Notes under the pieces: model-generated | The model's input: the letters and a program-made list of their open reading frames with translations, nothing else | What the model was told of the DNA's origin: nothing | Database searches by the model: none | Translations under genes and position numbers: made by a program | Shown: positions 1-64,000 of the stretch, piece by piece | Position numbering within the stretch: the stretch's first letter is position 1 | Layout of the letters: each line of letters starts with the position of its first letter | Origin: Bacteroides sp. | GTDB lineage: Bacteria; Bacteroidota; Bacteroidia; Bacteroidales; Muribaculaceae | Direction: 5' to 3' | DNA: 64,000 nt | Assembly (NCBI GenBank): GCA_023666835.1 | Contig: JAMPBJ010000001.1 | Coordinates: 306,123-370,122 of the forward strand

Positions 1-192
1 GTCAAAGACCTGATCAGCGGCGAAGTGGCTTCGACAGCCGTGGGCACCGTGCCGATGATCGTGGGCTTCCTGGCGGCCTTCATCGTGGGCTGCATTGCCT
101 GCAAGTGGATGATATCGCTGGTGAAACGCGGCAAGCTCGTGTGGTTTGCCATCTACTGTCTGGCCATGGGAGTCGTGTGTCTGCTATATTAA
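1..192 (+). CDS. uppP: Undecaprenyl-diphosphatase (UppP/BacA), C-terminal part
   Basis: Only the last 63 codons are in the window; the gene begins upstream. The protein is an inner-membrane enzyme that recycles undecaprenyl pyrophosphate to the lipid carrier used for peptidoglycan and surface glycans. What is visible is a hydrophobic tail with two membrane-spanning stretches, about residues 13-35 and 46-63 of the fragment, separated by the basic loop SLVKRGK. This matches the end of UppP. The catalytic motifs lie outside the window. truB follows after 18 bp, a common gene order in Bacteroidales, which supports the assignment. Confidence 0.75.
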   Translation, partial: VKDLISGEVASTAVGTVPMIVGFLAAFIVGCIACKWMISLVKRGKLVWFAIYCLAMGVVCLLY

Positions 193-210
193 TAATGTGT
201 CTGACGATCT

Positions 211-933
211 ATGGATTTTATCAGCGGAGAGATCATATATGTCGACAAGCCTGTGGGTTGGACCTCGTTTGACGCCGTCAAGCGGGTGCGCGGAGCGTTG
301 CTGCGCCGACTGAAGGTGAAGAAGCTGAAGGTGGGCCATGCCGGCACGCTCGATCCATTGGCCTCCGGAGTGATGATCATCACCACCGGACGCATGACCA
401 AAGAGATAGAGCGGCTTCAGGCCGGAGTGAAAGAGTATGTGGCCGACATACGATTGGGCGCCACCACACCCAGCTTCGACCTTGAAACCGAGATCGACGC
501 CACCTATCCGACCGGCCATATCACCCGCGAGCTGGTGGAAGAAGCGCTGAGCCGTTTTCGCGGCCGCATCGAGCAGGTGCCACCGGCATTTTCGGCATGC
601 AAGATCGACGGCAAGCGCGCCTACAACATGGCCCGCAAAGGTCAGGAAGTGAATCTCAAGGCCAAAGTGCTGGTGATCGACGAAATAGAGCTGCTGGAAT
701 ATGCGCCCGAGCAGATACGCATCCGCGTGGTGTGCAGCAAAGGCACCTACATACGCGCACTGGCGCGCGACATCGGCGAGGCGCTCCGGTCGGGGGCGCA
801 TCTGACCGGGCTGCGGCGCACACGCGTGGGCGATGTCGGCATCGACCGGTGCATGACCGTGGATCAGGCGGCCGAGATGATACGCAACGCCGAGGTCAGT
901 TATCCCGACTGGTATGAGGGACCACGGATTTAG
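211..933 (+). CDS. truB: tRNA pseudouridine(55) synthase TruB
   Basis: TruB converts uridine 55 in the T-loop of elongator tRNAs to pseudouridine. The 240-residue protein is close to the short bacterial form. The family motif GHAGTLDPLASG lies at residues 42-53, with catalytic aspartate D48. Further conserved blocks follow: the KxxGxxAYxxAR-like segment (DGKRAYNMAR) and VCSKGTYIRALARDIG, which forms part of the RNA-binding active site. No C-terminal PUA extension is seen. The ATG at 211 is 18 bp after the uppP stop, so both are probably transcribed together. A MITE-like repeat lies just downstream, before queA. Confidence 0.95.
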   Translation: MDFISGEIIYVDKPVGWTSFDAVKRVRGALLRRLKVKKLKVGHAGTLDPLASGVMIITTGRMTKEIERLQAGVKEYVADIRLGATTPSFDLETEIDATYPTGHITRELVEEALSRFRGRIEQVPPAFSACKIDGKRAYNMARKGQEVNLKAKVLVIDEIELLEYAPEQIRIRVVCSKGTYIRALARDIGEALRSGAHLTGLRRTRVGDVGIDRCMTVDQAAEMIRNAEVSYPDWYEGPRI

Positions 934-968
934 ATAGCCTTTTTGGCCTGCTTTCAAATCCAAACATA

Positions 969-1162
969 GAACTCATTTAAACTTTTTACCGAATGTTAAA
1001 AATTAGAAGCCTGAACCATTCTTTTATTCACCTTTTTGAGCTTTTTCGGCCGCTTTTCTTGATTTCATCGGTCATGTAGCTCGCTACGCTCCCTCTTCAA
1101 TCCAGAAAATCGCCTCGAAAATTCCCTAAAAATGTGAATAAATAAAAAGTTTAAATGAGTTC
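969..1162. mobile_element. MITE-like inverted-repeat element, 194 bp
   Basis: A non-coding 194-bp element bounded by a perfect 20-bp terminal inverted repeat: GAACTCATTTAAACTTTTTA at 969-988 and its reverse complement at 1143-1162. The triplet ATA flanks both ends (966-968 and 1163-1165), consistent with a 3-bp target duplication. Inside, positions 1024-1141 fold into a long imperfect hairpin starting TTATTCAC and ending GTGAATAA. Its apex is the near-palindrome GTAGC-tc-GCTAC at 1076-1087. No open reading frame of note is present. It separates truB from queA. The size, inverted repeats and lack of coding capacity fit a non-autonomous transposon; the parent transposase is unknown. Confidence 0.7.
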
Positions 1163-1211
1163 ATAAGCCAAATAACGAACAACAACAAGTTAGTGAAACT
1201 ATCATAAAAAA

Positions 1212-2261
1212 ATGAAACTGTCACAATTCAAATTCAATCTGCCCGAAGAGCTGATAGCTCAGCATCCGGTGCCTCAGCGCGACGAGTCGCGCATGATGGT
1301 CGTGGACCGCAAGACCGGCGAGATCGAACATAAGGTATTCAAAGAGATCATCAACTATTTCGACGACGGCGACCTGTTTGTGTTCAACGACACGAAGGTG
1401 TTCCCTGCCCTGCTCTACGGCTACAAAGAGAAGACCGGCGCCCGCATCGAAGTGTTTTTGCTGCGTGAGCTCAATGCCGAAAACAAGCTGTGGGACGTGC
1501 TCGTGGAGCCTGCCCGCAAGATCCGCATCGGCAACAAGCTATATTTCGGCGAAGGCGAATCGATGGTGGCCGAGGTGATCGACAACACCACATCGCGCGG
1601 CCGCACGTTGCGGTTTCTCTACGATGGCGACCATGAGGAATTCAAGCGCGAGCTGTTTATGCTCGGCGCGCCACCGCTGCCCGGCTACATACTTCGCGAG
1701 CCCGAACAGCTCGACGTTGAGCGCTACCAGACCATATATGCCGAAAAAGAGGGCGCTGTGATGGCACCCGCCGCCGGGCTTCACTTCTCGCGCGAACTGA
1801 TGAAACGCATGGAGATCAAGGGGATCAACCAGGCCTTCATGACCGTTCACAGCGGCCTGGGCAACTTCCGCGAAATCGATGTGGAGGATCTGACCAAACA
1901 CCGCATGGACTCCGAGCAGATCGAAGTGAGTCAAGAGCTTGTCGACACGGTGAACCGCACCAAGGATGAACACCACCGAGTGTGTGCCGTCGGCACCTCG
2001 GTGCTCCGCGGCATCGCCAGCTCCGTCAGCATGGGCGGCCACATGAAGACCTTCAGCGGCTGGACCAATAAATTCATATTCCCGCCCTACGAATTCACCG
2101 TGACCGATGCCCTGGTCAGCAACTTCCATCTGCCCTACTCCACGATGCTGATGATGGTGGCAGCCTTCGGTGGCTACGATCTGGTCATGGAAGCCTACCA
2201 CGAGGCAGTGAAAGAGAAATACCGCTTCGGCGCCTACGGCGACGCCATGCTGATCATCTGA
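1212..2261 (+). CDS. queA: tRNA preQ1(34) S-adenosylmethionine ribosyltransferase-isomerase QueA
   Basis: QueA transfers and isomerises the ribose of S-adenosylmethionine onto 7-aminomethyl-7-deazaguanine in tRNA, giving epoxyqueuosine. The 349-residue protein is full length. Characteristic blocks are the N-terminal [21 protein letters not shown] region and the [13 protein letters not shown] segment near residue 185, and it ends with the [13 protein letters not shown] block. The start at 1212 follows a short A-rich leader after the MITE-like repeat. Its stop codon overlaps the next ATG by one base (TGATG), indicating translational coupling. queC and queF, which make the preQ1 precursor, are also in this window at 34.7-35.8 kb, on the opposite strand. 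Confidence 0.95.
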
Positions 2262-2851
2262 TGAGCGAATACCGCACCATAGCAGCTCCGGCACAGGCAT
2301 CGATGCGTGAGAAGATGAGCAAATTCATTGCTTTCGCCTTTCCGGCCGAGACCGCCGACGATGCCCGTCGGCAGATAGCGGCCGTGGCCAACGACTACCA
2401 CGACGCCCGCCATGTTTGCTGGGCCTACATGCTCGGAGCCGACTGCAGCGAATTTCAGTGGACCGACAACGGCGAGCCATCGGGCACGGCCGGCAAGCCG
2501 ATACTCGGCCAGATCCGTTCGCTTGGACTGACGAATGTGGCAGTGGCCGTGGTGCGATATTTCGGAGGCATAAAGCTGGGCACTTCCGGACTGATAGCCG
2601 CCTACCGCGAAAGCGCGCGGCTGGTGCTTGAGGAGGCCGAAAAGGTGACCCGCTACGAGATGGCCGGCATCGACCTGACGTTTCCCTACCTAGCCATGAA
2701 CGACGTGATGCGCACGGTCAAGGATCCGGAAATCAGGATTGCCAACCAGGAATTCGACAACACATGCCGCATGACGCTGGAGATCCGCGCCGACCATGCC
2801 GACAGTCTGCGGCAGCGGCTCTCCGACATCGACGAAGTGTCACTACTATAA
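2261..2851 (+). CDS. YigZ/IMPACT family protein (UPF0029)
   Basis: A 196-residue member of the YigZ/IMPACT family, which is related to the domain that modulates Gcn2 in eukaryotes; the bacterial role is not firmly known. The IMPACT domain covers about residues 15-125 and contains the signature DARHVCWAYMLG and, soon after, DNGEPSGTAGKPILGQI. A C-terminal ferredoxin-like (DUF1949) domain probably occupies about residues 135-195. The ATG overlaps the queA stop by one base, so it is in the same operon. There is nothing unusual in length or composition. Confidence 0.9.
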   Translation: MSEYRTIAAPAQASMREKMSKFIAFAFPAETADDARRQIAAVANDYHDARHVCWAYMLGADCSEFQWTDNGEPSGTAGKPILGQIRSLGLTNVAVAVVRYFGGIKLGTSGLIAAYRESARLVLEEAEKVTRYEMAGIDLTFPYLAMNDVMRTVKDPEIRIANQEFDNTCRMTLEIRADHADSLRQRLSDIDEVSLL

Positions 2852-2875
2852 TCTCTCCATCCAACAGCATATATT

Positions 2876-3250
2876 ATGGACGAAACAATCAAAAAGAAAC
2901 TGAGCAAAGACCCCGACGGGCTGCTCACCTATGAGTATATAGCCAACAACATTGAAAACCTCGGCGACACTCTGCCCGAGCTGATCGACAACATGATCAG
3001 AGTGGATCAGTGCGGACAATTCTGCGTCAGCGCAGCCCGCTACCTCAACGCCATAGCAGCCGAGCGCCACGCCCCGCAAATCGACACGCTGATCCGCGCC
3101 GCCATCGACAAGGACCGCGACCGCGCCTACATAGGCCAATTGCTTCCCGATATATGGGGTGCGGACTATGCCGAACGCGTCGACGAGCTCAACGCCGCCG
3201 ACGACAACTTCCGCCGCATCTACAAACGCATTTTCCCCACCGGAATATAA
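2876..3250 (+). CDS. Conserved hypothetical protein, 124 aa
   Basis: I do not recognise a named domain. The product is a small, soluble, acidic, mostly helical protein without signal peptide or membrane segment. It begins MDETIKKKLSKDPDGLL and contains a cysteine pair in DQCGQFCVSAARYL. It lies 24 bp after the yigZ-like gene, and its stop overlaps the ATG of the cyclophilin by one base (TAATG), so it is part of the operon. The codon choice matches its neighbours, which supports a real gene. No function is proposed. Confidence 0.8.
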   Translation: MDETIKKKLSKDPDGLLTYEYIANNIENLGDTLPELIDNMIRVDQCGQFCVSAARYLNAIAAERHAPQIDTLIRAAIDKDRDRAYIGQLLPDIWGADYAERVDELNAADDNFRRIYKRIFPTGI

Positions 3251-4080
3251 TGTTCAAAACACTGAAAACATGGCTGATGATGCTGACTGTCATCGCAGCC
3301 ACAGCACACGCCACCGATATGACTGCAACCGACAAAAATCCTCAGGTGGAGATCGTGACCTCCGAGGGCACCATCGTGGTTGAACTCTTCAACGACACTC
3401 CCCTCCACCGCGACAACTTCCTGAAACTGGCACGCGAAGGCTACTACGACGGCCAGCTGTTTCACCGTGTGATCCGCGATTTCGTGGTTCAGGGCGGCGA
3501 TCCGTGGTCGCGAACCGCCACTCCGGGCCAGCGACTGGGCGAAGGCGGTCCGGGCTACACCATCGAAGCCGAGATCCGCTATCCGGAGCACTTCCACCGC
3601 CGCGGGGCACTTGCGGCCGCACGCGAAGCCGACGAGACCAACCCCGAGCGCCGGTCGGGAGGATCGCAGTTCTACATCGTCACCGGCAAAGTGCTGTCGG
3701 AAGGGCAGTTGCGCACAGCCGAACGCGCCATACGCCGCGAAATGGAGCAACAGATACGCGACAGCATCACCGCCGAATATCGCGGCCGGCTGACCGAACT
3801 GCGTCGAGCACGCAACCTGACGGCACTGTCGGAGCTGCAAGACGAGATCACCATGGCCATCGACAGCGCTACGGAAGCCAACAAATTCAAATTCACCCAA
3901 GAGATACACGACGCCTACACAACGGAAGGCGGAGTGCCGTCGCTCGACCGGCTCTACACCGTGTTCGGCCAGGTGGTCAGCGGCATGGAAGTGGTCGATA
4001 AGATACAGCAGGTGGCTGTCGACGCCATGAACCGTCCGGTGGAAGATATCCGCATCATATCCGTCAGACCGATTGACTGA
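3250..4080 (+). CDS. Periplasmic cyclophilin-type peptidyl-prolyl isomerase with internal helical insert
   Basis: A 276-residue cyclophilin that should catalyse proline cis-trans isomerisation of exported proteins. An N-terminal signal peptide (MFKTLKTWLMMLTVIAATAHA) is followed by the cyclophilin core: VEIVTSEGTIVVELF, then GQLFHRVIRDFVVQGGDP, then SGGSQFYIVTG. After that block comes a charged helical insert of about 70 residues (roughly 142-212), and the core resumes at SLDRLYTVFGQVVSGMEVV. The start is the ATG at 3250, overlapping the previous stop; the frame is open further upstream, but only this start gives a signal peptide. The stop overlaps the next gene's ATG at 4080. Confidence 0.9.
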   Translation: MFKTLKTWLMMLTVIAATAHATDMTATDKNPQVEIVTSEGTIVVELFNDTPLHRDNFLKLAREGYYDGQLFHRVIRDFVVQGGDPWSRTATPGQRLGEGGPGYTIEAEIRYPEHFHRRGALAAAREADETNPERRSGGSQFYIVTGKVLSEGQLRTAERAIRREMEQQIRDSITAEYRGRLTELRRARNLTALSELQDEITMAIDSATEANKFKFTQEIHDAYTTEGGVPSLDRLYTVFGQVVSGMEVVDKIQQVAVDAMNRPVEDIRIISVRPID

Positions 4081-5312
4081 TGATTGACTATAGCACGCAT
4101 ACTCTTGACAACGGCCTGCGCGTGGTTCACCACTACGACCCGATGCCTTCACACGTGTGCCTCAACCTGCTATACAACGTGGGGGCGCGCGACGAGGAGC
4201 CGCATCTGACCGGCATGGCACATCTTTTCGAGCATCTGATGTTTGGCGGATCGGCCAACGTGGCATCGTATGACTACGAACTGGAGATGGCCGGCGGCCA
4301 CAACAATGCATGGACGTCGAACGACTTCACCAACTTCTACGATGTGCTTCCCCGCGAAAACATAGCCACGGCATTCTGGACCGAAAGCGACCGCATGCTG
4401 GCTCTGAACTTCGACGAAAAGACACTCGAAGTGCAGCGCGGAGTGGTCATCGAAGAGTTCAAACAGACCTGCCTCAACAAACCATACGGCGACATTGCTC
4501 ATCACCTGCGCAGTCTGATCTACAACAGCCACCCCTACCGCTATCCGACCATCGGTCAGGAGATCAGCCACATCGAGCGGGTGACGATGGACGATGTGAA
4601 GCGGTTTTTCTACTCCCACTATGCGCCCAACAACGCCGTGCTTGCCGTGGCCGGCCCGATCAGCCTTGACGACACTATGCGGCTGGCCGGGAAATACTTC
4701 GGCACGATAGAGCGCCGCGAGATAGCGCCCCGCACATATCTACCCGAGCCAAAGATCACTAAGGAACGACGCAAAAGAGTGAAGGCGGCCGTGCCGCAAA
4801 CACGCATCATGATATGCTATCCCATGGCGGCATACGGCACCGAGGAGTATCGCGTGGCCGACATAATAACCGACATACTTGCTTCGGGAAATTCTTCGCG
4901 ATTTCAGCGCGAGCTGGTGCTGGGCACCAACCTGTTCACCCACGCCGACGCTTCGATTTCCGGATCGGTAGAGCCCGGTTTCATAATGCTGTCGGGAGCA
5001 CTAACGGCCAACGACGACGCTACCATCGAAGCAGCAGAGCGGGCGCTTGCAGAGCAGGCCGCACGACTGGCGGCGGAGACCGTCAGCGAGTATGAGCTGG
5101 AGCGTGCGCTCAACCGCTACGAAAGCCGGCTAACGATGTCGCAGCTCAGCTACGTGGCCAAAGCGCGCGAACTTGCACGGTCGGTAATGCTTGGCGAGGA
5201 CTACAACTCACAGATAGAGAATTACCGCAGCATAACGCCCGATGATGTACGCCGAGTGGCCGGCCGGTTGATGCAGCCTGAGCACTCCTGCACTCTGATC
5301 TACAGACCCTGA
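4080..5312 (+). CDS. M16 family zinc metallopeptidase (insulinase-like)
   Basis: A 410-residue single-unit M16 peptidase. The inverted zinc motif HLFEH is at residues 48-52 (H48, E51, H52), and a downstream glutamate cluster (VVIEEFKQ) supplies the third ligand. The C-terminal M16C domain covers about residues 165-345. There is no signal peptide, so it looks cytoplasmic, like the processing-peptidase-like enzymes of Bacteroidetes. The ATG overlaps the cyclophilin stop by one base. It is the last gene of the operon. The terminal repeat of the following insertion begins 11 bp after its stop. Confidence 0.92.
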   Translation: MIDYSTHTLDNGLRVVHHYDPMPSHVCLNLLYNVGARDEEPHLTGMAHLFEHLMFGGSANVASYDYELEMAGGHNNAWTSNDFTNFYDVLPRENIATAFWTESDRMLALNFDEKTLEVQRGVVIEEFKQTCLNKPYGDIAHHLRSLIYNSHPYRYPTIGQEISHIERVTMDDVKRFFYSHYAPNNAVLAVAGPISLDDTMRLAGKYFGTIERREIAPRTYLPEPKITKERRKRVKAAVPQTRIMICYPMAAYGTEEYRVADIITDILASGNSSRFQRELVLGTNLFTHADASISGSVEPGFIMLSGALTANDDATIEAAERALAEQAARLAAETVSEYELERALNRYESRLTMSQLSYVAKARELARSVMLGEDYNSQIENYRSITPDDVRRVAGRLMQPEHSCTLIYRP

Positions 5313-5391
5313 TCCGAGATTTTAGAGCCTGTTCCATAATATTTGGTTAACGATGGGGCGACCAGTCATTGAGCAGATCTGGTAGGGCGAA

Positions 5392-5421
5392 GAAGGAGCA
5401 ATGGGGCTCCATTGCTCCTTC
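5392..5421. repeat. Perfect 13-bp hairpin inside the outer element
   Basis: The arms GAAGGAGCAATGG (5392-5404) and CCATTGCTCCTTC (5409-5421) enclose the loop GGCT. No T-run follows on either strand, so it does not look like an intrinsic terminator for the M16 peptidase gene. It is probably a structural part of the outer inverted-repeat element. Confidence 0.7.
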
Positions 5422-5462
5422 GCGTCACTCCTAAAATCACTCCATGTCTTTCCCTGAAAAAA

Positions 5463-5482
5463 GTTGACTCTAAATAGTCAAC
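5463..5482. repeat. Palindrome at the left end of the IS
   Basis: GTTGACT-ctaaat-AGTCAAC is a perfect 7-bp inverted repeat with a 6-base spacer. The same AGTCAAC word occurs four times at the right end. It probably serves as a transposase-binding site and also lies just upstream of the orfA ATG, so it could affect orfA expression. Confidence 0.7.
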
Positions 5483-5484
5483 AA

Positions 5485-5859
5485 ATGAAACATGAATTAA
5501 CATCAGAAAAAATCGAGTTAATCAAAATGCTGCTTAACGAGGGACTCTCCTACAGGGAGATTTCTGCAAAAACCGGGATTCCAAAGACAATAATTCACCG
5601 ATGGATGACTATCTTTGCAGAGTATGAAGTAACACCTACAGCAGTAACAAAAATGCCAGCAAAGAGAATCGTCGGTCAGAGAGCCCCTGAATATTCGGAA
5701 GAATCAGTTGTATCTGAATCAACGGAGCAAAAAATCGCCCGTTTGGAAAAAGAATTAGAAACGGAAAAACTGCGTTCTGAACTATACAAGGAAATAATCT
5801 CAGTAGCTGAGAAAAAATACAATATATCAATAACAAAAAAAGCTGGCGCCAAGCAATAG
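5485..5859 (+). CDS. IS3-family transposase OrfA (helix-turn-helix)
   Basis: A 124-residue OrfA from the ATG at 5485; a TTG at 5464 is also in frame but lies inside the left-end palindrome. The N-terminal helix-turn-helix spans about residues 3-40 (GLSYREISAKTGIPKTIIHRW), followed by a linker and a C-terminal leucine-zipper-like coiled coil (about residues 80-110), as usual for OrfA. Near the 3' end, seven A residues at 5835-5841 form a classical -1 slippery site (A AAA AAA G), positioned to fuse OrfA to OrfB. The AT-rich codon use differs from the neighbouring chromosomal genes. Confidence 0.88.
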   Translation: MKHELTSEKIELIKMLLNEGLSYREISAKTGIPKTIIHRWMTIFAEYEVTPTAVTKMPAKRIVGQRAPEYSEESVVSESTEQKIARLEKELETEKLRSELYKEIISVAEKKYNISITKKAGAKQ

Positions 5860-6905
5860 AGAACCTGCATACACGGTCTCCGAGGTTATTTCCGATTGAA
5901 ACTTTGTGTAGGTTGCTTGGCGTTAGTAAGCAGGCATACCATAAACAATAATATGATTCAGCTACACGTAAGGCAGCACTCGAAGCGTTTGCTGTTGAAT
6001 ATATCCGCAATGTAAGAGCCATAGATCCGGGTATTGGCGGAATGAAGCTATGGGTTATGTATATGAGAGAGTTCCCCCAAAAAGAATCTATCGGCAGAGA
6101 CTGGTTTGAGGATATCATCAATAGGTATGGACTAAAAGTGCGCAACAAGATGCGCAAGCCCAGAACTACAGACTCAACCCATGGCCTGCCAGTGTTCCCC
6201 AACCTTGCATTTGACTTTATCCCATCTGCAATTAATCAGCTATGGGTATCTGATATCACATACTTGCCTATTTGGCTCAATGACACAGAGTATGCATTCT
6301 GTTATCTTTCGCTGATAATGGATGCCTACAGCCATGAGATTATAGGCTGGGCAGTAGGATCAACTCTTGAAACGCTTTATCCTGCCAATGCCCTAAAAAC
6401 AGCACTTAAACGGCTGAAAGGGCTTGACAAGGAGATAACAGCTAACTTAATACATCATAGCGACAGGGGGGGTCAGTACGCCTCAAAAGAGTATCTTGAT
6501 TTGCTGAGGGAATACAATATCAGAGTCAGCATGACGCAGAACGGAGACCCAAAGGAGAACGCAATGGCTGAACGCATCAACAACACCGTAAAAAACGAGC
6601 TTCTTAAAGGGCTCCGGTTCGAATCCATAAAGGAAGTGCGGGATGTTCTTAATGTGGCGGTGGAGTTCTACAACACCCGCCGCCCTCATATGAGTGTAAA
6701 TATGATAACCCCTGAGGAGGCAGCCAAATGCAACGGCGAAATCAGAAAATGGTGGAAAAGCTATCGTGAAGAGGCAATAAAAAGAGTCTCGGCAATGAAA
6801 ATCGCTGAAAAAAGTTTACCTTTGTATCCTGAGAGGGGTTTCCTTCCGCCCTACGGGCTCCAGTCAACCCCTCCCAGGGATAACACTCCTACAGTCAACC
6901 CCTAA
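5841..6905 (+). pseudogene. IS3-family transposase OrfB (DDE integrase), interrupted by an in-frame stop
   Basis: Reading in the -1 frame after the A7 slippery site gives a normal OrfB N-terminus (HTRSPRLFPIETLCRLLG, then VSKQAYHKQ), and then a TAA at 5949-5951. The frame continues normally afterwards. The longest uninterrupted piece starts at ATG 6042 (287 aa) and keeps the rve core: first Asp in SDITYL, second Asp in HHSDRGGQY, Glu in ENAMAERINN. The nonsense codon removes production of the full OrfAB transposase unless it is read through. The C-terminal coding end also contains the first two AGTCAAC repeats. The stop could be a single C-to-T or similar change. Confidence 0.8.
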
Positions 6906-6963
6906 TAGGGATAATATTAACCGAGTCAACTTCTCTCAGGGTTAAGGTCTCCTGACAGTCAAC
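6862..6963. repeat. Four AGTCAAC direct repeats at 31-33 bp spacing
   Basis: AGTCAAC starts at 6862, 6893, 6924 and 6957 (spacing 31, 31, 33). The first three units continue similarly: CCCTCCCAGGGATAA, CCCTAATAGGGATAA and TTCTCTCAGGGTTAA. Each contains a small dyad, CCCT/AGGG. The array overlaps the 3' end of orfB and ends at the proposed right end of the IS. It is probably a set of transposase-binding sites; too few and too degenerate for a CRISPR. Confidence 0.75.
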
Positions 6964-7056
6964 CAAAATCAGGAAAATACACCACGATATGCGACCCTAT
7001 CGTTAACAAATATTATGGAACAGGCTCTTAGACTAAATTTATAAGTCGTATAGGGA

Positions 7057-9138
7057 TCAGAGGACGTTGTCGGGATTGTCGAGTGTGTTGTAGGTGTTGT
7101 CTTTGCCGAGGAAACGGCGCACTTCCTTCAGAATATTGTCGGCAGTGAAGCCGAATTTTTCATCGAGCACCTTATAGGGAGCTGATGCGCCGAAGTGGTC
7201 GAGACCATAGACATAGCTCTTTTTGCCGTTGACAATGGGCATGAGAGTGCAAGGCAGTCCGGCAGTCAGACCAAACACAGGCTTGTCGGAGGGGATGACA
7301 CTTTCACGGTAGGCAGCATCCTGATCTTCGAAAATGCCGATCGACGGCACGGAGACCACGCGCGAAGTGATTCCTTCAGCTTCGAGAAGCACGGCCACTT
7401 CGCAGAGCAGCGATACTTCGGAGCCGTTGGCCACCATGACCACCTGAGGATTTTCGGATCCCATCACAACATATCCGCCACGCACCATGGCTTCGGCATC
7501 GGCATATCGGTCGCCGGTTGACGATGGCAGGTCGTTGACATCCTGACGTGAGAGAATCAGCGCCGTAGGGGTCGAACGGTTTTCCATGGCCATTTTCCAG
7601 GCAATGGTTGTCTCGGCGCTGTCGGCCGGGCGGAACACGAGCACGGAGCGCTTGCCTGAAAGGTTGCGCAACTGCTCCATCAAGCGGATCTGAGCTTCCT
7701 GTTCGACCGGTTCGTGGGTGGGACCGTCCTCACCGACGCGGAATGCATCGTGGGTCCATACATATTTGACGGGCAGCTCCATCAGAGCAGCCATGCGCAC
7801 GGCAGGTTTCATATAGTCGGAGAACACGAAGAATGTGCCGCAAGCGGCTTCCATGCCACCATGGAGAAGAATGCCGTTCATGATGGCGGCCATGGTGAGT
7901 TCGCTGACGCCTGCGTGGAGGAAAGCGCCGGAGAAGTTGCCGTGGGTCAGAGCGTGAGTCTTTTTGAGGAAAGCGTCGGTCTTGTCGGAATTGGCAAGGT
8001 CGGCCGACGACACGATCATGTTTTTCACCTTTTCGCCAAGCACTGAGAGCACGTCGGCCGAAGCGGTGCGAGTGGCCACGTTGGCTTTGTGGACAATGGC
8101 GCGATAGTCGATTTCAGGTACGTAGCCTTCGAGGAAGCTCTTGAGAGTGGAAGCCTCGTCGAAATGCTGCGAGGCCCAAAGTGACTGTGCGGCACGACGC
8201 TCGGCCACAATCTTGCGCAGCTCCTCGCGGCGGTCGGCATAGAGTTTTTCGACCTCCGGACGGATGACCCAGGGATTTTCGGGATCGCCGCCAAGATGGC
8301 GCACAGTGGCGGGATAGTCGGCACCTGACTTGCTGAGCGGCTGACCGTGGGTGGAGCATCGGCCTTCAAAATTCTGACCGTCGGCAGTGACGCAGCCGCG
8401 ACCCATGATGGTGTGGCCGATGATAAGCGTTGGACGCGCGGTTTCGGCATGGGCAGCAGTCAGTGCGTCGGCCATGGCTTGCGGATCGGTGCCGTCGACT
8501 TCGATCACATTCCAGTGCCAGGCACGATATTTGGCTGCATAGTCCTCGGTGTCGACAGCGTCGACATCGGTGGAGAGCTGCACGCGGTTGCTGTCGTAGA
8601 ACATTATAAAGTTGGAGAGGCCCAGATAACCGGCGATGCGGCCTGCGCCTTGTGAGATTTCTTCCTGAATGCCGCCGTCGGAAATGAATGCGTAGGTTTT
8701 GTGGGCCCACGTTTCGCCGAAGCGGGCTGAGAAAAATCGTTCGGCAATGGCTGCGCCTACGGCCATGGTGTGGCCCTGGCCGAGTGGTCCGGATGTGTTT
8801 TCGATGCCACGTTCGGGGTCGAGCTCGGGATGGCCGGGAGTGACGCTGCCCCACTGGCGGAACTGTTGAAGCTCGTCGAGCGTGTAGTAGCCGCAGAGTG
8901 CGAGCACGCTGTAGAGCATCGGCGACATGTGGCCGGGATCAAGAAAGAAACGGTCGCGCCCGAACCATTCGGGATCGTCGGGATCGGTGACTAAAAAACG
9001 GGAATAAAGCACGTTGATAAAATCAGCGCCACCCATAGCGCCGCCGGGGTGTCCCGATTTGGCTTTTTCGACCATCGAAGCCGCAAGCACACGAATGTTG
9101 TCGGCAGCCGAATCCATTAATTTCTTGTCCATATTCAT
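7057..9138 (-). CDS. tkt: Transketolase
   Basis: A 693-residue thiamine-diphosphate enzyme of the non-oxidative pentose phosphate pathway, transferring two-carbon units between sugar phosphates. The N-terminal TPP domain contains KSGHPGGAMGGAD and the cofactor loop ISDGGIQEEISQGAG, a variant of the usual GDG...EG form that I also associate with Bacteroidales enzymes. The pyrimidine-binding domain carries THDAFRVGEDGPTHEPVEQ. The start is one of the ATGs at 9138 or 9132. An in-frame TTG at 9159 is excluded because it overlaps the -7 element of a good promoter. The right end of the interrupted mobile element lies 28 bp beyond the stop. Confidence 0.95.
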   Translation of the reverse strand: MNMDKKLMDSAADNIRVLAASMVEKAKSGHPGGAMGGADFINVLYSRFLVTDPDDPEWFGRDRFFLDPGHMSPMLYSVLALCGYYTLDELQQFRQWGSVTPGHPELDPERGIENTSGPLGQGHTMAVGAAIAERFFSARFGETWAHKTYAFISDGGIQEEISQGAGRIAGYLGLSNFIMFYDSNRVQLSTDVDAVDTEDYAAKYRAWHWNVIEVDGTDPQAMADALTAAHAETARPTLIIGHTIMGRGCVTADGQNFEGRCSTHGQPLSKSGADYPATVRHLGGDPENPWVIRPEVEKLYADRREELRKIVAERRAAQSLWASQHFDEASTLKSFLEGYVPEIDYRAIVHKANVATRTASADVLSVLGEKVKNMIVSSADLANSDKTDAFLKKTHALTHGNFSGAFLHAGVSELTMAAIMNGILLHGGMEAACGTFFVFSDYMKPAVRMAALMELPVKYVWTHDAFRVGEDGPTHEPVEQEAQIRLMEQLRNLSGKRSVLVFRPADSAETTIAWKMAMENRSTPTALILSRQDVNDLPSSTGDRYADAEAMVRGGYVVMGSENPQVVMVANGSEVSLLCEVAVLLEAEGITSRVVSVPSIGIFEDQDAAYRESVIPSDKPVFGLTAGLPCTLMPIVNGKKSYVYGLDHFGASAPYKVLDEKFGFTADNILKEVRRFLGKDNTYNTLDNPDNVL

Positions 9139-9156
9139 GAATTTTGGAATGTTTTG

Positions 9157-9188
9157 CAAATTTAACTAAATCCGTCGGTAAAGACAAA
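9157..9188 (-). promoter_or_regulatory. Bacteroidetes-type promoter for transketolase
   Basis: Read on the minus strand: TTTG (9188-9185), 20-bp spacer, TAAATTTG (9164-9157). This is a full match to the TTTG/TAnnTTTG consensus. Transcription should begin near 9150, about 12 bases before the first ATG. Confidence 0.75.
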
Positions 9189-9230
9189 TGAAGAGAATAA
9201 AAAACCGACGGATCACTCACACTAAAAACG

Positions 9231-9266
9231 AAGAGAGACCGCACCTTGTTTGATGCGGCCTCTCTT
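9231..9266 (-). terminator. Intrinsic terminator after the MFS transporter gene
   Basis: The arms AAGAGAG-a-CCGCA (9231-9243) and TGCGG-c-CTCTCTT (9254-9266) form a 12-bp stem with one mismatch. The T-run is stronger on the plus strand (TTTTTATTTT), but the position, between the transporter stop and the transketolase promoter, fits termination of the transporter transcript. Confidence 0.7.
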
Positions 9267-9291
9267 TTTATTTTGTCAGAGATGCGGAAAA

Positions 9292-10611
9292 TCAGTCTTC
9301 CATCACACCGTCTTCCACTTCTTCTTCGATGACTTCGGCTGAAGCGTCGCGACGTGTAACGTGCGAACCGATCAGAGCGTAGTAGACGAGATAAGCAACG
9401 GCAACGAAGAGCACCCAGTAGCTGGCGAGATAGCTTCCGGTGAGGTCCGCCACGTAGCCCTGGATGAGCGGGAGAATACCACCGCCGCAAACCATCACCA
9501 TGAAGAAGCCCGAAGCCACGGCAGTGTATTTGCCAAGTCCTTCGGCAGCGAGGTTGAAGATACCGCCCCACATTACTGAGGTGCAAAGACCGCAGAGCAC
9601 GAGCAGAAGCACGCTCAGGGGAACTTCAGCGCCTACAAAGGGGATCACTACCAGAATGGAAGCGGGGAGAAGGATGGCGCCGAGGATGAATGCGAGAGCC
9701 ACAGCCGAAACGGTGGTGAGCATCACTTTGGGAGAAACAACACCGCCGACAGTGCCACCGATCAGACGTCCGATGAGCATGAGGAACCAGTAGGCACCGC
9801 AAACAGAGCCGGCGATGGCAGTGTTCATGCCAAGAGAGTTTGTCATGTAAAGGTTGGCCATGTTAGGAATGCCGACTTCAACACCTACATAGAGGAAGAT
9901 GGCAACAACGCCACCTACATAGTGACGGAATTTGAGAGCGCCGGCGAGTGAGGGTTTTTCAACTTTCTTGCCACCGCGTTTGAGTTCCTCGAGAATAGGT
10001 TCGGGAAGTTTGGAGGCGATGAGCACTATGAGAGCGAGAGCGAAGATGCCCATGGCAACGTAGAGAGCCGGACGGGCAGCCACGAGAGTAAGGCCCTGGA
10101 GCGAACCACCCATCAGATAGCCGACAAGCACGGGGCAGATGGTGGCTGCAAGTGAGTTGAGCGAGCCGCCGAACTGCAGGAGCTGGTTGCCTTTTTTACC
10201 GCCGCCGCCGAGAGTGTTGAGCATCGGGTTGACAACGGTGTTGAGCATACACATGGAGAAGCCGGCCACGAAAGCGCCGGTGAGGTATACGCTGAAAATA
10301 GTGTCCTTGCCTTCGAGAGTTGAAGAGAAGAACATGAGAGCCACGCCAACGAGACCCACGAGAACAGCGGCGATGGCGGAGAATTTGTAGCCTTTTTTCT
10401 GAAGGATCATGCCGGCGGGCAGGCCCATGAATGCGTAGGCAATGAAGTTGGCGGCATTGCCAAGCTGACTCTGAAGGGCGCTCAGTCCGAGCTGCTCCTT
10501 AAGAATGACTCCGAATGGATTTTGGAAGCCTGTCACGAACGAGATCATCGCGAACAGGAAGAACATTACAATGATAGGTAATGTGTAGTTCGGTTTTTGA
10601 TTTGTAGACAT
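9292..10611 (-). CDS. Sugar MFS transporter (FucP/glucose-galactose type)
   Basis: A 439-residue inner-membrane protein with about 12 transmembrane helices, of the FHS (fucose:proton symporter) branch of the major facilitator superfamily. The N-terminus (YTLPIIVMFFLFAMISFVTG, then FQNPFGVILKE) and the LGNAANFIAYAFMGLPAG segment are typical of the glucose/galactose and fucose symporters of Bacteroidetes. The substrate cannot be fixed from sequence. A hydrophilic loop at mid-protein (GGKKVEKPSLAG) separates the two six-helix halves, and the tail is acidic (EVIEEEVEDG). It stands alone, with its own promoter and terminator, upstream of transketolase, which suits uptake of a sugar entering central metabolism. 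Confidence 0.88.
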   Translation of the reverse strand: MSTNQKPNYTLPIIVMFFLFAMISFVTGFQNPFGVILKEQLGLSALQSQLGNAANFIAYAFMGLPAGMILQKKGYKFSAIAAVLVGLVGVALMFFSSTLEGKDTIFSVYLTGAFVAGFSMCMLNTVVNPMLNTLGGGGKKGNQLLQFGGSLNSLAATICPVLVGYLMGGSLQGLTLVAARPALYVAMGIFALALIVLIASKLPEPILEELKRGGKKVEKPSLAGALKFRHYVGGVVAIFLYVGVEVGIPNMANLYMTNSLGMNTAIAGSVCGAYWFLMLIGRLIGGTVGGVVSPKVMLTTVSAVALAFILGAILLPASILVVIPFVGAEVPLSVLLLVLCGLCTSVMWGGIFNLAAEGLGKYTAVASGFFMVMVCGGGILPLIQGYVADLTGSYLASYWVLFVAVAYLVYYALIGSHVTRRDASAEVIEEEVEDGVMED

Positions 10612-10645
10612 GATGTTAGATTATGTTTGAATTGATTTATTAACG

Positions 10646-10678
10646 CAAAGATAAGCTAATTTTATTAACATTGGCAAT
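10646..10678 (-). promoter_or_regulatory. Promoter for the sugar MFS transporter
   Basis: Minus strand: ATTG (10678-10675), 21-bp spacer, TATCTTTG (10653-10646). The -7 box is a perfect TAnnTTTG; the -33 box has one mismatch. It lies about 35 bp upstream of the ATG. Confidence 0.6.
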
Positions 10679-10702
10679 TTTATCGCATTTTTTTGCAGCG
10701 AT

Positions 10703-11374
10703 TCAGTATTGGCGGGGACCGAAAATGCCGGAGCCTATGCGCACCAGGGTTGAACCGCATGCTATGGCGTCGGCATAGTCGTCGGTCATGCCCATCGACA
10801 CGGTGTCGAATCCGCGCAGGTCGGGGGCGATGTCGCCGACGATGGTGTCGAAGGTGGATCGGATGGTGCGGAAGTCGGAGAGGATGCGCTCGCGGTCGTC
10901 GGTATTGGTGGCCATGCCCATGATGCCGCAGATGTGGGTGGCTTTGAGCGATTCAAAAGCTCGGCGGCGGAAATAGTCGATCAGTTCATCGGGTGAGAAG
11001 CCAAACTTGGTTTCCTCGGCGGCGACATGAACCTGCATGAGCACGCGGGTAGTGATACCGGCGCGCGCCGACTCGTCGTCGATCATGGCGAGGAGGCGCT
11101 CCGAATCGACGCTTTCGATCATGGCGGTGTGGCCGATCAAGCGGCGCACCTTGTTGGTCTGCAGGTGGCCGATGAAGTGCCAACGGATATCGGAGGGCAG
11201 CTGCGGGATTTTGGCCAGGAGTTCCTGAACGCGACTTTCGCCGAACACCCTCTGGCCGGCGTTGTAGGCACAGCGGAGGGCGTCGACAGGATGGAACTTG
11301 CTGACGGCACAGAGCGTGACATCGGCGGGCAACTCGCTATTGAACCGGGCTATGCGTTGGGCAATGTCAGGCAT
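10703..11374 (-). CDS. YggS/PLPBP family pyridoxal-phosphate homeostasis protein
   Basis: A 223-residue single-domain PLP-binding barrel protein. The Schiff-base lysine is K26 in LCAVSKFHP, and the family blocks GESRVQELLAK and WHFIGHLQTNK follow. The family carries PLP without known enzymatic activity and keeps vitamin B6 and amino-acid pools balanced. The ATG overlaps the stop of the upstream DUF4494 gene by one base, so the two are translationally coupled. Conserved glycine- and serine-rich phosphate-binding residues near the end (MGMTDDYADAIACGSTLVRIG) are present. Confidence 0.93.
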   Translation of the reverse strand: MPDIAQRIARFNSELPADVTLCAVSKFHPVDALRCAYNAGQRVFGESRVQELLAKIPQLPSDIRWHFIGHLQTNKVRRLIGHTAMIESVDSERLLAMIDDESARAGITTRVLMQVHVAAEETKFGFSPDELIDYFRRRAFESLKATHICGIMGMATNTDDRERILSDFRTIRSTFDTIVGDIAPDLRGFDTVSMGMTDDYADAIACGSTLVRIGSGIFGPRQY

Positions 11375-11832
11375 TATGCTTCGACGGGTTTTGAGGGTAC
11401 GTTGCCAAGCTTGACGCCATAGACGTCCATGAGCGGAGTTTCGGTGAGCGATACGAGGTCAAAATCGGCCATAGTGCCTTGCATGCCTTGCATAAAATTG
11501 TCGTAGGCACCTTTGAAGTCGCTGCCGGCCACGAGGATCTGAGAAACTGTGCGCTTTTCGGCGGCCGTCTTCTCGTCGATGGTGATGAAGGCTACTTTGG
11601 CAAGATACCATTTGTCGGCGGTGTCGTCGCGGAAGATCTCGCTGATTTTGGTACGCTTGACGGCGCTTACGGAGAATTCGCCGGAGATGAACGGTTTTTG
11701 TTCTTCGATGATGCGGGCTTCGGCCTCGGTGAACGAGAGAGCGTCGACCAAGTAGGGCTCGTTGACTTTCTTGACCACGCCGTTTTCCATCATCTTGTCA
11801 TATCTTACTTTACATTCAAACCAGTTTGCCAT
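11374..11832 (-). CDS. DUF4494 family protein
   Basis: A 152-residue protein of a family found mainly in Bacteroidales and recognised here by its start MANWFECKVRYDKMMENG and its motif TEAEARIIEEQKPFISGEF. No signal peptide or membrane segment is present, so it should be cytoplasmic. The function is unknown. It is the first gene of a two-gene unit with the PLP-binding YggS-type protein (1-bp overlap), which links it loosely to PLP metabolism or simply to co-expression. Family naming is from memory of the sequence pattern. Confidence 0.8.
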   Translation of the reverse strand: MANWFECKVRYDKMMENGVVKKVNEPYLVDALSFTEAEARIIEEQKPFISGEFSVSAVKRTKISEIFRDDTADKWYLAKVAFITIDEKTAAEKRTVSQILVAGSDFKGAYDNFMQGMQGTMADFDLVSLTETPLMDVYGVKLGNVPSKPVEA

Positions 11833-12141
11833 GATTGTATTTGCTATTTTAATTTGATTATTCGATACGCAAAGTTATCGAATTTTCTTGAAAAATGAGA
11901 ATTTCTTCAATGAGGAATTAGGATTTACTGCAATGAGGAATTAGGAAAGAGGAATTATGAATTGGGCATTTGCGCGCTCTTTGGGGCGGGGGTGTGAATC
12001 AGTGTGCTTAGCGGAGGACTTGGCTATTGCTGGTATTAGTAACCCCCCACGCTTTTGGCGTGAGGGGTTATGGGGATGGGTCAGCTTTGGGGGTTAAACT
12101 TTGGCTGATCTTGTAGCTATGATAGCTATTTTAAGATCGGA
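11833..12141. other. Intergenic region with -7 box, direct repeats and two hairpins
   Basis: A 309-bp gene-free stretch. On the minus strand TAACTTTG (11877-11870) is a good -7 box for DUF4494, without a clear -33 box. A 16-bp direct repeat CAATGAGGAATTAGGA occurs at 11908-11923 and 11931-11946, with a degenerate third copy after it. A hairpin at 12040-12070 has 13-bp arms, one mismatch (TAACCCCCCACGC and GCGTGAGGGGTTA). A second dyad, GATCTT/AAGATC with inner TAGCTAT/ATAGCTA (12107-12138), directly follows the protease stop and may help end its transcript, although no T-run follows. Confidence 0.6.
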
Positions 12142-14415
12142 TCAGAGGGCCACTTTGCGGCTTAGGCGGAGCGAGGGGGTGCGGGCCTCGATGATGTAGA
12201 CGCCGCGGCCGAGCGATGCGGTCGGCACGGTGGCAGTGCCGTCGGCGGACGTAGCAGTGGCTACGGGACGGCCCTGGAGGTCGTAGACGGTGACGGTCAG
12301 ATCCATTGCATCGGCCACAAACACTTCATAACCATCGGCCACAGGCGAGATGATGAGTCGCTCATTGTCGTCAGCCCAGACTTCGCCGATGCCGGCGGCT
12401 TTTTGTGTAAGCACCTCCTTCATGCCCTCGAGGCCGTTGATCATGCCGGCGCCCCATTTGGCTTTGGTGCCACCGTTGGTCAGGGCGTCGTAGGTCGAAG
12501 TTTTGTTGATCACGTCCATAACGCGGGCAAAGTCGAGTGTGGGGTCTGCCTGCAGCCATAGACCGATGGTGCCGGTGACAAACGGGCACGACATCGATGT
12601 GCCTTGCATCTGCCCCCAGTAGTAAGTCGTGCCGTCGACGGTAGCTTTGCCAGTCATCGACGAGGTGCTTGAACCCACGTAGTAGGAGCTGTAGCTTGAT
12701 ACGAGCGTAGAACCGGGACCCGATACGAGCGGGAGCGTCTGCGACTGGGTAGCGTTGATGAACTTATTGCCATAGCTTGAGAAAGGTGCCAACTGATTGA
12801 CGTCGGAGTGCGAGTTGTAACTGTAGCAGGAAGTGCTTCCGAAAGTTCCCCAAGTGGTGCGGCTTGTGTATGCTCCGACAGAGATGACATTGTCGGCACA
12901 AGCACCGTCGTTGATCGAATTGTCGGCATTGCCTTTCGACACGGCAGTGATGGTGGATGCGCCGGTATTTATCCTGTTGTCGAACACAAGGCTGTTGGCA
13001 TAAGCGTAGAGCGTGGTGTTTTGAGCGGCTTTAAGTTCGAGGAGCAAGACGTCACTGGAAGAAGTTGTCAATCTCGACACTCCTGAAAGGGTGATGTAGA
13101 CTTCGTAGCGGTTGTTGTTGGCATCCTTGCCCATCTCTATGGTTACGGAGCCGTTGAAATATTTGCTGAAATTCGAAGAAGAGCTGCTGCGGAATGTGCC
13201 GGAAGTGGAACATTCGAGGAGGGTGACAGCTTTGCCGACAGTGTTGCCGCTAAGAGCTTTCAAAGTGAGCGTCACTTGATCGCCGGCACTCGACCAGATG
13301 TCAACGATGCCGTTGGCCGATCCGTAGACGATGTTGCCCGACGTGTCTTCTGAGAACGGAAGCAAACGGAGCACAGAGTTGTTGCCGGTGGCCGATGAGA
13401 GTTTCTTGGTGACAGTGATAGCCTTACTGCCGTCGTTTCCGGCCGACATGCAGATGATGCCGCGTTCGCCCAATCGTGCCAGAGCCTGGCAATAGGCATC
13501 GGTGCCGTCGTGGGGACCGGGGACGTGTCCGAGCGAGAGATTGACCACGGCAGGTTTTCCGACCGATTCGGCATAATCGATGATATTTGTCACGCCTTGC
13601 ACGATATTGGCCGTGTAGAGTTCGCCAACGCTGAAAGCGAGATCGGCGCCGGTGGCCACTCCATAGTATGGAATGGGCTGATTCTGGCGTTCGGAGCAAC
13701 CGGTGGCGGTGGCAGATGCAGCATAGCGGTATGTGCCGTTGCCTTTATAAGATCCGCCGAGGATACCTGCCACGTGGGTAGCATGACCTTGGTTCCTATT
13801 GTCAGTAGTGAAATTCTTTATATTGGCCGGGGTATAGACGTCGTAGGAGCCATCGCTCGATTTCATGTGCCACAGGCGCTGAATGCGCGACGAACCGTCG
13901 TCGTTTTTGAAATTGATATGATTGGCCTCTAGACCGGTGTCCATCATGCCGACGATGACACCCGAGCCATCGTAGCTGACAGTGGAGCCGTCGAAGCTGA
14001 ATCCGCTGTGTATGGCATCGACGTTGCCCGAGGGGCGGGCATAGTTGAGCGACGGCTGCATCTTTCGTCCGAATTCAACACTCATCACCTGGGGGAGCTT
14101 GGCGATAGATTCAGCCACAAGAAGAGGGCACCGCACCACGAGAATGCCACTCATATCGGAGAGCACTTCGACAGATGCAATCGTGTCGAGAACCGAAGCC
14201 GTGTAGCCTTCCTTAAGAACGACAATAGCTGAGATTTCCGGTTCCTGAGGCATTTGAACAGCATCAGTGGAATTGACATGTTTGAGTTCACGTATGCGCT
14301 GCACTTCCAAGTTGTAGTCACTGATCATGATACGGCCTTCGGCATTTATTTTGCTTTGGGCCGAAGCTGAACATACAGCAAGAATAGATAAGATAAGAGC
14401 GTAGAGTATTTTCAT
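12142..14415 (-). CDS. Subtilisin-like S8 serine protease with type IX sorting domain
   Basis: A 757-residue secreted protease. A signal peptide ends near ASAQ (residues 17-20), and a prodomain-like region covers about 25-120. The catalytic triad is Asp159 (GMMDTGLEANH), His211 (QGHATHVAGI) and Ser607 (GTSMSCPFVTG). The gap of almost 400 residues between His and Ser is about double that of simple subtilisins and contains a beta-rich insert (about 335-450). The last 75 residues match a type A T9SS C-terminal domain (VYDLQGRPV, GRGVYIIEA, RKVAL). It should pass the outer membrane through the type IX system; porV lies in this window. It has its own promoter, and a terminator precedes it, so it is separate from the SusCD operon. 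Confidence 0.92.
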   Translation of the reverse strand: MKILYALILSILAVCSASAQSKINAEGRIMISDYNLEVQRIRELKHVNSTDAVQMPQEPEISAIVVLKEGYTASVLDTIASVEVLSDMSGILVVRCPLLVAESIAKLPQVMSVEFGRKMQPSLNYARPSGNVDAIHSGFSFDGSTVSYDGSGVIVGMMDTGLEANHINFKNDDGSSRIQRLWHMKSSDGSYDVYTPANIKNFTTDNRNQGHATHVAGILGGSYKGNGTYRYAASATATGCSERQNQPIPYYGVATGADLAFSVGELYTANIVQGVTNIIDYAESVGKPAVVNLSLGHVPGPHDGTDAYCQALARLGERGIICMSAGNDGSKAITVTKKLSSATGNNSVLRLLPFSEDTSGNIVYGSANGIVDIWSSAGDQVTLTLKALSGNTVGKAVTLLECSTSGTFRSSSSSNFSKYFNGSVTIEMGKDANNNRYEVYITLSGVSRLTTSSSDVLLLELKAAQNTTLYAYANSLVFDNRINTGASTITAVSKGNADNSINDGACADNVISVGAYTSRTTWGTFGSTSCYSYNSHSDVNQLAPFSSYGNKFINATQSQTLPLVSGPGSTLVSSYSSYYVGSSTSSMTGKATVDGTTYYWGQMQGTSMSCPFVTGTIGLWLQADPTLDFARVMDVINKTSTYDALTNGGTKAKWGAGMINGLEGMKEVLTQKAAGIGEVWADDNERLIISPVADGYEVFVADAMDLTVTVYDLQGRPVATATSADGTATVPTASLGRGVYIIEARTPSLRLSRKVAL

Positions 14416-14455
14416 ATTTTGATCAAATTCGATGGGGAAATTCAGAATTTGAGTG

Positions 14456-14487
14456 CAAATTTAATGCAGATTGCGATAAATTGCAAC
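14456..14487 (-). promoter_or_regulatory. Promoter for the S8 protease
   Basis: Minus strand: GTTG (14487-14484), 20-bp spacer, TAAATTTG (14463-14456). The -7 box is perfect and the -33 box has one mismatch. The predicted start is about 35 bases before the ATG at 14415. Confidence 0.6.
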
Positions 14488-14495
14488 AATACTGC

Positions 14496-14530
14496 AAAAA
14501 AAGGCGGTGTGCCAATAATGGCACACCGCC
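14496..14530 (-). terminator. Strong intrinsic terminator of the SusCD operon
   Basis: Perfect 12-bp stem: GGCGGTGTGCCA (14503-14514) and TGGCACACCGCC (14519-14530), loop ATAA. Seven A at 14496-14502 give a T7 tract on the minus strand. It closes the SusC-SusD-lipoprotein transcript. Confidence 0.9.
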
Positions 14531-14567
14531 CGGATTATGGGGGATTGATCGACCGATCAGTCAATCA

Positions 14568-15512
14568 TTAGTTGCGGGTAAGAGTCATGTTGGAGAGCTG
14601 ACCTACACTGTAGCCGGAGAAGGCATAGGTTGTGGTGTAGTACAGACCTGCGAAAATGTTGGCGGTCGACGGGATAACGATTTCAGAGTAGGTGTCGTCG
14701 AACGTACATGTCTCAACATGGTTCATGGTAACGTTGTTGCCGCTACGGAATAGACATACGGGGAATGCAAGAGCTTCCAGGCCATAATTGAACGCTTTAC
14801 CGTCGGTCATCATATAACCATAGGCGATGTCAATCGTACCGGTCATAGTCGATTCGTCGAACGTGAAGTTGTTGAGCGGCAACAAGTAATCAGATTCGCC
14901 GAAAATACCAAAGCCATAGATAACCTTTCCGTAGGGATCATCTTCATCGGTGTACTGTTTGAAGTTCAACGAGTAGGAAACTTGAGCACCGCTGCTGTTA
15001 GTACCACGGAGCACCCAGTTGCCGAGCAGACCGGTGAAGTGGTCGTCGATGTTGACGATGGTCACCTGGCATTCTTTGTTGCCAATAGCTGCGCCTACGA
15101 CACTTACGATTTCAACTTCAAACACGCGGTCGTCGTTGACAACGCCCGGAGTCCAGATGGGGAGAATTTCAATTCCGCCTTCGGATTCACCTTCGGGGAT
15201 ATTGACAGAATAGGAAGTAACGGTGTAGTGTTCGTTGAGTTTTGCGGGTTCTGTTCCGGCGGGAGTAGAAGTTAGCTCCTTAACCTGAACGGTCACCTGA
15301 ACCTTTCCGTTGGCAGTACCGGTAACATAAACCGGAACGTATGCTTCACCGGCATCTTCGTCAAAGCTGTAGGTAGTAGGGAGACTTACAGTGACACCCG
15401 AAGCAGTGTTGACGGCGCCAAGGAAATTGGGAAAATCTTCCACGTTGGTATCGTCGCACGAAGTCATGGCGAGCACTGCGAGAGCAACGGCAAATATTTT
15501 ATTCAATTTCAT
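14568..15512 (-). CDS. Surface lipoprotein with Calx-beta-like domain, SusCD-associated
   Basis: A 314-residue lipoprotein: signal peptide with lipobox LAMTSC (Cys19), followed by acidic DDTNVEDF, an export signal-like stretch common in surface lipoproteins of this phylum. Residues about 35-150 resemble a Calx-beta-type beta sandwich (FDEDAGEAYVPVYVTG, then HYTVTSYSVNIPEGES). The C-terminal half is beta-rich and unassigned. It is third in the SusC-SusD operon, where SusE/F-like ligand-binding lipoproteins usually sit, so it probably helps capture the ligand at the cell surface. The ligand is unknown. The start gives a normal lipoprotein signal. Confidence 0.8.
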   Translation of the reverse strand: MKLNKIFAVALAVLAMTSCDDTNVEDFPNFLGAVNTASGVTVSLPTTYSFDEDAGEAYVPVYVTGTANGKVQVTVQVKELTSTPAGTEPAKLNEHYTVTSYSVNIPEGESEGGIEILPIWTPGVVNDDRVFEVEIVSVVGAAIGNKECQVTIVNIDDHFTGLLGNWVLRGTNSSGAQVSYSLNFKQYTDEDDPYGKVIYGFGIFGESDYLLPLNNFTFDESTMTGTIDIAYGYMMTDGKAFNYGLEALAFPVCLFRSGNNVTMNHVETCTFDDTYSEIVIPSTANIFAGLYYTTTYAFSGYSVGQLSNMTLTRN

Positions 15513-15545
15513 AATTGTAGATTCGATTTAAAAAGTCACATAAAA

Positions 15546-17087
15546 TTAGTAGCGCGGGTTCTGCTGGCCGGTCAACTGCGGGTTAACCTGCATTTCGCGG
15601 AACGGGATAGGCCATACGAAGCGATAGTCGCCGGGCTGGTAGGTCACGTTGTTGGTGGTGGGGGTCACAACGCTTTCGAGCATACCAAGTACGCTACCCA
15701 GTGAGGTGAAATTAGATGTACGGCTCATGCCTTCACCCCAACGACGGAGGTCGCCAAGACGGAAACCTTCACCGATGAGTTCTTTGCCACGTTCCTCCTT
15801 GATTTTGCGCAGAAGGGTCGAACCGGTGAGAGTGGTTGAATTGTAGTCCGGGTCGCGTGCAAGGATCAGGTCGTTAAGATAGGTGTTGGCCTTGGTTTCA
15901 TTGGTCGACATGGCTGCTGCTTCAGCGGCGATCAGATAGCATTCTGAGAGGCGGAAAGGTTTAGCCTTGTTGACCATATTGTTGGTGTTGGGCGAAGTGC
16001 GGAGAGCGGGGTTGCCGGGATATTTGTTGAACACGTAAGCGGCATAGTTTTCGCCGTTGACGATCAGAGGATTGTAGACAGTGAAGAATGCACCGAAGCG
16101 AACATCGGTATCGCTGTAGATATCAAGCCATTTAGCGGTGGGGATATAGTCGGATTCTTCTTCCTTGTTGTTGGTCAGCCAGATAAGGCCGGTGGTAGCG
16201 CCACCGATGCCTACTTCAGCGTAGGGAACGAAGAGGAGTTCGTCGCCTTCGTCGTTGATCCAGAGGTTGACGTAGTCATCGCCTTCGCAGAGAGCAAATA
16301 CGCCCGAGTTGATGACGGTTTCAGCCTTGGCAAGAGCGGTGGTGTAGTCCTGGGTAAGGATGGCGAAACGAGCCTGAAGGGCAGCCACGGTGTAGCTGTT
16401 GAGGTAGGAAGCGTTGGGACCTACATACTGGTCTGAGTAGTTGTTCTCGTAGTCGAGGACAGCGGTATAGGCCTGGGCGAGCTCGTTGTTGATGTAATCA
16501 ACGGTAGCGTTGATAGAGCTGCGGCCCACGTAGAGATTACGTTCGGCAGTAGGGTTGTAGGTTTCAACGATCTGCAGACCTTTGCCTTCAACAGTTCTGT
16601 CGGCAGAATAGTCGACGAGTTTGTCGAAGAGATACCAGTAGGCATAAGCGCGGGCAAAGTGAGCAGTACCGAGAAAGTATTCATACTGCTGTTTTTCGGC
16701 GGCGGTAGTGGTTTCGAGAGCCATCAGACGCTCTACTTCGGGGATGAAGTAGTTGGCCGAGTTGATAAGGGTGTAGAGGCTGTAGAAGCGGTCGGCCCAA
16801 TCGTTGTCGGAGGCTACAATCTGACCTGAAGAATAGTTACCGTCGCGGTTGCCATTGCTGACAAGACCTACGAAGTAGTCCATCTGGATATCGGGGGTGG
16901 CGATGCGTTCGCCAACCTGCACTGAACGCATCTGCACGTAGAGGCCGTTGCAGAAAGAGGCAGCATCGTCGACGCTCTGAATTGCCGAGCCCTGATCGAG
17001 GACACCATAGTTGGTGGTGTTCATGTCGCATGATGTAAACATCGAGGCGGACAGGATCAATCCTAAGAATATTTTTTTCATTTTCAT
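15546..17087 (-). CDS. SusD/RagB family outer-membrane lipoprotein
   Basis: A 513-residue SusD-type substrate-binding lipoprotein that caps the SusC channel. The lipobox cysteine is Cys20 (SMFTSC). Typical features are the helical TPR-like framework, YFLGTAHFARAYAYWYLFDK near residues 140-155, a RPFRLSECYLIAAEAA-like block (KPFRLSECYLIAAEAA), and the C-terminal ending VWPIPFREMQVNPQLTGQQN, which is the family hallmark. It follows SusC after 32 bp. No glycoside hydrolase is linked to the pair, so a non-glycan ligand, such as peptides, is possible. Confidence 0.95.
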   Translation of the reverse strand: MKMKKIFLGLILSASMFTSCDMNTTNYGVLDQGSAIQSVDDAASFCNGLYVQMRSVQVGERIATPDIQMDYFVGLVSNGNRDGNYSSGQIVASDNDWADRFYSLYTLINSANYFIPEVERLMALETTTAAEKQQYEYFLGTAHFARAYAYWYLFDKLVDYSADRTVEGKGLQIVETYNPTAERNLYVGRSSINATVDYINNELAQAYTAVLDYENNYSDQYVGPNASYLNSYTVAALQARFAILTQDYTTALAKAETVINSGVFALCEGDDYVNLWINDEGDELLFVPYAEVGIGGATTGLIWLTNNKEEESDYIPTAKWLDIYSDTDVRFGAFFTVYNPLIVNGENYAAYVFNKYPGNPALRTSPNTNNMVNKAKPFRLSECYLIAAEAAAMSTNETKANTYLNDLILARDPDYNSTTLTGSTLLRKIKEERGKELIGEGFRLGDLRRWGEGMSRTSNFTSLGSVLGMLESVVTPTTNNVTYQPGDYRFVWPIPFREMQVNPQLTGQQNPRY

Positions 17088-17119
17088 TGTTTGCGATTTT
17101 TAGAGGTTAAACAAAAGGA

Positions 17120-20100
17120 TTAGAAGCTAACCTCGATACCGAATTCGTACTGACGGGTATTCGGGTACTGGAACTGTACCATGTTGGACTGAACTTCGGG
17201 GTCGTAGCCGGAGAAGTTAGTGATGGTCCAAAGGTTACGTCCGGTGAAGTGGAGCTGAAGACCGGCGAGACCCCATTTGTTGATGAGAGTTGTGGGGAAG
17301 TCGTAGGCCACGGTGAGGTTTTTCAGACGGGTGAAGGAAGCGTCTTCCAACCAGCTGGTGTCCTCGCCTGCATAAGTGAGAGTTTCACCGAAAGCGGGAA
17401 CGTCGGTAACCTGACCGGGGTGTGTCCACATGTTGAGAGCCTGAACGCTCTGGTTGTATGAAGTACCGAAGCTTGTGGGGTTGCAGATGAAGTAGCGGTC
17501 GTTGTTGACCATGTATTTGCCGGACTGGAATGCGAAGTTGGCAGTAGCCGAGATGCCTTTCCAGCGAACAGTAGCGCCGAAGCCGCCAACCCAGGGAGCA
17601 TAGGCAGATTTGCCGGTGCAAACCTGAGCGTCGGAGGGGAATACTTTGGTCACGTTGTCGTTCTTGTCGAGCCACATCTGCTTACCGTCGGCGGGATCAA
17701 CGCCTACGTAGCGAACAGCATAGTACTGGCTCATAACGTCGCCAACTTTCTGGATAAGGCCTGTAGAGCCAATGGGATATTCGTCGGTTCCGTCCCAGAG
17801 TTCGAGGATCTGGTTTTTGTTGTAGTTGAACTGAACGCGAGCGCCCACATACCAGTCTTTGTTTTTGAAGATATCGCCGTTGACCTCAACCTCGATACCT
17901 TTGTTTGACATCTTGCAGACGTTGCCGGCACCTAACTCTGCACCAACGGTGAGCGAGTAAGGAATGGTGTAGAGCATGTTTTCGGTGCGTTTGTAGTACC
18001 AGTCGGCAGTGACGGTCAAACGATCGAATACGCGGAAGTTAACGCCAAGGTCATGGCTATAGACGGTTTCCCAAGTAAGGTCTTTGTTAGAGGGGTTGGA
18101 AATGCCGAGAGCCGAACCACCTGCGTAGCCGCCGGTGTAGCCACCGACAGTACCCTGCCATTTGAAGTTGCCGATGTTGGCGTTACCGGTAGCGCCGTAG
18201 CTGTAGTGGAGACGGAGGTCGTCGAGCCATGTCTTTTCTTTGAGGAACGATTCGTTTTTGATGTTCCACATCAAACCGAAGGCGCCGAATGTGCCCCAGC
18301 GATGACCGGGAGCGAGCTGCGATGTGCCGTCGCGACGTACGGAGAAGTCGAAGAAGTAACGGTTGTCGTAGTTGTAGGAGCCGTTGAGGAAGTAGGAGTT
18401 GATCACCTTTTCGGCCTTGCTGTAGCCAACATTGCTCATTGCGATGGTGAGGTTCTGGGTGAGAAGGGTGCGGCGGGGATCAGTAGTACCGGAAGCCGAT
18501 ACGCTGAAGCCATTGCTGCGTGCAATGATTGATTCCTGACCGATGAGCACGGTGAAATTGTGCTTGTCGGCGATGGTGTTGGAGTATTCAGCAGTGTTGG
18601 TGTAGGTGAACTGGTAGTAGCGTGCGAAGCCTTCGCCGTTCGAACCGGGGTTCATGTAGCCAACATCGTTGGAACCGATCTTGACGCCCATGTCGGTGAT
18701 GAAAGTCTTGCGGGGCAAGATGGTCTGCGATGTGCGGTTGTCATAGCCTTCCATAGCCTGCTGAGCACGGATCACGAGGCCTTTGATCGGGTTGATCTGC
18801 TCGTAGAGGCGGAGGTTGCCGGAGATGCGGTTGCGGTTATAGAGATTGTAGCTATACATGTACCAGGGCATTGTGATGCCTGAGTAGGGAAGTTTTTCGG
18901 TGGGAGTGCCATAGACGATGTCGCCGTTGTCGTTGAACGAGTAGTTGAAGGGCGAATCGTAGGGAAGAGCCATACGGGAGAGGAGCATCGGGTTTTCGAG
19001 GTAGAGACCGTCGTCGGCATCATCCTCAAGGTTGATCTTGCTCTTGCGCAGACCGAGGTTACCGCTGAAGCCAATGCGGAACCAGTTGTTGACTTTAGAG
19101 TCAAGGCTCCAGTTAAGGGTCGTACGGTTCATTTCAGAGTTTTGGATGATACCGTCCTGGCTGTAGTAGCCGAGGCCAACGTAGTAGCTGAGGTTGTCGC
19201 TACCGCCGGTCACCGTAGCGTCGACGCTGTAGGTGGGAGCCTGGTCGTTGAACATATATTTACGCCAGTCGGTTGAGATGCCGTAGTTGTTGATGAGGTT
19301 TTTCACGCCGTTGGAAAGGGGAGCGCCTACCATGTCGCGGAACTCCATGTACTGCTGAGAGTTCATCATGGTCACGTTGTCCTTAACCATAGCCGACCAA
19401 CCATAGTTGGCACGGATGTTGACGCGGGCGTTGCTGCCGTATTTACCTTTCTTGGTGGTGATGACAATAACACCGTTGGCACCACGCGAACCGTAGATGG
19501 CGATCGAAGTGGCGTCCTTGAGCACGGTCACGCTTTCGATGTCGGAGGGGTTCATCGAGGTGAAGAACGATTCGCTGATAGGAGCGCCGTCGCAGATAAA
19601 GAGCGGGGTGACGTCCTGAGAGAGCGAGTTGCGACCACGGAGCACGATCGAGATATTGTCGTTGGAGGGGTCACCGGAGTTGGAGTTGATGGCAAGACCA
19701 GCAACCTGACCCTGAAGAGCATCCACGAAGTTGGAGGCCGGAGTCTCATTGATGACTTTGTCGTTTACAACGGAAACAGAACCCACAACGGCGCCAAGTT
19801 TTTTGGCGGAACCGTAGCCGGTCACGACTACGTCGTCGAGAACGTTAGCGTTGGTCTGCAGGTAGACGTTCATTCCCTCAGTGAGAGCCTGAGTTGCGGG
19901 AAGATAGCCTACATAGGTCACTGTAACAGTTTTGACCGACGTGGGTACAGTGATGGTGAATTGGCCATCAGCGTTCGTCATAACACCGGTGGTGGTGCCG
20001 TCGGCTTTCACTGTTGCGCCGGCCAAGGGTTCGGCCTCGTCAGCGCTCAGCACCGTGCCGTGATATGTGCGATTCTGAGCAGAAGCGCTCATAGCAAGCG

Positions 20101-20137
20101 TCACGATTGCTGCAAGTAATAAAAACAGCTTTTTCAT
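17120..20137 (-). CDS. SusC/RagA family TonB-dependent outer-membrane transporter
   Basis: A 1,005-residue SusC-type transporter. A signal peptide (to about residue 20) is followed by a carboxypeptidase-D-like regulatory domain (about 24-95), the TonB-box-like DDVVVTGYG (101-109), the plug (about 112-230, with RGRNSLSQ and YGSRGANGVIVITTKKG) and a 22-strand barrel ending in the aromatic EFGIEVSF. No sigma/anti-sigma pair lies upstream and the N-terminus has no STN domain, so induction is probably by another route. It is the first gene of the SusC-SusD-lipoprotein operon. Confidence 0.96.
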   Translation of the reverse strand: MKKLFLLLAAIVTLAMSASAQNRTYHGTVLSADEAEPLAGATVKADGTTTGVMTNADGQFTITVPTSVKTVTVTYVGYLPATQALTEGMNVYLQTNANVLDDVVVTGYGSAKKLGAVVGSVSVVNDKVINETPASNFVDALQGQVAGLAINSNSGDPSNDNISIVLRGRNSLSQDVTPLFICDGAPISESFFTSMNPSDIESVTVLKDATSIAIYGSRGANGVIVITTKKGKYGSNARVNIRANYGWSAMVKDNVTMMNSQQYMEFRDMVGAPLSNGVKNLINNYGISTDWRKYMFNDQAPTYSVDATVTGGSDNLSYYVGLGYYSQDGIIQNSEMNRTTLNWSLDSKVNNWFRIGFSGNLGLRKSKINLEDDADDGLYLENPMLLSRMALPYDSPFNYSFNDNGDIVYGTPTEKLPYSGITMPWYMYSYNLYNRNRISGNLRLYEQINPIKGLVIRAQQAMEGYDNRTSQTILPRKTFITDMGVKIGSNDVGYMNPGSNGEGFARYYQFTYTNTAEYSNTIADKHNFTVLIGQESIIARSNGFSVSASGTTDPRRTLLTQNLTIAMSNVGYSKAEKVINSYFLNGSYNYDNRYFFDFSVRRDGTSQLAPGHRWGTFGAFGLMWNIKNESFLKEKTWLDDLRLHYSYGATGNANIGNFKWQGTVGGYTGGYAGGSALGISNPSNKDLTWETVYSHDLGVNFRVFDRLTVTADWYYKRTENMLYTIPYSLTVGAELGAGNVCKMSNKGIEVEVNGDIFKNKDWYVGARVQFNYNKNQILELWDGTDEYPIGSTGLIQKVGDVMSQYYAVRYVGVDPADGKQMWLDKNDNVTKVFPSDAQVCTGKSAYAPWVGGFGATVRWKGISATANFAFQSGKYMVNNDRYFICNPTSFGTSYNQSVQALNMWTHPGQVTDVPAFGETLTYAGEDTSWLEDASFTRLKNLTVAYDFPTTLINKWGLAGLQLHFTGRNLWTITNFSGYDPEVQSNMVQFQYPNTRQYEFGIEVSF

Positions 20138-20781
20138 ACTAAAAATAAATTAGACATATAATTAATTGGATTATTTTTCTTCTCTGATTGATGATCGTTT
20201 AGTTGTTTTCTTTTCTTTTTTTAACCTTTTACTCTTTCTTTCTTTAAATTTCAAACTTTTTTACCTAAAAATTGTACCTTTTTATATTGCGCCGCCACAA
20301 AAGAGTGGACAACGGATTTTGCAAAATTAATAATAATTATTAACACTGCAACACTTAAAAGTATTTATTTTCAGCTTTTAACACTTTTGACTGCATAAAA
20401 ACAACCTATTTATTTAATCTAAAGCGTTGAACTATGGTAAGATAGTGGCGTTTGAATTTTTTTAGTTTTAAAGTGTTAAAATCTTACCAAAACGAAAGTT
20501 TAACTCAATTTTTGCTAACATTTCGAAAGCAACGACCACTTTCGAGGCTCAATTTTGACACGCGCCACAATGTTGATGGGCGCTCTGGCGACGCTTCCCG
20601 GGAAGATATCAGATAGCAGGGGCGACCTTCGAGGGGATGCTACACATTATTATATAATAAGAGTTATTATTAATAGTAAGGGAACGGCCGGATGTGAGGA
20701 ATTTTTTTGAGGAGAGTGTGCACTTTTTCAGATGCTCAGTCGTTATAGAATAGATTGTTAATTTAACCAAAACGAAAACCG
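20138..20781. other. 644-bp AT-rich divergent intergenic region
   Basis: Separates the SusC operon (minus) from the thioesterase gene (plus). The left half is very AT-rich and holds the candidate SusC promoter and a leader of about 125 bases. A 12-bp palindrome CTTCCCGGGAAG lies at 20594-20605. I see no coding sequence with normal composition, no RNA gene and no two-box promoter for the thioesterase. The length is unusual for this compact genome and leaves room for a regulatory RNA or regulator sites. Confidence 0.5.
20269..20301 (-). promoter_or_regulatory. Candidate promoter of the SusC operon
   Basis: Minus strand: TTTG (20301-20298), 21-bp spacer, TACAATTT (20276-20269). The -33 box is perfect; the -7 box matches imperfectly. 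The transcript would have a leader of about 125 bases rich in A and G before the ATG at 20137. Confidence 0.4.
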
Positions 20782-21552
20782 ATGCCGGAACTTCAAGTAC
20801 TATATACTCATCAATATCATCTGACGGCGGCACAGTGCAACGCCCAGGGAGAACTGGCTCCCGCCCAACTCGTGCAACAACTGATAGAAGTGTCGACCGA
20901 GCATGCCGACTTGCTTGGTGTGGGCTTCCGCGACTTGCAGAAGCACGACAATCTGTGGGTGCTGTCGCGCGTCACCTTTGAGATGAAGCGATTTCCACAC
21001 CTGCTTGAGGATTATTCACTGACCACGTGGATCGAGGGCTACAACCGCCACTTTTCGGAGCGCAACATCGAGATCCGTTCAGCCGAGGGGGAGATCCTGG
21101 GCTTTGCCCGCACCATATGGGTGGCCATCAATATGCACACGCGGCGTCCGGCCGACCTGTCGTATATATCATACATCAAAGAGACCGTCAGCGAACACGA
21201 GTGTCCGATAGCCAAGCAGGGCAAGATCCGTCCGGTGGACCCGCCGCAGATTGTGCATGAATACACATTTCGCGTGAGCGACATCGACCTGAATCGCCAC
21301 GTCAATTCGACTCGCTACGTGGAACTGATACTCAATCAGATGGACATTGCCGATTTCGACGAGTACTATCTTCACCGCTTCGAGATTGAATATAAGCACG
21401 AAGCCCACTACAACGACACGGTTGAAGTGGACTCCGCAATGAGTGGCGACTCGTTGATCACGGCCATCGTGGGCAAAGGCAACACGATATGCCTGGCACG
21501 ATCGACGATGAAGCCGCGCCAGGGCGTCAGGCCGGTTGAAGCACAAGAGTAG
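20782..21552 (+). CDS. Acyl-ACP thioesterase
   Basis: A 256-residue FatA/FatB-type thioesterase that would release fatty acids from acyl carrier protein. It contains two hotdog domains: residues about 8-130 (FDPAQLVQ-like start, HADLLGVGFRDL, WVLSRVTFEMKRFP) and about 155-250. The second carries the catalytic-region signature DIDLNRHVNSTRYVELILNQ with the conserved Asn-His pair. It is cytoplasmic with no signal peptide. It is convergent with the patatin-like gene, whose stop is 130 bp away. Free fatty acid release next to a lipase suggests a lipid theme but the two are not co-transcribed. Confidence 0.9.
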   Translation: MPELQVLYTHQYHLTAAQCNAQGELAPAQLVQQLIEVSTEHADLLGVGFRDLQKHDNLWVLSRVTFEMKRFPHLLEDYSLTTWIEGYNRHFSERNIEIRSAEGEILGFARTIWVAINMHTRRPADLSYISYIKETVSEHECPIAKQGKIRPVDPPQIVHEYTFRVSDIDLNRHVNSTRYVELILNQMDIADFDEYYLHRFEIEYKHEAHYNDTVEVDSAMSGDSLITAIVGKGNTICLARSTMKPRQGVRPVEAQE

Positions 21553-21682
21553 CCGAATTGAAATCGCAGGCAGTGTAGAGCGCCTTCAGAATATTGGGCC
21601 ACGACGAAGGATTGTAGAGCGAGCGCGTGTAGCGTTCGACGACACGAATCGTCACCACGCCGGCTTCGCTGGCAAAGGCTTG

Positions 21683-22501
21683 TCAGAGATTTGTGGCCAC
21701 CACTCCGCGGGAGGCGAGATAGTCGCAGGCGGCATTGTAGCCACTGTCGAACACCCCGGTGATGCCTTTGAGGTCGAACACACTGTAGTCGGCCACGTCG
21801 TCGACATTGACAAGCATGTCGCACATCTTCATGTCGGTCACCATATTGTTGCGCGACATCAGCTGATAGGAACGCATGGCCATACGCACGACGTTGTCCG
21901 ACGGGACATCCTCGCTCGTGGCCGGCGAACAGTTGACCCCGACCAGAAACTTACACCGGTTTCTGATGGCCCAGGCCGGCAGGTTGGAAAGCACGCCGCC
22001 GTCGACATAACCCACTCCCTTGATCATAACGGGCGAGAACACGATGGGGACACAGCACGAAGCGGCCACGCAGTCGGCCAGGTCGCCGGTGCTGAAAGCC
22101 ACCTTGCGCCCGGCACGATAGTCGGTGGCACAAACAACGGTCGGCACCGGAAGCTGCTCCAGGCGTTTGTATGGAATGTTTTTGCGCAGAAACTTCTTGA
22201 ACTTGTCGAGCCGGAAAAAACCTCCCTTGGGCATCGACCATTTGGCCAGGTCGTTGAACTTCAGCTCCACAAACATGTCGAGCATCTCGCGCGGAGGGAT
22301 ACCGGCGGCATGCATGACGGCCACAACTGATCCGGCGCTGACACCGGCTATGATGTCGGCCTTCAGCCCCACTTCGAGCATGGCCTGAATGGCGCCGCAA
22401 TGGGCAAATCCGCGGGCACCTCCGCCACTCAGTGCGAGGCCCACCTTATAGTCGTAAGTAGAGATGGCTGTCTTCTTCAACTCATATCCAAACATCTTCA
22501 T
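21683..22501 (-). CDS. Patatin-like phospholipase
   Basis: A 272-residue patatin-family lipid acyl hydrolase. The oxyanion loop SGGGARGFAHCG (25-36) precedes the nucleophile elbow GVSAG (53-57, Ser55). The second member of the catalytic dyad is the Asp in YVDGGVLSNLPAW, near residue 167. No signal peptide is visible, so it is probably cytoplasmic. The stop is TGA at 21685-21683. The same frame stays open for 51 further codons to 21527, with sensible residues, but relatives end about here, so the stop is taken as real (see findings). Confidence 0.9.
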   Translation of the reverse strand: MKMFGYELKKTAISTYDYKVGLALSGGGARGFAHCGAIQAMLEVGLKADIIAGVSAGSVVAVMHAAGIPPREMLDMFVELKFNDLAKWSMPKGGFFRLDKFKKFLRKNIPYKRLEQLPVPTVVCATDYRAGRKVAFSTGDLADCVAASCCVPIVFSPVMIKGVGYVDGGVLSNLPAWAIRNRCKFLVGVNCSPATSEDVPSDNVVRMAMRSYQLMSRNNMVTDMKMCDMLVNVDDVADYSVFDLKGITGVFDSGYNAACDYLASRGVVATNL

Positions 22502-22580
22502 AGCAAACGGTGATGATTAACGTGATTTTGCTTTTAAAGCATAACAATCAGGCCACCGATATGGTTCTGAAAGACTACGA

Positions 22581-22612
22581 TTTGGATAAATGACTAAAAT
22601 GTATTAACTTTG
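22581..22612 (+). promoter_or_regulatory. Promoter for pnp
   Basis: TTTG (22581-22584), 20-bp spacer, TAACTTTG (22605-22612): a full match to the Bacteroidetes consensus. The predicted leader is about 43 bases. In other bacteria PNPase regulates its own leader; no obvious hairpin is seen here. Confidence 0.75.
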
Positions 22613-22661
22613 TGCGATTTTTTCAAGGAAGAAAAAAGACATAAGAAATTTAACGTTAAAT

Positions 22662-24932
22662 ATGCTGAACCCAATCAAAAAAACCATCGAGCTGCCCGAC
22701 GGTCGCAAGATCACCCTTGAGACAGGCAAACTGGCCAAGCAAGCCGATGGAGCGGTAGAGTTGCGCATGGGCAATACGATGCTCCTGGCAACCGTAGTGT
22801 CGGCCAAGGAAGCCGGCGAAGGGGTCGATTTCATGCCCCTGCAAGTAGAGTATAAGGAAAAATTCTCATCGTTCGGACGTTTTCCCGGAGGATTTCTCAA
22901 GCGCGAAGGCCGTGCCTCCGACTATGAAATCCTGACCGCACGCCTGGTTGACCGCGTGCTCCGCCCGCTTTTCCCCGACAACTATCACGCTGACACCTTC
23001 GTCAACATCACCCTTTATTCGACCGACGGCGAAGACTTCCCCGACGCGCTCGCAGGCCTTGCAGCCTCAGCCGCTCTGGCTGTCAGCGACATTCCCTTCA
23101 ACGGACCCATCTCCGAAGTGAGAGTGGCCCGCATCGACGGCGAATTCGTGATCAACCCCACCGTGGCCCAGCTTGAAAAAGCCGACATGGAGCTGATGGT
23201 AGGCGCCACCTACGACAATATCATGATGGTGGAAGGCGAGATGAACGAAGTGTCGGAGACCGACCTTCTCAACGCACTCAAGGCTGCCCACGACGCCATC
23301 AAGGTGCAGTGCAAGGCCCAGATGGAACTTGCCGAAGAAGCCGGCACAACCGTAAAGCGCGAATATTGCCACGAAGTGAACGACGACGACCTGCGCGCCG
23401 ATGTTCACGCAAAATGCTACGACAAAGCCTATGCAATAGCCAAACAGGGATGCGCCGACAAGCACTGGCGCGCCGACTCGTTTGAGGCTATCTGCAACGA
23501 ATATATCGAATCGATCCCCGAAGAGGAACGTGAAGAAAAGACTCCGCTTGTGAAGCGTTACTACCACGACGTGGAAAAAGAAGCCATGCGCAACTGCGTG
23601 CTCGACGAAGGCATCCGCCTTGACGGCCGCAAGACCACCGAGATCCGCCCCATCTGGTGCGAGGTCGACTATCTGCCCGGACCTCACGGATCGGCAGTGT
23701 TCACACGCGGCGAGACCCAGTCGTTGGCCACCGTCACCCTCGGCACCAAGCTCGACGAGAAGATCGTTGACGACGTGCTCAACCAGGGCCGCGAACGCTT
23801 CCTGCTTCACTACAACTTCCCCCCCTTCTCCACCGGCGAAGCACGCCCCGTGCGTGGCGTTGGCCGTCGTGAAATCGGCCATGGCAATCTTGCCCACCGG
23901 GCACTCAAGCGCATGTTTCCCGACGACTTCCCCTACGTGTGCCGCATTGTCAGCGACATCCTCGAATCCAACGGATCGTCGTCGATGGCTACAGTATGCG
24001 CCGGCACTCTCGCACTGCTCGACGCAGGCGTGAAGATGAAACGCCCCGTCAGCGGTATCGCCATGGGCCTCATCTCCGACTCGAAGACCGGTCGCTGGGC
24101 CGTGCTTAGCGATATCCTCGGCGACGAAGACCACCTTGGCGACATGGACTTCAAGGTGACCGGTACTACCGAAGGTATCACCGCCACCCAGATGGACATC
24201 AAGTGCGACGGTCTCTCCTACGAGATACTCGAAAAAGCACTCAACCAGGCCAAGGAGGGACGCCTCCATATCCTCGGCAAGATCAACGAGACCATTGCCG
24301 AACCGCGCGAAGACTACAAGCCCCACGTGCCCCGCATCGTCACCATGCTCATCCCCAAAGAGCTCATCGGTGCAGTGATTGGCCCGGGCGGAAAAGTGAT
24401 CCAGGGCATCCAGGAAGAATCGGGCGCCACCGTTTCGATCGACGAGATCGAAGAAGGAGGCTACATCGAAGTGGCTGCAAGCAACAAGCAGTCGATCGAC
24501 AAAGCTCTCGACATGATCAACGCCATCGTGGCTCTTCCCGAAGAGGGCAAGACCTACAAAGGCAAAGTGCGTTCGATCCTCGATTTCGGCGCATTCGTGG
24601 AATTCATGCAGGGACGCGACGGCCTGCTCCACATCTCTGAAATCTCATGGGACCGTCTGCCCGACATGGCAGCATCAGGTCTGAAAGAAGGCGACGAAGT
24701 GGAAGTGAAGCTGATCGAAATCGACAAAAAGACCGGCAAATACCGCCTGTCGATGCGTGCTCTTCAGCCCAAACCCGAAGGCTATGTGGAACGCGAACGC
24801 GCACCCCGCGGCGAACGCGGCCCGCGTCGTGAAGGCGGCAACGACCGCAACCGTGGCCCGCGTCGCGACCGTGGCGAACGCCGTGACCGTGGCGACCGTC
24901 AGCCCAAAGAGTCGCACGACAACAACGAGTAA
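22662..24932 (+). CDS. pnp: Polyribonucleotide nucleotidyltransferase (PNPase)
   Basis: A 756-residue phosphorolytic 3'-5' exoribonuclease of the RNA degradosome. Two RNase PH domains cover about residues 10-145 and 320-540, the KH domain about 556-620 ([20 protein letters not shown]) and the S1 domain about 628-700 ([17 protein letters not shown], then [10 protein letters not shown]). The last 50 residues form a low-complexity tail rich in Arg, Gly and Asp with repeated [18 protein letters not shown] units, absent from the E. coli enzyme but of a type seen in other RNA-binding proteins. A single-gene unit with clear promoter and terminator. Confidence 0.97.
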
Positions 24933-24970
24933 TCCTCGTAACTGACCCGTCAATACAATCGACATACGTT

Positions 24971-25009
24971 GAGACTGCACCACACTGATTCGGTGCAGTC
25001 TCTTTTTTT
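24971..25009 (+). terminator. Intrinsic terminator of pnp
   Basis: Perfect 11-bp stem, GAGACTGCACC (24971-24981) and GGTGCAGTCTC (24992-25002), followed by seven T. Confidence 0.92.
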
Positions 25010-25083
25010 AACTTTCTTTAGGCAACTCTATAAACGTCCGATTGTTTCTATAATCGAAAGTTAGAATTTAAAAACCTAAAGCT

Positions 25084-25395
25084 ATGAAAGAAAAAAGATC
25101 TTACTACGTCAACATGATTGAATCACGTGACGGTAAAATGAACGAAGTTCTTAATTTTAATTTCGGCGGTCATCACGACTTCGGCAGAATGGTTGAGCTT
25201 ACCCGCCAGGCCGGATGGTTTGAAAAAGACAAATATGCCAAGGAATTTGTATTGGCCATGCGCTTCATGCACCATGTGATCAAGAAAAACCCCGACAATG
25301 CCTTGTTCCAGGAATTCGGCCCGCAGTTTGAATCGTTCAAAGCCTACATCAAGGAAGCCATCAAAGCCAATTGCACCAACACCGAACCCGCTTGA
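25084..25395 (+). CDS. DUF3861-like small protein
   Basis: A 103-residue soluble protein beginning MKEKRSYYVNMIESRDGKM. The layout, a short beta strand then helical segments with HHDFGRMVELTR and a C-terminal KNPDNALFQEFGPQFESFKAYI block, resembles the DUF3861 family, whose role is unknown. The gene stands alone between two terminators. No two-box promoter of the standard type is seen upstream. Family assignment is from memory of the pattern. Confidence 0.75.
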   Translation: MKEKRSYYVNMIESRDGKMNEVLNFNFGGHHDFGRMVELTRQAGWFEKDKYAKEFVLAMRFMHHVIKKNPDNALFQEFGPQFESFKAYIKEAIKANCTNTEPA

Positions 25396-25436
25396 TCGTC
25401 CGATCAAAAGGAATCTTAAGACAAACAGTACAAAAA

Positions 25437-25472
25437 GCGGTGAAGGCCAACCGGCCTTCACCGCCTTATTTT
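25437..25472 (+). terminator. Terminator after the DUF3861-like gene
   Basis: Perfect 12-bp stem GCGGTGAAGGCC (25437-25448) and GGCCTTCACCGC (25453-25464), loop AACC, followed by CTTATTTT. Its T-tract overlaps the -33 box of the next gene's promoter. Confidence 0.85.
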
Positions 25473-25501
25473 GGCGGTAAGGTTTGGAATTTGTAATTTT
25501 G
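25470..25501 (+). promoter_or_regulatory. Promoter for the GH13 amylase
   Basis: TTTG (25470-25473), 20-bp spacer, TAATTTTG (25494-25501). Full consensus. Because transcription starts after about 25508, the ATG at 25535 is the usable start. Confidence 0.75.
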
Positions 25502-25534
25502 CAGGCGATAACCAAAACTTCTTTTTTCAGTCAT

Positions 25535-27235
25535 ATGAACCAACGTCCGATCATTTATCAGATGCTTCCGCGCCTGATGACCAACGTCAACCATCATTGC
25601 ACGCCCAACGGCACCATTGAGCAAAACGGGTGCGGGAAACTCAACGACATCACTCCCCGCCTGCTTAAAGAGATCAAAAAACTCGGTACGACCTACGTAT
25701 GGCTGACCGGCGTCATCGAGCACGCTACGCAGACCGACTATTCGGCCTACGGCATCGACCGAGACAATGCCCACGTGGTGAAAGGACGCGCCGGATCGCC
25801 CTACGCCATCAAGGACTATTACGACATTGATCCCGACCTGGCTGTCGACGTCGACAACCGAATGACTGAATTTGAAGATCTTATTGAGCGCATTCACCGC
25901 GCCGGCATGAAAGTGGTGATGGACTTCGTGCCCAACCATGTGGCGCGACACTACATCTCCGACGCCCGACCGGCAGATGCTCCGACCGATTTCGGTACCG
26001 ACGACCGTCGCGACTATTTTTTCTATCCACAAAACAATTACTATTATTTCCCCGGACAGCCCTTCGCTCCGCATTTCGATCTTGGCAGCGGTGCCGACCG
26101 CTACGAGGAGATGCCGGCACGTGCCACCGGCAACGACTGTTTCTCGCCCAGCCCGGGAGTGAACGACTGGTATGAGACCGTCAAGCTGAACTATGGTGTA
26201 GACTACAGCGATCACAGCCGTCATTTCGACCCTACACCGTCGACATGGATCAAAATGCTCCACATATTAAAATATTGGGCAGCCAAAGGGATCGACGGAT
26301 TTCGCTGCGACATGGCATTCATGGTGCCCTGCGAGTTCTGGCAGTGGGCTATACCGCAGGTCAAAGCCGATCGGCCTGATCTGCTATTCATCGCCGAGAT
26401 ATACGACGTGGGGTCTTATTGGCAATTTATCCACACGGCCGGGTTCGACTACCTATACGACAAGGTGAACCTCTACGACACCTTGCGCGACATCCAGACT
26501 CACAACCACAGTGCCGCCCGACTGACCGAGTGCTGGCAACGCCTGGGCGACATGGCGCCCCACATGCTCAACTTCCTTGAGAACCACGACGAGCAGCGCT
26601 TCGCATCAGAGCAATATGCCGGCGATGCCATGCTGGTGACGCCATCGCTCGTGGTGGCAGCCACATTTGGCACCGGCGCCATGATGATATATGCCGGTCA
26701 GGAACTCGGCGAGAAAGGAGCCGACGCCGAAGGCTTCAGCGGCTACGACGGACGCACCACCATATTCGACTACTGGAGCGTGCCGGCACTGCGCCGATGG
26801 CTCGACGGCCCGACACCGTCGATGGCCCGCATGCCCCGCGACATCCGCTCGCTCCACGCCACATATCGCCGTGTCCTCACCCTGTGCAACTCCGAAGCCG
26901 CACTGCGCGAAGGCGGATTTTTCGATCTGATGTATGTCAATCTCAACAACCCGGACTTCAATCCCCACCGCCACTTTGCATATATGCGTCACCACGGCAG
27001 CGAGATCATACTCATAGTGGTCAACTTCGACAACAACCAGGCCGACATAGCGGTCAACCTGCCGGCCCACGCCTTCGAATTCATTGGCATCAAACCGGGC
27101 AAACGCAATGCCACAGAGCTGCTTTCCGACACGACAACATCCATCGACATATCGTCCGACAGCCCCGCCAGACTGACCGTTGGAGCCAATGGCGCCGTCA
27201 TGGTAAAATTCAGTGCCGACGCTGATACAAACTAA
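25535..27235 (+). CDS. Cytoplasmic GH13 alpha-amylase family enzyme
   Basis: A 566-residue glycoside hydrolase family 13 protein. The TIM-barrel motifs are MDFVPNHVARHY, the nucleophile Asp259 in GFRCDMAF, the acid/base Glu288 in LFIAEIYD and the transition-state Asp352 in FLENHDEQR. A C-terminal beta domain covers about residues 470-566. There is no signal peptide, so it acts on internal glucans or imported maltodextrins; the exact reaction (hydrolysis, transfer) cannot be set from sequence. It is not linked to either SusCD pair. The start is the ATG after the promoter; the open frame further upstream is ignored. Confidence 0.92.
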   Translation: MNQRPIIYQMLPRLMTNVNHHCTPNGTIEQNGCGKLNDITPRLLKEIKKLGTTYVWLTGVIEHATQTDYSAYGIDRDNAHVVKGRAGSPYAIKDYYDIDPDLAVDVDNRMTEFEDLIERIHRAGMKVVMDFVPNHVARHYISDARPADAPTDFGTDDRRDYFFYPQNNYYYFPGQPFAPHFDLGSGADRYEEMPARATGNDCFSPSPGVNDWYETVKLNYGVDYSDHSRHFDPTPSTWIKMLHILKYWAAKGIDGFRCDMAFMVPCEFWQWAIPQVKADRPDLLFIAEIYDVGSYWQFIHTAGFDYLYDKVNLYDTLRDIQTHNHSAARLTECWQRLGDMAPHMLNFLENHDEQRFASEQYAGDAMLVTPSLVVAATFGTGAMMIYAGQELGEKGADAEGFSGYDGRTTIFDYWSVPALRRWLDGPTPSMARMPRDIRSLHATYRRVLTLCNSEAALREGGFFDLMYVNLNNPDFNPHRHFAYMRHHGSEIILIVVNFDNNQADIAVNLPAHAFEFIGIKPGKRNATELLSDTTTSIDISSDSPARLTVGANGAVMVKFSADADTN

Positions 27236-27247
27236 CGGAATTTTTCG

Positions 27248-27255
27248 TAACTTTG
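27248..27255 (+). promoter_or_regulatory. -7 element upstream of prs
   Basis: TAACTTTG at 27248-27255 is a perfect -7 box about 30 bases before the prs ATG. No TTTG is found at the expected -33 position. Confidence 0.5.
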
Positions 27256-27283
27256 CGCCATCCAAACTCATCCCAACAAACCT

Positions 27284-28228
27284 ATGCAATCAATAGTCCA
27301 CCCTATCAAGATTTTCGCCGGCACGGCATCGCGCTACATGGGCGAAGAGATCTGTAAAGACCTCGGTATTGAACTCGGTAAAATGAACGTGCAGCACTTT
27401 GCCGACGGTGAATTCGAAGTATCGTTCGAAGAAACCGTGCGCGGTTGCGAAGTGTATCTCGTGCAGTCTACCTTCCCCAACACCGACAACCTCATGGAAC
27501 TCCTGCTGATGATCGATGCAGCCAAGCGTGCATCGGCCCATTCGGTAATCGCCGTGATCCCCTACTTCGGCTGGGCCCGTCAGGACCGCAAAGACAAGCC
27601 CCGCGTGTCGATTGCCGCCAAACTCGTGGCTGATCTGCTTAGCGCCGCCGGTGTCAACCGCGTCATCACGATGGACCTCCACGCCGACCAGATCCAGGGA
27701 TTCTTCAATGTGCCCGTCGACCACTTGTATGCATCGTCGGTGTTCATCCCCTACATCGAAAGTCTCAAACTTGAGGACATGGTGGTTGCCACTCCCGACG
27801 TGGGCGGAGCCAAACGCGCCAACTCCTACGCCAAATATCTCAACGTGCCTCTGGTGCTCTGCCACAAACAGCGCGCCAAAGCCAACGTGGTGGAATCGAT
27901 GACTGTCATAGGCGACGTCAAGGACAAAAACGTGATCCTCATCGACGACATGGTCGACACAGCCGGAACAATTGCCAAAGCCGCTAATCTGATGATGGAA
28001 TCGGGCGCCAAATCAGTAAGAGCTCTCGCATCGCATGCCATCATGAGCGACCCCGCATCGCAGCGCGTCGACGAATCCGGCATGACTGAAATGATCTTTA
28101 CCAATTCCATCCCCTTTAAAAAGGATTGCAAGAAGGCAACCATCATCTCCGTGGCCCATCTGATTGCCGACACCATCCGTCGCGTCCACAACAACGAATC
28201 AATCTCCCAGCAGTATCTGTTCAAATAA
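27284..28228 (+). CDS. prs: Ribose-phosphate pyrophosphokinase
   Basis: A 314-residue PRPP synthase making phosphoribosyl pyrophosphate for nucleotide, histidine and NAD synthesis. The motifs are complete: FADGEFEVSFEETVRGCEVYLVQS near the start, the catalytic MDLHADQIQGFF around residue 130 and the PRPP loop LIDDMVDTAGTIAKA near 220. Length and ending are typical of class I enzymes. A strong terminator follows. Confidence 0.96.
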   Translation: MQSIVHPIKIFAGTASRYMGEEICKDLGIELGKMNVQHFADGEFEVSFEETVRGCEVYLVQSTFPNTDNLMELLLMIDAAKRASAHSVIAVIPYFGWARQDRKDKPRVSIAAKLVADLLSAAGVNRVITMDLHADQIQGFFNVPVDHLYASSVFIPYIESLKLEDMVVATPDVGGAKRANSYAKYLNVPLVLCHKQRAKANVVESMTVIGDVKDKNVILIDDMVDTAGTIAKAANLMMESGAKSVRALASHAIMSDPASQRVDESGMTEMIFTNSIPFKKDCKKATIISVAHLIADTIRRVHNNESISQQYLFK

Positions 28229-28251
28229 TCCGACAGATTGTCAACCCACAG

Positions 28252-28287
28252 AAAGCTGTGCCGCACCAATTCGGCGCAGCTTTTTTT
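28252..28287 (+). terminator. Terminator of prs
   Basis: Arms AAAGCTGTGCCG (28252-28263) and CGGCGCAGC plus TTT (28272-28283), one mismatch, followed by a run of T to 28287. Confidence 0.88.
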
Positions 28288-28348
28288 ATCCGCCACACAA
28301 TATTTGCGACCCTTTTAAGTTATTATCATAGAACATCTATAGATCAAA

Positions 28349-29587
28349 ATGAAAAATAACATACTCAAAAGGAGTCTTGCGCTTGCCTTTGCGCTCATGT
28401 CGCTTATGGGAGCAGCGGCCCAGGACAACGGAATCAAAGACGATTTCAACCCCATCCAGACCGGCGTCACATCGCTGAGCATCGCACCCGATGCCCGCGG
28501 CGCTTCAATGGGCGACATCGGTGCAGCCACCGATCCCGACGCCAACTCTCAGTTCTGGAACCCGTCGAAATACGCATTTGCCTACAGCAAGGGTGCCGCT
28601 TCGCTAAGCTACACCCCCTGGCTTCGCAAGATTGTCAACGATATCTTTCTAGCCAACGTGGCCGGCTACTGGAAAATAGGCAGTGGCGACAACCAGGCCA
28701 TCAGTGCATCGCTGCGCTACTTCTCGCTGGGCGAAGTCACCACACGCCAACCGGGCGACGCCGCCGGCACGTCGCAGACGCTCAACCCTTATGAAATGTC
28801 GTTCGACGTAGGCTATTCGCGCAAACTCTCCGAGAAATTCTCCATGGGCGTTGTGTTCCGCTACATCTACTCCGATCTGGGCTTCTCCGACTCTTATGCC
28901 GGCGACCAAAGCACCGGTGCATCGGCATTCTCCGCCGACATCTCGGGCTACTTCAACACCTACCCGATCATCGGACGCAACGAATGTCAGTGGTCGTGGG
29001 GCTGGAACATCTCCAACATCGGCTCGAAAGTGTCGTACAAAAACGGCAAAGACCCTGCCTTTCTCCCCACCAATCTACGCCTCGGCACCACATTTGCATT
29101 TCCCCTCGCCGACTACCATACACTGGCCCTGTCGGTCGACCTCAACAAACTCCTCGTGCCTACTCGCCCCAGAGAAAAAGACTACGTGACAGCTCCTGAA
29201 AACACTCCCGAAAACCTCGAACAACAGCGCGAATACAACGACGCCCTTGAGAAATGGGAAAACATGTCGCCAATCACCGGCATCTTCAAGTCATTCTCCG
29301 ACGCTCCCGGCGGTTTCAAGGAAGAGCTCAAGGAGATCACATGGTCGCTTGGCGCCGAATACAACTACAACCAGCAGTTTTTCCTTCGTGCAGGCTACTT
29401 CTATGAAAACGCCATGAAAGGCAACCGCCAGTACTTCAGCATGGGCGCCGGCTTCTCGCTCAACGTGGTGCGACTCGATGCAGCCTACATGCTGGCCACG
29501 GCGCAGACATCGCCCCTGGATCAGACGCTGCGTTTCACCCTCACATTCGACATGGACGGTCTGCGCGACCTGTTCGGACGTCGCTAA
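28349..29587 (+). CDS. porV: Type IX secretion system outer-membrane protein PorV
   Basis: A 412-residue beta-barrel protein of the PorV/LptO family. PorV shuttles T9SS cargo from the translocon to the attachment complex at the outer membrane. A signal peptide ends near MGAAAQ, then the typical start [19 protein letters not shown], then [23 protein letters not shown]-like blocks, and the C-terminal strand ends in a [14 protein letters not shown] segment. The protease at 12.1-14.4 kb carries a T9SS sorting domain and would be a client. ispF follows after 11 bp, so the two are probably co-transcribed. Confidence 0.93.
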
Positions 29588-29598
29588 GACATCACCCC

Positions 29599-30087
29599 AT
29601 GCCCGCTCTATCATTCAGAATCGGCAACGGATTTGACGTGCATCGCTTCGCTGAGGATCGCGATCTTTGGCTCTGCGGCGTCAAGATCGAACACAATAAA
29701 GGCTTGCTCGGTCACAGCGATGCTGATGTAGCCATCCATGCTTTGTGCGACGCACTGCTCGGAGCAGCAGCCTTGCGCGACATCGGCTATCATTTTCCCG
29801 ACACCGATCCGGCCTACAAAGGCGCCGATTCGAGAGTGTTGCTGCGACGGGTCGTTGAACTTCTTGCCGAAAAAGACTATCGACCCGGCAATGTCGACAT
29901 AACCATCATAGCCCAGAAGCCCAAACTTTTGCCCTACATTGAGCAAATGAGAGCCACAATGGCCGCCGATTTAGGCATCGGCATCGACTGTGTGTCGGTC
30001 AAAGCCACCACTACCGAGCGGCTGGGCTTCACGGGCCGTGGTGAAGGCATAGCCTCCCAGGCCACCGCCCTCATTGTCGCCGACTAA
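29599..30087 (+). CDS. ispF: 2-C-methyl-D-erythritol 2,4-cyclodiphosphate synthase
   Basis: A 162-residue trimeric enzyme of the non-mevalonate isoprenoid pathway. The zinc ligands are in GFDVHRF (Asp13, His15) and in the [21 protein letters not shown] block; the ending [16 protein letters not shown] is the family signature. It lies 11 bp downstream of porV and 14 bp before the beta-propeller gene, so it is in the middle of a three-gene unit. Length is normal. Confidence 0.97.
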
Positions 30088-30101
30088 CACATATATAATA
30101 T

Positions 30102-31664
30102 ATGAACCTTCAGAAAGTAGCATTCACCGCCCTGGCACTGATCATTGGCGCGGCTTCATCGCTTGCAGTGGAAACCGAAAGCACCTCGGCCACCGACAAA
30201 TCGCAACGAAAATCCAAATGCACATCAACCCCACCTGTGGTTCACAGCGCGGTGGGCGACACTTCTGCGGGCGTTGACGGGAGTCTTAAACTCGTCAACA
30301 TCGGTAAGAAGCAGCAATATTCCGCAGCCATGAAGTCGAGCTACGACACCGACATCAACTCTCCGAAATCGGTATCGTTTTCACCTGATGGCAAGCGGTT
30401 TTACGTCAACTCGCTCGAGGGATGCCGCACCGTGGTCTACGACGCTGCCACTCTGGAGAAAATCGATGTGATCAACCACTCATTCCCATCTGGCCGGGGC
30501 GAACTGTGGGCCAAACCATCGGGCTACTACAAATTCACCCACTACCCTGAAGGCGAGTCGCGTGCATTTCACGGCAAACCTGTCGAGATGTCGTGGAGCC
30601 ACAGCGGTCGCTATCTGTGGGTGCCGTACTATCGACGCACATTCGACCTCAACGCCCAGGATCCATCGGCCGTAGCCGTGATCGATGTCCGTACAAACAA
30701 GATCATACGCATGTTCGAAACCGGACCGCTGCCCAAAATGGTGGCCACTTCGCCCAACGGCAAATACATGGCCGTGACCCACTGGGGTGACAACACCATA
30801 GGACTTATCGACATATCATCCGGCAATCCAGCCGAGTGGCACCATCTGCCACCGGTTGTGGTCGGTTCGCAGCTCAAACTCAACTATTCACTTTCCACCC
30901 CGGTCAACCGCGATTCCGGTTCGGGATTCCTTCTGCGTGGCACCGTCTTCACCCCCGACTCGAAATACCTGCTGGTATCGGGTATGGCCGGACAACTGGC
31001 AGTCATTGATCCTTCGACTTCAAAATGCATCGGAAGGGTGCCGAGCGTGCAAAGCGTTCGACATCTGGCCATCAGCGATGGGTATGTATATGGCACACAA
31101 AACAGTGCCGGCACAGCCATCAAATTTTCGCTCGACAGTCTGCTGGCCGGCGTAGACCGCGCCATCGCTTCAGGTTCCTCTTCGATACAGCTTCCGGGAG
31201 GTATCAAAACCGTGAAGGTGGGCGGCGGAGCACGCACGCTCGACGTTTCACCCGACGGTAAATACCTTTTTGTGGCCTGCAATTCCGGCAATGCAGTCTA
31301 TGTGGTCGAAGCCGAATCGATGAAAGTGGTTGATCACATAAGGTGCGACTCATATCCCGTGGGGCTTGCACTGTCGACCGACGGACGCCGACTGGTTGTC
31401 ACTTCGCAAGGACGCAAAGGAGGTGGCGGCAATGCCGTCAACATCTTCGACGTGATTCGCCCCGATCTGCCCGAATCTGACACTACAGTCGTCGACACTA
31501 CAGCCACGATAGTACCCGCTGCCACCGGTAATGGCGACGCCCCATCGGCTCCTCAGACACAACAAGACAAACCGGCCGACTACACCTTGTTGATTTTCGG
31601 TGCTATAGCAGTGCTCGCAGCAGCATCGGGCATCACATTTGCTATGCGTCGCCGCAAAAGCTAA
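30102..31664 (+). CDS. YncE-like beta-propeller protein with C-terminal membrane anchor
   Basis: A 520-residue exported protein. A signal peptide (to about residue 23) is followed by a Ser/Thr-rich linker and a YncE/lactonase-like beta-propeller (about 60-450) with repeated SPDGK(R/Y) motifs such as SFSPDGKRFYVNS and DVSPDGKYLFVAC. Then comes an Asp/Thr/Pro-rich spacer and a final membrane helix (TLLIFGAIAVLAAASGIT) ending in the basic MRRRKS. The topology suggests a periplasmic or surface-exposed propeller held in the inner membrane. The function is unknown. It follows ispF by 14 bp. Confidence 0.8.
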   Translation: MNLQKVAFTALALIIGAASSLAVETESTSATDKSQRKSKCTSTPPVVHSAVGDTSAGVDGSLKLVNIGKKQQYSAAMKSSYDTDINSPKSVSFSPDGKRFYVNSLEGCRTVVYDAATLEKIDVINHSFPSGRGELWAKPSGYYKFTHYPEGESRAFHGKPVEMSWSHSGRYLWVPYYRRTFDLNAQDPSAVAVIDVRTNKIIRMFETGPLPKMVATSPNGKYMAVTHWGDNTIGLIDISSGNPAEWHHLPPVVVGSQLKLNYSLSTPVNRDSGSGFLLRGTVFTPDSKYLLVSGMAGQLAVIDPSTSKCIGRVPSVQSVRHLAISDGYVYGTQNSAGTAIKFSLDSLLAGVDRAIASGSSSIQLPGGIKTVKVGGGARTLDVSPDGKYLFVACNSGNAVYVVEAESMKVVDHIRCDSYPVGLALSTDGRRLVVTSQGRKGGGGNAVNIFDVIRPDLPESDTTVVDTTATIVPAATGNGDAPSAPQTQQDKPADYTLLIFGAIAVLAAASGITFAMRRRKS

Positions 31665-31677
31665 CCTTTTGTTTTTT

Positions 31678-33009
31678 TTAGATATTTTCGGCTATAAGCG
31701 TGGCTGAAGTGGCGTCTATCACCTTCACTTTGACGGTCTGACCCACCTTGTGATCGCCACGAGGGAACACCACCGTCTTGTTTTGAGGCGTGCGGCCTAC
31801 CATCTGTTCTTTGCTTCGTTTCGACACACCTTCCACCAACACTTCCACCACGCGGCCAATTTCGCGGCGATGCGACGCCAGCGACAGCTCGTTCTGCAAG
31901 GCTATCATGCGATTAAGACGGTCGATCTTCACATCTTCGCCGACATTGTCGGGCAAATGACGAGAGGCCACAGTGCCCGGTCGCTCGGAATACTTGAACA
32001 TGAATGCTGCGTCATAGCCCACTTCGCGCATCAGCTCCAGCGTCTGTTCAAAATCTTCTTCAGTCTCATCGTGAAAACCGGTGAAAAGATCGGAAGTGAT
32101 GGCACAATCGGGGATAATACGGCGAATGGCAGCAATGCGGTCGAGATACCAGGCGCGGTCGTAGTGGCGGTTCATGGCTTTCAGCACCTTGTCGCTGCCG
32201 CTTTGTACGGGCAGATGTATGTGGTGGCACACGTTGGGCATATCGGCAATGGCCTGCAGAATGTCGTCGGACATATCTTTGGGATGCGATGTGGTGAAGC
32301 GGATGCGCATGTCGGGGGCAGCCGCTGCCACCATACGAAGCAGATCGGCAAAAGTGACCGTCTGTCCGTCGGCAGCCGTATAGCGATATGAGTTGACATT
32401 TTGTCCGAGCAATGTCACTTCCTTGTAGCCTTTCTTACGAAGGTCGGCGAGTTCAGCCAATATGGATTCTGCCTCGCGCGAACGCTCTCGCCCACGGGTA
32501 TAAGGCACAATGCAATAGGAGCAAAAATTGTTGCATCCGCGCATTATGGATATGAATCCGCTGACCACGTTGCCCGGAAGTCGCACCGGAATGATGTCGC
32601 GATACGTTTCGGTGGTGCTCAACTCCACATTTATGGCCTTTTCGCCAGCTTCGACCGAAGCAATCAGCCCCGGCAAATCGAGATAGGAGTCAGGGCCGGC
32701 CACCAGGTCCACTCCATGGTTGGCAATCAGGTCATCCTTGACGCGCTCAGCCATGCAACCGATCACACCGATGATGAGCGGATGCGAACGGCCGCGTTTG
32801 CGACGCAACGATCCGAGATACTGCAACCGGCCTATAATCTTCTGCTCGGCATTGTCTCTGATGGAACAAGTGTTGAGAAAAACGGCATCAGCATCGTCGA
32901 GCGTATCGGACAACGCATAGCCGGCCATTCCCATTATTGAAGCCACGACCTCGGTATCGGCCACATTCATCTGGCATCCGTAGGTCTCAATATAGAGTTT
33001 CTTATCCAT
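31678..33009 (-). CDS. miaB: tRNA-2-methylthio-N6-dimethylallyladenosine synthase MiaB
   Basis: A 443-residue radical-SAM methylthiotransferase that adds a methylthio group to i6A37 in tRNA. The N-terminal cluster cysteines are in YGCQMN (Cys12), NTCSIRDN and IGCMAERV, the radical-SAM motif is CNNFCSYC, and a C-terminal TRAM domain covers about the last 65 residues. The start MDKKLYIETYGCQMN at 33009 matches the family; longer open frame upstream lacks homology. The gene is divergent from the CoA-transferase gene and shares a 90-bp regulatory gap. Confidence 0.96.
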   Translation of the reverse strand: MDKKLYIETYGCQMNVADTEVVASIMGMAGYALSDTLDDADAVFLNTCSIRDNAEQKIIGRLQYLGSLRRKRGRSHPLIIGVIGCMAERVKDDLIANHGVDLVAGPDSYLDLPGLIASVEAGEKAINVELSTTETYRDIIPVRLPGNVVSGFISIMRGCNNFCSYCIVPYTRGRERSREAESILAELADLRKKGYKEVTLLGQNVNSYRYTAADGQTVTFADLLRMVAAAAPDMRIRFTTSHPKDMSDDILQAIADMPNVCHHIHLPVQSGSDKVLKAMNRHYDRAWYLDRIAAIRRIIPDCAITSDLFTGFHDETEEDFEQTLELMREVGYDAAFMFKYSERPGTVASRHLPDNVGEDVKIDRLNRMIALQNELSLASHRREIGRVVEVLVEGVSKRSKEQMVGRTPQNKTVVFPRGDHKVGQTVKVKVIDATSATLIAENI

Positions 33010-33034
33010 TTTCAATTTGTTATACTGCACATTA

Positions 33035-33066
33035 TTTGCACATTTGGGCAACAATGAGTAATTTTG
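33035..33066 (+). promoter_or_regulatory. Promoter for the CoA-transferase gene
   Basis: TTTG (33035-33038), 20-bp spacer, TAATTTTG (33059-33066). Full consensus. It lies in the short gap shared with miaB, for which no clear promoter was found. Confidence 0.75.
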
Positions 33067-33099
33067 TGCAAAATTACAAAAAAAATCACATTTCCGACA

Positions 33100-34596
33100 A
33101 TGGCATTCCCCATACTGACGCCGCAGGAAGCGGCCGAACATATCCATCATGATGACAACGTGGGCCTTTCAGGTTTCACCGCATCAGGCTCCCCCAAGGT
33201 TGTCACCACTGCACTGGCCCAAAAAGCAGAGAAAGAACATGCTGAAGGCCGTGAATTCAAAGTTAACATTTTCACCGGCGCGTCGACCAACAACTGGGCC
33301 GACGGTGCTCTGGCTCGTGCCAACGCCATCAACCGCCGCACTCCCTACCAGAACACTCCCGACCTGCGCCTACGCATCAACAGCCACGACGCACACTACT
33401 TCGACCTTCACCTTTCGGAGCTGGCACAAAAGTTCCGCTACGGCACTTATGGCGATCTCGATGTGGCCATAATTGAAGTGAGCGAAGTGATGGACAACGG
33501 CGAAATTGTGCTCGGCACCGGCGTCGGCAACGTGCCCACCTATGCCAAATATGCCAAGAAGGTGATCCTCGAGCTCAACTCCAAGCTCCCCAAAGGCATC
33601 TATGGCATGCACGACATATATCTTCCGCTCGATCCTCCCAACCGCCGCGAGATACCCATCTACAAACCCAGCGACCGCATCGGATCTCCCACTGTCAAGA
33701 TCGATCCGGCCAAGATCGTAGGCGTAGTCCACAGCGATTCCTACGATGGCATCAAGGGCTTCACCGAACTCGACGACGTGACGCTGCAGATCGGTGCCAA
33801 CGTGTGCGGCTTCCTCATCGGCGAAATGAAAGCCGGCCGTCTGCCCAAATCGTTCCTCCCGATCCAGTCGGGCGTGGGCAATGTGGCCAACGCCGTGCTC
33901 TTCGGCCTCGGCGACGCCAAGGAGATCCCGCAGTTTGAAATGTACACCGAAGTGATCCAGGACGCCGTGATCGAGCTCATGAAAATGGGCAAATGCAAAT
34001 TCGGCTCCACATGTTCGCTGACACTCTCCGACAAGATGGAGGAAGAAGTGTTTGGCAATATTGATTTCTTCCGCGACAAACTCGTGATCCGTCCCGCCGA
34101 GCTTTCCAACAGCCCCGAGGTGATTCGCCGATTGGGTGTGATTGCCATGAACACGGCTCTCGAAGCCGACATCTTCGGCAATATCAACTCCACCCACGTT
34201 GTAGGCACCCGCATGATGAACGGCATCGGCGGTTCGGGCGACTTCACCCGCAACGGCTACATCTCCATCTTCTCTTGCCCGTCGATCACAAAGGGCGGTC
34301 TGATCTCCAACATCGTGCCCATGGCATCGCACATCGACCACTCGGAGCATTCAGTCGACGTGATCATCACAGATCAAGGCGTGGCCGATCTTCGCGGACT
34401 CGACCCCGTGCAGCGCGCACATCGCATCATCGAGAACTGCGCTCACCCGATGTATCGTCCCTTGCTTCTTGAATATCTCAACCTGGGCAAATCAGGACAG
34501 ACTCCCCACACGCTCGAAGCTTCGCTTGCATTCCACACCGCATTCAAAGCCACCGGCGACATGCGCAACGTCGACTGGTCGCGCTACGGTTATTGA
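33100..34596 (+). CDS. Acetyl-CoA hydrolase/transferase family protein (probable succinyl-CoA:acetate or propionyl-CoA:succinate CoA-transferase)
   Basis: A 498-residue class I CoA-transferase of the AarC/Ach1 type. N-terminal VGLSGFTASGSPKVV and the C-terminal blocks FEMYTEVIQDAV (region of the catalytic glutamate), NTALEADIFGNINSTHV, GGSGDFTRNGY and ITDQGVADLRGL are characteristic. In succinate- and propionate-forming Bacteroidales such enzymes exchange CoA between succinate, propionate and acetate; which pair is used cannot be told here. frdCAB in the same window fits this pathway. The start is the ATG at 33100, downstream of the promoter; an open frame further upstream is ignored. Confidence 0.92.
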   Translation: MAFPILTPQEAAEHIHHDDNVGLSGFTASGSPKVVTTALAQKAEKEHAEGREFKVNIFTGASTNNWADGALARANAINRRTPYQNTPDLRLRINSHDAHYFDLHLSELAQKFRYGTYGDLDVAIIEVSEVMDNGEIVLGTGVGNVPTYAKYAKKVILELNSKLPKGIYGMHDIYLPLDPPNRREIPIYKPSDRIGSPTVKIDPAKIVGVVHSDSYDGIKGFTELDDVTLQIGANVCGFLIGEMKAGRLPKSFLPIQSGVGNVANAVLFGLGDAKEIPQFEMYTEVIQDAVIELMKMGKCKFGSTCSLTLSDKMEEEVFGNIDFFRDKLVIRPAELSNSPEVIRRLGVIAMNTALEADIFGNINSTHVVGTRMMNGIGGSGDFTRNGYISIFSCPSITKGGLISNIVPMASHIDHSEHSVDVIITDQGVADLRGLDPVQRAHRIIENCAHPMYRPLLLEYLNLGKSGQTPHTLEASLAFHTAFKATGDMRNVDWSRYGY

Positions 34597-34618
34597 TCCC
34601 ACAAAAGAAATCCTATAT

Positions 34619-34661
34619 AAAAAAGGTGGCTGACATCACGTACGATGCGCCACCTTTTTTT
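34619..34661. terminator. Bidirectional terminator between the CoA-transferase gene and queC
   Basis: A stem of AAAAGGTGGC (34621-34630) and GCCACC plus TTTT (34649-34658), with A-rich and T-rich flanks, lies between two convergent genes and can serve both. Confidence 0.85.
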
Positions 34662-34679
34662 ATTTTATCCACGTTGCTG

Positions 34680-35321
34680 TCAGCAGTCGGGAGTCAGACC
34701 GGCTGCAAGCATCGCCTCGCGACGCTCCACACATGTGCCGCAGCATCCGCAATGCTTCTTGCCTCCCTTGTAGCAGGAATATGTCAGCGAATAGTCCACA
34801 CCCAAATCCTTGCCTCGCCGACAGATATCGCTCTTGGTAAGATTTGTGTATGGAGCCCGCAATTCTATTCCTTCATACGTACCGGCGGCAATTGCCCCGG
34901 CCATGGCGTCGATAAACGTCCCGCGACAGTCGGGATAGATGGCGTGGTCGCCGCCATGGTTTGCTATCATCACAGCTTTCAGTCCGCGGCTCTCGGCCAG
35001 ACCTGCCGCAACGCTGAGCATTATACCGTTGCGAAACGGCACAACCGTCGATCGCATGTTTTCATCCTCATAGTGTCCCTCCGGTATGGCTTCGGCGCCC
35101 GACAGCAGGGAGCTTTCAAAATATTTACCCATGAAAGCAAGATCAATCTCTACCAGTTCGATGCCCAAGCGCTCGCAATTGACCCGTGCACATGCAGCCT
35201 CGCGGGCATTGTGGTTTGCGCCGTAGCTGAAGTTGACCGCAAGAGCAATCCGGTCGGCATACTCATAAAGCATTGTCGTGGAGTCCATGCCTCCCGACAA
35301 AACGATAACAGAATCTTTCAT
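34680..35321 (-). CDS. queC: 7-cyano-7-deazaguanine synthase QueC
   Basis: A 213-residue ATP-dependent enzyme converting 7-carboxy-7-deazaguanine to preQ0 in queuosine synthesis. The PP-loop SGGMDSTT is at residues 9-16 and the zinc-binding cysteines are in the C-terminal HCGCCGTCVERREA region. The gene lies 18 bp after queF in the same operon. The start MKDSVIVLSGGMDS is the family start. queD and queE are not in the window. Confidence 0.96.
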   Translation of the reverse strand: MKDSVIVLSGGMDSTTMLYEYADRIALAVNFSYGANHNAREAACARVNCERLGIELVEIDLAFMGKYFESSLLSGAEAIPEGHYEDENMRSTVVPFRNGIMLSVAAGLAESRGLKAVMIANHGGDHAIYPDCRGTFIDAMAGAIAAGTYEGIELRAPYTNLTKSDICRRGKDLGVDYSLTYSCYKGGKKHCGCCGTCVERREAMLAAGLTPDC

Positions 35322-35339
35322 ATCGTCGGTTTGATTGGT

Positions 35340-35810
35340 TCAAAAATCTTTGCGAAAAGCGGCAAGCATTCTCGACTTCACAAGATCCTGATGATCGGCG
35401 TCGCCATAATTGGCAAACGGATAGATCGATATTCCACCTCTGGGCGTGAACAGTCCGATCACCTCGAGATAGCGCGGCTGCATGAGAGCCACAAGATCTT
35501 TCATGATGATATTGATGCAATCTTCGTGAAAATCGCCATGGTTGCGAAAACTGAAAAGATACAGTTTAAGACTCTTCGACTCCACCATTTTTTGATCGGG
35601 GATATAGTTGATTATGATGCGTGCAAAATCGGGCTGACCGGTTTTTGGACATAGCGATGTGAACTCCGGACAGGTAAACGTGACGAGATAATCGTGGTCG
35701 GGATGCTTGTTGACAAACGTTTCAAGTATCGCCGGATCGTAGCAAGTAGGGTATTTCACCCCCGTATTTCCAAGCAGGCTGACGCCCTGCAGTTCGTTTT
35801 CGTTGCGCAT
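35340..35810 (-). CDS. queF: NADPH-dependent 7-cyano-7-deazaguanine reductase QueF
   Basis: A 156-residue single-domain (YkvM-type) QueF that reduces preQ0 to preQ1. The catalytic Cys54 lies in [12 protein letters not shown] (with Asp61), and the NADPH/substrate motif [21 protein letters not shown] follows. With queC it forms a two-gene operon that feeds QueA (1.2-2.3 kb). Its promoter overlaps the end of the upstream glucosaminidase gene. Confidence 0.96.
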
Positions 35811-35835
35811 AATATGTATGTGAATGATTTTTGCG

Positions 35836-35867
35836 CAAAGTTACTACTTTTATTTTCTTGAGGCAAA
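35836..35867 (-). promoter_or_regulatory. Promoter of the queF-queC operon
   Basis: Minus strand: TTTG (35867-35864), 20-bp spacer, TAACTTTG (35843-35836). Full consensus. The -33 box lies inside the last codons of the upstream glucosaminidase gene. Confidence 0.75.
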
Positions 35868-36548
35868 CTGCAGGAGCTGGTCGTAGAGAGTCATTATCTG
35901 CACACCATAATTTTTGTTCATGGCCCAGCGGTTGCTAAGATCGTGCCACGTCGTGGCCACGCCGCGACTGACGAGCTGAAATCTCGGATCTACAACCGAT
36001 TCTCCCTTGGGCACAGGACTTTTGCAACAATATGCATAAAGGTGCTGTATCTGAGCCGTCACTCCCTCGTCGATCGTTTCAAACGAAGCACCGGTCATGC
36101 CTCTTCCGGTCACCCCCAATCCACAATAGTTGTGCTGGTCGGGCTTCACTGCAGTTCCATCGGCAAACCGAAACCATCCCGTCTCGATGATGGCCTGACA
36201 TATGGCCACATCGCCGCGTATGCCATAAAGGCGGCCGATGCGGATATAGGCCTCGGCTATTTCGACGGGGAACGTCGGATTGTTGCGACGCACGAAATTG
36301 CAAAGCACTGATGCATCACTGATTATCGGCTCACCTAAAATTGTGTGATATGATGGAGTGTCAACTGCCACAGGCATTCCGAAAGTGGTGATCGACGCTA
36401 TAGTGTCGCGATGCGATGCCTTCGTGGAGGATGTAGTGTAGTCCGCTGTCATGAACTCGAATTCATCGTCGGGCACGTCAGCAGAAGCACCTGCACCGAC
36501 CGGCAGCCACATCAAAATGCTTAGCAAAAGGATTTGAAAAATTTTCAT
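35850..36548 (-). CDS. Glucosaminidase-domain protein (peptidoglycan hydrolase)
   Basis: A 232-residue exported protein with a FlgJ/LytG-type glucosaminidase domain (about residues 85-225). The signal peptide runs to about residue 22. The catalytic glutamate is Glu122 in CQAIIETGWFRF, and HNYCGLGVTGRGMTGASFE is the typical following block. It should cleave the glycan strands of peptidoglycan in the periplasm. It is divergent from the MFS transporter gene at 36.6 kb. No membrane anchor or SH3/LysM domain is seen. Confidence 0.9.
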   Translation of the reverse strand: MKIFQILLLSILMWLPVGAGASADVPDDEFEFMTADYTTSSTKASHRDTIASITTFGMPVAVDTPSYHTILGEPIISDASVLCNFVRRNNPTFPVEIAEAYIRIGRLYGIRGDVAICQAIIETGWFRFADGTAVKPDQHNYCGLGVTGRGMTGASFETIDEGVTAQIQHLYAYCCKSPVPKGESVVDPRFQLVSRGVATTWHDLSNRWAMNKNYGVQIMTLYDQLLQFASRK

Positions 36549-36577
36549 TTGTTTGACACTCTCTAACTTTCAACAGG

Positions 36578-36605
36578 CAAAAATACAATTATTTTGTTAA
36601 CTTTG
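36578..36605. promoter_or_regulatory. Back-to-back -7 elements of a divergent promoter
   Basis: Minus strand TATTTTTG (36585-36578) for the glucosaminidase gene and plus strand TAACTTTG (36598-36605) for the MFS transporter gene. Both match TAnnTTTG; clear -33 boxes are missing in both directions. The two boxes are only 12 bp apart. Confidence 0.5.
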
Positions 36606-36653
36606 CCACATCATTATCACATACCGCATATCTTTTTTGATATAATTCACGCC

Positions 36654-37940
36654 ATGAAACTTACCCAACGTTCATTCTATCCCTGGCTCGTAGTGGCTCT
36701 GCTGTGGGTTGTAGCCCTTCTCAACTACCTTGACCGCCAGATGCTTTCAACAATGCAACACAACATTGCACTCGACATCCCGGCTCTCAACAATGCCGAG
36801 GCTTTCGGCGCTTTAATGGCCATATTTCTTTGGGTCTACGGTATAGCAAGCCCATTCTCGGGTGCCGTGGCCGACCGCATAAGCCGCAAATGGCTGATCG
36901 TCGGCTCGTTGGGTGTATGGTCAGGCGTCACTTATGCCATGGGCTACTGCAACGACTTTCATGAACTGATGTGGCTCCGCGGCATCATGGGAGTCAGCGA
37001 GGCACTGTATATACCCTCCGCGCTGTCACTTATAGCCGATTATTTCACCGGCAAAGGTCGATCGCTGGCCATCGGACTGCACATGACCGGTCTTTACTGC
37101 GGTCAGGCCTTGGGAGGATTCGGGGCGATGGTGGCCAACGAATGGTCGTGGCAATCCACCTTCCATTGGTTTGGACTCGTCGGAGTGGCGTATGCTTTGA
37201 TCCTCATCGTATTGCTTCACGAAAAACCCTCACACAACGCTCACGTCAACACTGCCTCGAACTCAAAATCAGAAAAGAAAGAATCGGTGCTGAGATCTCT
37301 GGCCGCGGTGTTCACCACCGTTGCATTCTGGGTGATACTCTTTTTCTTCGCATCAAGTTCAGTGCCCGGTTGGGCTACCAAAAACTGGCTGCCGACGCTC
37401 TTTGTCGACAATCTGGGCATATCGATGGAATGGTCAGGCCCGATGGCCACACTGACCATAGCCGTATCGAGTTTCATCGGCGTGATGATCGGAGGTCCGC
37501 TCAGCGACCGCTGGGTGAAAAAAAATGTGCGCGGCCGCATCTACACCAGCGCCATCGGTCTGGGCATGATGATACCATCACTTGCACTGCTCGGTCTGGC
37601 CCACGATCCGATCATGTCGATACTTGCCGGTCTGCTCTTTGGTGTAGGCTACGGAATGTTTGATGCCAACAACATGCCCATTCTTTGCCAGTTCGTGCCG
37701 TCGCGTCGCCGCGCCATGGCCTATGGCTTCATGAACTCCGTGGGTGTGATTATGGGCGCCGTCACCACTCAGCTCCTGGGCAAACTCGCCGACACAGTTG
37801 GTCTGGGCAATTGCTTTGCCATGATGGCCGGACTGCTCCTGGTGGCTCTCGCACTGCAACTCATCGTGCTTCATCCCAAACACGACGACAAAGATCTCGA
37901 CGAAGCCGAACAGGAATCGGCAGCCACCGCCGAACTATAA
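36654..37940 (+). CDS. MFS transporter (anion:cation symporter-like)
   Basis: A 428-residue inner-membrane protein with about 12 helices. The start YPWLVVALLWVVALLNYLDRQML and the MFS signature between helices 2 and 3 (GAVADRISRKWLIVGSL) fit the ACS branch, which moves organic anions such as hexuronates, or related branches. The second-half repeat GGPLSDRWVKKNVRG is present. The substrate is unknown. The ATG at 36654 is used; it lies about 45 bases after the -7 box. It converges on the FemAB-like gene with a 6-bp overlap at the stops. Confidence 0.88.
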   Translation: MKLTQRSFYPWLVVALLWVVALLNYLDRQMLSTMQHNIALDIPALNNAEAFGALMAIFLWVYGIASPFSGAVADRISRKWLIVGSLGVWSGVTYAMGYCNDFHELMWLRGIMGVSEALYIPSALSLIADYFTGKGRSLAIGLHMTGLYCGQALGGFGAMVANEWSWQSTFHWFGLVGVAYALILIVLLHEKPSHNAHVNTASNSKSEKKESVLRSLAAVFTTVAFWVILFFFASSSVPGWATKNWLPTLFVDNLGISMEWSGPMATLTIAVSSFIGVMIGGPLSDRWVKKNVRGRIYTSAIGLGMMIPSLALLGLAHDPIMSILAGLLFGVGYGMFDANNMPILCQFVPSRRRAMAYGFMNSVGVIMGAVTTQLLGKLADTVGLGNCFAMMAGLLLVALALQLIVLHPKHDDKDLDEAEQESAATAEL

Positions 37941-38876
37941 TTCTAATGTAAATGTGGGGGCAAGCACCGGTCGGCCTCCCAACGAGTATTTCTGCGCGAT
38001 CAATCCATCGTTGAACCCGTCGGAGCTTTCATCGTCGGCCGAAGTGCCGAAGTCGAGATAACGGCATCCCGATGGCAGTTGCGACGCTATGTGGCTTATC
38101 AACGCCGGCAATACGCCCCTTTCGCGACCGGCAGACGTAGTGGCTATATACTGCGTGTGTGCAGCCATCGGTGTCAGATACAGCAACACTCCGGCCAGCG
38201 GAGCATCATCATTAGCATCGTGAGCCATATACAGTATGATGTTTTCCGGAAAACGTTCGGCAAGCAGTCGCACCTCAGCGAGTGAATGCACAGGACGCAC
38301 GCCGTAGCGCTCGGCAAGGCGGTTTTCAAGCATTGTCATAAACTGCTCGTAATCAGTCGAACATCTGAAAGTCAATCCATCGGTGCGACGTGAAAGTTGA
38401 CGCGCCGTCTCGCCTGCCACGTCAGGCATATCGAGCGACACGGCCATCGACAACCCACACGCCGACATGTACGCTCCACTACGAGAGAGCGCATAAAGAT
38501 CAGCATCGCACGGATAGCGGTGATAAATATGCGGCACAGGCTTATAGATCAACTCCTTGAATCCTGCAGTGCTCAAATAGTCAATGATCGAGGCCCATAT
38601 CTCCATAACACGAGGCGGAGCCTGATGGCGTCGGGGCAAAATCAAGCCTCCATACGTCAGCCCCTGATGGGAATAAAATGTGGTCCCCACGGTATTGGCC
38701 GGAAGGAGCGCCTCGATGTGGCCGCGATCGTCGACCACCATGAGCGAATGATCATGAAATCTGTCGCTGTGATAGTCCATATAGCCACGCCGGTGCAGAA
38801 AAGTGCCGTTGCACGAACATGCAACGAATTCATCCCAGCGAGCAACGTGATTCGGAGTATAGCGCCTTGCCTCCAT
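37935..38876 (-). CDS. FemAB-like GNAT-fold acyltransferase
   Basis: A 313-residue protein that resembles FemX/FemAB aminoacyl-transferases and the related GNAT-type proteins. The N-terminal WDEFVACSCNGTFLHRRGYMDYHSDRF-like region and the block DDAPLAGVLLYLTP, followed by QYIATTSAGRERGVLPALI, fit the double GNAT fold. Such enzymes add amino acids to peptidoglycan bridges or act in surface glycan assembly; the substrate is not predictable. It overlaps the alcohol dehydrogenase stop by one base (translational coupling). Confidence 0.75.
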   Translation of the reverse strand: MEARRYTPNHVARWDEFVACSCNGTFLHRRGYMDYHSDRFHDHSLMVVDDRGHIEALLPANTVGTTFYSHQGLTYGGLILPRRHQAPPRVMEIWASIIDYLSTAGFKELIYKPVPHIYHRYPCDADLYALSRSGAYMSACGLSMAVSLDMPDVAGETARQLSRRTDGLTFRCSTDYEQFMTMLENRLAERYGVRPVHSLAEVRLLAERFPENIILYMAHDANDDAPLAGVLLYLTPMAAHTQYIATTSAGRERGVLPALISHIASQLPSGCRYLDFGTSADDESSDGFNDGLIAQKYSLGGRPVLAPTFTLEL

Positions 38877-40045
38877 CAGAGCATCAATTTGTATATTTCG
38901 GTGGTCTGTGGTGAACGCAACCTATAGTATCCGCCAAACTCTTCACCTTTGTCTTCATGCAGCTTTCTGACCAGCAGATCAATGTTGGGTTCAGCAATGC
39001 CGAGATCGGCAAATGTCAGCGGCAAGCCCAGCGATGCAAAGAATTTGCGCAATCTTGCAATCCCTTCAAGGGCTGCTTTGCGGTCGTCAGACTCCTCTAC
39101 GCCGAACACCCGACGAGCCAATTGAGCTCCACGCTGCGGGGCATGCTCGGCCATAAAGGTCATCCACGCCGGGAACACTACAGCCAGACCGGCGCCGTGG
39201 GTCACACCATACACTGCTGAAATCTCATGCTCCATGAAATGGCTCACCCAGTCTTCTACCCGTCCTGTGCCGCAGATGCCGTTGTGGGCAAGAGTGCCGC
39301 TCCACATTATATTGGCGCGCGCCTGATAGTCGTCGGGGTTGGTCATCACCTTCGGGGCCTCCTCGATGATGGCCATCAACACTCCTTCGGCCACGCGGTC
39401 GGTGATCTGAGTGTCGCGCGTAGGCGAGAAATATCTTTCAAATATGTGAGCCATCATATCGGCAATGCCGGCTGCCGTTTGCTCGGGCGGCAACGACATG
39501 GTCAGCTCGGGATTGCAAAGGGCAAATTTAGGGCGCAGAGCGAAGTCGGTGCGCAACGATATTTTGTGCATGCCGTCGACCAGTGTGATCACCGAGTTGC
39601 CCGAGCCTTCGCTTCCGGCAGCGGGGATGGTCAACACCACGCCCACAGGCAGGGCTTCCTCGATCACAGCGCGGCCGGCCCAGAAATCCCAGAAATCACC
39701 TTCGTAGGGCACACCGGCGGCTATGGCTTTGGCAGTGTCGATGACCGAGCCGCCGCCCACGGCCAAAAGTGAATCAATGCCTTCGCGACGACATATCTCA
39801 ATGCCCTCACGCACCTTCGGATCGGTGGGATTGGGTTGAATGCCGCCGAGAGTCAGGTATTCTATGCCGGCTTGATCAAGCGTCTGCAAAACACGGTCGA
39901 GCAGTCCGCTGCGCACGGCATGGCCGCCGCCATAACACACAAGGGTTTTCGTGCTGCCAAGCGCCTTCAATTGATTGCCGGCTTGAGTCTCCACTCCCCG
40001 ACCAAACAAGTAGCGCGTGGGAGTGCAATAGGTGAAGTTGTCCAT
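38876..40045 (-). CDS. Iron-containing alcohol dehydrogenase (YqhD/BDH-like)
   Basis: A 389-residue NAD(P)H-dependent group III alcohol dehydrogenase, probably a long-chain or butanol/aldehyde reductase. The nucleotide-binding motif AVGGGSVIDTAKAIA lies near residue 95, and metal ligands lie in GIADMMAHIFERYF and in GVTHGAGLAVVFPAWM. The start MDNFTYCTPTRYLFGRG at 40045 is used; upstream in-frame ATGs lie before the predicted transcription start. It is first in an operon with the FemAB-like gene. Confidence 0.93.
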   Translation of the reverse strand: MDNFTYCTPTRYLFGRGVETQAGNQLKALGSTKTLVCYGGGHAVRSGLLDRVLQTLDQAGIEYLTLGGIQPNPTDPKVREGIEICRREGIDSLLAVGGGSVIDTAKAIAAGVPYEGDFWDFWAGRAVIEEALPVGVVLTIPAAGSEGSGNSVITLVDGMHKISLRTDFALRPKFALCNPELTMSLPPEQTAAGIADMMAHIFERYFSPTRDTQITDRVAEGVLMAIIEEAPKVMTNPDDYQARANIMWSGTLAHNGICGTGRVEDWVSHFMEHEISAVYGVTHGAGLAVVFPAWMTFMAEHAPQRGAQLARRVFGVEESDDRKAALEGIARLRKFFASLGLPLTFADLGIAEPNIDLLVRKLHEDKGEEFGGYYRLRSPQTTEIYKLML

Positions 40046-40068
40046 ATCGTGATCGTTTCTATTTTTAA

Positions 40069-40115
40069 CAAAAGTAGTCATTCTTTGGATAATAAACAAA
40101 GTTTGTCTACTTTTG
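40069..40115. promoter_or_regulatory. Overlapping divergent promoters, near-palindromic
   Basis: Plus strand: TTTG (40084-40087), 20 bp, TACTTTTG (40108-40115) for the TonB-domain gene. Minus strand: TTTG (40100-40097), 20 bp, TACTTTTG (40076-40069) for the alcohol dehydrogenase. Both are perfect and share the same -7 sequence, so the whole 47-bp segment is an imperfect palindrome centred at 40092. The two -33 boxes interlock, so only one polymerase can probably bind at a time. Confidence 0.8.
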
Positions 40116-40136
40116 CAGAAACACAAAGCCTTATCC

Positions 40137-40559
40137 ATGCTACGACTTATTATTTTCACCGCACTTGCGATATTTTCTTTTTCGATCGCGACAGCTCAGA
40201 ATCCCGATGAATACCCTGTCGAAGATCAAAGCGAATATCAATTTTTCGGAACAGTTGAAGAAATGCCGGAATTTCCCGGAGGCATCGATGCTCTGATGAA
40301 TTTTTTAGCCGCCAATGTCAAATATCCCACCCAATGCGTAAAGGATGGCATTCAAGGCAAAGTGATCGTGCGATTCATCGTTAGATCGGACGGCTCTATT
40401 GGCGATGCTGAAATCGCCCGAGGCAACAATCCTTTGCTCAATGCCGAAGCGTTGAGAGTGGTGCGACTTCTTCCATCCTTCAATCCTGGAAAACTCAACG
40501 GCAAGCCGGTCGACGTGTGGTTCGCTTTGCCCATCACATTCAAACTGCCGGCTAAATAA
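40137..40559 (+). CDS. Small exported TonB C-terminal domain protein
   Basis: A 140-residue protein with a cleavable signal peptide (to about residue 21) and a TonB C-terminal domain (about 50-138: EMPEFPGGIDALMNFLAANVKYP, then GKVIVRFIVRSDGSI). It lacks the membrane-plus-proline-rich linker of true TonB, so it is probably periplasmic and may contact outer-membrane receptors or act differently. The ATG at 40137 follows the promoter; a TTG further up overlaps the -7 box and is excluded. The MscS gene follows after one base, so they are one operon. Confidence 0.85.
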   Translation: MLRLIIFTALAIFSFSIATAQNPDEYPVEDQSEYQFFGTVEEMPEFPGGIDALMNFLAANVKYPTQCVKDGIQGKVIVRFIVRSDGSIGDAEIARGNNPLLNAEALRVVRLLPSFNPGKLNGKPVDVWFALPITFKLPAK

Positions 40560-40560
40560 G

Positions 40561-41718
40561 ATGTTTCAGACCATCGTCAATTTCCTTCAGGAGCATATCA
40601 GCTGCGACCACAACATCCTCTACATCCACGTAGTGGAAATACTCTTCATAGTGTTTGCGGCCGCCTTGAGCTACTACGCCATGAGGGCAATGGAGAAGGT
40701 GGCCATGTTTTTCATCAAGAAAACGTCGACCCGGTGGGACGACGATCTACTCAACGCACGGTTTCTGAAAGCGTTCTCCCAACTGATGCCGGCCATCACC
40801 GTGGCCTGGATGCTCCCCAAATTCTTCCAGCCATCCGAAACCGGCTACAACTGGGTTCGCGTTCTGACTTTTTGCTACATCCTATGGGTGTCGGTATATA
40901 TACTATGTGTGTTCACCGACAATCTGCTGACAGCACTGAGCCGACGTCGAAGCACCCGCGCCTATGCCGTCAAAGGCATCTTCCAGATGATAAAACTGCT
41001 TGTGGTATGCATAGGCTTCATACTGACTGTCAGCATTCTCATCGACCGCTCACCAATGTCGATACTGATCAGCCTCGGAGCTTCGGCGGCAATTCTGATG
41101 CTGGTGTTCAAGGACACGATACTCGGCCTGGTGGCAAGCGTGCAACTAACAGCCAACAAGATGCTCCACAAGGGCGACTGGATAGAAGTAGAAAGCCACG
41201 GTGCCAACGGCGAAGTGATCGACATCAGTCTGACCACAGTCAAGGTGCGCAACTGGGACAACTCGGTGACGACCGTGCCTCCCTACTCGCTCATCAGCGA
41301 ATCGTTTAAAAACTATCAGCCGATGCGTCGCAGCGGAGGCCGTCGCATCGACCGCTCCGTGCCGATCAACGCCAACTCCATCCGCTTCTGCACCCCCGAG
41401 GAGCTGGCCGATCTGCAGGCCGAAGGATGGCTCGACGGTATGGAACTAGACCAGGCAGCTCACCATATCAATCTCCAACTCCTGCGCCGCTATCTCGAGC
41501 GCTACCTTGCCCAGGACGACCGCGTGTGCCACGACATGCTCACCATGGTCCGCCAGATGGAGCCCACATCCACCGGCATCCCTCTGCAGCTCTATTTTTT
41601 CACTCCCGCCACCGAATGGAAGGAATTCGAGCAGGTGCAGAGCGACATTTTCGACCATGTATATGCCGTCGTCCGACGGTTTGGCCTCTCGATTTACCAA
41701 ATTACATCAAATAGCTAA
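40561..41718 (+). CDS. MscS-family mechanosensitive ion channel
   Basis: A 385-residue channel with about five membrane helices in the first 190 residues (for example LFIVFAAALSYYAMRAM and LLVVCIGFILTVSIL), the pore helix region ISLGASAAILMLVFKDTILG, and the MscS beta domain (about 195-250: KGDWIEVESHGANGEVIDISL, then VKVRNWDNSVTTVPPYSLI). A cytoplasmic C-terminal domain ends it. It would open under hypo-osmotic stress. It forms an operon with the small TonB-domain protein. Confidence 0.93.
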   Translation: MFQTIVNFLQEHISCDHNILYIHVVEILFIVFAAALSYYAMRAMEKVAMFFIKKTSTRWDDDLLNARFLKAFSQLMPAITVAWMLPKFFQPSETGYNWVRVLTFCYILWVSVYILCVFTDNLLTALSRRRSTRAYAVKGIFQMIKLLVVCIGFILTVSILIDRSPMSILISLGASAAILMLVFKDTILGLVASVQLTANKMLHKGDWIEVESHGANGEVIDISLTTVKVRNWDNSVTTVPPYSLISESFKNYQPMRRSGGRRIDRSVPINANSIRFCTPEELADLQAEGWLDGMELDQAAHHINLQLLRRYLERYLAQDDRVCHDMLTMVRQMEPTSTGIPLQLYFFTPATEWKEFEQVQSDIFDHVYAVVRRFGLSIYQITSNS

Positions 41719-41741
41719 CACACTTATTATTAATATTATGC

Positions 41742-41774
41742 AAAAATATCACAATTGTTTTGTGATATTTTTTT
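41742..41774 (+). terminator. Terminator of the TonB-domain/MscS operon
   Basis: The arms AAAAATATCACAA (41742-41754) and TTGTGATATTTTT (41760-41772) form a perfect 13-bp stem, followed by further T. The stem is AT-rich but ends in a T7 run. Confidence 0.75.
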
Positions 41775-41875
41775 ACATTTATTCGAACAAAAATGGTTGA
41801 ATATTGTTAAGAGATCATAACGAGGCATTATCATCACTAATATCATCATATTTCTCTTAAATTTTTAATTCAACC

Positions 41876-44800
41876 ATGAGACAAAAAAGATCAAACGGGG
41901 TCTTTGACCTCGCTCTGACCCCGATGGTTAAGGGACTTGCTCTGACAATGGGAGTTGCCTTTCTATCGGCAGTAGCCGCCCCGCCGGCTTCAGCTCAATC
42001 AACAATCGTGGCCTCAGCCGCAATGACTCAACAATCAGAAAACGCGACCGGTACGGTCTACGATTCTGACGGCGAACCTCTCGTAGGCGTATCCGTATTG
42101 GTCAAAGGTACCCAGACCGGCACCATGACCGATGCCAATGGCCGGTTCAGTCTACGTGCCAACAAAGGCCAGACACTCATTTTCAAGTACGTAGGTTTCG
42201 ACCAGCAGGAAGCCAAGGTGACAGGCGCTCCTCTGGAAATAACCATGTCGGGCCAACAGCAACTCGATGAAGTGGTTGTTGTGGGCTACGGTACTGTACG
42301 CAAAGCCGACCTGGCCGGTGCTGTATCAGTACTTGACAACCGTGCATTCCAGGCACAGCCGATCACTCAGGCTGTCGACGCTCTCCAGGGACGTGTGGCC
42401 GGCGTCAATGTAGTGTCCGACGGCGTGCCCGGCGGTTCGGTTCGCATCCGCATCCGCGGTTCAAACTCCATCAACAAATCCAACGACCCGCTCTACGTGG
42501 TCGACGGTCTTGTACGTGAATCAGGCCTCGACGGCATCAACCCCGACGATATCGCTTCGATGCAGATCCTTAAGGACGCATCATCGACAGCCATCTACGG
42601 TTCGCGTGGTGCCAATGGCGTAGTCATCGTCACCACAAAGAAAGGCCACGTCGGCGAAAGCAAGATCACATTCGACGCCCAGGTAGGTTTCTCCAACGCA
42701 ACCCGTCTGCCCGACATGCTCGGTACTCAAGCCTATGCCAATGCCCTCGTGAAATACGCAGGCATCCCGGCAGTTTCGGTTCAGGAATATCTCGACGGTA
42801 CCAACCCCGGCATCGACTGGAAAGACGAAATGTTCCGCACAGGTGTCACCCAGAACTACACCGTTACCTTCTCCAAAGGCAAGGAAGACATGCAGTTCTA
42901 CCTGTCGGCCAACTATATGAAAAACGAAGGCATCATCAAAAACTCGCAGTATGAACGCTTCTCAGCCCGCGCCAATATGTCGGCCGACGTGACCAAATGG
43001 CTCAACGTCAACGCCGAAGTCAATGCATCGCACGGCAATGGACACGGCATCGGCGGATTGGCAATGGGTGGCTACAACCCCATCTGGATCGCCTTCAACT
43101 CGTCGCCAACAATGGAAATGATGACCGACGGCGTCTACAACATGGACCCCTACGGCACCATCCAGAACAACCCAGTCGGCATCATCAACGCCCCCAACGA
43201 ACGTCGCCGCGACGTATTCACCGGCCATGTCGACCTGCGCTTCAAGATCATCCCCGGCCTGACCTTCACCACCAGCAACGGCGTTGACTACTACCAGTAC
43301 TACGGCTACGGACAGACCGTTTCCAACGAGTCGCCCACCATCACCACCGGTATGTCGAACTCCAACACCAACCGCTGGCTCCTCCAGTCGACCAACAACC
43401 TGACCTACATCGGCACATTCAACGAGAAACACAATCTCACCGCAACCGCCGTTTGGGAAGCTACCAAATCGACCACCCGCACAATGGGCATCGACGGTAA
43501 GAACCTCATCTATGAAGGTGTGGGTTGGTGGAACGTCAACAACGCCAAAAACATCACCGCCAAAAACGGCTACAGTGAATGGGCACTCCTTTCGGCCGTG
43601 GCTCGCGCTATCTACAACTACGACAACCGCTACATGCTGACAGCTACGTTCCGCGCCGACGGCAGCTCCCGCCTGACCAACAACAAATGGAGCTACTTCC
43701 CCTCGGTCGCCGCCGCATGGACCATCTCCAACGAAGATTTCTTCGAATCGATCAAACCCACCGTCAGCAACCTCAAACTCCGTGCAAGCTGGGGTATCAT
43801 CGGCAACCAGGACATCTCTCCCTACGAAACCCTCGCAATGCTCTCGCAGACTCAGACCTACTACGGCACATCGACTCCCCAGACCGGTTACTGGGCCAAC
43901 AAAGTCGGCGCTCCCGACCTGAAATGGGAAAAGACTAAACAGTTTGACTTGGGTATCGACGCCGCATTCCTCAACGGCCGCATCGACGTGACTCTCGACT
44001 ACTTCTACAAACGCACTTCCGACGCCCTGCTGCGCACTTCGCTCGCCAACTACCTCGGCGGTTCAAGCTACTGGGTCAATGCAGGTGAAGTCAGCAATAC
44101 CGGTCTCGACATCGCCATTACTGCCGACGTGATCCAAAGCAAAGACTGGAACTGGACCACGACTCTCAACGGCTCGATTCTCCGCAACCGCGTTGAAAAG
44201 ATGAGCGCCCAGCAGCCCATCCTCTACTCCGGCTCGATGCAGTCGATCGTTGAAGACGCTTGCGTCATCATGGAAGGCCAGCCCATTGGCGTGCTCTACG
44301 GCTATCAGTGGGCAGGTATCGACGCCGACGGCTACGACACATACTACACCGCCGACGGCAACGTAACCCGTAACCCGGCCTCTACCGACCGCGTGGTTCT
44401 GGGCAAAGCCAACCCGTCGTTCACCCTCGGTTGGAACAACACCGTCACCTGGAAAAACTGGAGCCTCAATGCATTCTTCACCGGACAGTTCGGTGCAAAA
44501 CGCATCAACGCACTCCGCTACGCAATGTGCACCATGACCGGCAACTCCCGCATGATCACATCGCCCGACGGCATCAACGGCATAGGCACTTCAATGCCCG
44601 ACCCCAGCGTCGACAACAACTACTCGATCGGCAACTCTTCGAAATGGGTTGAAAGCGCCAACTACTTCCGCCTTGAAAACATCACACTGTCCTACGACTT
44701 CAAGAGAGCTCTGACCCGCTTCGCCGACGTTCGTCTGTCGTTCAGCATCCAGAATCTCTTCACCATCACAGGCTACAAGGGTTGCAACCCCGCCAGCTAC

Positions 44801-44896
44801 TCATTCAACAGCGACTACGAATGGGCTCAGGGCGTCGACACCGGCACAAGCCCCGCACCCCGCACATTCACCTTTGGCGCACGTCTCACATTCTAA
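41876..44896 (+). CDS. SusC/RagA family TonB-dependent outer-membrane transporter (second locus)
   Basis: A 1,006-residue SusC-type transporter. The exported N-terminus is long: a basic start (MRQKRSNG), a hydrophobic core at about 18-38 and a probable cleavage after ASA at residues 38-40. Then follow a carboxypeptidase-D-like domain (about 57-128), the DEVVVVGYG box (131-139), the plug with RIRGSNSINKSNDPLYVVDGL-like and YGSRGANGVVIVTTKKG segments, and a barrel ending TFGARLTF. SusD follows after 15 bp. No regulator and no glycoside hydrolase is adjacent. I see no standard promoter in the 157-bp gap upstream. Confidence 0.96.
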   Translation: MRQKRSNGVFDLALTPMVKGLALTMGVAFLSAVAAPPASAQSTIVASAAMTQQSENATGTVYDSDGEPLVGVSVLVKGTQTGTMTDANGRFSLRANKGQTLIFKYVGFDQQEAKVTGAPLEITMSGQQQLDEVVVVGYGTVRKADLAGAVSVLDNRAFQAQPITQAVDALQGRVAGVNVVSDGVPGGSVRIRIRGSNSINKSNDPLYVVDGLVRESGLDGINPDDIASMQILKDASSTAIYGSRGANGVVIVTTKKGHVGESKITFDAQVGFSNATRLPDMLGTQAYANALVKYAGIPAVSVQEYLDGTNPGIDWKDEMFRTGVTQNYTVTFSKGKEDMQFYLSANYMKNEGIIKNSQYERFSARANMSADVTKWLNVNAEVNASHGNGHGIGGLAMGGYNPIWIAFNSSPTMEMMTDGVYNMDPYGTIQNNPVGIINAPNERRRDVFTGHVDLRFKIIPGLTFTTSNGVDYYQYYGYGQTVSNESPTITTGMSNSNTNRWLLQSTNNLTYIGTFNEKHNLTATAVWEATKSTTRTMGIDGKNLIYEGVGWWNVNNAKNITAKNGYSEWALLSAVARAIYNYDNRYMLTATFRADGSSRLTNNKWSYFPSVAAAWTISNEDFFESIKPTVSNLKLRASWGIIGNQDISPYETLAMLSQTQTYYGTSTPQTGYWANKVGAPDLKWEKTKQFDLGIDAAFLNGRIDVTLDYFYKRTSDALLRTSLANYLGGSSYWVNAGEVSNTGLDIAITADVIQSKDWNWTTTLNGSILRNRVEKMSAQQPILYSGSMQSIVEDACVIMEGQPIGVLYGYQWAGIDADGYDTYYTADGNVTRNPASTDRVVLGKANPSFTLGWNNTVTWKNWSLNAFFTGQFGAKRINALRYAMCTMTGNSRMITSPDGINGIGTSMPDPSVDNNYSIGNSSKWVESANYFRLENITLSYDFKRALTRFADVRLSFSIQNLFTITGYKGCNPASYSFNSDYEWAQGVDTGTSPAPRTFTFGARLTF

Positions 44897-44911
44897 CAAT
44901 TTCCGAACGTC

Positions 44912-46615
44912 ATGAAAAAATATATTTTCCCCGTCATCCTGGCCGCTACAATGCTCGGTGCAACTTCCTGCAGCGACTTCCTCACCGAAGATCCCAAAGG
45001 CCAGATCAGCGATGTCAACTTCTTCAACTCGCAAGGCGACCTCGACGCCGCACTCAACGCTCTCTACTTCAACGTGCAGCAGAGCCAGTGCAACTCCAAC
45101 CCGATGATTTCACAATGTCAGGGCGACGACATCACTTCGACCACCGGCTCCAACAAAGCAGCCTACCTCTCGGCCGACGCTTTTGAAGTGCCCTCCGACG
45201 TGAAAGGTCTCAACGCCGTGTGGAACTGGCAATACAACATCATCCAGGCCGCAAACCTCGTGATCGACAATGCCGAACGCGTTCCGACCTCGCAGGAAAA
45301 CATCAACATAGCTCTTGGCAACGCCTACTACTGGCGCGCCTACTCCCACTTCCTGCTGGTGCGTCTGTTCGGTCCGCTCCCCATCAACCTCCACAACGTG
45401 CCCGACAACAACCAGACTGTTCCTTCATCGGTTGCCGACGTGTATGATCTGATCGTATCCGACCTCCTCGCCGCCGAAGCATGCAACCTCCCCACCAAGT
45501 ATCCCTCAGGCAACCGCGCCAATGGCAACATGAACATCTACATCTCCGAGCAGGCCGTCAAAGCCACTCTCGCAGCTGTCTACATGAACATGGCCGGCTA
45601 CCCCCTCAACCTGGGTGATGAATACTACGGCAAAGCAGCCGACAAGGCCAAAGAAGTGGTCGACGGCATCGAAAACGGCAAATACAAAAACAAAATGTGC
45701 GATGACTGGTCCGAAGTCTACAGCTACGGCAACAACTTCAGCCAGGAAGCCATCGTGGCCATCACCTACAACGCCACCACCGGTGGTTGGGCCAACTACG
45801 ACTCGCAGCTCTCTTCCTGCCATCAGAGCAGCAAGATCGAAGGCGGATGGGGCGACTTCCTCGCCGAACGCTACTTCTGGTCGCTCTTCCCCGAAGGTCC
45901 GCGCAAAAACTACGTGTATGCCGAAAAACTCCGCTCGCCCTACGGACAGGTTCCCGTCGACTGGTGGGCAACCGTCGACGGCCAGCCCTTCAACGGCAAA
46001 TACGATGACTCTTCCAACGCCGCCGCCCAGGACTACCGCCCCATGTTCGTAGCCTTTACCATCAACCAGAACGCCTCAGGCCAGCCCAACGCTGCTCCCT
46101 ACGACTACAATCTGCCCTTCTGGGGAGGCATGTGTATCAACAAGACTCACCAGATCATCCGCTCAAGCGAAGTGTATTGCTGGTTTGCTGAAGCCGCAGC
46201 TCGCTCAGGCAAATACGCCTCTGAGGCAGCCACCGCTCTCCAGAAAGTACAGCAGCGCGCCTACACCACACTGCCCACCAACTCCGACCTCGCAGAGGCT
46301 GCCTACAAAGAACATGGCTATGAAGTGGCCGGCTATCCCTGCGCCATGGTGACCCGCCGCAGCGATGAATTCCGCATGAACCGCCTCAAAGAAGCCTACG
46401 ACTACCGTCGCGGTCCGCAGACTTCAGTCCTCGTTCCCCGTGGCACCCTGACCCATTCGGTCGATAGAGATGGCAACCCTTTCACCTACACCACCACAGC
46501 CGACGTCATCGTGCCTGAAAACATGACCGTCACAGCTTCATGGAACGGTGAAAACACCATCTATCAGATCTATCCGCCGCAGGAAACTGAAAAGAATCCG
46601 CTGCTCAAACGCTGA
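44912..46615 (+). CDS. SusD/RagB family outer-membrane lipoprotein (second locus)
   Basis: A 567-residue SusD-type lipoprotein paired with the SusC above. The lipobox cysteine is Cys20 (LGATSC), followed by SDFLTEDPKGQISD, a common SusD opening. The helix block ALGNAYYWRAYSHFLLVRLFGPLPINL is characteristic. The ending (YQIYPPQETEKNPLLKR) also matches the family's C-terminal pattern, in which a proline-rich turn precedes NPxLxQ. The ligand is not known. Confidence 0.95.
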   Translation: MKKYIFPVILAATMLGATSCSDFLTEDPKGQISDVNFFNSQGDLDAALNALYFNVQQSQCNSNPMISQCQGDDITSTTGSNKAAYLSADAFEVPSDVKGLNAVWNWQYNIIQAANLVIDNAERVPTSQENINIALGNAYYWRAYSHFLLVRLFGPLPINLHNVPDNNQTVPSSVADVYDLIVSDLLAAEACNLPTKYPSGNRANGNMNIYISEQAVKATLAAVYMNMAGYPLNLGDEYYGKAADKAKEVVDGIENGKYKNKMCDDWSEVYSYGNNFSQEAIVAITYNATTGGWANYDSQLSSCHQSSKIEGGWGDFLAERYFWSLFPEGPRKNYVYAEKLRSPYGQVPVDWWATVDGQPFNGKYDDSSNAAAQDYRPMFVAFTINQNASGQPNAAPYDYNLPFWGGMCINKTHQIIRSSEVYCWFAEAAARSGKYASEAATALQKVQQRAYTTLPTNSDLAEAAYKEHGYEVAGYPCAMVTRRSDEFRMNRLKEAYDYRRGPQTSVLVPRGTLTHSVDRDGNPFTYTTTADVIVPENMTVTASWNGENTIYQIYPPQETEKNPLLKR

Positions 46616-46638
46616 CACTTGTCTCATTTTATATACCT

Positions 46639-46674
46639 GAGGGAGTCGCGCCGCATCATCGGCCCGGCTCCCTC
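46639..46674 (+). terminator. Weak terminator-like hairpin after SusD
   Basis: GAGGGAGTCG (46639-46648) pairs with CGGCTCCCTC (46665-46674) with one G-T style mismatch. No real T-run follows, so efficiency is uncertain. Confidence 0.4.
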
Positions 46675-46724
46675 TCTTCACACTCTATTTATCTGCCGTC
46701 GGCCGAATATTTTTTGGTGGAAAT

Positions 46725-46756
46725 GTTGGCTGAATGGTTAATTATCTTTAATTTTG
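46725..46756 (+). promoter_or_regulatory. Promoter of the frdCAB operon
   Basis: GTTG (46725-46728), 20-bp spacer, TAATTTTG (46749-46756). The -7 box is perfect and the -33 box has one mismatch. It lies about 57 bases before the start of the translated leader-free ATG at 46821. Confidence 0.6.
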
Positions 46757-46820
46757 CAGATAATAACCATATTCCGCCAATAAATCATTCAACAAATTAT
46801 ATTTTAAATCCCTAACTTCT

Positions 46821-47618
46821 ATGTGGTTAACTAATTCATCCATAGGACGCAAGTTTATCATGGCCCTCACAGGCGCTTGCCTCATCCTATTCGTAACGTT
46901 CCATGTGTTGATGAACGCCGTTGCCGTCATCTCGCCCGAGGGCTACAACGCCGTATGCGCTTTCCTCGGCGCTAACTGGTATGCACTGGTGGCTTCTGCC
47001 GGCCTGGCTCTGCTCTTCATCATTCACATTATTTATGCCGTTTGGTTGACAATACAGAACCGCAAGGCGCGTGGCAACGACCGCTACAAAGTGGTGTCCA
47101 AACCTCCCCAAGTGGAATGGGCTTCGCAGAACATGCTCGTGCTCGGCATCGTGATCCTCTGCTTCCTTGGCGTTCACCTGTATCAATTCTGGGCTAAAAT
47201 GCAATTGGCCGAACTCACCGGCTGCCACGTCGCAGGCGATCCCGCCAACGGCATGTACTTCATTGCACAGGCATTTGCATGCCCCGTCACCACCGTCATC
47301 TATATCATTGGCTTCGTGGCTCTCTGGTTCCACATGAACCATGGCTTCTGGTCGATGTTCCAATCAGTGGGTTGGAACAACGACATATGGATCAAACGTC
47401 TGAAAACCATCGGCTGCTGGTGGACCACCATCGTCGTTGGCCTCTTCATCATCCAGGCTTGCTGGTTCACCTACCAGGCTCAGACAGGCGCCTACGACAA
47501 CTGCCCCATAGTGCAGGCCGGCGCTCCCTGCGGCGAAATCGCCGATCCCTGCCCCTTTGCCGGTGCAGCCGACTGCGACCAGGCACCCGTTCATTGCGAC
47601 AAGTGCGACAAACATTAA
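46821..47618 (+). CDS. frdC: Succinate dehydrogenase/fumarate reductase cytochrome b subunit
   Basis: A 265-residue five-helix di-haem cytochrome b that anchors the complex and passes electrons between menaquinone and the soluble subunits. Likely haem-ligand histidines are in VTFHVLMN, FIIHIIYAVW, LGVHLYQFW and FHMNHGFWSMF. The last 30 residues are unusual: a cysteine-rich, soluble tail (CPIVQAGAPCGEIADPCPFA, then CDQAPVHCDKCDKH) that should face one side of the membrane. First gene of the frdCAB set, 33 bp before the flavoprotein. Confidence 0.94.
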   Translation: MWLTNSSIGRKFIMALTGACLILFVTFHVLMNAVAVISPEGYNAVCAFLGANWYALVASAGLALLFIIHIIYAVWLTIQNRKARGNDRYKVVSKPPQVEWASQNMLVLGIVILCFLGVHLYQFWAKMQLAELTGCHVAGDPANGMYFIAQAFACPVTTVIYIIGFVALWFHMNHGFWSMFQSVGWNNDIWIKRLKTIGCWWTTIVVGLFIIQACWFTYQAQTGAYDNCPIVQAGAPCGEIADPCPFAGAADCDQAPVHCDKCDKH

Positions 47619-47651
47619 TCAATTAGTAATCACGAAGACACAATCAAAGAT

Positions 47652-49679
<2,028 letters not shown>

Positions 49680-49722
49680 GCTTTTTCAACCACGTCAACA
49701 TTCAATCTAAACAACGAATTCA

Positions 49723-50478
49723 ATGGAAACAACAATAAGCGTAAACCTGAAAATTTGGCGTCAGCGTGGTCCTAAAGAAAAAGGCCAGTTCGTCAATTAT
49801 CACCTCGACAACGTGTCGACCGGCAGCTCGTTCCTCGAAATGCTCGATATGCTCAACCAGCAGCTCGTCGAACAAGGTGAAGAACCCGTAGTGTTCGACA
49901 ACGACTGCCGCGAAGGCATCTGCGGCATGTGCTCCCTATATATCAACGGACATCCCCACGGTCCCGTTCAGGGCATCACCACCTGTCAGCTCCACATGCG
50001 CAAGTTCAACGATGGCGACACCATCACCATCGAACCCTGGCGCTCGGCTGCATTCCCCGTGATCCGCGACCTCATGGTCGATCGCAACGCATTCGACAAA
50101 ATCCAGCAGGCCGGCGGCTACGTGTCGTTCAACTGCGGCGGTGCACCCGACGCCAACGCCACTCCCATTTCGAAAGAAGTGGCCGACGTTGCCATGGACT
50201 CCGCCACCTGCATCGGTTGCGGCGCATGTGTGGCTGCCTGCAAGAACGGCTCGGCCATGCTCTTCGTATCGGCCAAGGTCAGCCAGTTTGCTCTCCTGCC
50301 CCAGGGCCAGGTGGAACGAGCTCGCCGCGCTCGCGCCATGGTTCGCCGCATGGACGAACTCGGATTCGGCAACTGCACCAACACCGGTGCCTGCGCCGCC
50401 GAATGCCCCAAAAACGTTCCACTGAGCAACATCGCCCGTCTGAACCGCGAATTTGAAAAAGCCAAATTCGCTGACTGA
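49723..50478 (+). CDS. frdB: Fumarate reductase/succinate dehydrogenase iron-sulfur subunit
   Basis: A 251-residue subunit carrying three clusters. The [2Fe-2S] cysteines are in [15 protein letters not shown] and the following [10 protein letters not shown]; the [4Fe-4S] and [3Fe-4S] cysteines are in [13 protein letters not shown] and [16 protein letters not shown]. It transfers electrons between FrdA and the haems of FrdC. Third gene of the operon, with a hairpin terminator after it. Confidence 0.97.
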
Positions 50479-50502
50479 TCCTCCAGCGATTATATAACAC
50501 CA

Positions 50503-50540
50503 AAGAGGGTTGGAGGACAACACGGTGCTCCAACCCTCTT
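50503..50540 (+). terminator. Terminator of frdCAB
   Basis: Perfect 13-bp stem: AAGAGGGTTGGAG (50503-50515) and CTCCAACCCTCTT (50528-50540), followed by a pyrimidine-rich CCTTTCTTCC rather than a pure T-run. Confidence 0.8.
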
Positions 50541-50608
50541 CCTTTCTTCCATCCTCCCGGTTCCCGGGAAACAAATCACTGCTCACCACATTTCTTTTTA
50601 ACGATTTT

Positions 50609-52348
50609 ATGAGTCAGAATTCAGAAGACAACTCCGGATGCATTGGATGCGCATCAGTATTTATTGCCCTGTTGGCAATGTATCTGATGTCGTTTTTGCT
50701 TGGCATACCCACATCGGCAGGCGGTATAGCTAAAGTTCTAATCATATATATTATAGTCGGTGTCCTTGCGTTCGCCATAAGTCGCGAACAGCTGAAGAAA
50801 GAATTCGACAAAAAGCAAAAGAAAGAGAAAAGCGGACCGAGCACCTATGTCGACGAGAACGGCACTGAATGGATCGACACCGGCATCATTATCGGCCCCG
50901 AAACTGCAGCGCTACTGAGCGGCCAAGACTCCTCCGACAGCACCCCACGGATCGAATCAGGATTCGCCAATCAGTCGGGCTCCATCGCCGACCGCATGAT
51001 CACGACTCTCTCAACACTCGAAGCCAGCCATGAAGCGGAGCTGTTTGCCCGCGACAATGTCAAGGGTCTCTCTGAATTCGTCAGCACTCATCCTTCGTGG
51101 TTTTCCGATCATAACGGCCGACTTGCCGCCCTCATGCTCTTTGACTTCCTCAGCTGCTACAGCCGATTGGGTCACAACACGGACAAGACCTGCGCCGAGA
51201 TGTATCCGTTGCTACTGTTTCTCAGCTCGCTTGGCGGTTCACACATCAACCATCACCAACGATCTGATGACAAAAAAGCTTACAGTCAGCAACTCCTCCA
51301 ACGGCTGCGCACCTTTGCCACAATGACATCCGACGACGTGGGCACCAACTTCGGAAGCGCCCTGACCACCGTGATGGAAAACACCGGCAACGAATCCATG
51401 GTGGTCAACTACACCCGTCTGCTCTACGACTTCGCGCTGCTGATTGCCAATGCCGACGGATATGTGTCATCGGATGAAATGCGCGTCATCAACGACCTCA
51501 AGCGACTCGCCAACGTGGAATACGAGGGCGATCTGAAGACCGACTCGCTCGACGACACAATGGATCAGCTCTCCGGACTGACCGGACTCGACAACGTCAA
51601 AGCTGAAGTGGAGAAGCTTGTCAACTTCATCAAGGTGCAGCAGATGCGTCGTGGGCAAGGGCTCAAAGTCTCTCCCATATCCTACCACTGCGTATTCACC
51701 GGCAGCCCGGGCACGGGCAAAACCACCGTGGCGCGCATCATAGCCAACATCTACAAGCAGTTGGGCATCCTGAAAAAAGGACACCTCATAGAGACAGATC
51801 GCTCGGGGCTCGTGGCTGAATATGTCGGTCAAACAGCCGTCAAGACCAACCGCATCATCGACTCGGCACTTGACGGAGTGCTCTTCATCGACGAGGCCTA
51901 CACGCTGGCCCAGGGCGGCAGCAACGACTTCGGCAGCGAAGCCATAGCCACTCTGCTCAAGCGCATGGAAGACGACCGCGACCGACTTGTAGTGATCGTG
52001 GCAGGCTACGACAATGAGATCCGTCAGTTCATCGAAATGAACCCCGGTCTGCAATCACGCATCAACCGCTACATCCATTTCGACGACTACAGCGCCGACG
52101 AGCTCCACACCATCTATTGCAGTTTGGCCAAAAAACACGAATATGTACTGACCGATGAGGCTGTAGAAGCTGCCCACCGTCGTCTTCAGCACGAGGTGGA
52201 CCACAAGGACCACAACTTCGGCAATGCGCGTGTAGTCAGAAATCTGTTTGAAAAGACGCTTGAGAATCAGGCTTCACGCCTGGCATCTATGGGCGGAAAA
52301 ATCAGCAAAACACAGCTGCAGGAGATCACTGCCGCCGACATTCCATAG
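50609..52348 (+). CDS. Membrane-anchored AAA+ ATPase (CbbX/SpoVK-like) with TerB-like domain
   Basis: A 579-residue protein. Two N-terminal membrane helices (about 12-30 and 38-56) are followed by a Lys/Glu linker, a central helical region with a TerB-like acidic segment (about 270-300, LLIANADGYVSSDEM) and a CbbX/SpoVK-type AAA+ module: Walker A GSPGTGKTT near residue 366, Walker B GVLFIDEAYTL near 426, and the sensor and lid helices to the end. The substrate is unknown. The ATG at 50609 is chosen; upstream codons overlap the frdB terminator. Its 3' end overlaps the convergent aminotransferase gene by 23 bp. Confidence 0.88.
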   Translation: MSQNSEDNSGCIGCASVFIALLAMYLMSFLLGIPTSAGGIAKVLIIYIIVGVLAFAISREQLKKEFDKKQKKEKSGPSTYVDENGTEWIDTGIIIGPETAALLSGQDSSDSTPRIESGFANQSGSIADRMITTLSTLEASHEAELFARDNVKGLSEFVSTHPSWFSDHNGRLAALMLFDFLSCYSRLGHNTDKTCAEMYPLLLFLSSLGGSHINHHQRSDDKKAYSQQLLQRLRTFATMTSDDVGTNFGSALTTVMENTGNESMVVNYTRLLYDFALLIANADGYVSSDEMRVINDLKRLANVEYEGDLKTDSLDDTMDQLSGLTGLDNVKAEVEKLVNFIKVQQMRRGQGLKVSPISYHCVFTGSPGTGKTTVARIIANIYKQLGILKKGHLIETDRSGLVAEYVGQTAVKTNRIIDSALDGVLFIDEAYTLAQGGSNDFGSEAIATLLKRMEDDRDRLVVIVAGYDNEIRQFIEMNPGLQSRINRYIHFDDYSADELHTIYCSLAKKHEYVLTDEAVEAAHRRLQHEVDHKDHNFGNARVVRNLFEKTLENQASRLASMGGKISKTQLQEITAADIP

Positions 52349-53516
52349 CCTGCCGCAGCGACTCGAGTGCCCCGATCAGTATGTGGCGCGGAAGAGCCAC
52401 ATTCATTCGCATGAATCCCTCGCCCTGACGGCCGAACATCGATCCCGAATTCAGTGCCAGCCGTGCTTTGTTGACAAACAGATCCTCAAGCTCGCTCTGC
52501 GACAGGCCGAGCCCGCGACAATCGAGCCACACCAAAAACGAGGCCTGAGGTTTCACTGCCTTAAGAGGCTGAAGATTCTTGTCGACATATTCCACCACAG
52601 CGTCAACATTACCCTCGATATAGGGAAGCAATTCGTCGAGCCACGGCTCGGCATGACGATATGCAGACTCAGCAGCCACCGCTGCAAGCATCAACGGATC
52701 GGAAAATTCGTTGACTTCCATCCAATGGTAGAATCCGCGGCGCAGTTCAGCATCAGGCACCAGCATCCATGAGCTGGTCAGTCCCGGAATATTGAACGTC
52801 TTCGACGGAGCTCCGAACGACACCGACACGGCGGCCGCATCATCGCTCACCGAAGCAAACGGCACATGCCGACGTCCGTAGAGCATCAGATCGCCATGAA
52901 TTTCATCGCTCACCACAATCACCCCATAACGTCGGGCCAATCGCGCCACTTCGCGTAGTGTGGCTTCATCCCATTGCAGCCCAACAGGGTTGTGAGGGTT
53001 GCAAAGTATCATCATCTTGGGCTTCTGCTTGGCGAAAATCTGCTCCAGCCCTTCGAGATCCATGCGATAGAAAAACTCATCGTCGCCCTCGATCAGCGGA
53101 TTTTCAATCACCTCGCGACCATTGCCCTCGGTGACGATGCGAAACGGATGATAGACCGGAGGTTGAATCACGATCTTATCGCCCGGCCGGGTAAAATAAT
53201 TGACGCAGTAGGCTATGCCACGCACAATGCCGGGCACAAAGCCAAGCCATTCACGTTCCACCTTAAAGCCATGGCGATGGGCGAGCCAATCGATTATCGA
53301 CTGCCAGAATCCTTCGCCGGCACAACTGTAACCATAGATCTGATGATCAACCTTCCTCCTGAGAGCAGCTGCGATGTCGTCGCACACCTTGAAGTCCATA
53401 TCGGCTATCCACAATGGCAGCAGATCGTCGCGCCCGAACATCTCATTAAGACTGTCGTATTTCATACAATTCGATCCGCAGCGATCGATCTCCTCATCAA
53501 AACGTGATTTTGTCAT
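52326..53516 (-). CDS. MalY/PatB-type PLP-dependent aminotransferase or C-S lyase
   Basis: A 396-residue fold-type I PLP enzyme. The MalY/PatB start FDEEIDRCGSNCMKYD, the block LLPLWIADMDFKV, LCNPHNPVGLQW, SDEIHGDLMLYG and the PLP lysine Lys239 in SFGAPSKTFNIPGL are clear. Members cleave C-S bonds of cystathionine or act as aminotransferases. The ATG at 53516 follows a predicted promoter, which rules out the in-frame ATG at 53600. The gene ends inside the last codons of the AAA+ gene. Confidence 0.92.
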   Translation of the reverse strand: MTKSRFDEEIDRCGSNCMKYDSLNEMFGRDDLLPLWIADMDFKVCDDIAAALRRKVDHQIYGYSCAGEGFWQSIIDWLAHRHGFKVEREWLGFVPGIVRGIAYCVNYFTRPGDKIVIQPPVYHPFRIVTEGNGREVIENPLIEGDDEFFYRMDLEGLEQIFAKQKPKMMILCNPHNPVGLQWDEATLREVARLARRYGVIVVSDEIHGDLMLYGRRHVPFASVSDDAAAVSVSFGAPSKTFNIPGLTSSWMLVPDAELRRGFYHWMEVNEFSDPLMLAAVAAESAYRHAEPWLDELLPYIEGNVDAVVEYVDKNLQPLKAVKPQASFLVWLDCRGLGLSQSELEDLFVNKARLALNSGSMFGRQGEGFMRMNVALPRHILIGALESLRQAMECRRQ

Positions 53517-53567
53517 GGTCGTCAAATTTTCCTGTTGTTTCGGCCTAATAAGGCGCAGATTCGTATG

Positions 53568-53615
53568 CAAATTTAGCGCTTTTTTTCTCTTTGTCAGCAA
53601 AATTTATTAGTTTTG
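53568..53615. promoter_or_regulatory. Divergent promoter region of the aminotransferase and rsh operon
   Basis: Minus strand: TTTG (53601-53598), 22-bp spacer, TAAATTTG (53575-53568) for the aminotransferase gene. Plus strand: TAGTTTTG (53608-53615) is a perfect -7 box for the (p)ppGpp gene, with only TTTT at the -33 position (53584-53587). Confidence 0.6.
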
Positions 53616-53656
53616 TAGTTATTTAAATCACTCTGAAACGTCAGGCACCAACAGTT

Positions 53657-55900
53657 ATGGACACAGACTACAAGAATCTCACTCCACAAGAGGAAGACCA
53701 AATCATAGAGGCTGAATTTCAAGACGTTCTCAACGGATACCTCCAGAGCAACCACCGCAAGAAGGTGGAAATCATAGAGCGTGCCTTCCGTTTTGCCAAG
53801 AAAGCGCATGGCGGAATCCGCCGTCGCTCGGGTGAACCATATATCCTCCACCCCATTGCTGTGGCCAAAATAGCCTCTCAGGAAATCGGTCTTGGATCCA
53901 CATCCATCTGTGCCGCCCTGCTCCACGATGTCGTGGAAGATACCGACTATACGGTGGAAGACATCGAACAACAGTTCGGTCCAAAAATTGCCGAACTCGT
54001 CAGCGGACTGACGAAAATATCAGGCGGAATATTCGGCGACAAGGCATCTCTTCAGGCCGAAAATTTCCGCAAGCTGCTGCTGACCATGAGCGAGGACATT
54101 CGCGTGGTGCTCATCAAGATAGCCGACCGTCTGCACAATATGCGCACGCTTGGTTCAATGGCTCCCAACAAGCAGTATAAGATAGCCGGCGAAACTCTCT
54201 ACATCTACGCTCCCCTTGCCTACCGCCTCGGCCTGTTTGACATCAAGACCGAACTTGAAGACCTCAGCTTCAAGTACGAGCATCCCGGCTCATACGCTGA
54301 GATATCACGCAAACTCGCTGAAAGCGAAGCCCGGCGTCTTGCCGTCTACTCCGACTTTTCGGCTCCGATACTCGAACGCCTCAACGGCATGGGTCTGAAC
54401 TACGATGCCAAAGCCCGCGTTAAATCCGCATACTCCATTTGGCGCAAAATGGAGACGAAGCAGATCCCGTTTGAAGAAGTCTACGATCTGTATGCCGTGC
54501 GCATCATATTCGAATGCGACGATCCGGCCCACGAAAAAACCATTGCATGGAACATCTATGCGGCCATCACCGACCTTTACAAACTTCATCCCGAGCGCAC
54601 ACGCGACTGGATCTCTACCCCCAAGGCCAACGGCTATCAGGCCCTGCATCTGACCGTGATGGGCCCCGACGGCAACTGGATTGAAGTGCAGATACGCTCG
54701 CGCCGAATGGACGAAATAGCCGAAAAAGGCTTTGCCGCGCACTGGAAATACAAAGTGGGCGAAGGCGAGGAGGAAACCGAACTCCACGCTTGGCTCTCGA
54801 CCATCAAGGACATTCTCGACGACCCCAATCCCAACGCTGTCGATTTCCTTGATACTCTGAAACTCAACCTGTTTGCCGCCGAGATAGTGGTGTTCACTCC
54901 AAAGGGCGAACTGATCACCCTCCCGCAGAAAGCCACCGTGCTCGATGTTGCCTTTACACTCCACTCCGAGATTGGATCCAAATGTATCGCCGGCAAGGTC
55001 AACCACAAGCTCGTGCCCTTGTCTCACCGTCTCAACTCGGGCGACCAGGTGGAGGTGTTGACATCCAAAAACCAGACCCCCAAACCCGAATGGGAGAAAT
55101 TCCTCACATCGGCCAAGGCCCGCACCCGCCTGCGCAAAGCCCTGCGCAACGAGATTGCACCCACCATCGAAAATGGCCGCAAGATCGTCGAGGATTTTCT
55201 CAACGAAGCCGAAGTGAAGCTCACCAACGAAGTGCTCACCAAAATGATGGGCTTCTACCACATAGGCACCCGCGAGGACTTCTACTACAAGATCGGAGCC
55301 GGCGAGCTCTCGCTCGAAGGCTACATACTCAAAGATTCTCCGAAGACGTCGCCGGGACTACTCAAAAAGATTTTCCGCATCGGCACGTCAAAGTCAAAGA
55401 CCGCCGAAGCAACCGACGGCCCAAAGATCGTCACTCCCGAGAAGATCAACATGAAGGAAGTGTATCCGTTGGTCTACAGCGACCAGGAGCAGAACTTCGT
55501 GTTCGGCGAATGCTGTCGGCCGGTGCCCGGCGACGATGTGATGGGCTTTGTCAACGACAACGGACAGGTCGAGCTCCACACCCTCACATGCCCCCACGCC
55601 CAGATACTCAAAGCCGGCTACGGACCCCGCATCATCGCCACACGATGGGAGAAAGTAGTCAGCAGTTTCCTTGCCGAGATTCTCATTGAAGGCGTCGACC
55701 GCCACGGCATTCTCCACGAACTCACCCAGTTGCTCTCCAATCAGCTCAACATCGACATCCGTTCGCTCCATATCGACACCAACAACGAAGTGTTCAATGC
55801 CCGCCTCGGAGTGCTCGTCAGAGACACCAAAGTCATCAACACCCTTTGCAACAAAATCAAAAAAATACCGGGAGTGCAGCGAGCCGTCCGCAACGACTGA
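53657..55900 (+). CDS. Bifunctional (p)ppGpp synthetase/hydrolase (RelA/SpoT family)
   Basis: A 747-residue long-form RSH enzyme that makes and breaks the stringent-response alarmone. The HD hydrolase (about 45-195) keeps HPIAVAKIA, LLHDVVEDTDY near residue 90 and KIADRLHNMRT. The synthetase (about 245-355) keeps KSAYSIWRKM, YDLYAVRIIFE and the RTRDWISTPKANGYQALH substrate loop. TGS (about 405-465), a Cys/His helical-zinc region (ECCRPVPGDD, then HTLTCPHA) and a C-terminal ACT domain (about 675-745) follow. Both activities look intact. First gene of a five-gene operon. Confidence 0.96.
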   Translation: MDTDYKNLTPQEEDQIIEAEFQDVLNGYLQSNHRKKVEIIERAFRFAKKAHGGIRRRSGEPYILHPIAVAKIASQEIGLGSTSICAALLHDVVEDTDYTVEDIEQQFGPKIAELVSGLTKISGGIFGDKASLQAENFRKLLLTMSEDIRVVLIKIADRLHNMRTLGSMAPNKQYKIAGETLYIYAPLAYRLGLFDIKTELEDLSFKYEHPGSYAEISRKLAESEARRLAVYSDFSAPILERLNGMGLNYDAKARVKSAYSIWRKMETKQIPFEEVYDLYAVRIIFECDDPAHEKTIAWNIYAAITDLYKLHPERTRDWISTPKANGYQALHLTVMGPDGNWIEVQIRSRRMDEIAEKGFAAHWKYKVGEGEEETELHAWLSTIKDILDDPNPNAVDFLDTLKLNLFAAEIVVFTPKGELITLPQKATVLDVAFTLHSEIGSKCIAGKVNHKLVPLSHRLNSGDQVEVLTSKNQTPKPEWEKFLTSAKARTRLRKALRNEIAPTIENGRKIVEDFLNEAEVKLTNEVLTKMMGFYHIGTREDFYYKIGAGELSLEGYILKDSPKTSPGLLKKIFRIGTSKSKTAEATDGPKIVTPEKINMKEVYPLVYSDQEQNFVFGECCRPVPGDDVMGFVNDNGQVELHTLTCPHAQILKAGYGPRIIATRWEKVVSSFLAEILIEGVDRHGILHELTQLLSNQLNIDIRSLHIDTNNEVFNARLGVLVRDTKVINTLCNKIKKIPGVQRAVRND

Positions 55901-55943
55901 CGCCCATCCCACACCACCCATTTCACCAACCCCGCAATAAGCC

Positions 55944-58022
55944 GTGAAACTTAAACTGTCAAGAAAAAGATTGCTCCGGTTGACCATCTTTCTGGTCTCG
56001 ATCGTGATTGTATATCTTGTCATGCCGCGCGAAACCGGCCCCAAATACGAATACAGCGTTGGTCGACTGTGGAACTACGATCCGCTGGTCACCTCCATCG
56101 ACGTGCCCGTATTCAACGACGAAGCCCGCCAGAAAGCCATCAAAGACTCGCTGGTCAGCAACTTCAAGCCCATCTACTATCGCAACGAGACCACCGCACA
56201 GAAGGTGATCACCGAATATCGCGACGAGCTCAATACCCGTGCCACCAACCTGACGGCATCGGAGCGCAACCGCCTGCTCAACGCCATCCGCGACATCTAC
56301 GACGTGGGCATCTACGACTCTCGCGGCGGAGCGGCTCCCAAAGCCATACGCATCCATGTGGCCAAGGACTCGGTCAGCGAGCCCTACCCTGTAGCCTCGT
56401 TCCACTCCTTCGCCAGCGCTCACAACAAACTGCGCGACGTGTTCAAAACCGACACAGCCATCCGATCGGTCATCTCCCATGTCATCCCCAACATACTGCC
56501 CAACATCGTCTACGACAGCGTGCAGAACCAGAGCGAACTCGATGTATATGAAAAATATGCCACGGCAGCCGCCGAAGTGGTCCACGCCGGTTCGAAGATC
56601 GTTGACCGCGGCGACCTCATCACCGCCCACACCTACAATGTGATCCGCGCCTACGAAGCTGAAATGGCCCTTCAAAGCGAGCGCGACACTTCCGGCCGAT
56701 TCATCTCCGGCCTCGGCACTCTTGCCGTCATTGCCATCCTGATCTCCATTCTCTTCGGCTACCTGGCTCTCTTGCGCCACGACTACTACAACAAACTGCG
56801 AGTCATCCTGCTGATGATGGTGTTTGTGGTCGTATTTGTCATCCTCTCCGTGGTGCTCTCCAAAGCATTCGAACTCGGCCTCTACCTGGTGCCGTTTGCC
56901 ATGGTGCCCATCGTGCTTCTGGTCTTTCTCGACTCCCGCACCGCATTCTTCACCTACATCATCACCATACTGCTGTGTGCGTCCGTCAACCATCTCATGT
57001 GGGACTTCATCGTCCTGCAGTTTGCCGCCGGTTTCGTCGGACTCATCTCCATCCGACAGCTGAGCAAGCGCTCGCAGCTGATCCGCGCCGGCGCCATGGT
57101 GTTCCTGACATACTCCTTCACCTACACTGCCTTCGAACTGATGCAGACGGGCAGTTTCCACAACATTGACACTTCGATGTTCGGTGTGTTTGCCATCAAC
57201 TGTATACTGCTCTCACTGGCCTACATCGTCATATTCCTGGTCGAAAAAGCATTCGGATTCATTTCGCGTGTCACTCTCGTCGAGCTTTCCGATATCAACC
57301 ACCCCTTGCTGCGCGAACTCTCCGAAGAGTGCCCCGGCACTTTCCAGCACTCCATGGCCGTCAGCAACCTCGCAGCTTCAGCTGCAAGCCGTCTGGGCGC
57401 AAACGTGCAACTTGTCCGTGCCGGTGCTCTCTACCACGACATCGGCAAGATCAGCAACCCGGCTTTCTTCACCGAAAACCAGCACGGCATCAATCCACAC
57501 GACGCGCTGTCGCCCATTCAGAGCGCAAAAATCGTGATCGGTCATGTCACCGACGGTGTGCGACGCGCCGACAAAGCCAAACTCCCGTCGCAACTCCGCG
57601 ACTTCATCCTTCAGCACCACGGCACAGGCAAAGCCCGCTATTTCTACACCACCTATTGCAATCAGCACCCCGACGAAGTGGTGGATCCGACACCCTTCAC
57701 CTACCCGGGTCCCAATCCTCAGACGCTCGAAGCATCAATCCTCATGATGGCCGACGCTGTGGAGGCCGCCTCGCGTTCGCTGACCGACCACTCTCCCGAG
57801 GCCATCGACGCGCTTGTCAACAAAATCATAGATTCGCAGGTCAGAGAAGGACTGCACAACGATTCGCCGATATCGTTCCGCGACATCACCGCCATAAAAC
57901 GGTCGTTTGCCTCGACACTCCGCACCATGTACCACTCCCGCATCTCATATCCCGAAGCCATCAAACCAGAGGGCGAAAAAAAGCCGTCTGAATCTGACAT
58001 AAACGGATCCGCAACGTTATAA
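55944..58022 (+). CDS. 7TM-HD family phosphohydrolase (PgpH-like c-di-AMP phosphodiesterase)
   Basis: A 692-residue membrane protein starting with GTG. A membrane helix (about 10-28) leads to an extracytoplasmic domain (about 30-255), then seven helices (about 258-450) and a cytoplasmic HD domain (about 468-650) with HSMAVSNLAASAA and YHDIGKISNP. This is the PgpH architecture, known in Firmicutes to degrade c-di-AMP. It lies 43 bp after the (p)ppGpp gene; in Listeria, ppGpp is reported to inhibit PgpH, so co-transcription is notable. Confidence 0.92.
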   Translation: MKLKLSRKRLLRLTIFLVSIVIVYLVMPRETGPKYEYSVGRLWNYDPLVTSIDVPVFNDEARQKAIKDSLVSNFKPIYYRNETTAQKVITEYRDELNTRATNLTASERNRLLNAIRDIYDVGIYDSRGGAAPKAIRIHVAKDSVSEPYPVASFHSFASAHNKLRDVFKTDTAIRSVISHVIPNILPNIVYDSVQNQSELDVYEKYATAAAEVVHAGSKIVDRGDLITAHTYNVIRAYEAEMALQSERDTSGRFISGLGTLAVIAILISILFGYLALLRHDYYNKLRVILLMMVFVVVFVILSVVLSKAFELGLYLVPFAMVPIVLLVFLDSRTAFFTYIITILLCASVNHLMWDFIVLQFAAGFVGLISIRQLSKRSQLIRAGAMVFLTYSFTYTAFELMQTGSFHNIDTSMFGVFAINCILLSLAYIVIFLVEKAFGFISRVTLVELSDINHPLLRELSEECPGTFQHSMAVSNLAASAASRLGANVQLVRAGALYHDIGKISNPAFFTENQHGINPHDALSPIQSAKIVIGHVTDGVRRADKAKLPSQLRDFILQHHGTGKARYFYTTYCNQHPDEVVDPTPFTYPGPNPQTLEASILMMADAVEAASRSLTDHSPEAIDALVNKIIDSQVREGLHNDSPISFRDITAIKRSFASTLRTMYHSRISYPEAIKPEGEKKPSESDINGSATL

Positions 58023-58049
58023 TAATATAACATACAAAATCCTGCCAAT

Positions 58050-58544
58050 ATGACAATAGCAGCCATCATAATCAGCATCGCAGCCATAGCCACTGCACTA
58101 TGGATGGCATTCACATCGCGCCGACTCGCCCCGGTGTGTGCGCTGTGTGCCTATGTAATACTGATGGTCACCTCCGCAAAAGTTCCCACGATCTCGAGCG
58201 TGACTTTCTGGGCTGTTGCCGCAGCCATAGCCACCGCAATCAACTACTTGCTCCCGCCTTCAATATCCTCAAGCCGCGCCGGACTGTCCTACATTCTGGT
58301 TGCGTCGGTGTGTGGTTCGGTGATTGGCCTGCTCATCGCAGCATCTGGTATAATTCTCGGTGCCGTGGTGGGAGCGCTGCTCGGAGCCATTGCCTTCAGT
58401 CGCACTCCGCAGGGCGCCGTCATCAGCCGTCCACTACCAAAATACGTCAACTATATCTGCGCCAAAGGCTTGCCTGCCGTGATCACCATTTGCATCTGCA
58501 TGCTTAGCGCCAACATCATATTTCTTCTATGCCAATCACTATGA
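58050..58544 (+). CDS. Small membrane protein, unknown function
   Basis: A 164-residue hydrophobic protein with four to five predicted helices (about 3-20, 26-44, 50-66, 77-110 with a glycine-rich SVIGLLIAASGIILG segment, and 138-160). A charged loop RTPQGAVISRPLPKY separates the last two. No family is recognised. It lies between the PgpH-like gene (27 bp upstream) and the DUF4919 gene, whose ATG overlaps its stop (ATGA). Confidence 0.75.
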   Translation: MTIAAIIISIAAIATALWMAFTSRRLAPVCALCAYVILMVTSAKVPTISSVTFWAVAAAIATAINYLLPPSISSSRAGLSYILVASVCGSVIGLLIAASGIILGAVVGALLGAIAFSRTPQGAVISRPLPKYVNYICAKGLPAVITICICMLSANIIFLLCQSL

Positions 58545-59254
58545 CCATCAGAACATCACTGCTCGTCATCACATTATCGATAGTCTCGCTCATAGCCGGA
58601 GCGCAGACCAACTTCGACCGCATCAAGCGTGAAAAACCCAATATGGCCGAAATCAGCCGACTGATCAACGACCGATCGTCGGACTATTACTATCCACGCC
58701 TGATGAAGGAGTTCGAAGCCAACGACACGTTGATGAAACTCGACAAATACCGCATGCTCTATCTCGGATATGCCCTTCAAGAGGACTACAATCCCTACCG
58801 CTCGTCGAACAGCAGCATCGAGGAAGCTGTGAAAGTCAACCGCGAACGACTGACTCCGGCCGAATGCGACACCATCATCGACATTGCCAACAAAGCCCTG
58901 GCCGACAATCCGTTCAATCTGCAGCAGATGTCGTATCTCATCGAGGCGCTCCGTCAAAAACGCCAGGACAACCTTGCCAACATTTGGCAATATAAGTTCA
59001 ACTACATTCTCATGGCCATCGTTTCGACCGGCACCGGAGTCGACGAGGACAATGCATGGTACGTCATCGAACCACAACATGAATACATTCTCCTCAACGC
59101 CATGGGCTACACCGTCACCAATCATCTTTTCGACGAACCTTACTATGAATTTCTCACCGTGGCCGACCAGGCCGGAGATCCTGCCGGAGGTTACTACTTC
59201 AATATCCACAACATGCTCGAAGAGTACTACCGCAAATACCCCGAGGAACTCTAA
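58541..59254 (+). CDS. DUF4919 family exported protein
   Basis: A 237-residue protein with signal peptide (to about residue 22, ending AGA/QTNF). It resembles the Bacteroidetes DUF4919 family: YPRLMKEFEANDTLMKLDKYRMLYLG, then YALQEDYNPYRSS. The function is unknown. The ATG at 58541 overlaps the stop of the previous gene by four bases. An alternative in-frame ATG at 58529 would add four residues before the signal peptide. Fourth in the operon starting with the (p)ppGpp gene. Confidence 0.8.
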   Translation: MTIRTSLLVITLSIVSLIAGAQTNFDRIKREKPNMAEISRLINDRSSDYYYPRLMKEFEANDTLMKLDKYRMLYLGYALQEDYNPYRSSNSSIEEAVKVNRERLTPAECDTIIDIANKALADNPFNLQQMSYLIEALRQKRQDNLANIWQYKFNYILMAIVSTGTGVDEDNAWYVIEPQHEYILLNAMGYTVTNHLFDEPYYEFLTVADQAGDPAGGYYFNIHNMLEEYYRKYPEEL

Positions 59255-59299
59255 CCGCCAAAATCACTCCAATCCAATCATACATCGCATTTTTTGACC

Positions 59300-61177
59300 A
59301 TGAACAAAAAGACATCCCTTTTGGCCATGACTCTGTCGGTCGTGGCATCGATATTCTTCCTGTCGAGCTGTAACCTCTTAGGCGGCAGCGACAAAGTCAA
59401 TGTAGAATACATTCCGGTCCAGGATCACGAAGGTGGCGACTGGTATTTCGTCGATGCTGAAGGCAACAAGGTCGGCCGTCAGAAATGGGAGTTTGAACCC
59501 ACCGTGACCATCGACGGCATCTTTGCCGCACGCACCGACGACGGTATCTCCGTATATCAATGGGAAGGCGAAGAAGCCGAAACAATCGACGGCCTGGAAG
59601 ATCTCACCGCCGTCGGCACATATTCCGAAGGCATACTGCCCATCGTCCGCCGCCTCGAGCGCATCAGCATGGTCGACAAAAAAGGCGAAACGATCTTCAC
59701 CCTCGATCCGATCGACGGCAAGGAAATTCAGTCGTGTGCCCCGGCGTTCAAGGACGGCATGCTGATCGTGACCAACGAAGATGGCAAGTCGGGTGTGGTC
59801 GACAAGAAAGGAGAAGTGGTGGTTGAACCGGCCTACGATGCCATATCCGATTACAATGAAGGCTACGCAATGGCCTACAACCACATCACTGACACCACCG
59901 GCAACGACACCGGCCAATTTATCGAACTGTTTGTGCTCGACAAGGAGGGCAACGCCACCAAAGTGAATCGCAAATACACCCAAAAAGTCGACCCCACCAA
60001 TTACATATGCGGCATCGACGGTTTCACCAACGGCCACAGCTATCAATGTTTTGACACGTATTCCGACTCCACTGCTTCCAAAAACCGCTACGTTATGATA
60101 GCCACCGACGGCGCGACAAAACTCACCGACAAAATCATATCGGCACCGCTGCCCAACGGCTCCTACATAGAAACAGTGGCGAAACCTGACTATAACGACT
60201 CCTACTCACTCCGCTCCAAGGACGACAAAGTGGTTCTGCGGTCGAAAAACGGTTCGCTGACCATCGAAGGCGACTTTGTAATAAACGAAGAGTACAACTC
60301 CGATAAAAACACCTATCGCCTGACCATCTACAACGATGAAGGCGAGAAACTCAACTCCATCAAATCCAGCGAATATATCCGTATCGAAGCTCCCGGTGGC
60401 AAATTCGGCCTTGTCAAGATATGGCCGGCAGGTGAATGCGTCATCTATGGCGACGACGCCAAAAGTGTCATGGGTAAAAAGCACTACGCCATCGGCACTC
60501 GCACAATGCTCAACTACACTTCCTACGAAGAAGGCGAATGCGGCGACATAAGCATCTACTCATCATATATCGACATCACCGCTGCTGCCAATCGTCTGTC
60601 GGAAGTCATCGCACAAGGCTATATGCCCGGCATAAAAAACTACTACCTCGGGCAACCGTTCGCCGAACTGCTTGCCGACGTAAACTACGAGCCCACTGCC
60701 TCACAACGCGAATACGGCATCCCGACCAAAGACTACAACTCGTTGATCACCGGTCCCGGTTTCCATGTGTATGGCGAGGCCGAATCCGATGCCAACGTGC
60801 TAGTGCCCACCTACTCCAAATATTTCGATGTGCTCTACTACGACTACTACGGCACCGGTTGGGGCTACTGGCGCAACAAGCGGACCGGCAACAAGATCAA
60901 CTCCTCGGCCCGCATCAAATCGTTCGACCTTCGCGTCTATACAAACTCACCGTGCAGCAAAGAATTGCGAAAAGCCATAGCCCGTCACCTCAAAAAAGAC
61001 GGATTCACACAGATCGAATCCGACGACAACTACGACGAATACCGCAACGCCTCCACCGCCGTCCTTGTCTATGGCACCGAGAATTCACCCTCGATCGGCA
61101 TCCTGATGACCAAACCCTCCGACATGGACCGCCTCTCCTCCGAAAAGAAAACATCCCTGGTCACCTCCCTCCTCTGA
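59300..61177 (+). CDS. WG-repeat lipoprotein
   Basis: A 625-residue lipoprotein: lipobox cysteine Cys24 (FFLSSC), followed by NLLGGSDKVN. Residues about 35-260 contain repeats of the WG type (DWYFVDAEGNKVG, then ERISMVDKKGETIF and SGVVDKKGEVVVEPAYDAISDYNEGYA). The C-terminal 350 residues are unassigned; an SH3-like stretch (PGFHVYGEAESDANVLV) may be present. WG proteins are common in Bacteroidales and mostly uncharacterised. The ATG at 59300 gives the best signal peptide. Fifth and last gene of the operon, followed by a terminator. Confidence 0.85.
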   Translation: MNKKTSLLAMTLSVVASIFFLSSCNLLGGSDKVNVEYIPVQDHEGGDWYFVDAEGNKVGRQKWEFEPTVTIDGIFAARTDDGISVYQWEGEEAETIDGLEDLTAVGTYSEGILPIVRRLERISMVDKKGETIFTLDPIDGKEIQSCAPAFKDGMLIVTNEDGKSGVVDKKGEVVVEPAYDAISDYNEGYAMAYNHITDTTGNDTGQFIELFVLDKEGNATKVNRKYTQKVDPTNYICGIDGFTNGHSYQCFDTYSDSTASKNRYVMIATDGATKLTDKIISAPLPNGSYIETVAKPDYNDSYSLRSKDDKVVLRSKNGSLTIEGDFVINEEYNSDKNTYRLTIYNDEGEKLNSIKSSEYIRIEAPGGKFGLVKIWPAGECVIYGDDAKSVMGKKHYAIGTRTMLNYTSYEEGECGDISIYSSYIDITAAANRLSEVIAQGYMPGIKNYYLGQPFAELLADVNYEPTASQREYGIPTKDYNSLITGPGFHVYGEAESDANVLVPTYSKYFDVLYYDYYGTGWGYWRNKRTGNKINSSARIKSFDLRVYTNSPCSKELRKAIARHLKKDGFTQIESDDNYDEYRNASTAVLVYGTENSPSIGILMTKPSDMDRLSSEKKTSLVTSLL

Positions 61178-61204
61178 TCCCCATCGACCACCCCCATTGA
61201 AAAA

Positions 61205-61244
61205 TATGCGTGTTAGCAATCTCGCCGACACGCATACATTTTTT
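61205..61244. terminator. Terminator between the WG lipoprotein gene and the methyltransferase
   Basis: TATGCGTGT (61205-61213) and ACACGCATA (61228-61236) form a 9-bp stem, followed by a six-T run (61239-61244). It lies between convergent genes, with A-rich sequence on the left side, so it may act both ways. Confidence 0.75.
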
Positions 61245-61283
61245 GAGCTGTCTTGCATGCTCATTCTTAAGAGATTTAGGCCT

Positions 61284-62624
61284 TTATTCGTATTGCTCAG
61301 ATGGATCGCAGGCCATTCCTTCAAACAGCCCATGTAGTTTCTTAACTGGCGGATAAACTCCAAATGATTCTGTCAATTCCTTTTGTGGAAAAACAGATTC
61401 AATTTGGTTAAAAAGTCGAATAAGAGAACGACCGATTGCCCAGGAAAGATTTACGGGAACAGCATTGCCAATCTGCTTATATTTTGCTGACATTGAGCCA
61501 CAAAATTTCCATGAATCCGGAAAGGTTTGAATACGAGCGTACTCCCTGACCGTCAATGGCCTGGTTTCAATTGGATGGCAACGTTCCGTCTGCTTTTGTG
61601 CCGGCGCACAAGTAAGAGTCAAACTTGCCTCATCCATACTTAAGCGACGAGCCATTCCGGTTTTACCGCCTCCGAGATTATAACTACCCTTCATGTATTG
61701 CCTTGCTATGTCTTCTGGTAAATCTCGCCAATCTCCGCCTTCCGGAACAAGCTTCATAACCAACTGCTTATCAATTGGATATTTTTGTCCCTCACTTTCA
61801 GGCACATCGCAATTATAAAGATTCCCTGCATAAAATGCATCTCGTAGCGTACGTAGCTCTCCACAAACCGAGGGCCATTCAAATCTAACGTATGGCGCAA
61901 TATCGTTGCGAATAGCAATAAGTATTAATCTCTCACGTTTTTGAGGTACATTATACAAAAGTGCACGAAGAACACGTGGCTGAATGAGAGTATAGCCAAG
62001 TTCAGCAATAACGGATTTTATAGTATCAATAGTTCTGCCATTATCATGTTCAAGTAGACCCTTAACATTTTCCGCCATAAATACCTTGGGTCGTATTTCT
62101 TTTACTGCGCGTGCAAGCTCAAAAAAAAGAGTACCACGAGTTTCTTCAAATCCAAGCCTTTTACCGGCATAGGAAAAGGCTTGACAAGGGAAACCTCCGG
62201 AAAGAAAATCTACTTTGTTGCGATATGGCGTAAAATCTATGTCATGAATATCTCCCTGCACAACATTCCAATCCGGCATGTTTTGAGTTAAAGTTTCGCA
62301 TGCTGCCTTATCAAATTCATTTAGTAGCACATGCTTGAATCCTGCTAAATGCATCCCAAGCGCCAAACCTCCGGCACCTGCAAAAAGTTCAATGGACGTT
62401 AACATTCGCTTTGGCACAACTTGAGATTCTTCTTCCCAAGATGTATTAAGCATTGCATCTATTTCAGGAAAAGATGATAACTCGGATGCTATTAAATACT
62501 TACGACCATCATTATCAGTATGAGGGACGCATTTTCGTTTTGCAATCCACTTATCGACGGTTAATCGAGAAACTCCACATATATCTGCGAAGTTATTTAA
62601 AGATATGTGTGTGTCTTTGTTCAT
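61284..62624 (-). CDS. DNA (cytosine-5-)-methyltransferase with N-terminal helix-turn-helix
   Basis: A 446-residue C5 methyltransferase. Residues about 8-50 form a MerR/excisionase-like helix-turn-helix (NNFADICGVSRLTVDKWIAK). The catalytic domain keeps motif I FAGAGG (81-86), motif IV PCQ with Cys147, motif VI ENV (185-187), motif VIII QKRERLILIA, the family block TLTCAPAQKQTERCHP, motif IX TVREYARIQTFPDSW and motif X QIGNAVPVNL. The target site cannot be read from sequence. No restriction endonuclease is adjacent, so it is an orphan here. It is AT-richer than its left neighbours, suggesting horizontal transfer. The downstream neighbours are unrelated. Confidence 0.93.
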   Translation of the reverse strand: MNKDTHISLNNFADICGVSRLTVDKWIAKRKCVPHTDNDGRKYLIASELSSFPEIDAMLNTSWEEESQVVPKRMLTSIELFAGAGGLALGMHLAGFKHVLLNEFDKAACETLTQNMPDWNVVQGDIHDIDFTPYRNKVDFLSGGFPCQAFSYAGKRLGFEETRGTLFFELARAVKEIRPKVFMAENVKGLLEHDNGRTIDTIKSVIAELGYTLIQPRVLRALLYNVPQKRERLILIAIRNDIAPYVRFEWPSVCGELRTLRDAFYAGNLYNCDVPESEGQKYPIDKQLVMKLVPEGGDWRDLPEDIARQYMKGSYNLGGGKTGMARRLSMDEASLTLTCAPAQKQTERCHPIETRPLTVREYARIQTFPDSWKFCGSMSAKYKQIGNAVPVNLSWAIGRSLIRLFNQIESVFPQKELTESFGVYPPVKKLHGLFEGMACDPSEQYE

Positions 62625-62684
62625 TTCTCTTTTAGACTATTAAATCCCTCATATGTAGCGAATGCAAGAAGATATATAATCCGC

Positions 62685-62761
62685 AAAACGAAACGGAGGA
62701 CGGAAATGAAACGAAGCGGCCCAAATTTAAAACGAAACGGTTCTCGTCACAAAACGAAGCG
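62685..62761. repeat. Four AAACGAARCGG repeats at 21-23 bp spacing
   Basis: The core AAACGAA starts at 62686, 62709, 62730 and 62752, followed by ACGG, GCGG, ACGG and GCG. Spacings are 23, 21 and 22 bp, about two helical turns, so the repeats lie on the same face of DNA. They are about 60-135 bp upstream of the methyltransferase start. A regulator or replication-type protein may bind there. Confidence 0.75.
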
Positions 62762-62782
62762 TACCTCCGGGTGCGCTTTTTT
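62757..62782 (+). terminator. Terminator-like hairpin
   Basis: AAGCGTACC (62757-62765) and GGTGCGCTT (62770-62778) pair with one mismatch, loop TCCG, followed by TTTT on the plus strand. No plus-strand gene precedes it within the window, so its client is unknown. Confidence 0.5.
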
Positions 62783-62876
62783 AATCGCCCGCCCACCTCG
62801 TATTTTTGCTCAAAAATCGACCCGGCTTCGCCGGGGTCTGTTCGCCTCCCGGCGACTCCCCTCTCCCATGTTATTT

Positions 62877-62909
62877 GAATGGCCTCCGAACATCGTCCGA
62901 AGGCCATTC
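62877..62909. repeat. Inverted repeat downstream of the variable protein gene
   Basis: GAATGGCCT (62877-62885) and AGGCCATTC (62901-62909), with additional pairing inside (CCGAAC near GTCCG). It lies about 60 bp beyond the stop of the minus-strand gene. It may be a terminator or the hairpin that often follows a DGR variable repeat. Confidence 0.55.
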
Positions 62910-62923
62910 TTATTTTCTGTTCT

Positions 62924-63017
62924 CGCTTTACGCTTTGGATCGCTTCGCGACCGCTTTCCGCTTTCTCGCTTACGCTGCCTCGGACAACGCTTTGAACGCG
63001 GCCACGCTTTGCGCTTT
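62924..63017. repeat. Cluster of CGCTTT hexamers
   Basis: Exact CGCTTT starts at 62924, 62931, 62952, 62959, 62988, 63005 and 63012, with variants CGCTTC at 62941 and CGCTTA at 62967. Three pairs have the same 7-bp offset. The cluster spans the last 48 bp of the minus-strand gene, its stop codon and the following 46 bp. Confidence 0.75.
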
Positions 63018-64000
63018 GACGAGGTTTCCGCGGAAGGCCAGGCGCGACCCGACAACCGCGACCGTATACGAAGCATCGTAATTCGCATTCGTGCACGACA
63101 CGCCGCCAATCGCACTCGCGCTGCCGTAGCCGCGATAGACCACACGGCCTGTTGCCGTGCTTATCCAGTAGGTGTCGCAGAAGTAGCTGCTAGATGTGCC
63201 GTTTACGGAGCCTACGGGGGTCATGTCCATATAGAGTCCGTGAGCCACGCCGGTTATCCACCATCCGCTGTTCTGCATGCCTTTGACCCATCTTATTGTG
63301 CCATCGGGCATCCATATCCTCCATTTGCCTACGTTGCCGGTGGTGTTGGGTACGTCCACTCCGTCCATCATGTCGTATTTGTGGCCGTAGATGTCCTCGT
63401 AGCCGAGGCAGTTGATGTTGTTCAACTGGGTCACGGTAACCGTGCCGACTGAATCGGCAGTCTTCTCCCATGCGTACTGGTGGACTACGCTGTCGATGAT
63501 TGAGTTGGTGATATCGGATTTTATCAGCTTGGCTTCGTCATAGCCGATGGTGTCCTGCATTCCATACTTCATCGTGCCGCCGGTGGTACGGCTATTGGTG
63601 TGCGAGCCACCGCCGCACTGGCTCTGCGAGTCGAGGCGGCCATACTTGGCGTAGAAGAGGTTGGCGATGCGGTTGTGCATCAGCACGTCTATCTGCTGCA
63701 TTCCGCGTTGTGCGCTGTAGTAGTGGAAGTCGGTCCAGCTCATGCTTGCAGTGGTAGAGCCGCCGGTGATGGCTGCCCTGAACTTGTTGCCGACGGCGGT
63801 TGTGCCGACAACTCCGCAGAGGTGTTCACCATCGAGATACCATTCCGGCTCCATGTCCTCTATCTTGTCGGAGTTTGACAACACGACTTTGTCGAACTCT
63901 GCCTGGTTGTGGATGGAGAAGTGGAGGGTGGCGGCGTTTGACGGGATGTCCTTGATGAGGTACATGCCGGCTTCGAACTTGCTTGAGAGTGTCGGGACGA
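62970..64000 (-). CDS. Candidate DGR variable protein with C-type-lectin-like end, 5' end outside window
   Basis: The frame is open to the right edge, so about 343 C-terminal residues are seen and the start is missing; an internal ATG at 63965 is not taken as the start. The segment resembles Bacteroidales phage or mobile-element surface proteins. Landmarks are HNRIANLFYAKYGR, GTMKYGMQDTIGYDEA, CLGYEDIYGHKYDM, GKWRIWMPDGTIRWVKG and the C-terminal lectin-like block GRVVYRGYGSASAIGG with GSRLAFRG. Between these lies a stretch with the codon pattern of a diversity-generating-retroelement variable repeat (63051-63128). A tail KAQSVAAFKALSEAA follows. It may be a receptor-binding or adhesin protein. 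No reverse transcriptase is present in the window. Confidence 0.7.
   Translation of the reverse strand, partial: VPTLSSKFEAGMYLIKDIPSNAATLHFSIHNQAEFDKVVLSNSDKIEDMEPEWYLDGEHLCGVVGTTAVGNKFRAAITGGSTTASMSWTDFHYYSAQRGMQQIDVLMHNRIANLFYAKYGRLDSQSQCGGGSHTNSRTTGGTMKYGMQDTIGYDEAKLIKSDITNSIIDSVVHQYAWEKTADSVGTVTVTQLNNINCLGYEDIYGHKYDMMDGVDVPNTTGNVGKWRIWMPDGTIRWVKGMQNSGWWITGVAHGLYMDMTPVGSVNGTSSSYFCDTYWISTATGRVVYRGYGSASAIGGVSCTNANYDASYTVAVVGSRLAFRGNLVKAQSVAAFKALSEAA
63051..63128 (-). repeat. Candidate variable repeat (VR) codons
   Basis: Of 26 codons, 17 are NNY and nine end in G (GCG x4, ACG x2, TCG x2, GTG); none ends in A. DGR variation replaces adenines, so AAY and ACG codons in a template would give NNY and NCG codons. 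The constant block encoding GSRLAFRG (63027-63050) follows directly, in the place of the IMH-like end. The template repeat is not in the window. Confidence 0.55.

Follow-up and report, generated by a model that had tools for sequence, protein, structure and literature searches.

In diversity-generating retroelements (DGRs), the reverse transcriptase (RT) miscopies adenines, and its cDNA product takes the place of the variable repeat (VR) in a target gene. The closest described relative of the locus analysed here is hankyphage p00, presented as a Mu-like, transposable phage in the accessible parts of Benler et al. 2018 and of a 2025 PLoS Biology study; the accessible text of the latter reports adenine-site diversity of the VR measured in cultures of hankyphage lysogens. 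The annotated order of p00 (BK010646) runs from the target with its VR through a small ORF to the template repeat (TR) and the RT, followed by ORFs, a thymidylate synthase and a DNA methyltransferase, with the TR and RT within ~0.5 kb after the target. Distant DGR targets and inverted or moved cassette parts are already known. A survey of DGR cassettes (948 DGRs, 122 patterns of order and orientation; PMC6642488) includes moved or inverted parts, an inverted RT among them, but its accessible text does not mention distances of ~26 kb. In Treponema denticola and Thiohalocapsa PB-PSB1, as far as the available portions of the reports go, a VR located far from the TR and RT shows signs of being diversified remotely, but these are bacterial genomes in which the DGRs are not assigned to phages and other targets stand alongside. 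Likewise, according to the available excerpts, a distant VR occurs in Bacteroides phages, namely Quimbyvirus and the Bacuni phages, but Quimbyvirus has two targets and the Bacuni phages carry an additional one next to the RT. In the relatives of the present locus whose retroelement genes lie apart from the target (hereafter split), the remote VR is, in contrast to Treponema and Thiohalocapsa, the only VR seen and, in contrast to Quimbyvirus and the Bacuni phages, there is one VR only, within the stretches read with one pattern. The split layout of hankyphages is unusual within an otherwise known type of system, and a limited literature search returned no description of a lineage of phages in which the sole known target lies this far from the RT and on the opposite strand.

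The window, a 64,000-nucleotide stretch of a Muribaculaceae genome (assembly of 1.79 Mb in 11 contigs, 79% complete), ends inside a target gene of this family. The 3′ part of the gene, which encodes 342 aa of a tail protein (62970..64000, minus strand; delimited from the ORF, tblastn and the scaffold gap), has its stop codon at 62970-62972 (minus strand) and an open 5′ end. A 100-N scaffold gap begins at the base directly after 64000; window edge and gap both cut the gene, and its 5′ part is lost in the gap. The motifs GRVVYRGY and GSRLAFRG, which the original prediction had read as the layout of a DGR target, are both present on the minus strand of this 5′-open ORF. Across 99% of its length, the fragment shares 71.5% identity (tblastn) with the C-terminus of the p00 target, a protein of 2,245 aa in p00 and of ~2,300 aa in the kin, and it matches phrog_14959 (PHROG 14959) with E 1.4e-117. 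Phage records matching the fragment number 29, of which 25 do so at 60-80% identity, and viral contigs contain 34 and genome contigs 26 related target loci, with identities to the fragment of at most 80%, the value reached by the nearest kin (L045, L011 and L046). The window target is a previously undescribed member of the hankyphage DGR family, and homology identifies its gene as the predicted C-terminal end of a DGR-diversified tail protein, carried by a Muribaculaceae prophage of the hankyphage family. For the p00 target, the accessible text of Benler et al. 2018 states a C-type lectin domain. Searches of Pfam and the PDB with the window fragment, together with a PDB profile search, gave no match of weight; an AlphaFold model of the fragment (mean pLDDT 49.7) is too poor to use and had no Foldseek match at E <= 0.001, and a model of the domain of one relative (L064, mean pLDDT 46.2) is also too poor to use. 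The scaffold contains two runs of ~100 N (L001:4124-4223 and ~17200-17300), and the gene to the right of the first run, past 64000, is a RhuM-family gene truncated by the gap.

The VR comprises 107 bp (CGTGTGG...CGCCT, 63040..63146, minus strand) close to the 3′ end of the target gene, whose stop codon begins at 62970, and was delimited by comparison with 33 TRs from relatives, several of which are identical to each other. Relative to the TR of the nearest phages (L077/L079), the window VR has 14 mismatches in 107 positions, 13 of them at template adenines (hypergeometric p = 7e-9); relative to the TR of L080 there are 16, with 15 at adenines (p = 1.4e-9). Over the 33 TRs p ranges from 1.4e-9 to 0.0033, uncorrected for picking the best, and the TRs of distant relatives show up to 17 mismatches to the window VR at non-adenine bases. 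The sole non-adenine mismatch to the L077/L079 TR is site 55, and since the L080 template has an A at this site, the window phage's own template may carry one there as well. Outside the VR, mismatches between the window and L011 fall on codon positions 1, 2 and 3 in 44/306, 35/306 and 139/307 cases, whereas inside the VR the corresponding counts are 9/36, 6/36 and 0/35, and ordinary divergence would not give such a reversal. The call of 62970-64000 as a DGR target is thus upheld, both by homology to the p00 target and by a VR that departs from the TRs of kin mainly at template adenines.

The original prediction had derived adenine-directed mutation of the 26 codons at 63051-63128 from their composition, and its counts are correct (17 NNY, eight NCG and one GTG). 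The NNY share by itself is ordinary, being 61% over all 343 codons of the fragment and similar in this stretch; NCG is enriched (8/26 versus 6% of the fragment overall), and 25 of 26 codons of either type is the highest score, reached in 5 of 318 runs of 26 codons, all overlapping 63051-63128. Adenine-directed mutation of these codons agrees with the comparison to the TRs of the nearest kin, in which almost all mismatches lie at adenines, and with the lack of third-position changes. At the G+C-rich 3′ end of the VR, the sequence GTCGGGTCGCGCCTGG (63038..63053, minus strand; taken from the TR and VR sequences) is also found in the TR of L077/L079, up to the point where VR and TR diverge, and appears IMH-like, its putative role being borrowed from BPP-1. 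In BPP-1, according to the accessible literature, a hairpin after the VR is required and the orientation of the target in the phage genome is not critical. A search of the 150 bases after the VR for perfect stems of 6 bp or more with loops of 3-6 bases found no hairpin of the BPP-1 type (7-10 bp, GRNA loop, 4-34 bp after the VR) in the window, and p00 likewise has no perfect-stem hairpin that close to its VR.

The target gene is followed by the non-coding right end of the prophage (62675..62969, minus strand; defined by similarity to kin), which contains repeats of the CGTTTCGTTTT type and the terminal GCGGATTATA at 62675. Similarity to L045, L050, L052 and L055 past the stop codon breaks off at 62672-62675, and the L011 contig itself terminates at the same point. 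The terminal sequence GTTTTGCGGATTATA is common to the window and its relatives, and the DNA past the terminus differs among the relatives; the right end is therefore placed at 62675, with the target as the last gene of the phage. The window does not have the layout of p00, with TR and RT directly downstream of the target: the right end comes 295 bp past the stop codon, and neither a TR nor an RT lies between the two. A C5-cytosine DNA methyltransferase gene (61284..62624, minus strand; Pfam DNA_methylase, 9.4e-83) stands outside the prophage: its assignment to the phage, by comparison with the terminal methyltransferase of p00, was rejected, as the right end shared with kin terminates 50 bp short of it. 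The start codon of this gene is 50 bp from the right end (62625-62675), so the insertion may have separated the gene from its promoter. In one split-layout prophage ACTG flanks both ends (L045 11329, L099 5222), a probable target duplication; the duplication of p00 is given as 5 bp in the accessible text of Benler et al.

A comparison of related loci reveals two DGR layouts in the hankyphage family. In 34 of 60 loci (L011-L070) the RT lies 117-736 bp after the target, nine lack an RT within 3 kb with 1.5 kb or more of sequence available, and 17 have too little sequence. For 14 loci without an RT beside the target, whole genomes or records were searched, and RT matches at E <= 0.01 were obtained in 10. 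A hankyphage-type RT, 68-80% identical to that of p00, is found in nine of the 14 (L011, L012, L014, L020, L045, L046, L047, L050 and L068), placed by coordinates and lengths on the target's own contig in each, and in these nine split relatives the TR lies 25.3-26.2 kb from the VR, upstream of the target, the two being on opposite strands. The full block RT-DUF4376-ORF-ThyA-MTase, preceded by the TR, occupies the same opposite strand in L011, L012, L014, L045, L047 (Muribaculaceae Isolate-013) and L068. It comes after the TerS-TerL-portal-MuF genes in five of these six; in L047 only MuF is seen before the block. The sequence read for L020, L046 and L050 shows the RT, two ORFs after it and part of ThyA or MTase, and MuF precedes the block in L020 and L050. 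The RT at L077, from the nearest phages, matches RVT_1 (1.6e-13) and contains IGLRSSQ and YCDD; an SQ motif marks DGR RTs.

The relatives of the window thus share with p00 a homologous target with its VR near the C-terminus and the same block TR-RT-DUF4376-ORF-ThyA-MTase. In p00, however, the block stands right after the target, whereas the window target is the last gene and the block of its nearest kin is ~26 kb off on the other strand; moreover, in the split kin that were read, MuA, TerL, portal and MuF share no more than about 25-33% identity with their p00 counterparts over the matched parts. Five of the 14 searched loci have no hankyphage-type RT (L016, L019, L044, L052 and L055). Three of them (L016, L019 and L044) are virus records, possibly fragmentary; the whole 3.1-Mb genome of L052 (Heminiphilus faecis) has no RT match, and the contig with its target stops 6 kb upstream of the fragment; and the L055 genome contains other RTs only, at 48% identity or less. 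The target at L044:580-1494 lacks a whole VR by deletion, and no hankyphage-type RT was found in its 57-kb record.

A tree built on the constant region of the target (51 rows, excluding L044 and 15 rows whose layout is unknown) joins the window target with L045, L011 and L046, all of them split, at 100/99 support. With rows in which the right end follows the target pooled with the split rows and scored against the adjacent ones, the layout changes five times on this tree, and at least three of these changes are forced by supported branches; L017, which has a TR and part of an RT beside its target, pairs with L020 at 89/77 support. A single origin of the split layout is unsupported, and layout is, on this phylogeny, not fixed by kinship. 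Nor is the position of the block tied to the packaging genes, since L013, L048 and L070 keep the RT beside the target despite a TerL that shares 77% identity with that of a split phage. At L056, L070 and L033 the target end runs into template-type sequence. The RT starts 117 and 164 bp past the target in L056 and L070, as if recombination between VR and TR had deleted the intervening stretch, and L033, where the contig stops, may represent an assembly crossing.

Several comparisons indicate that the remote block works in kin. In the TR-VR pairs of eight split phages, 79 of 81 mismatches are at TR adenines. In the ninth pair (L050/L081) only 4 of 13 mismatches are at TR adenines and the RT match falls into two pieces, and some split DGRs therefore look broken. 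Pairs of loci were picked for identity outside the VR and then compared within it. Between L011 and L046 there are 0/865 differences outside the VR and 14/107 inside, all 14 at adenines; L014 and L047 show 0/922 outside and 14 inside, 13 of which are at adenines, and L050 and L052 show 0/916 outside and 15 inside, 15 at adenines. Five more comparisons among L050, L052, L016 and L028 give 0 differences outside the VR and 8-12 inside, all at adenines except site 88 in two of the comparisons; for these four loci the TR of L077 serves as the adenine yardstick, and the layout of L016, L028 and L052 is only partly seen. Because near-identical phages differ only in the VR, and nearly always at adenines, diversification appears recent in the split lineage, including the nearest kin of the window.

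Our analysis makes it quite probable that the window contains the right end of a Mu-like hankyphage prophage whose DGR rewrites its last gene from a template-RT block ~26 kb upstream on the opposite strand. The window gene itself is a real DGR target, most likely belonging to a split DGR with a remote target. In this mechanism the last gene of the prophage would encode a large tail protein, of which ~36 residues near the C-terminus would be rewritten: RNA from the TR would be copied by an RT unfaithful at adenines, and the resulting cDNA would replace the VR. The template-RT block, probably behind the packaging genes ~26 kb upstream on the opposite strand, would reach its target at a distance. 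From the nearest kin we infer that the same block would sit, and work, in the missing part of the window prophage; the two places originally offered for the retroelement, beyond the right edge or remote from its target, both look right, the remoteness by analogy with these relatives. The diversified residues would presumably meet the host receptor, and their variation would change receptor binding.

The window's own assembly has to be weighed against this reading. The earlier statement that no RT lies in the 8 kb to the left holds, and an RT was not found in the whole 79%-complete assembly either, in searches in which the control of one query was positive in 3/14 genomes and a kindred RT query matched in 10/14 relatives. 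A second copy of the VR that could serve as template is also missing from the assembly, which contains only six matches of 14-27 bases with E 0.13 or worse. TerL was not found in a search that was positive in 19/28 genomes or records, a match to the MuA of a kin phage was not found in a search without positive control, and the left end and early genes of the prophage are absent. Lack of a template and an RT from the genome, originally named as evidence against a DGR, is thus literally what the assembly shows, but it is weak evidence against the DGR reading because the prophage is cut by the gap and TerL and MuA are likewise not found. The same four absences (RT, TR, TerL and MuA) would fit a decayed remnant in which the VR was diversified in the past, template and RT were lost and the sequence is frozen, and losses do seem to occur in the family, as in L044 (no VR or RT in its record), L081 (two-piece RT) and L052 (no RT). 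We nevertheless regard a remnant as unlikely: the 3′ part of the gene keeps an intact reading frame, the sequence of the right end is conserved, the gap sits where the rest of the prophage would be in a genome of this completeness, and the VR agrees with the TR of the nearest kin at every non-adenine site except one, which implies little drift since the last rewriting.

A functional DGR could also have its TR and RT elsewhere in the missing part of the prophage than the kin do, and several layout changes within the family speak for such a possibility; it is quite improbable, however, given that neither element lies between target and right end and that all nine relatives with a remote RT share the same distance and the opposite strand. 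That the region is the end of an ordinary fast-evolving or low-complexity gene, without any DGR, would agree with an NNY frequency in the 26-codon stretch close to that of the rest of the fragment, but the adenine bias of the mismatches to the TRs of kin, the unchanged third positions in the VR and homology to a target for which culture measurements showed diversification at adenine sites make it highly improbable.

A split DGR with a remote target, our preferred reading, would also bear on how such elements are found. According to the accessible text of Roux et al. 2021, their own survey, which sought the VR near the RT, misses remote targets, and surveys restricted in this manner overlook them. 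Adjacent and split hankyphages are built from homologous parts and so provide two natural layouts in which to ask whether retrohoming needs proximity or a common orientation; the near-identical split pairs suggest that DGR retrohoming may need neither between template and target. We advance only tentatively, and with some doubt, the broader idea that the window belongs to a Mu-like phage lineage which detached the whole DGR block and runs it ~26 kb off on the opposite strand as its only source of variation, and that DGRs of this kind may mutate the template they copy and thereby burn out. If true, the split layout turns VR and TR from close direct repeats, able to delete each other, into distant inverted repeats. 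The notion of self-mutation of the template comes from L081 and L078, whose templates have lost adenines. Relative to the L077 TR, the TR of L081 (from 1182, plus strand) has 13 differences, 13/13 at adenines, and that of L078 (from 3123, minus strand) has 10, with 8/10 at adenines. These adenine-poor templates may reflect self-rewriting, VR-to-TR conversion or assembly error. The VR of L045 differs from the L078 TR at five sites, all of them adenines.
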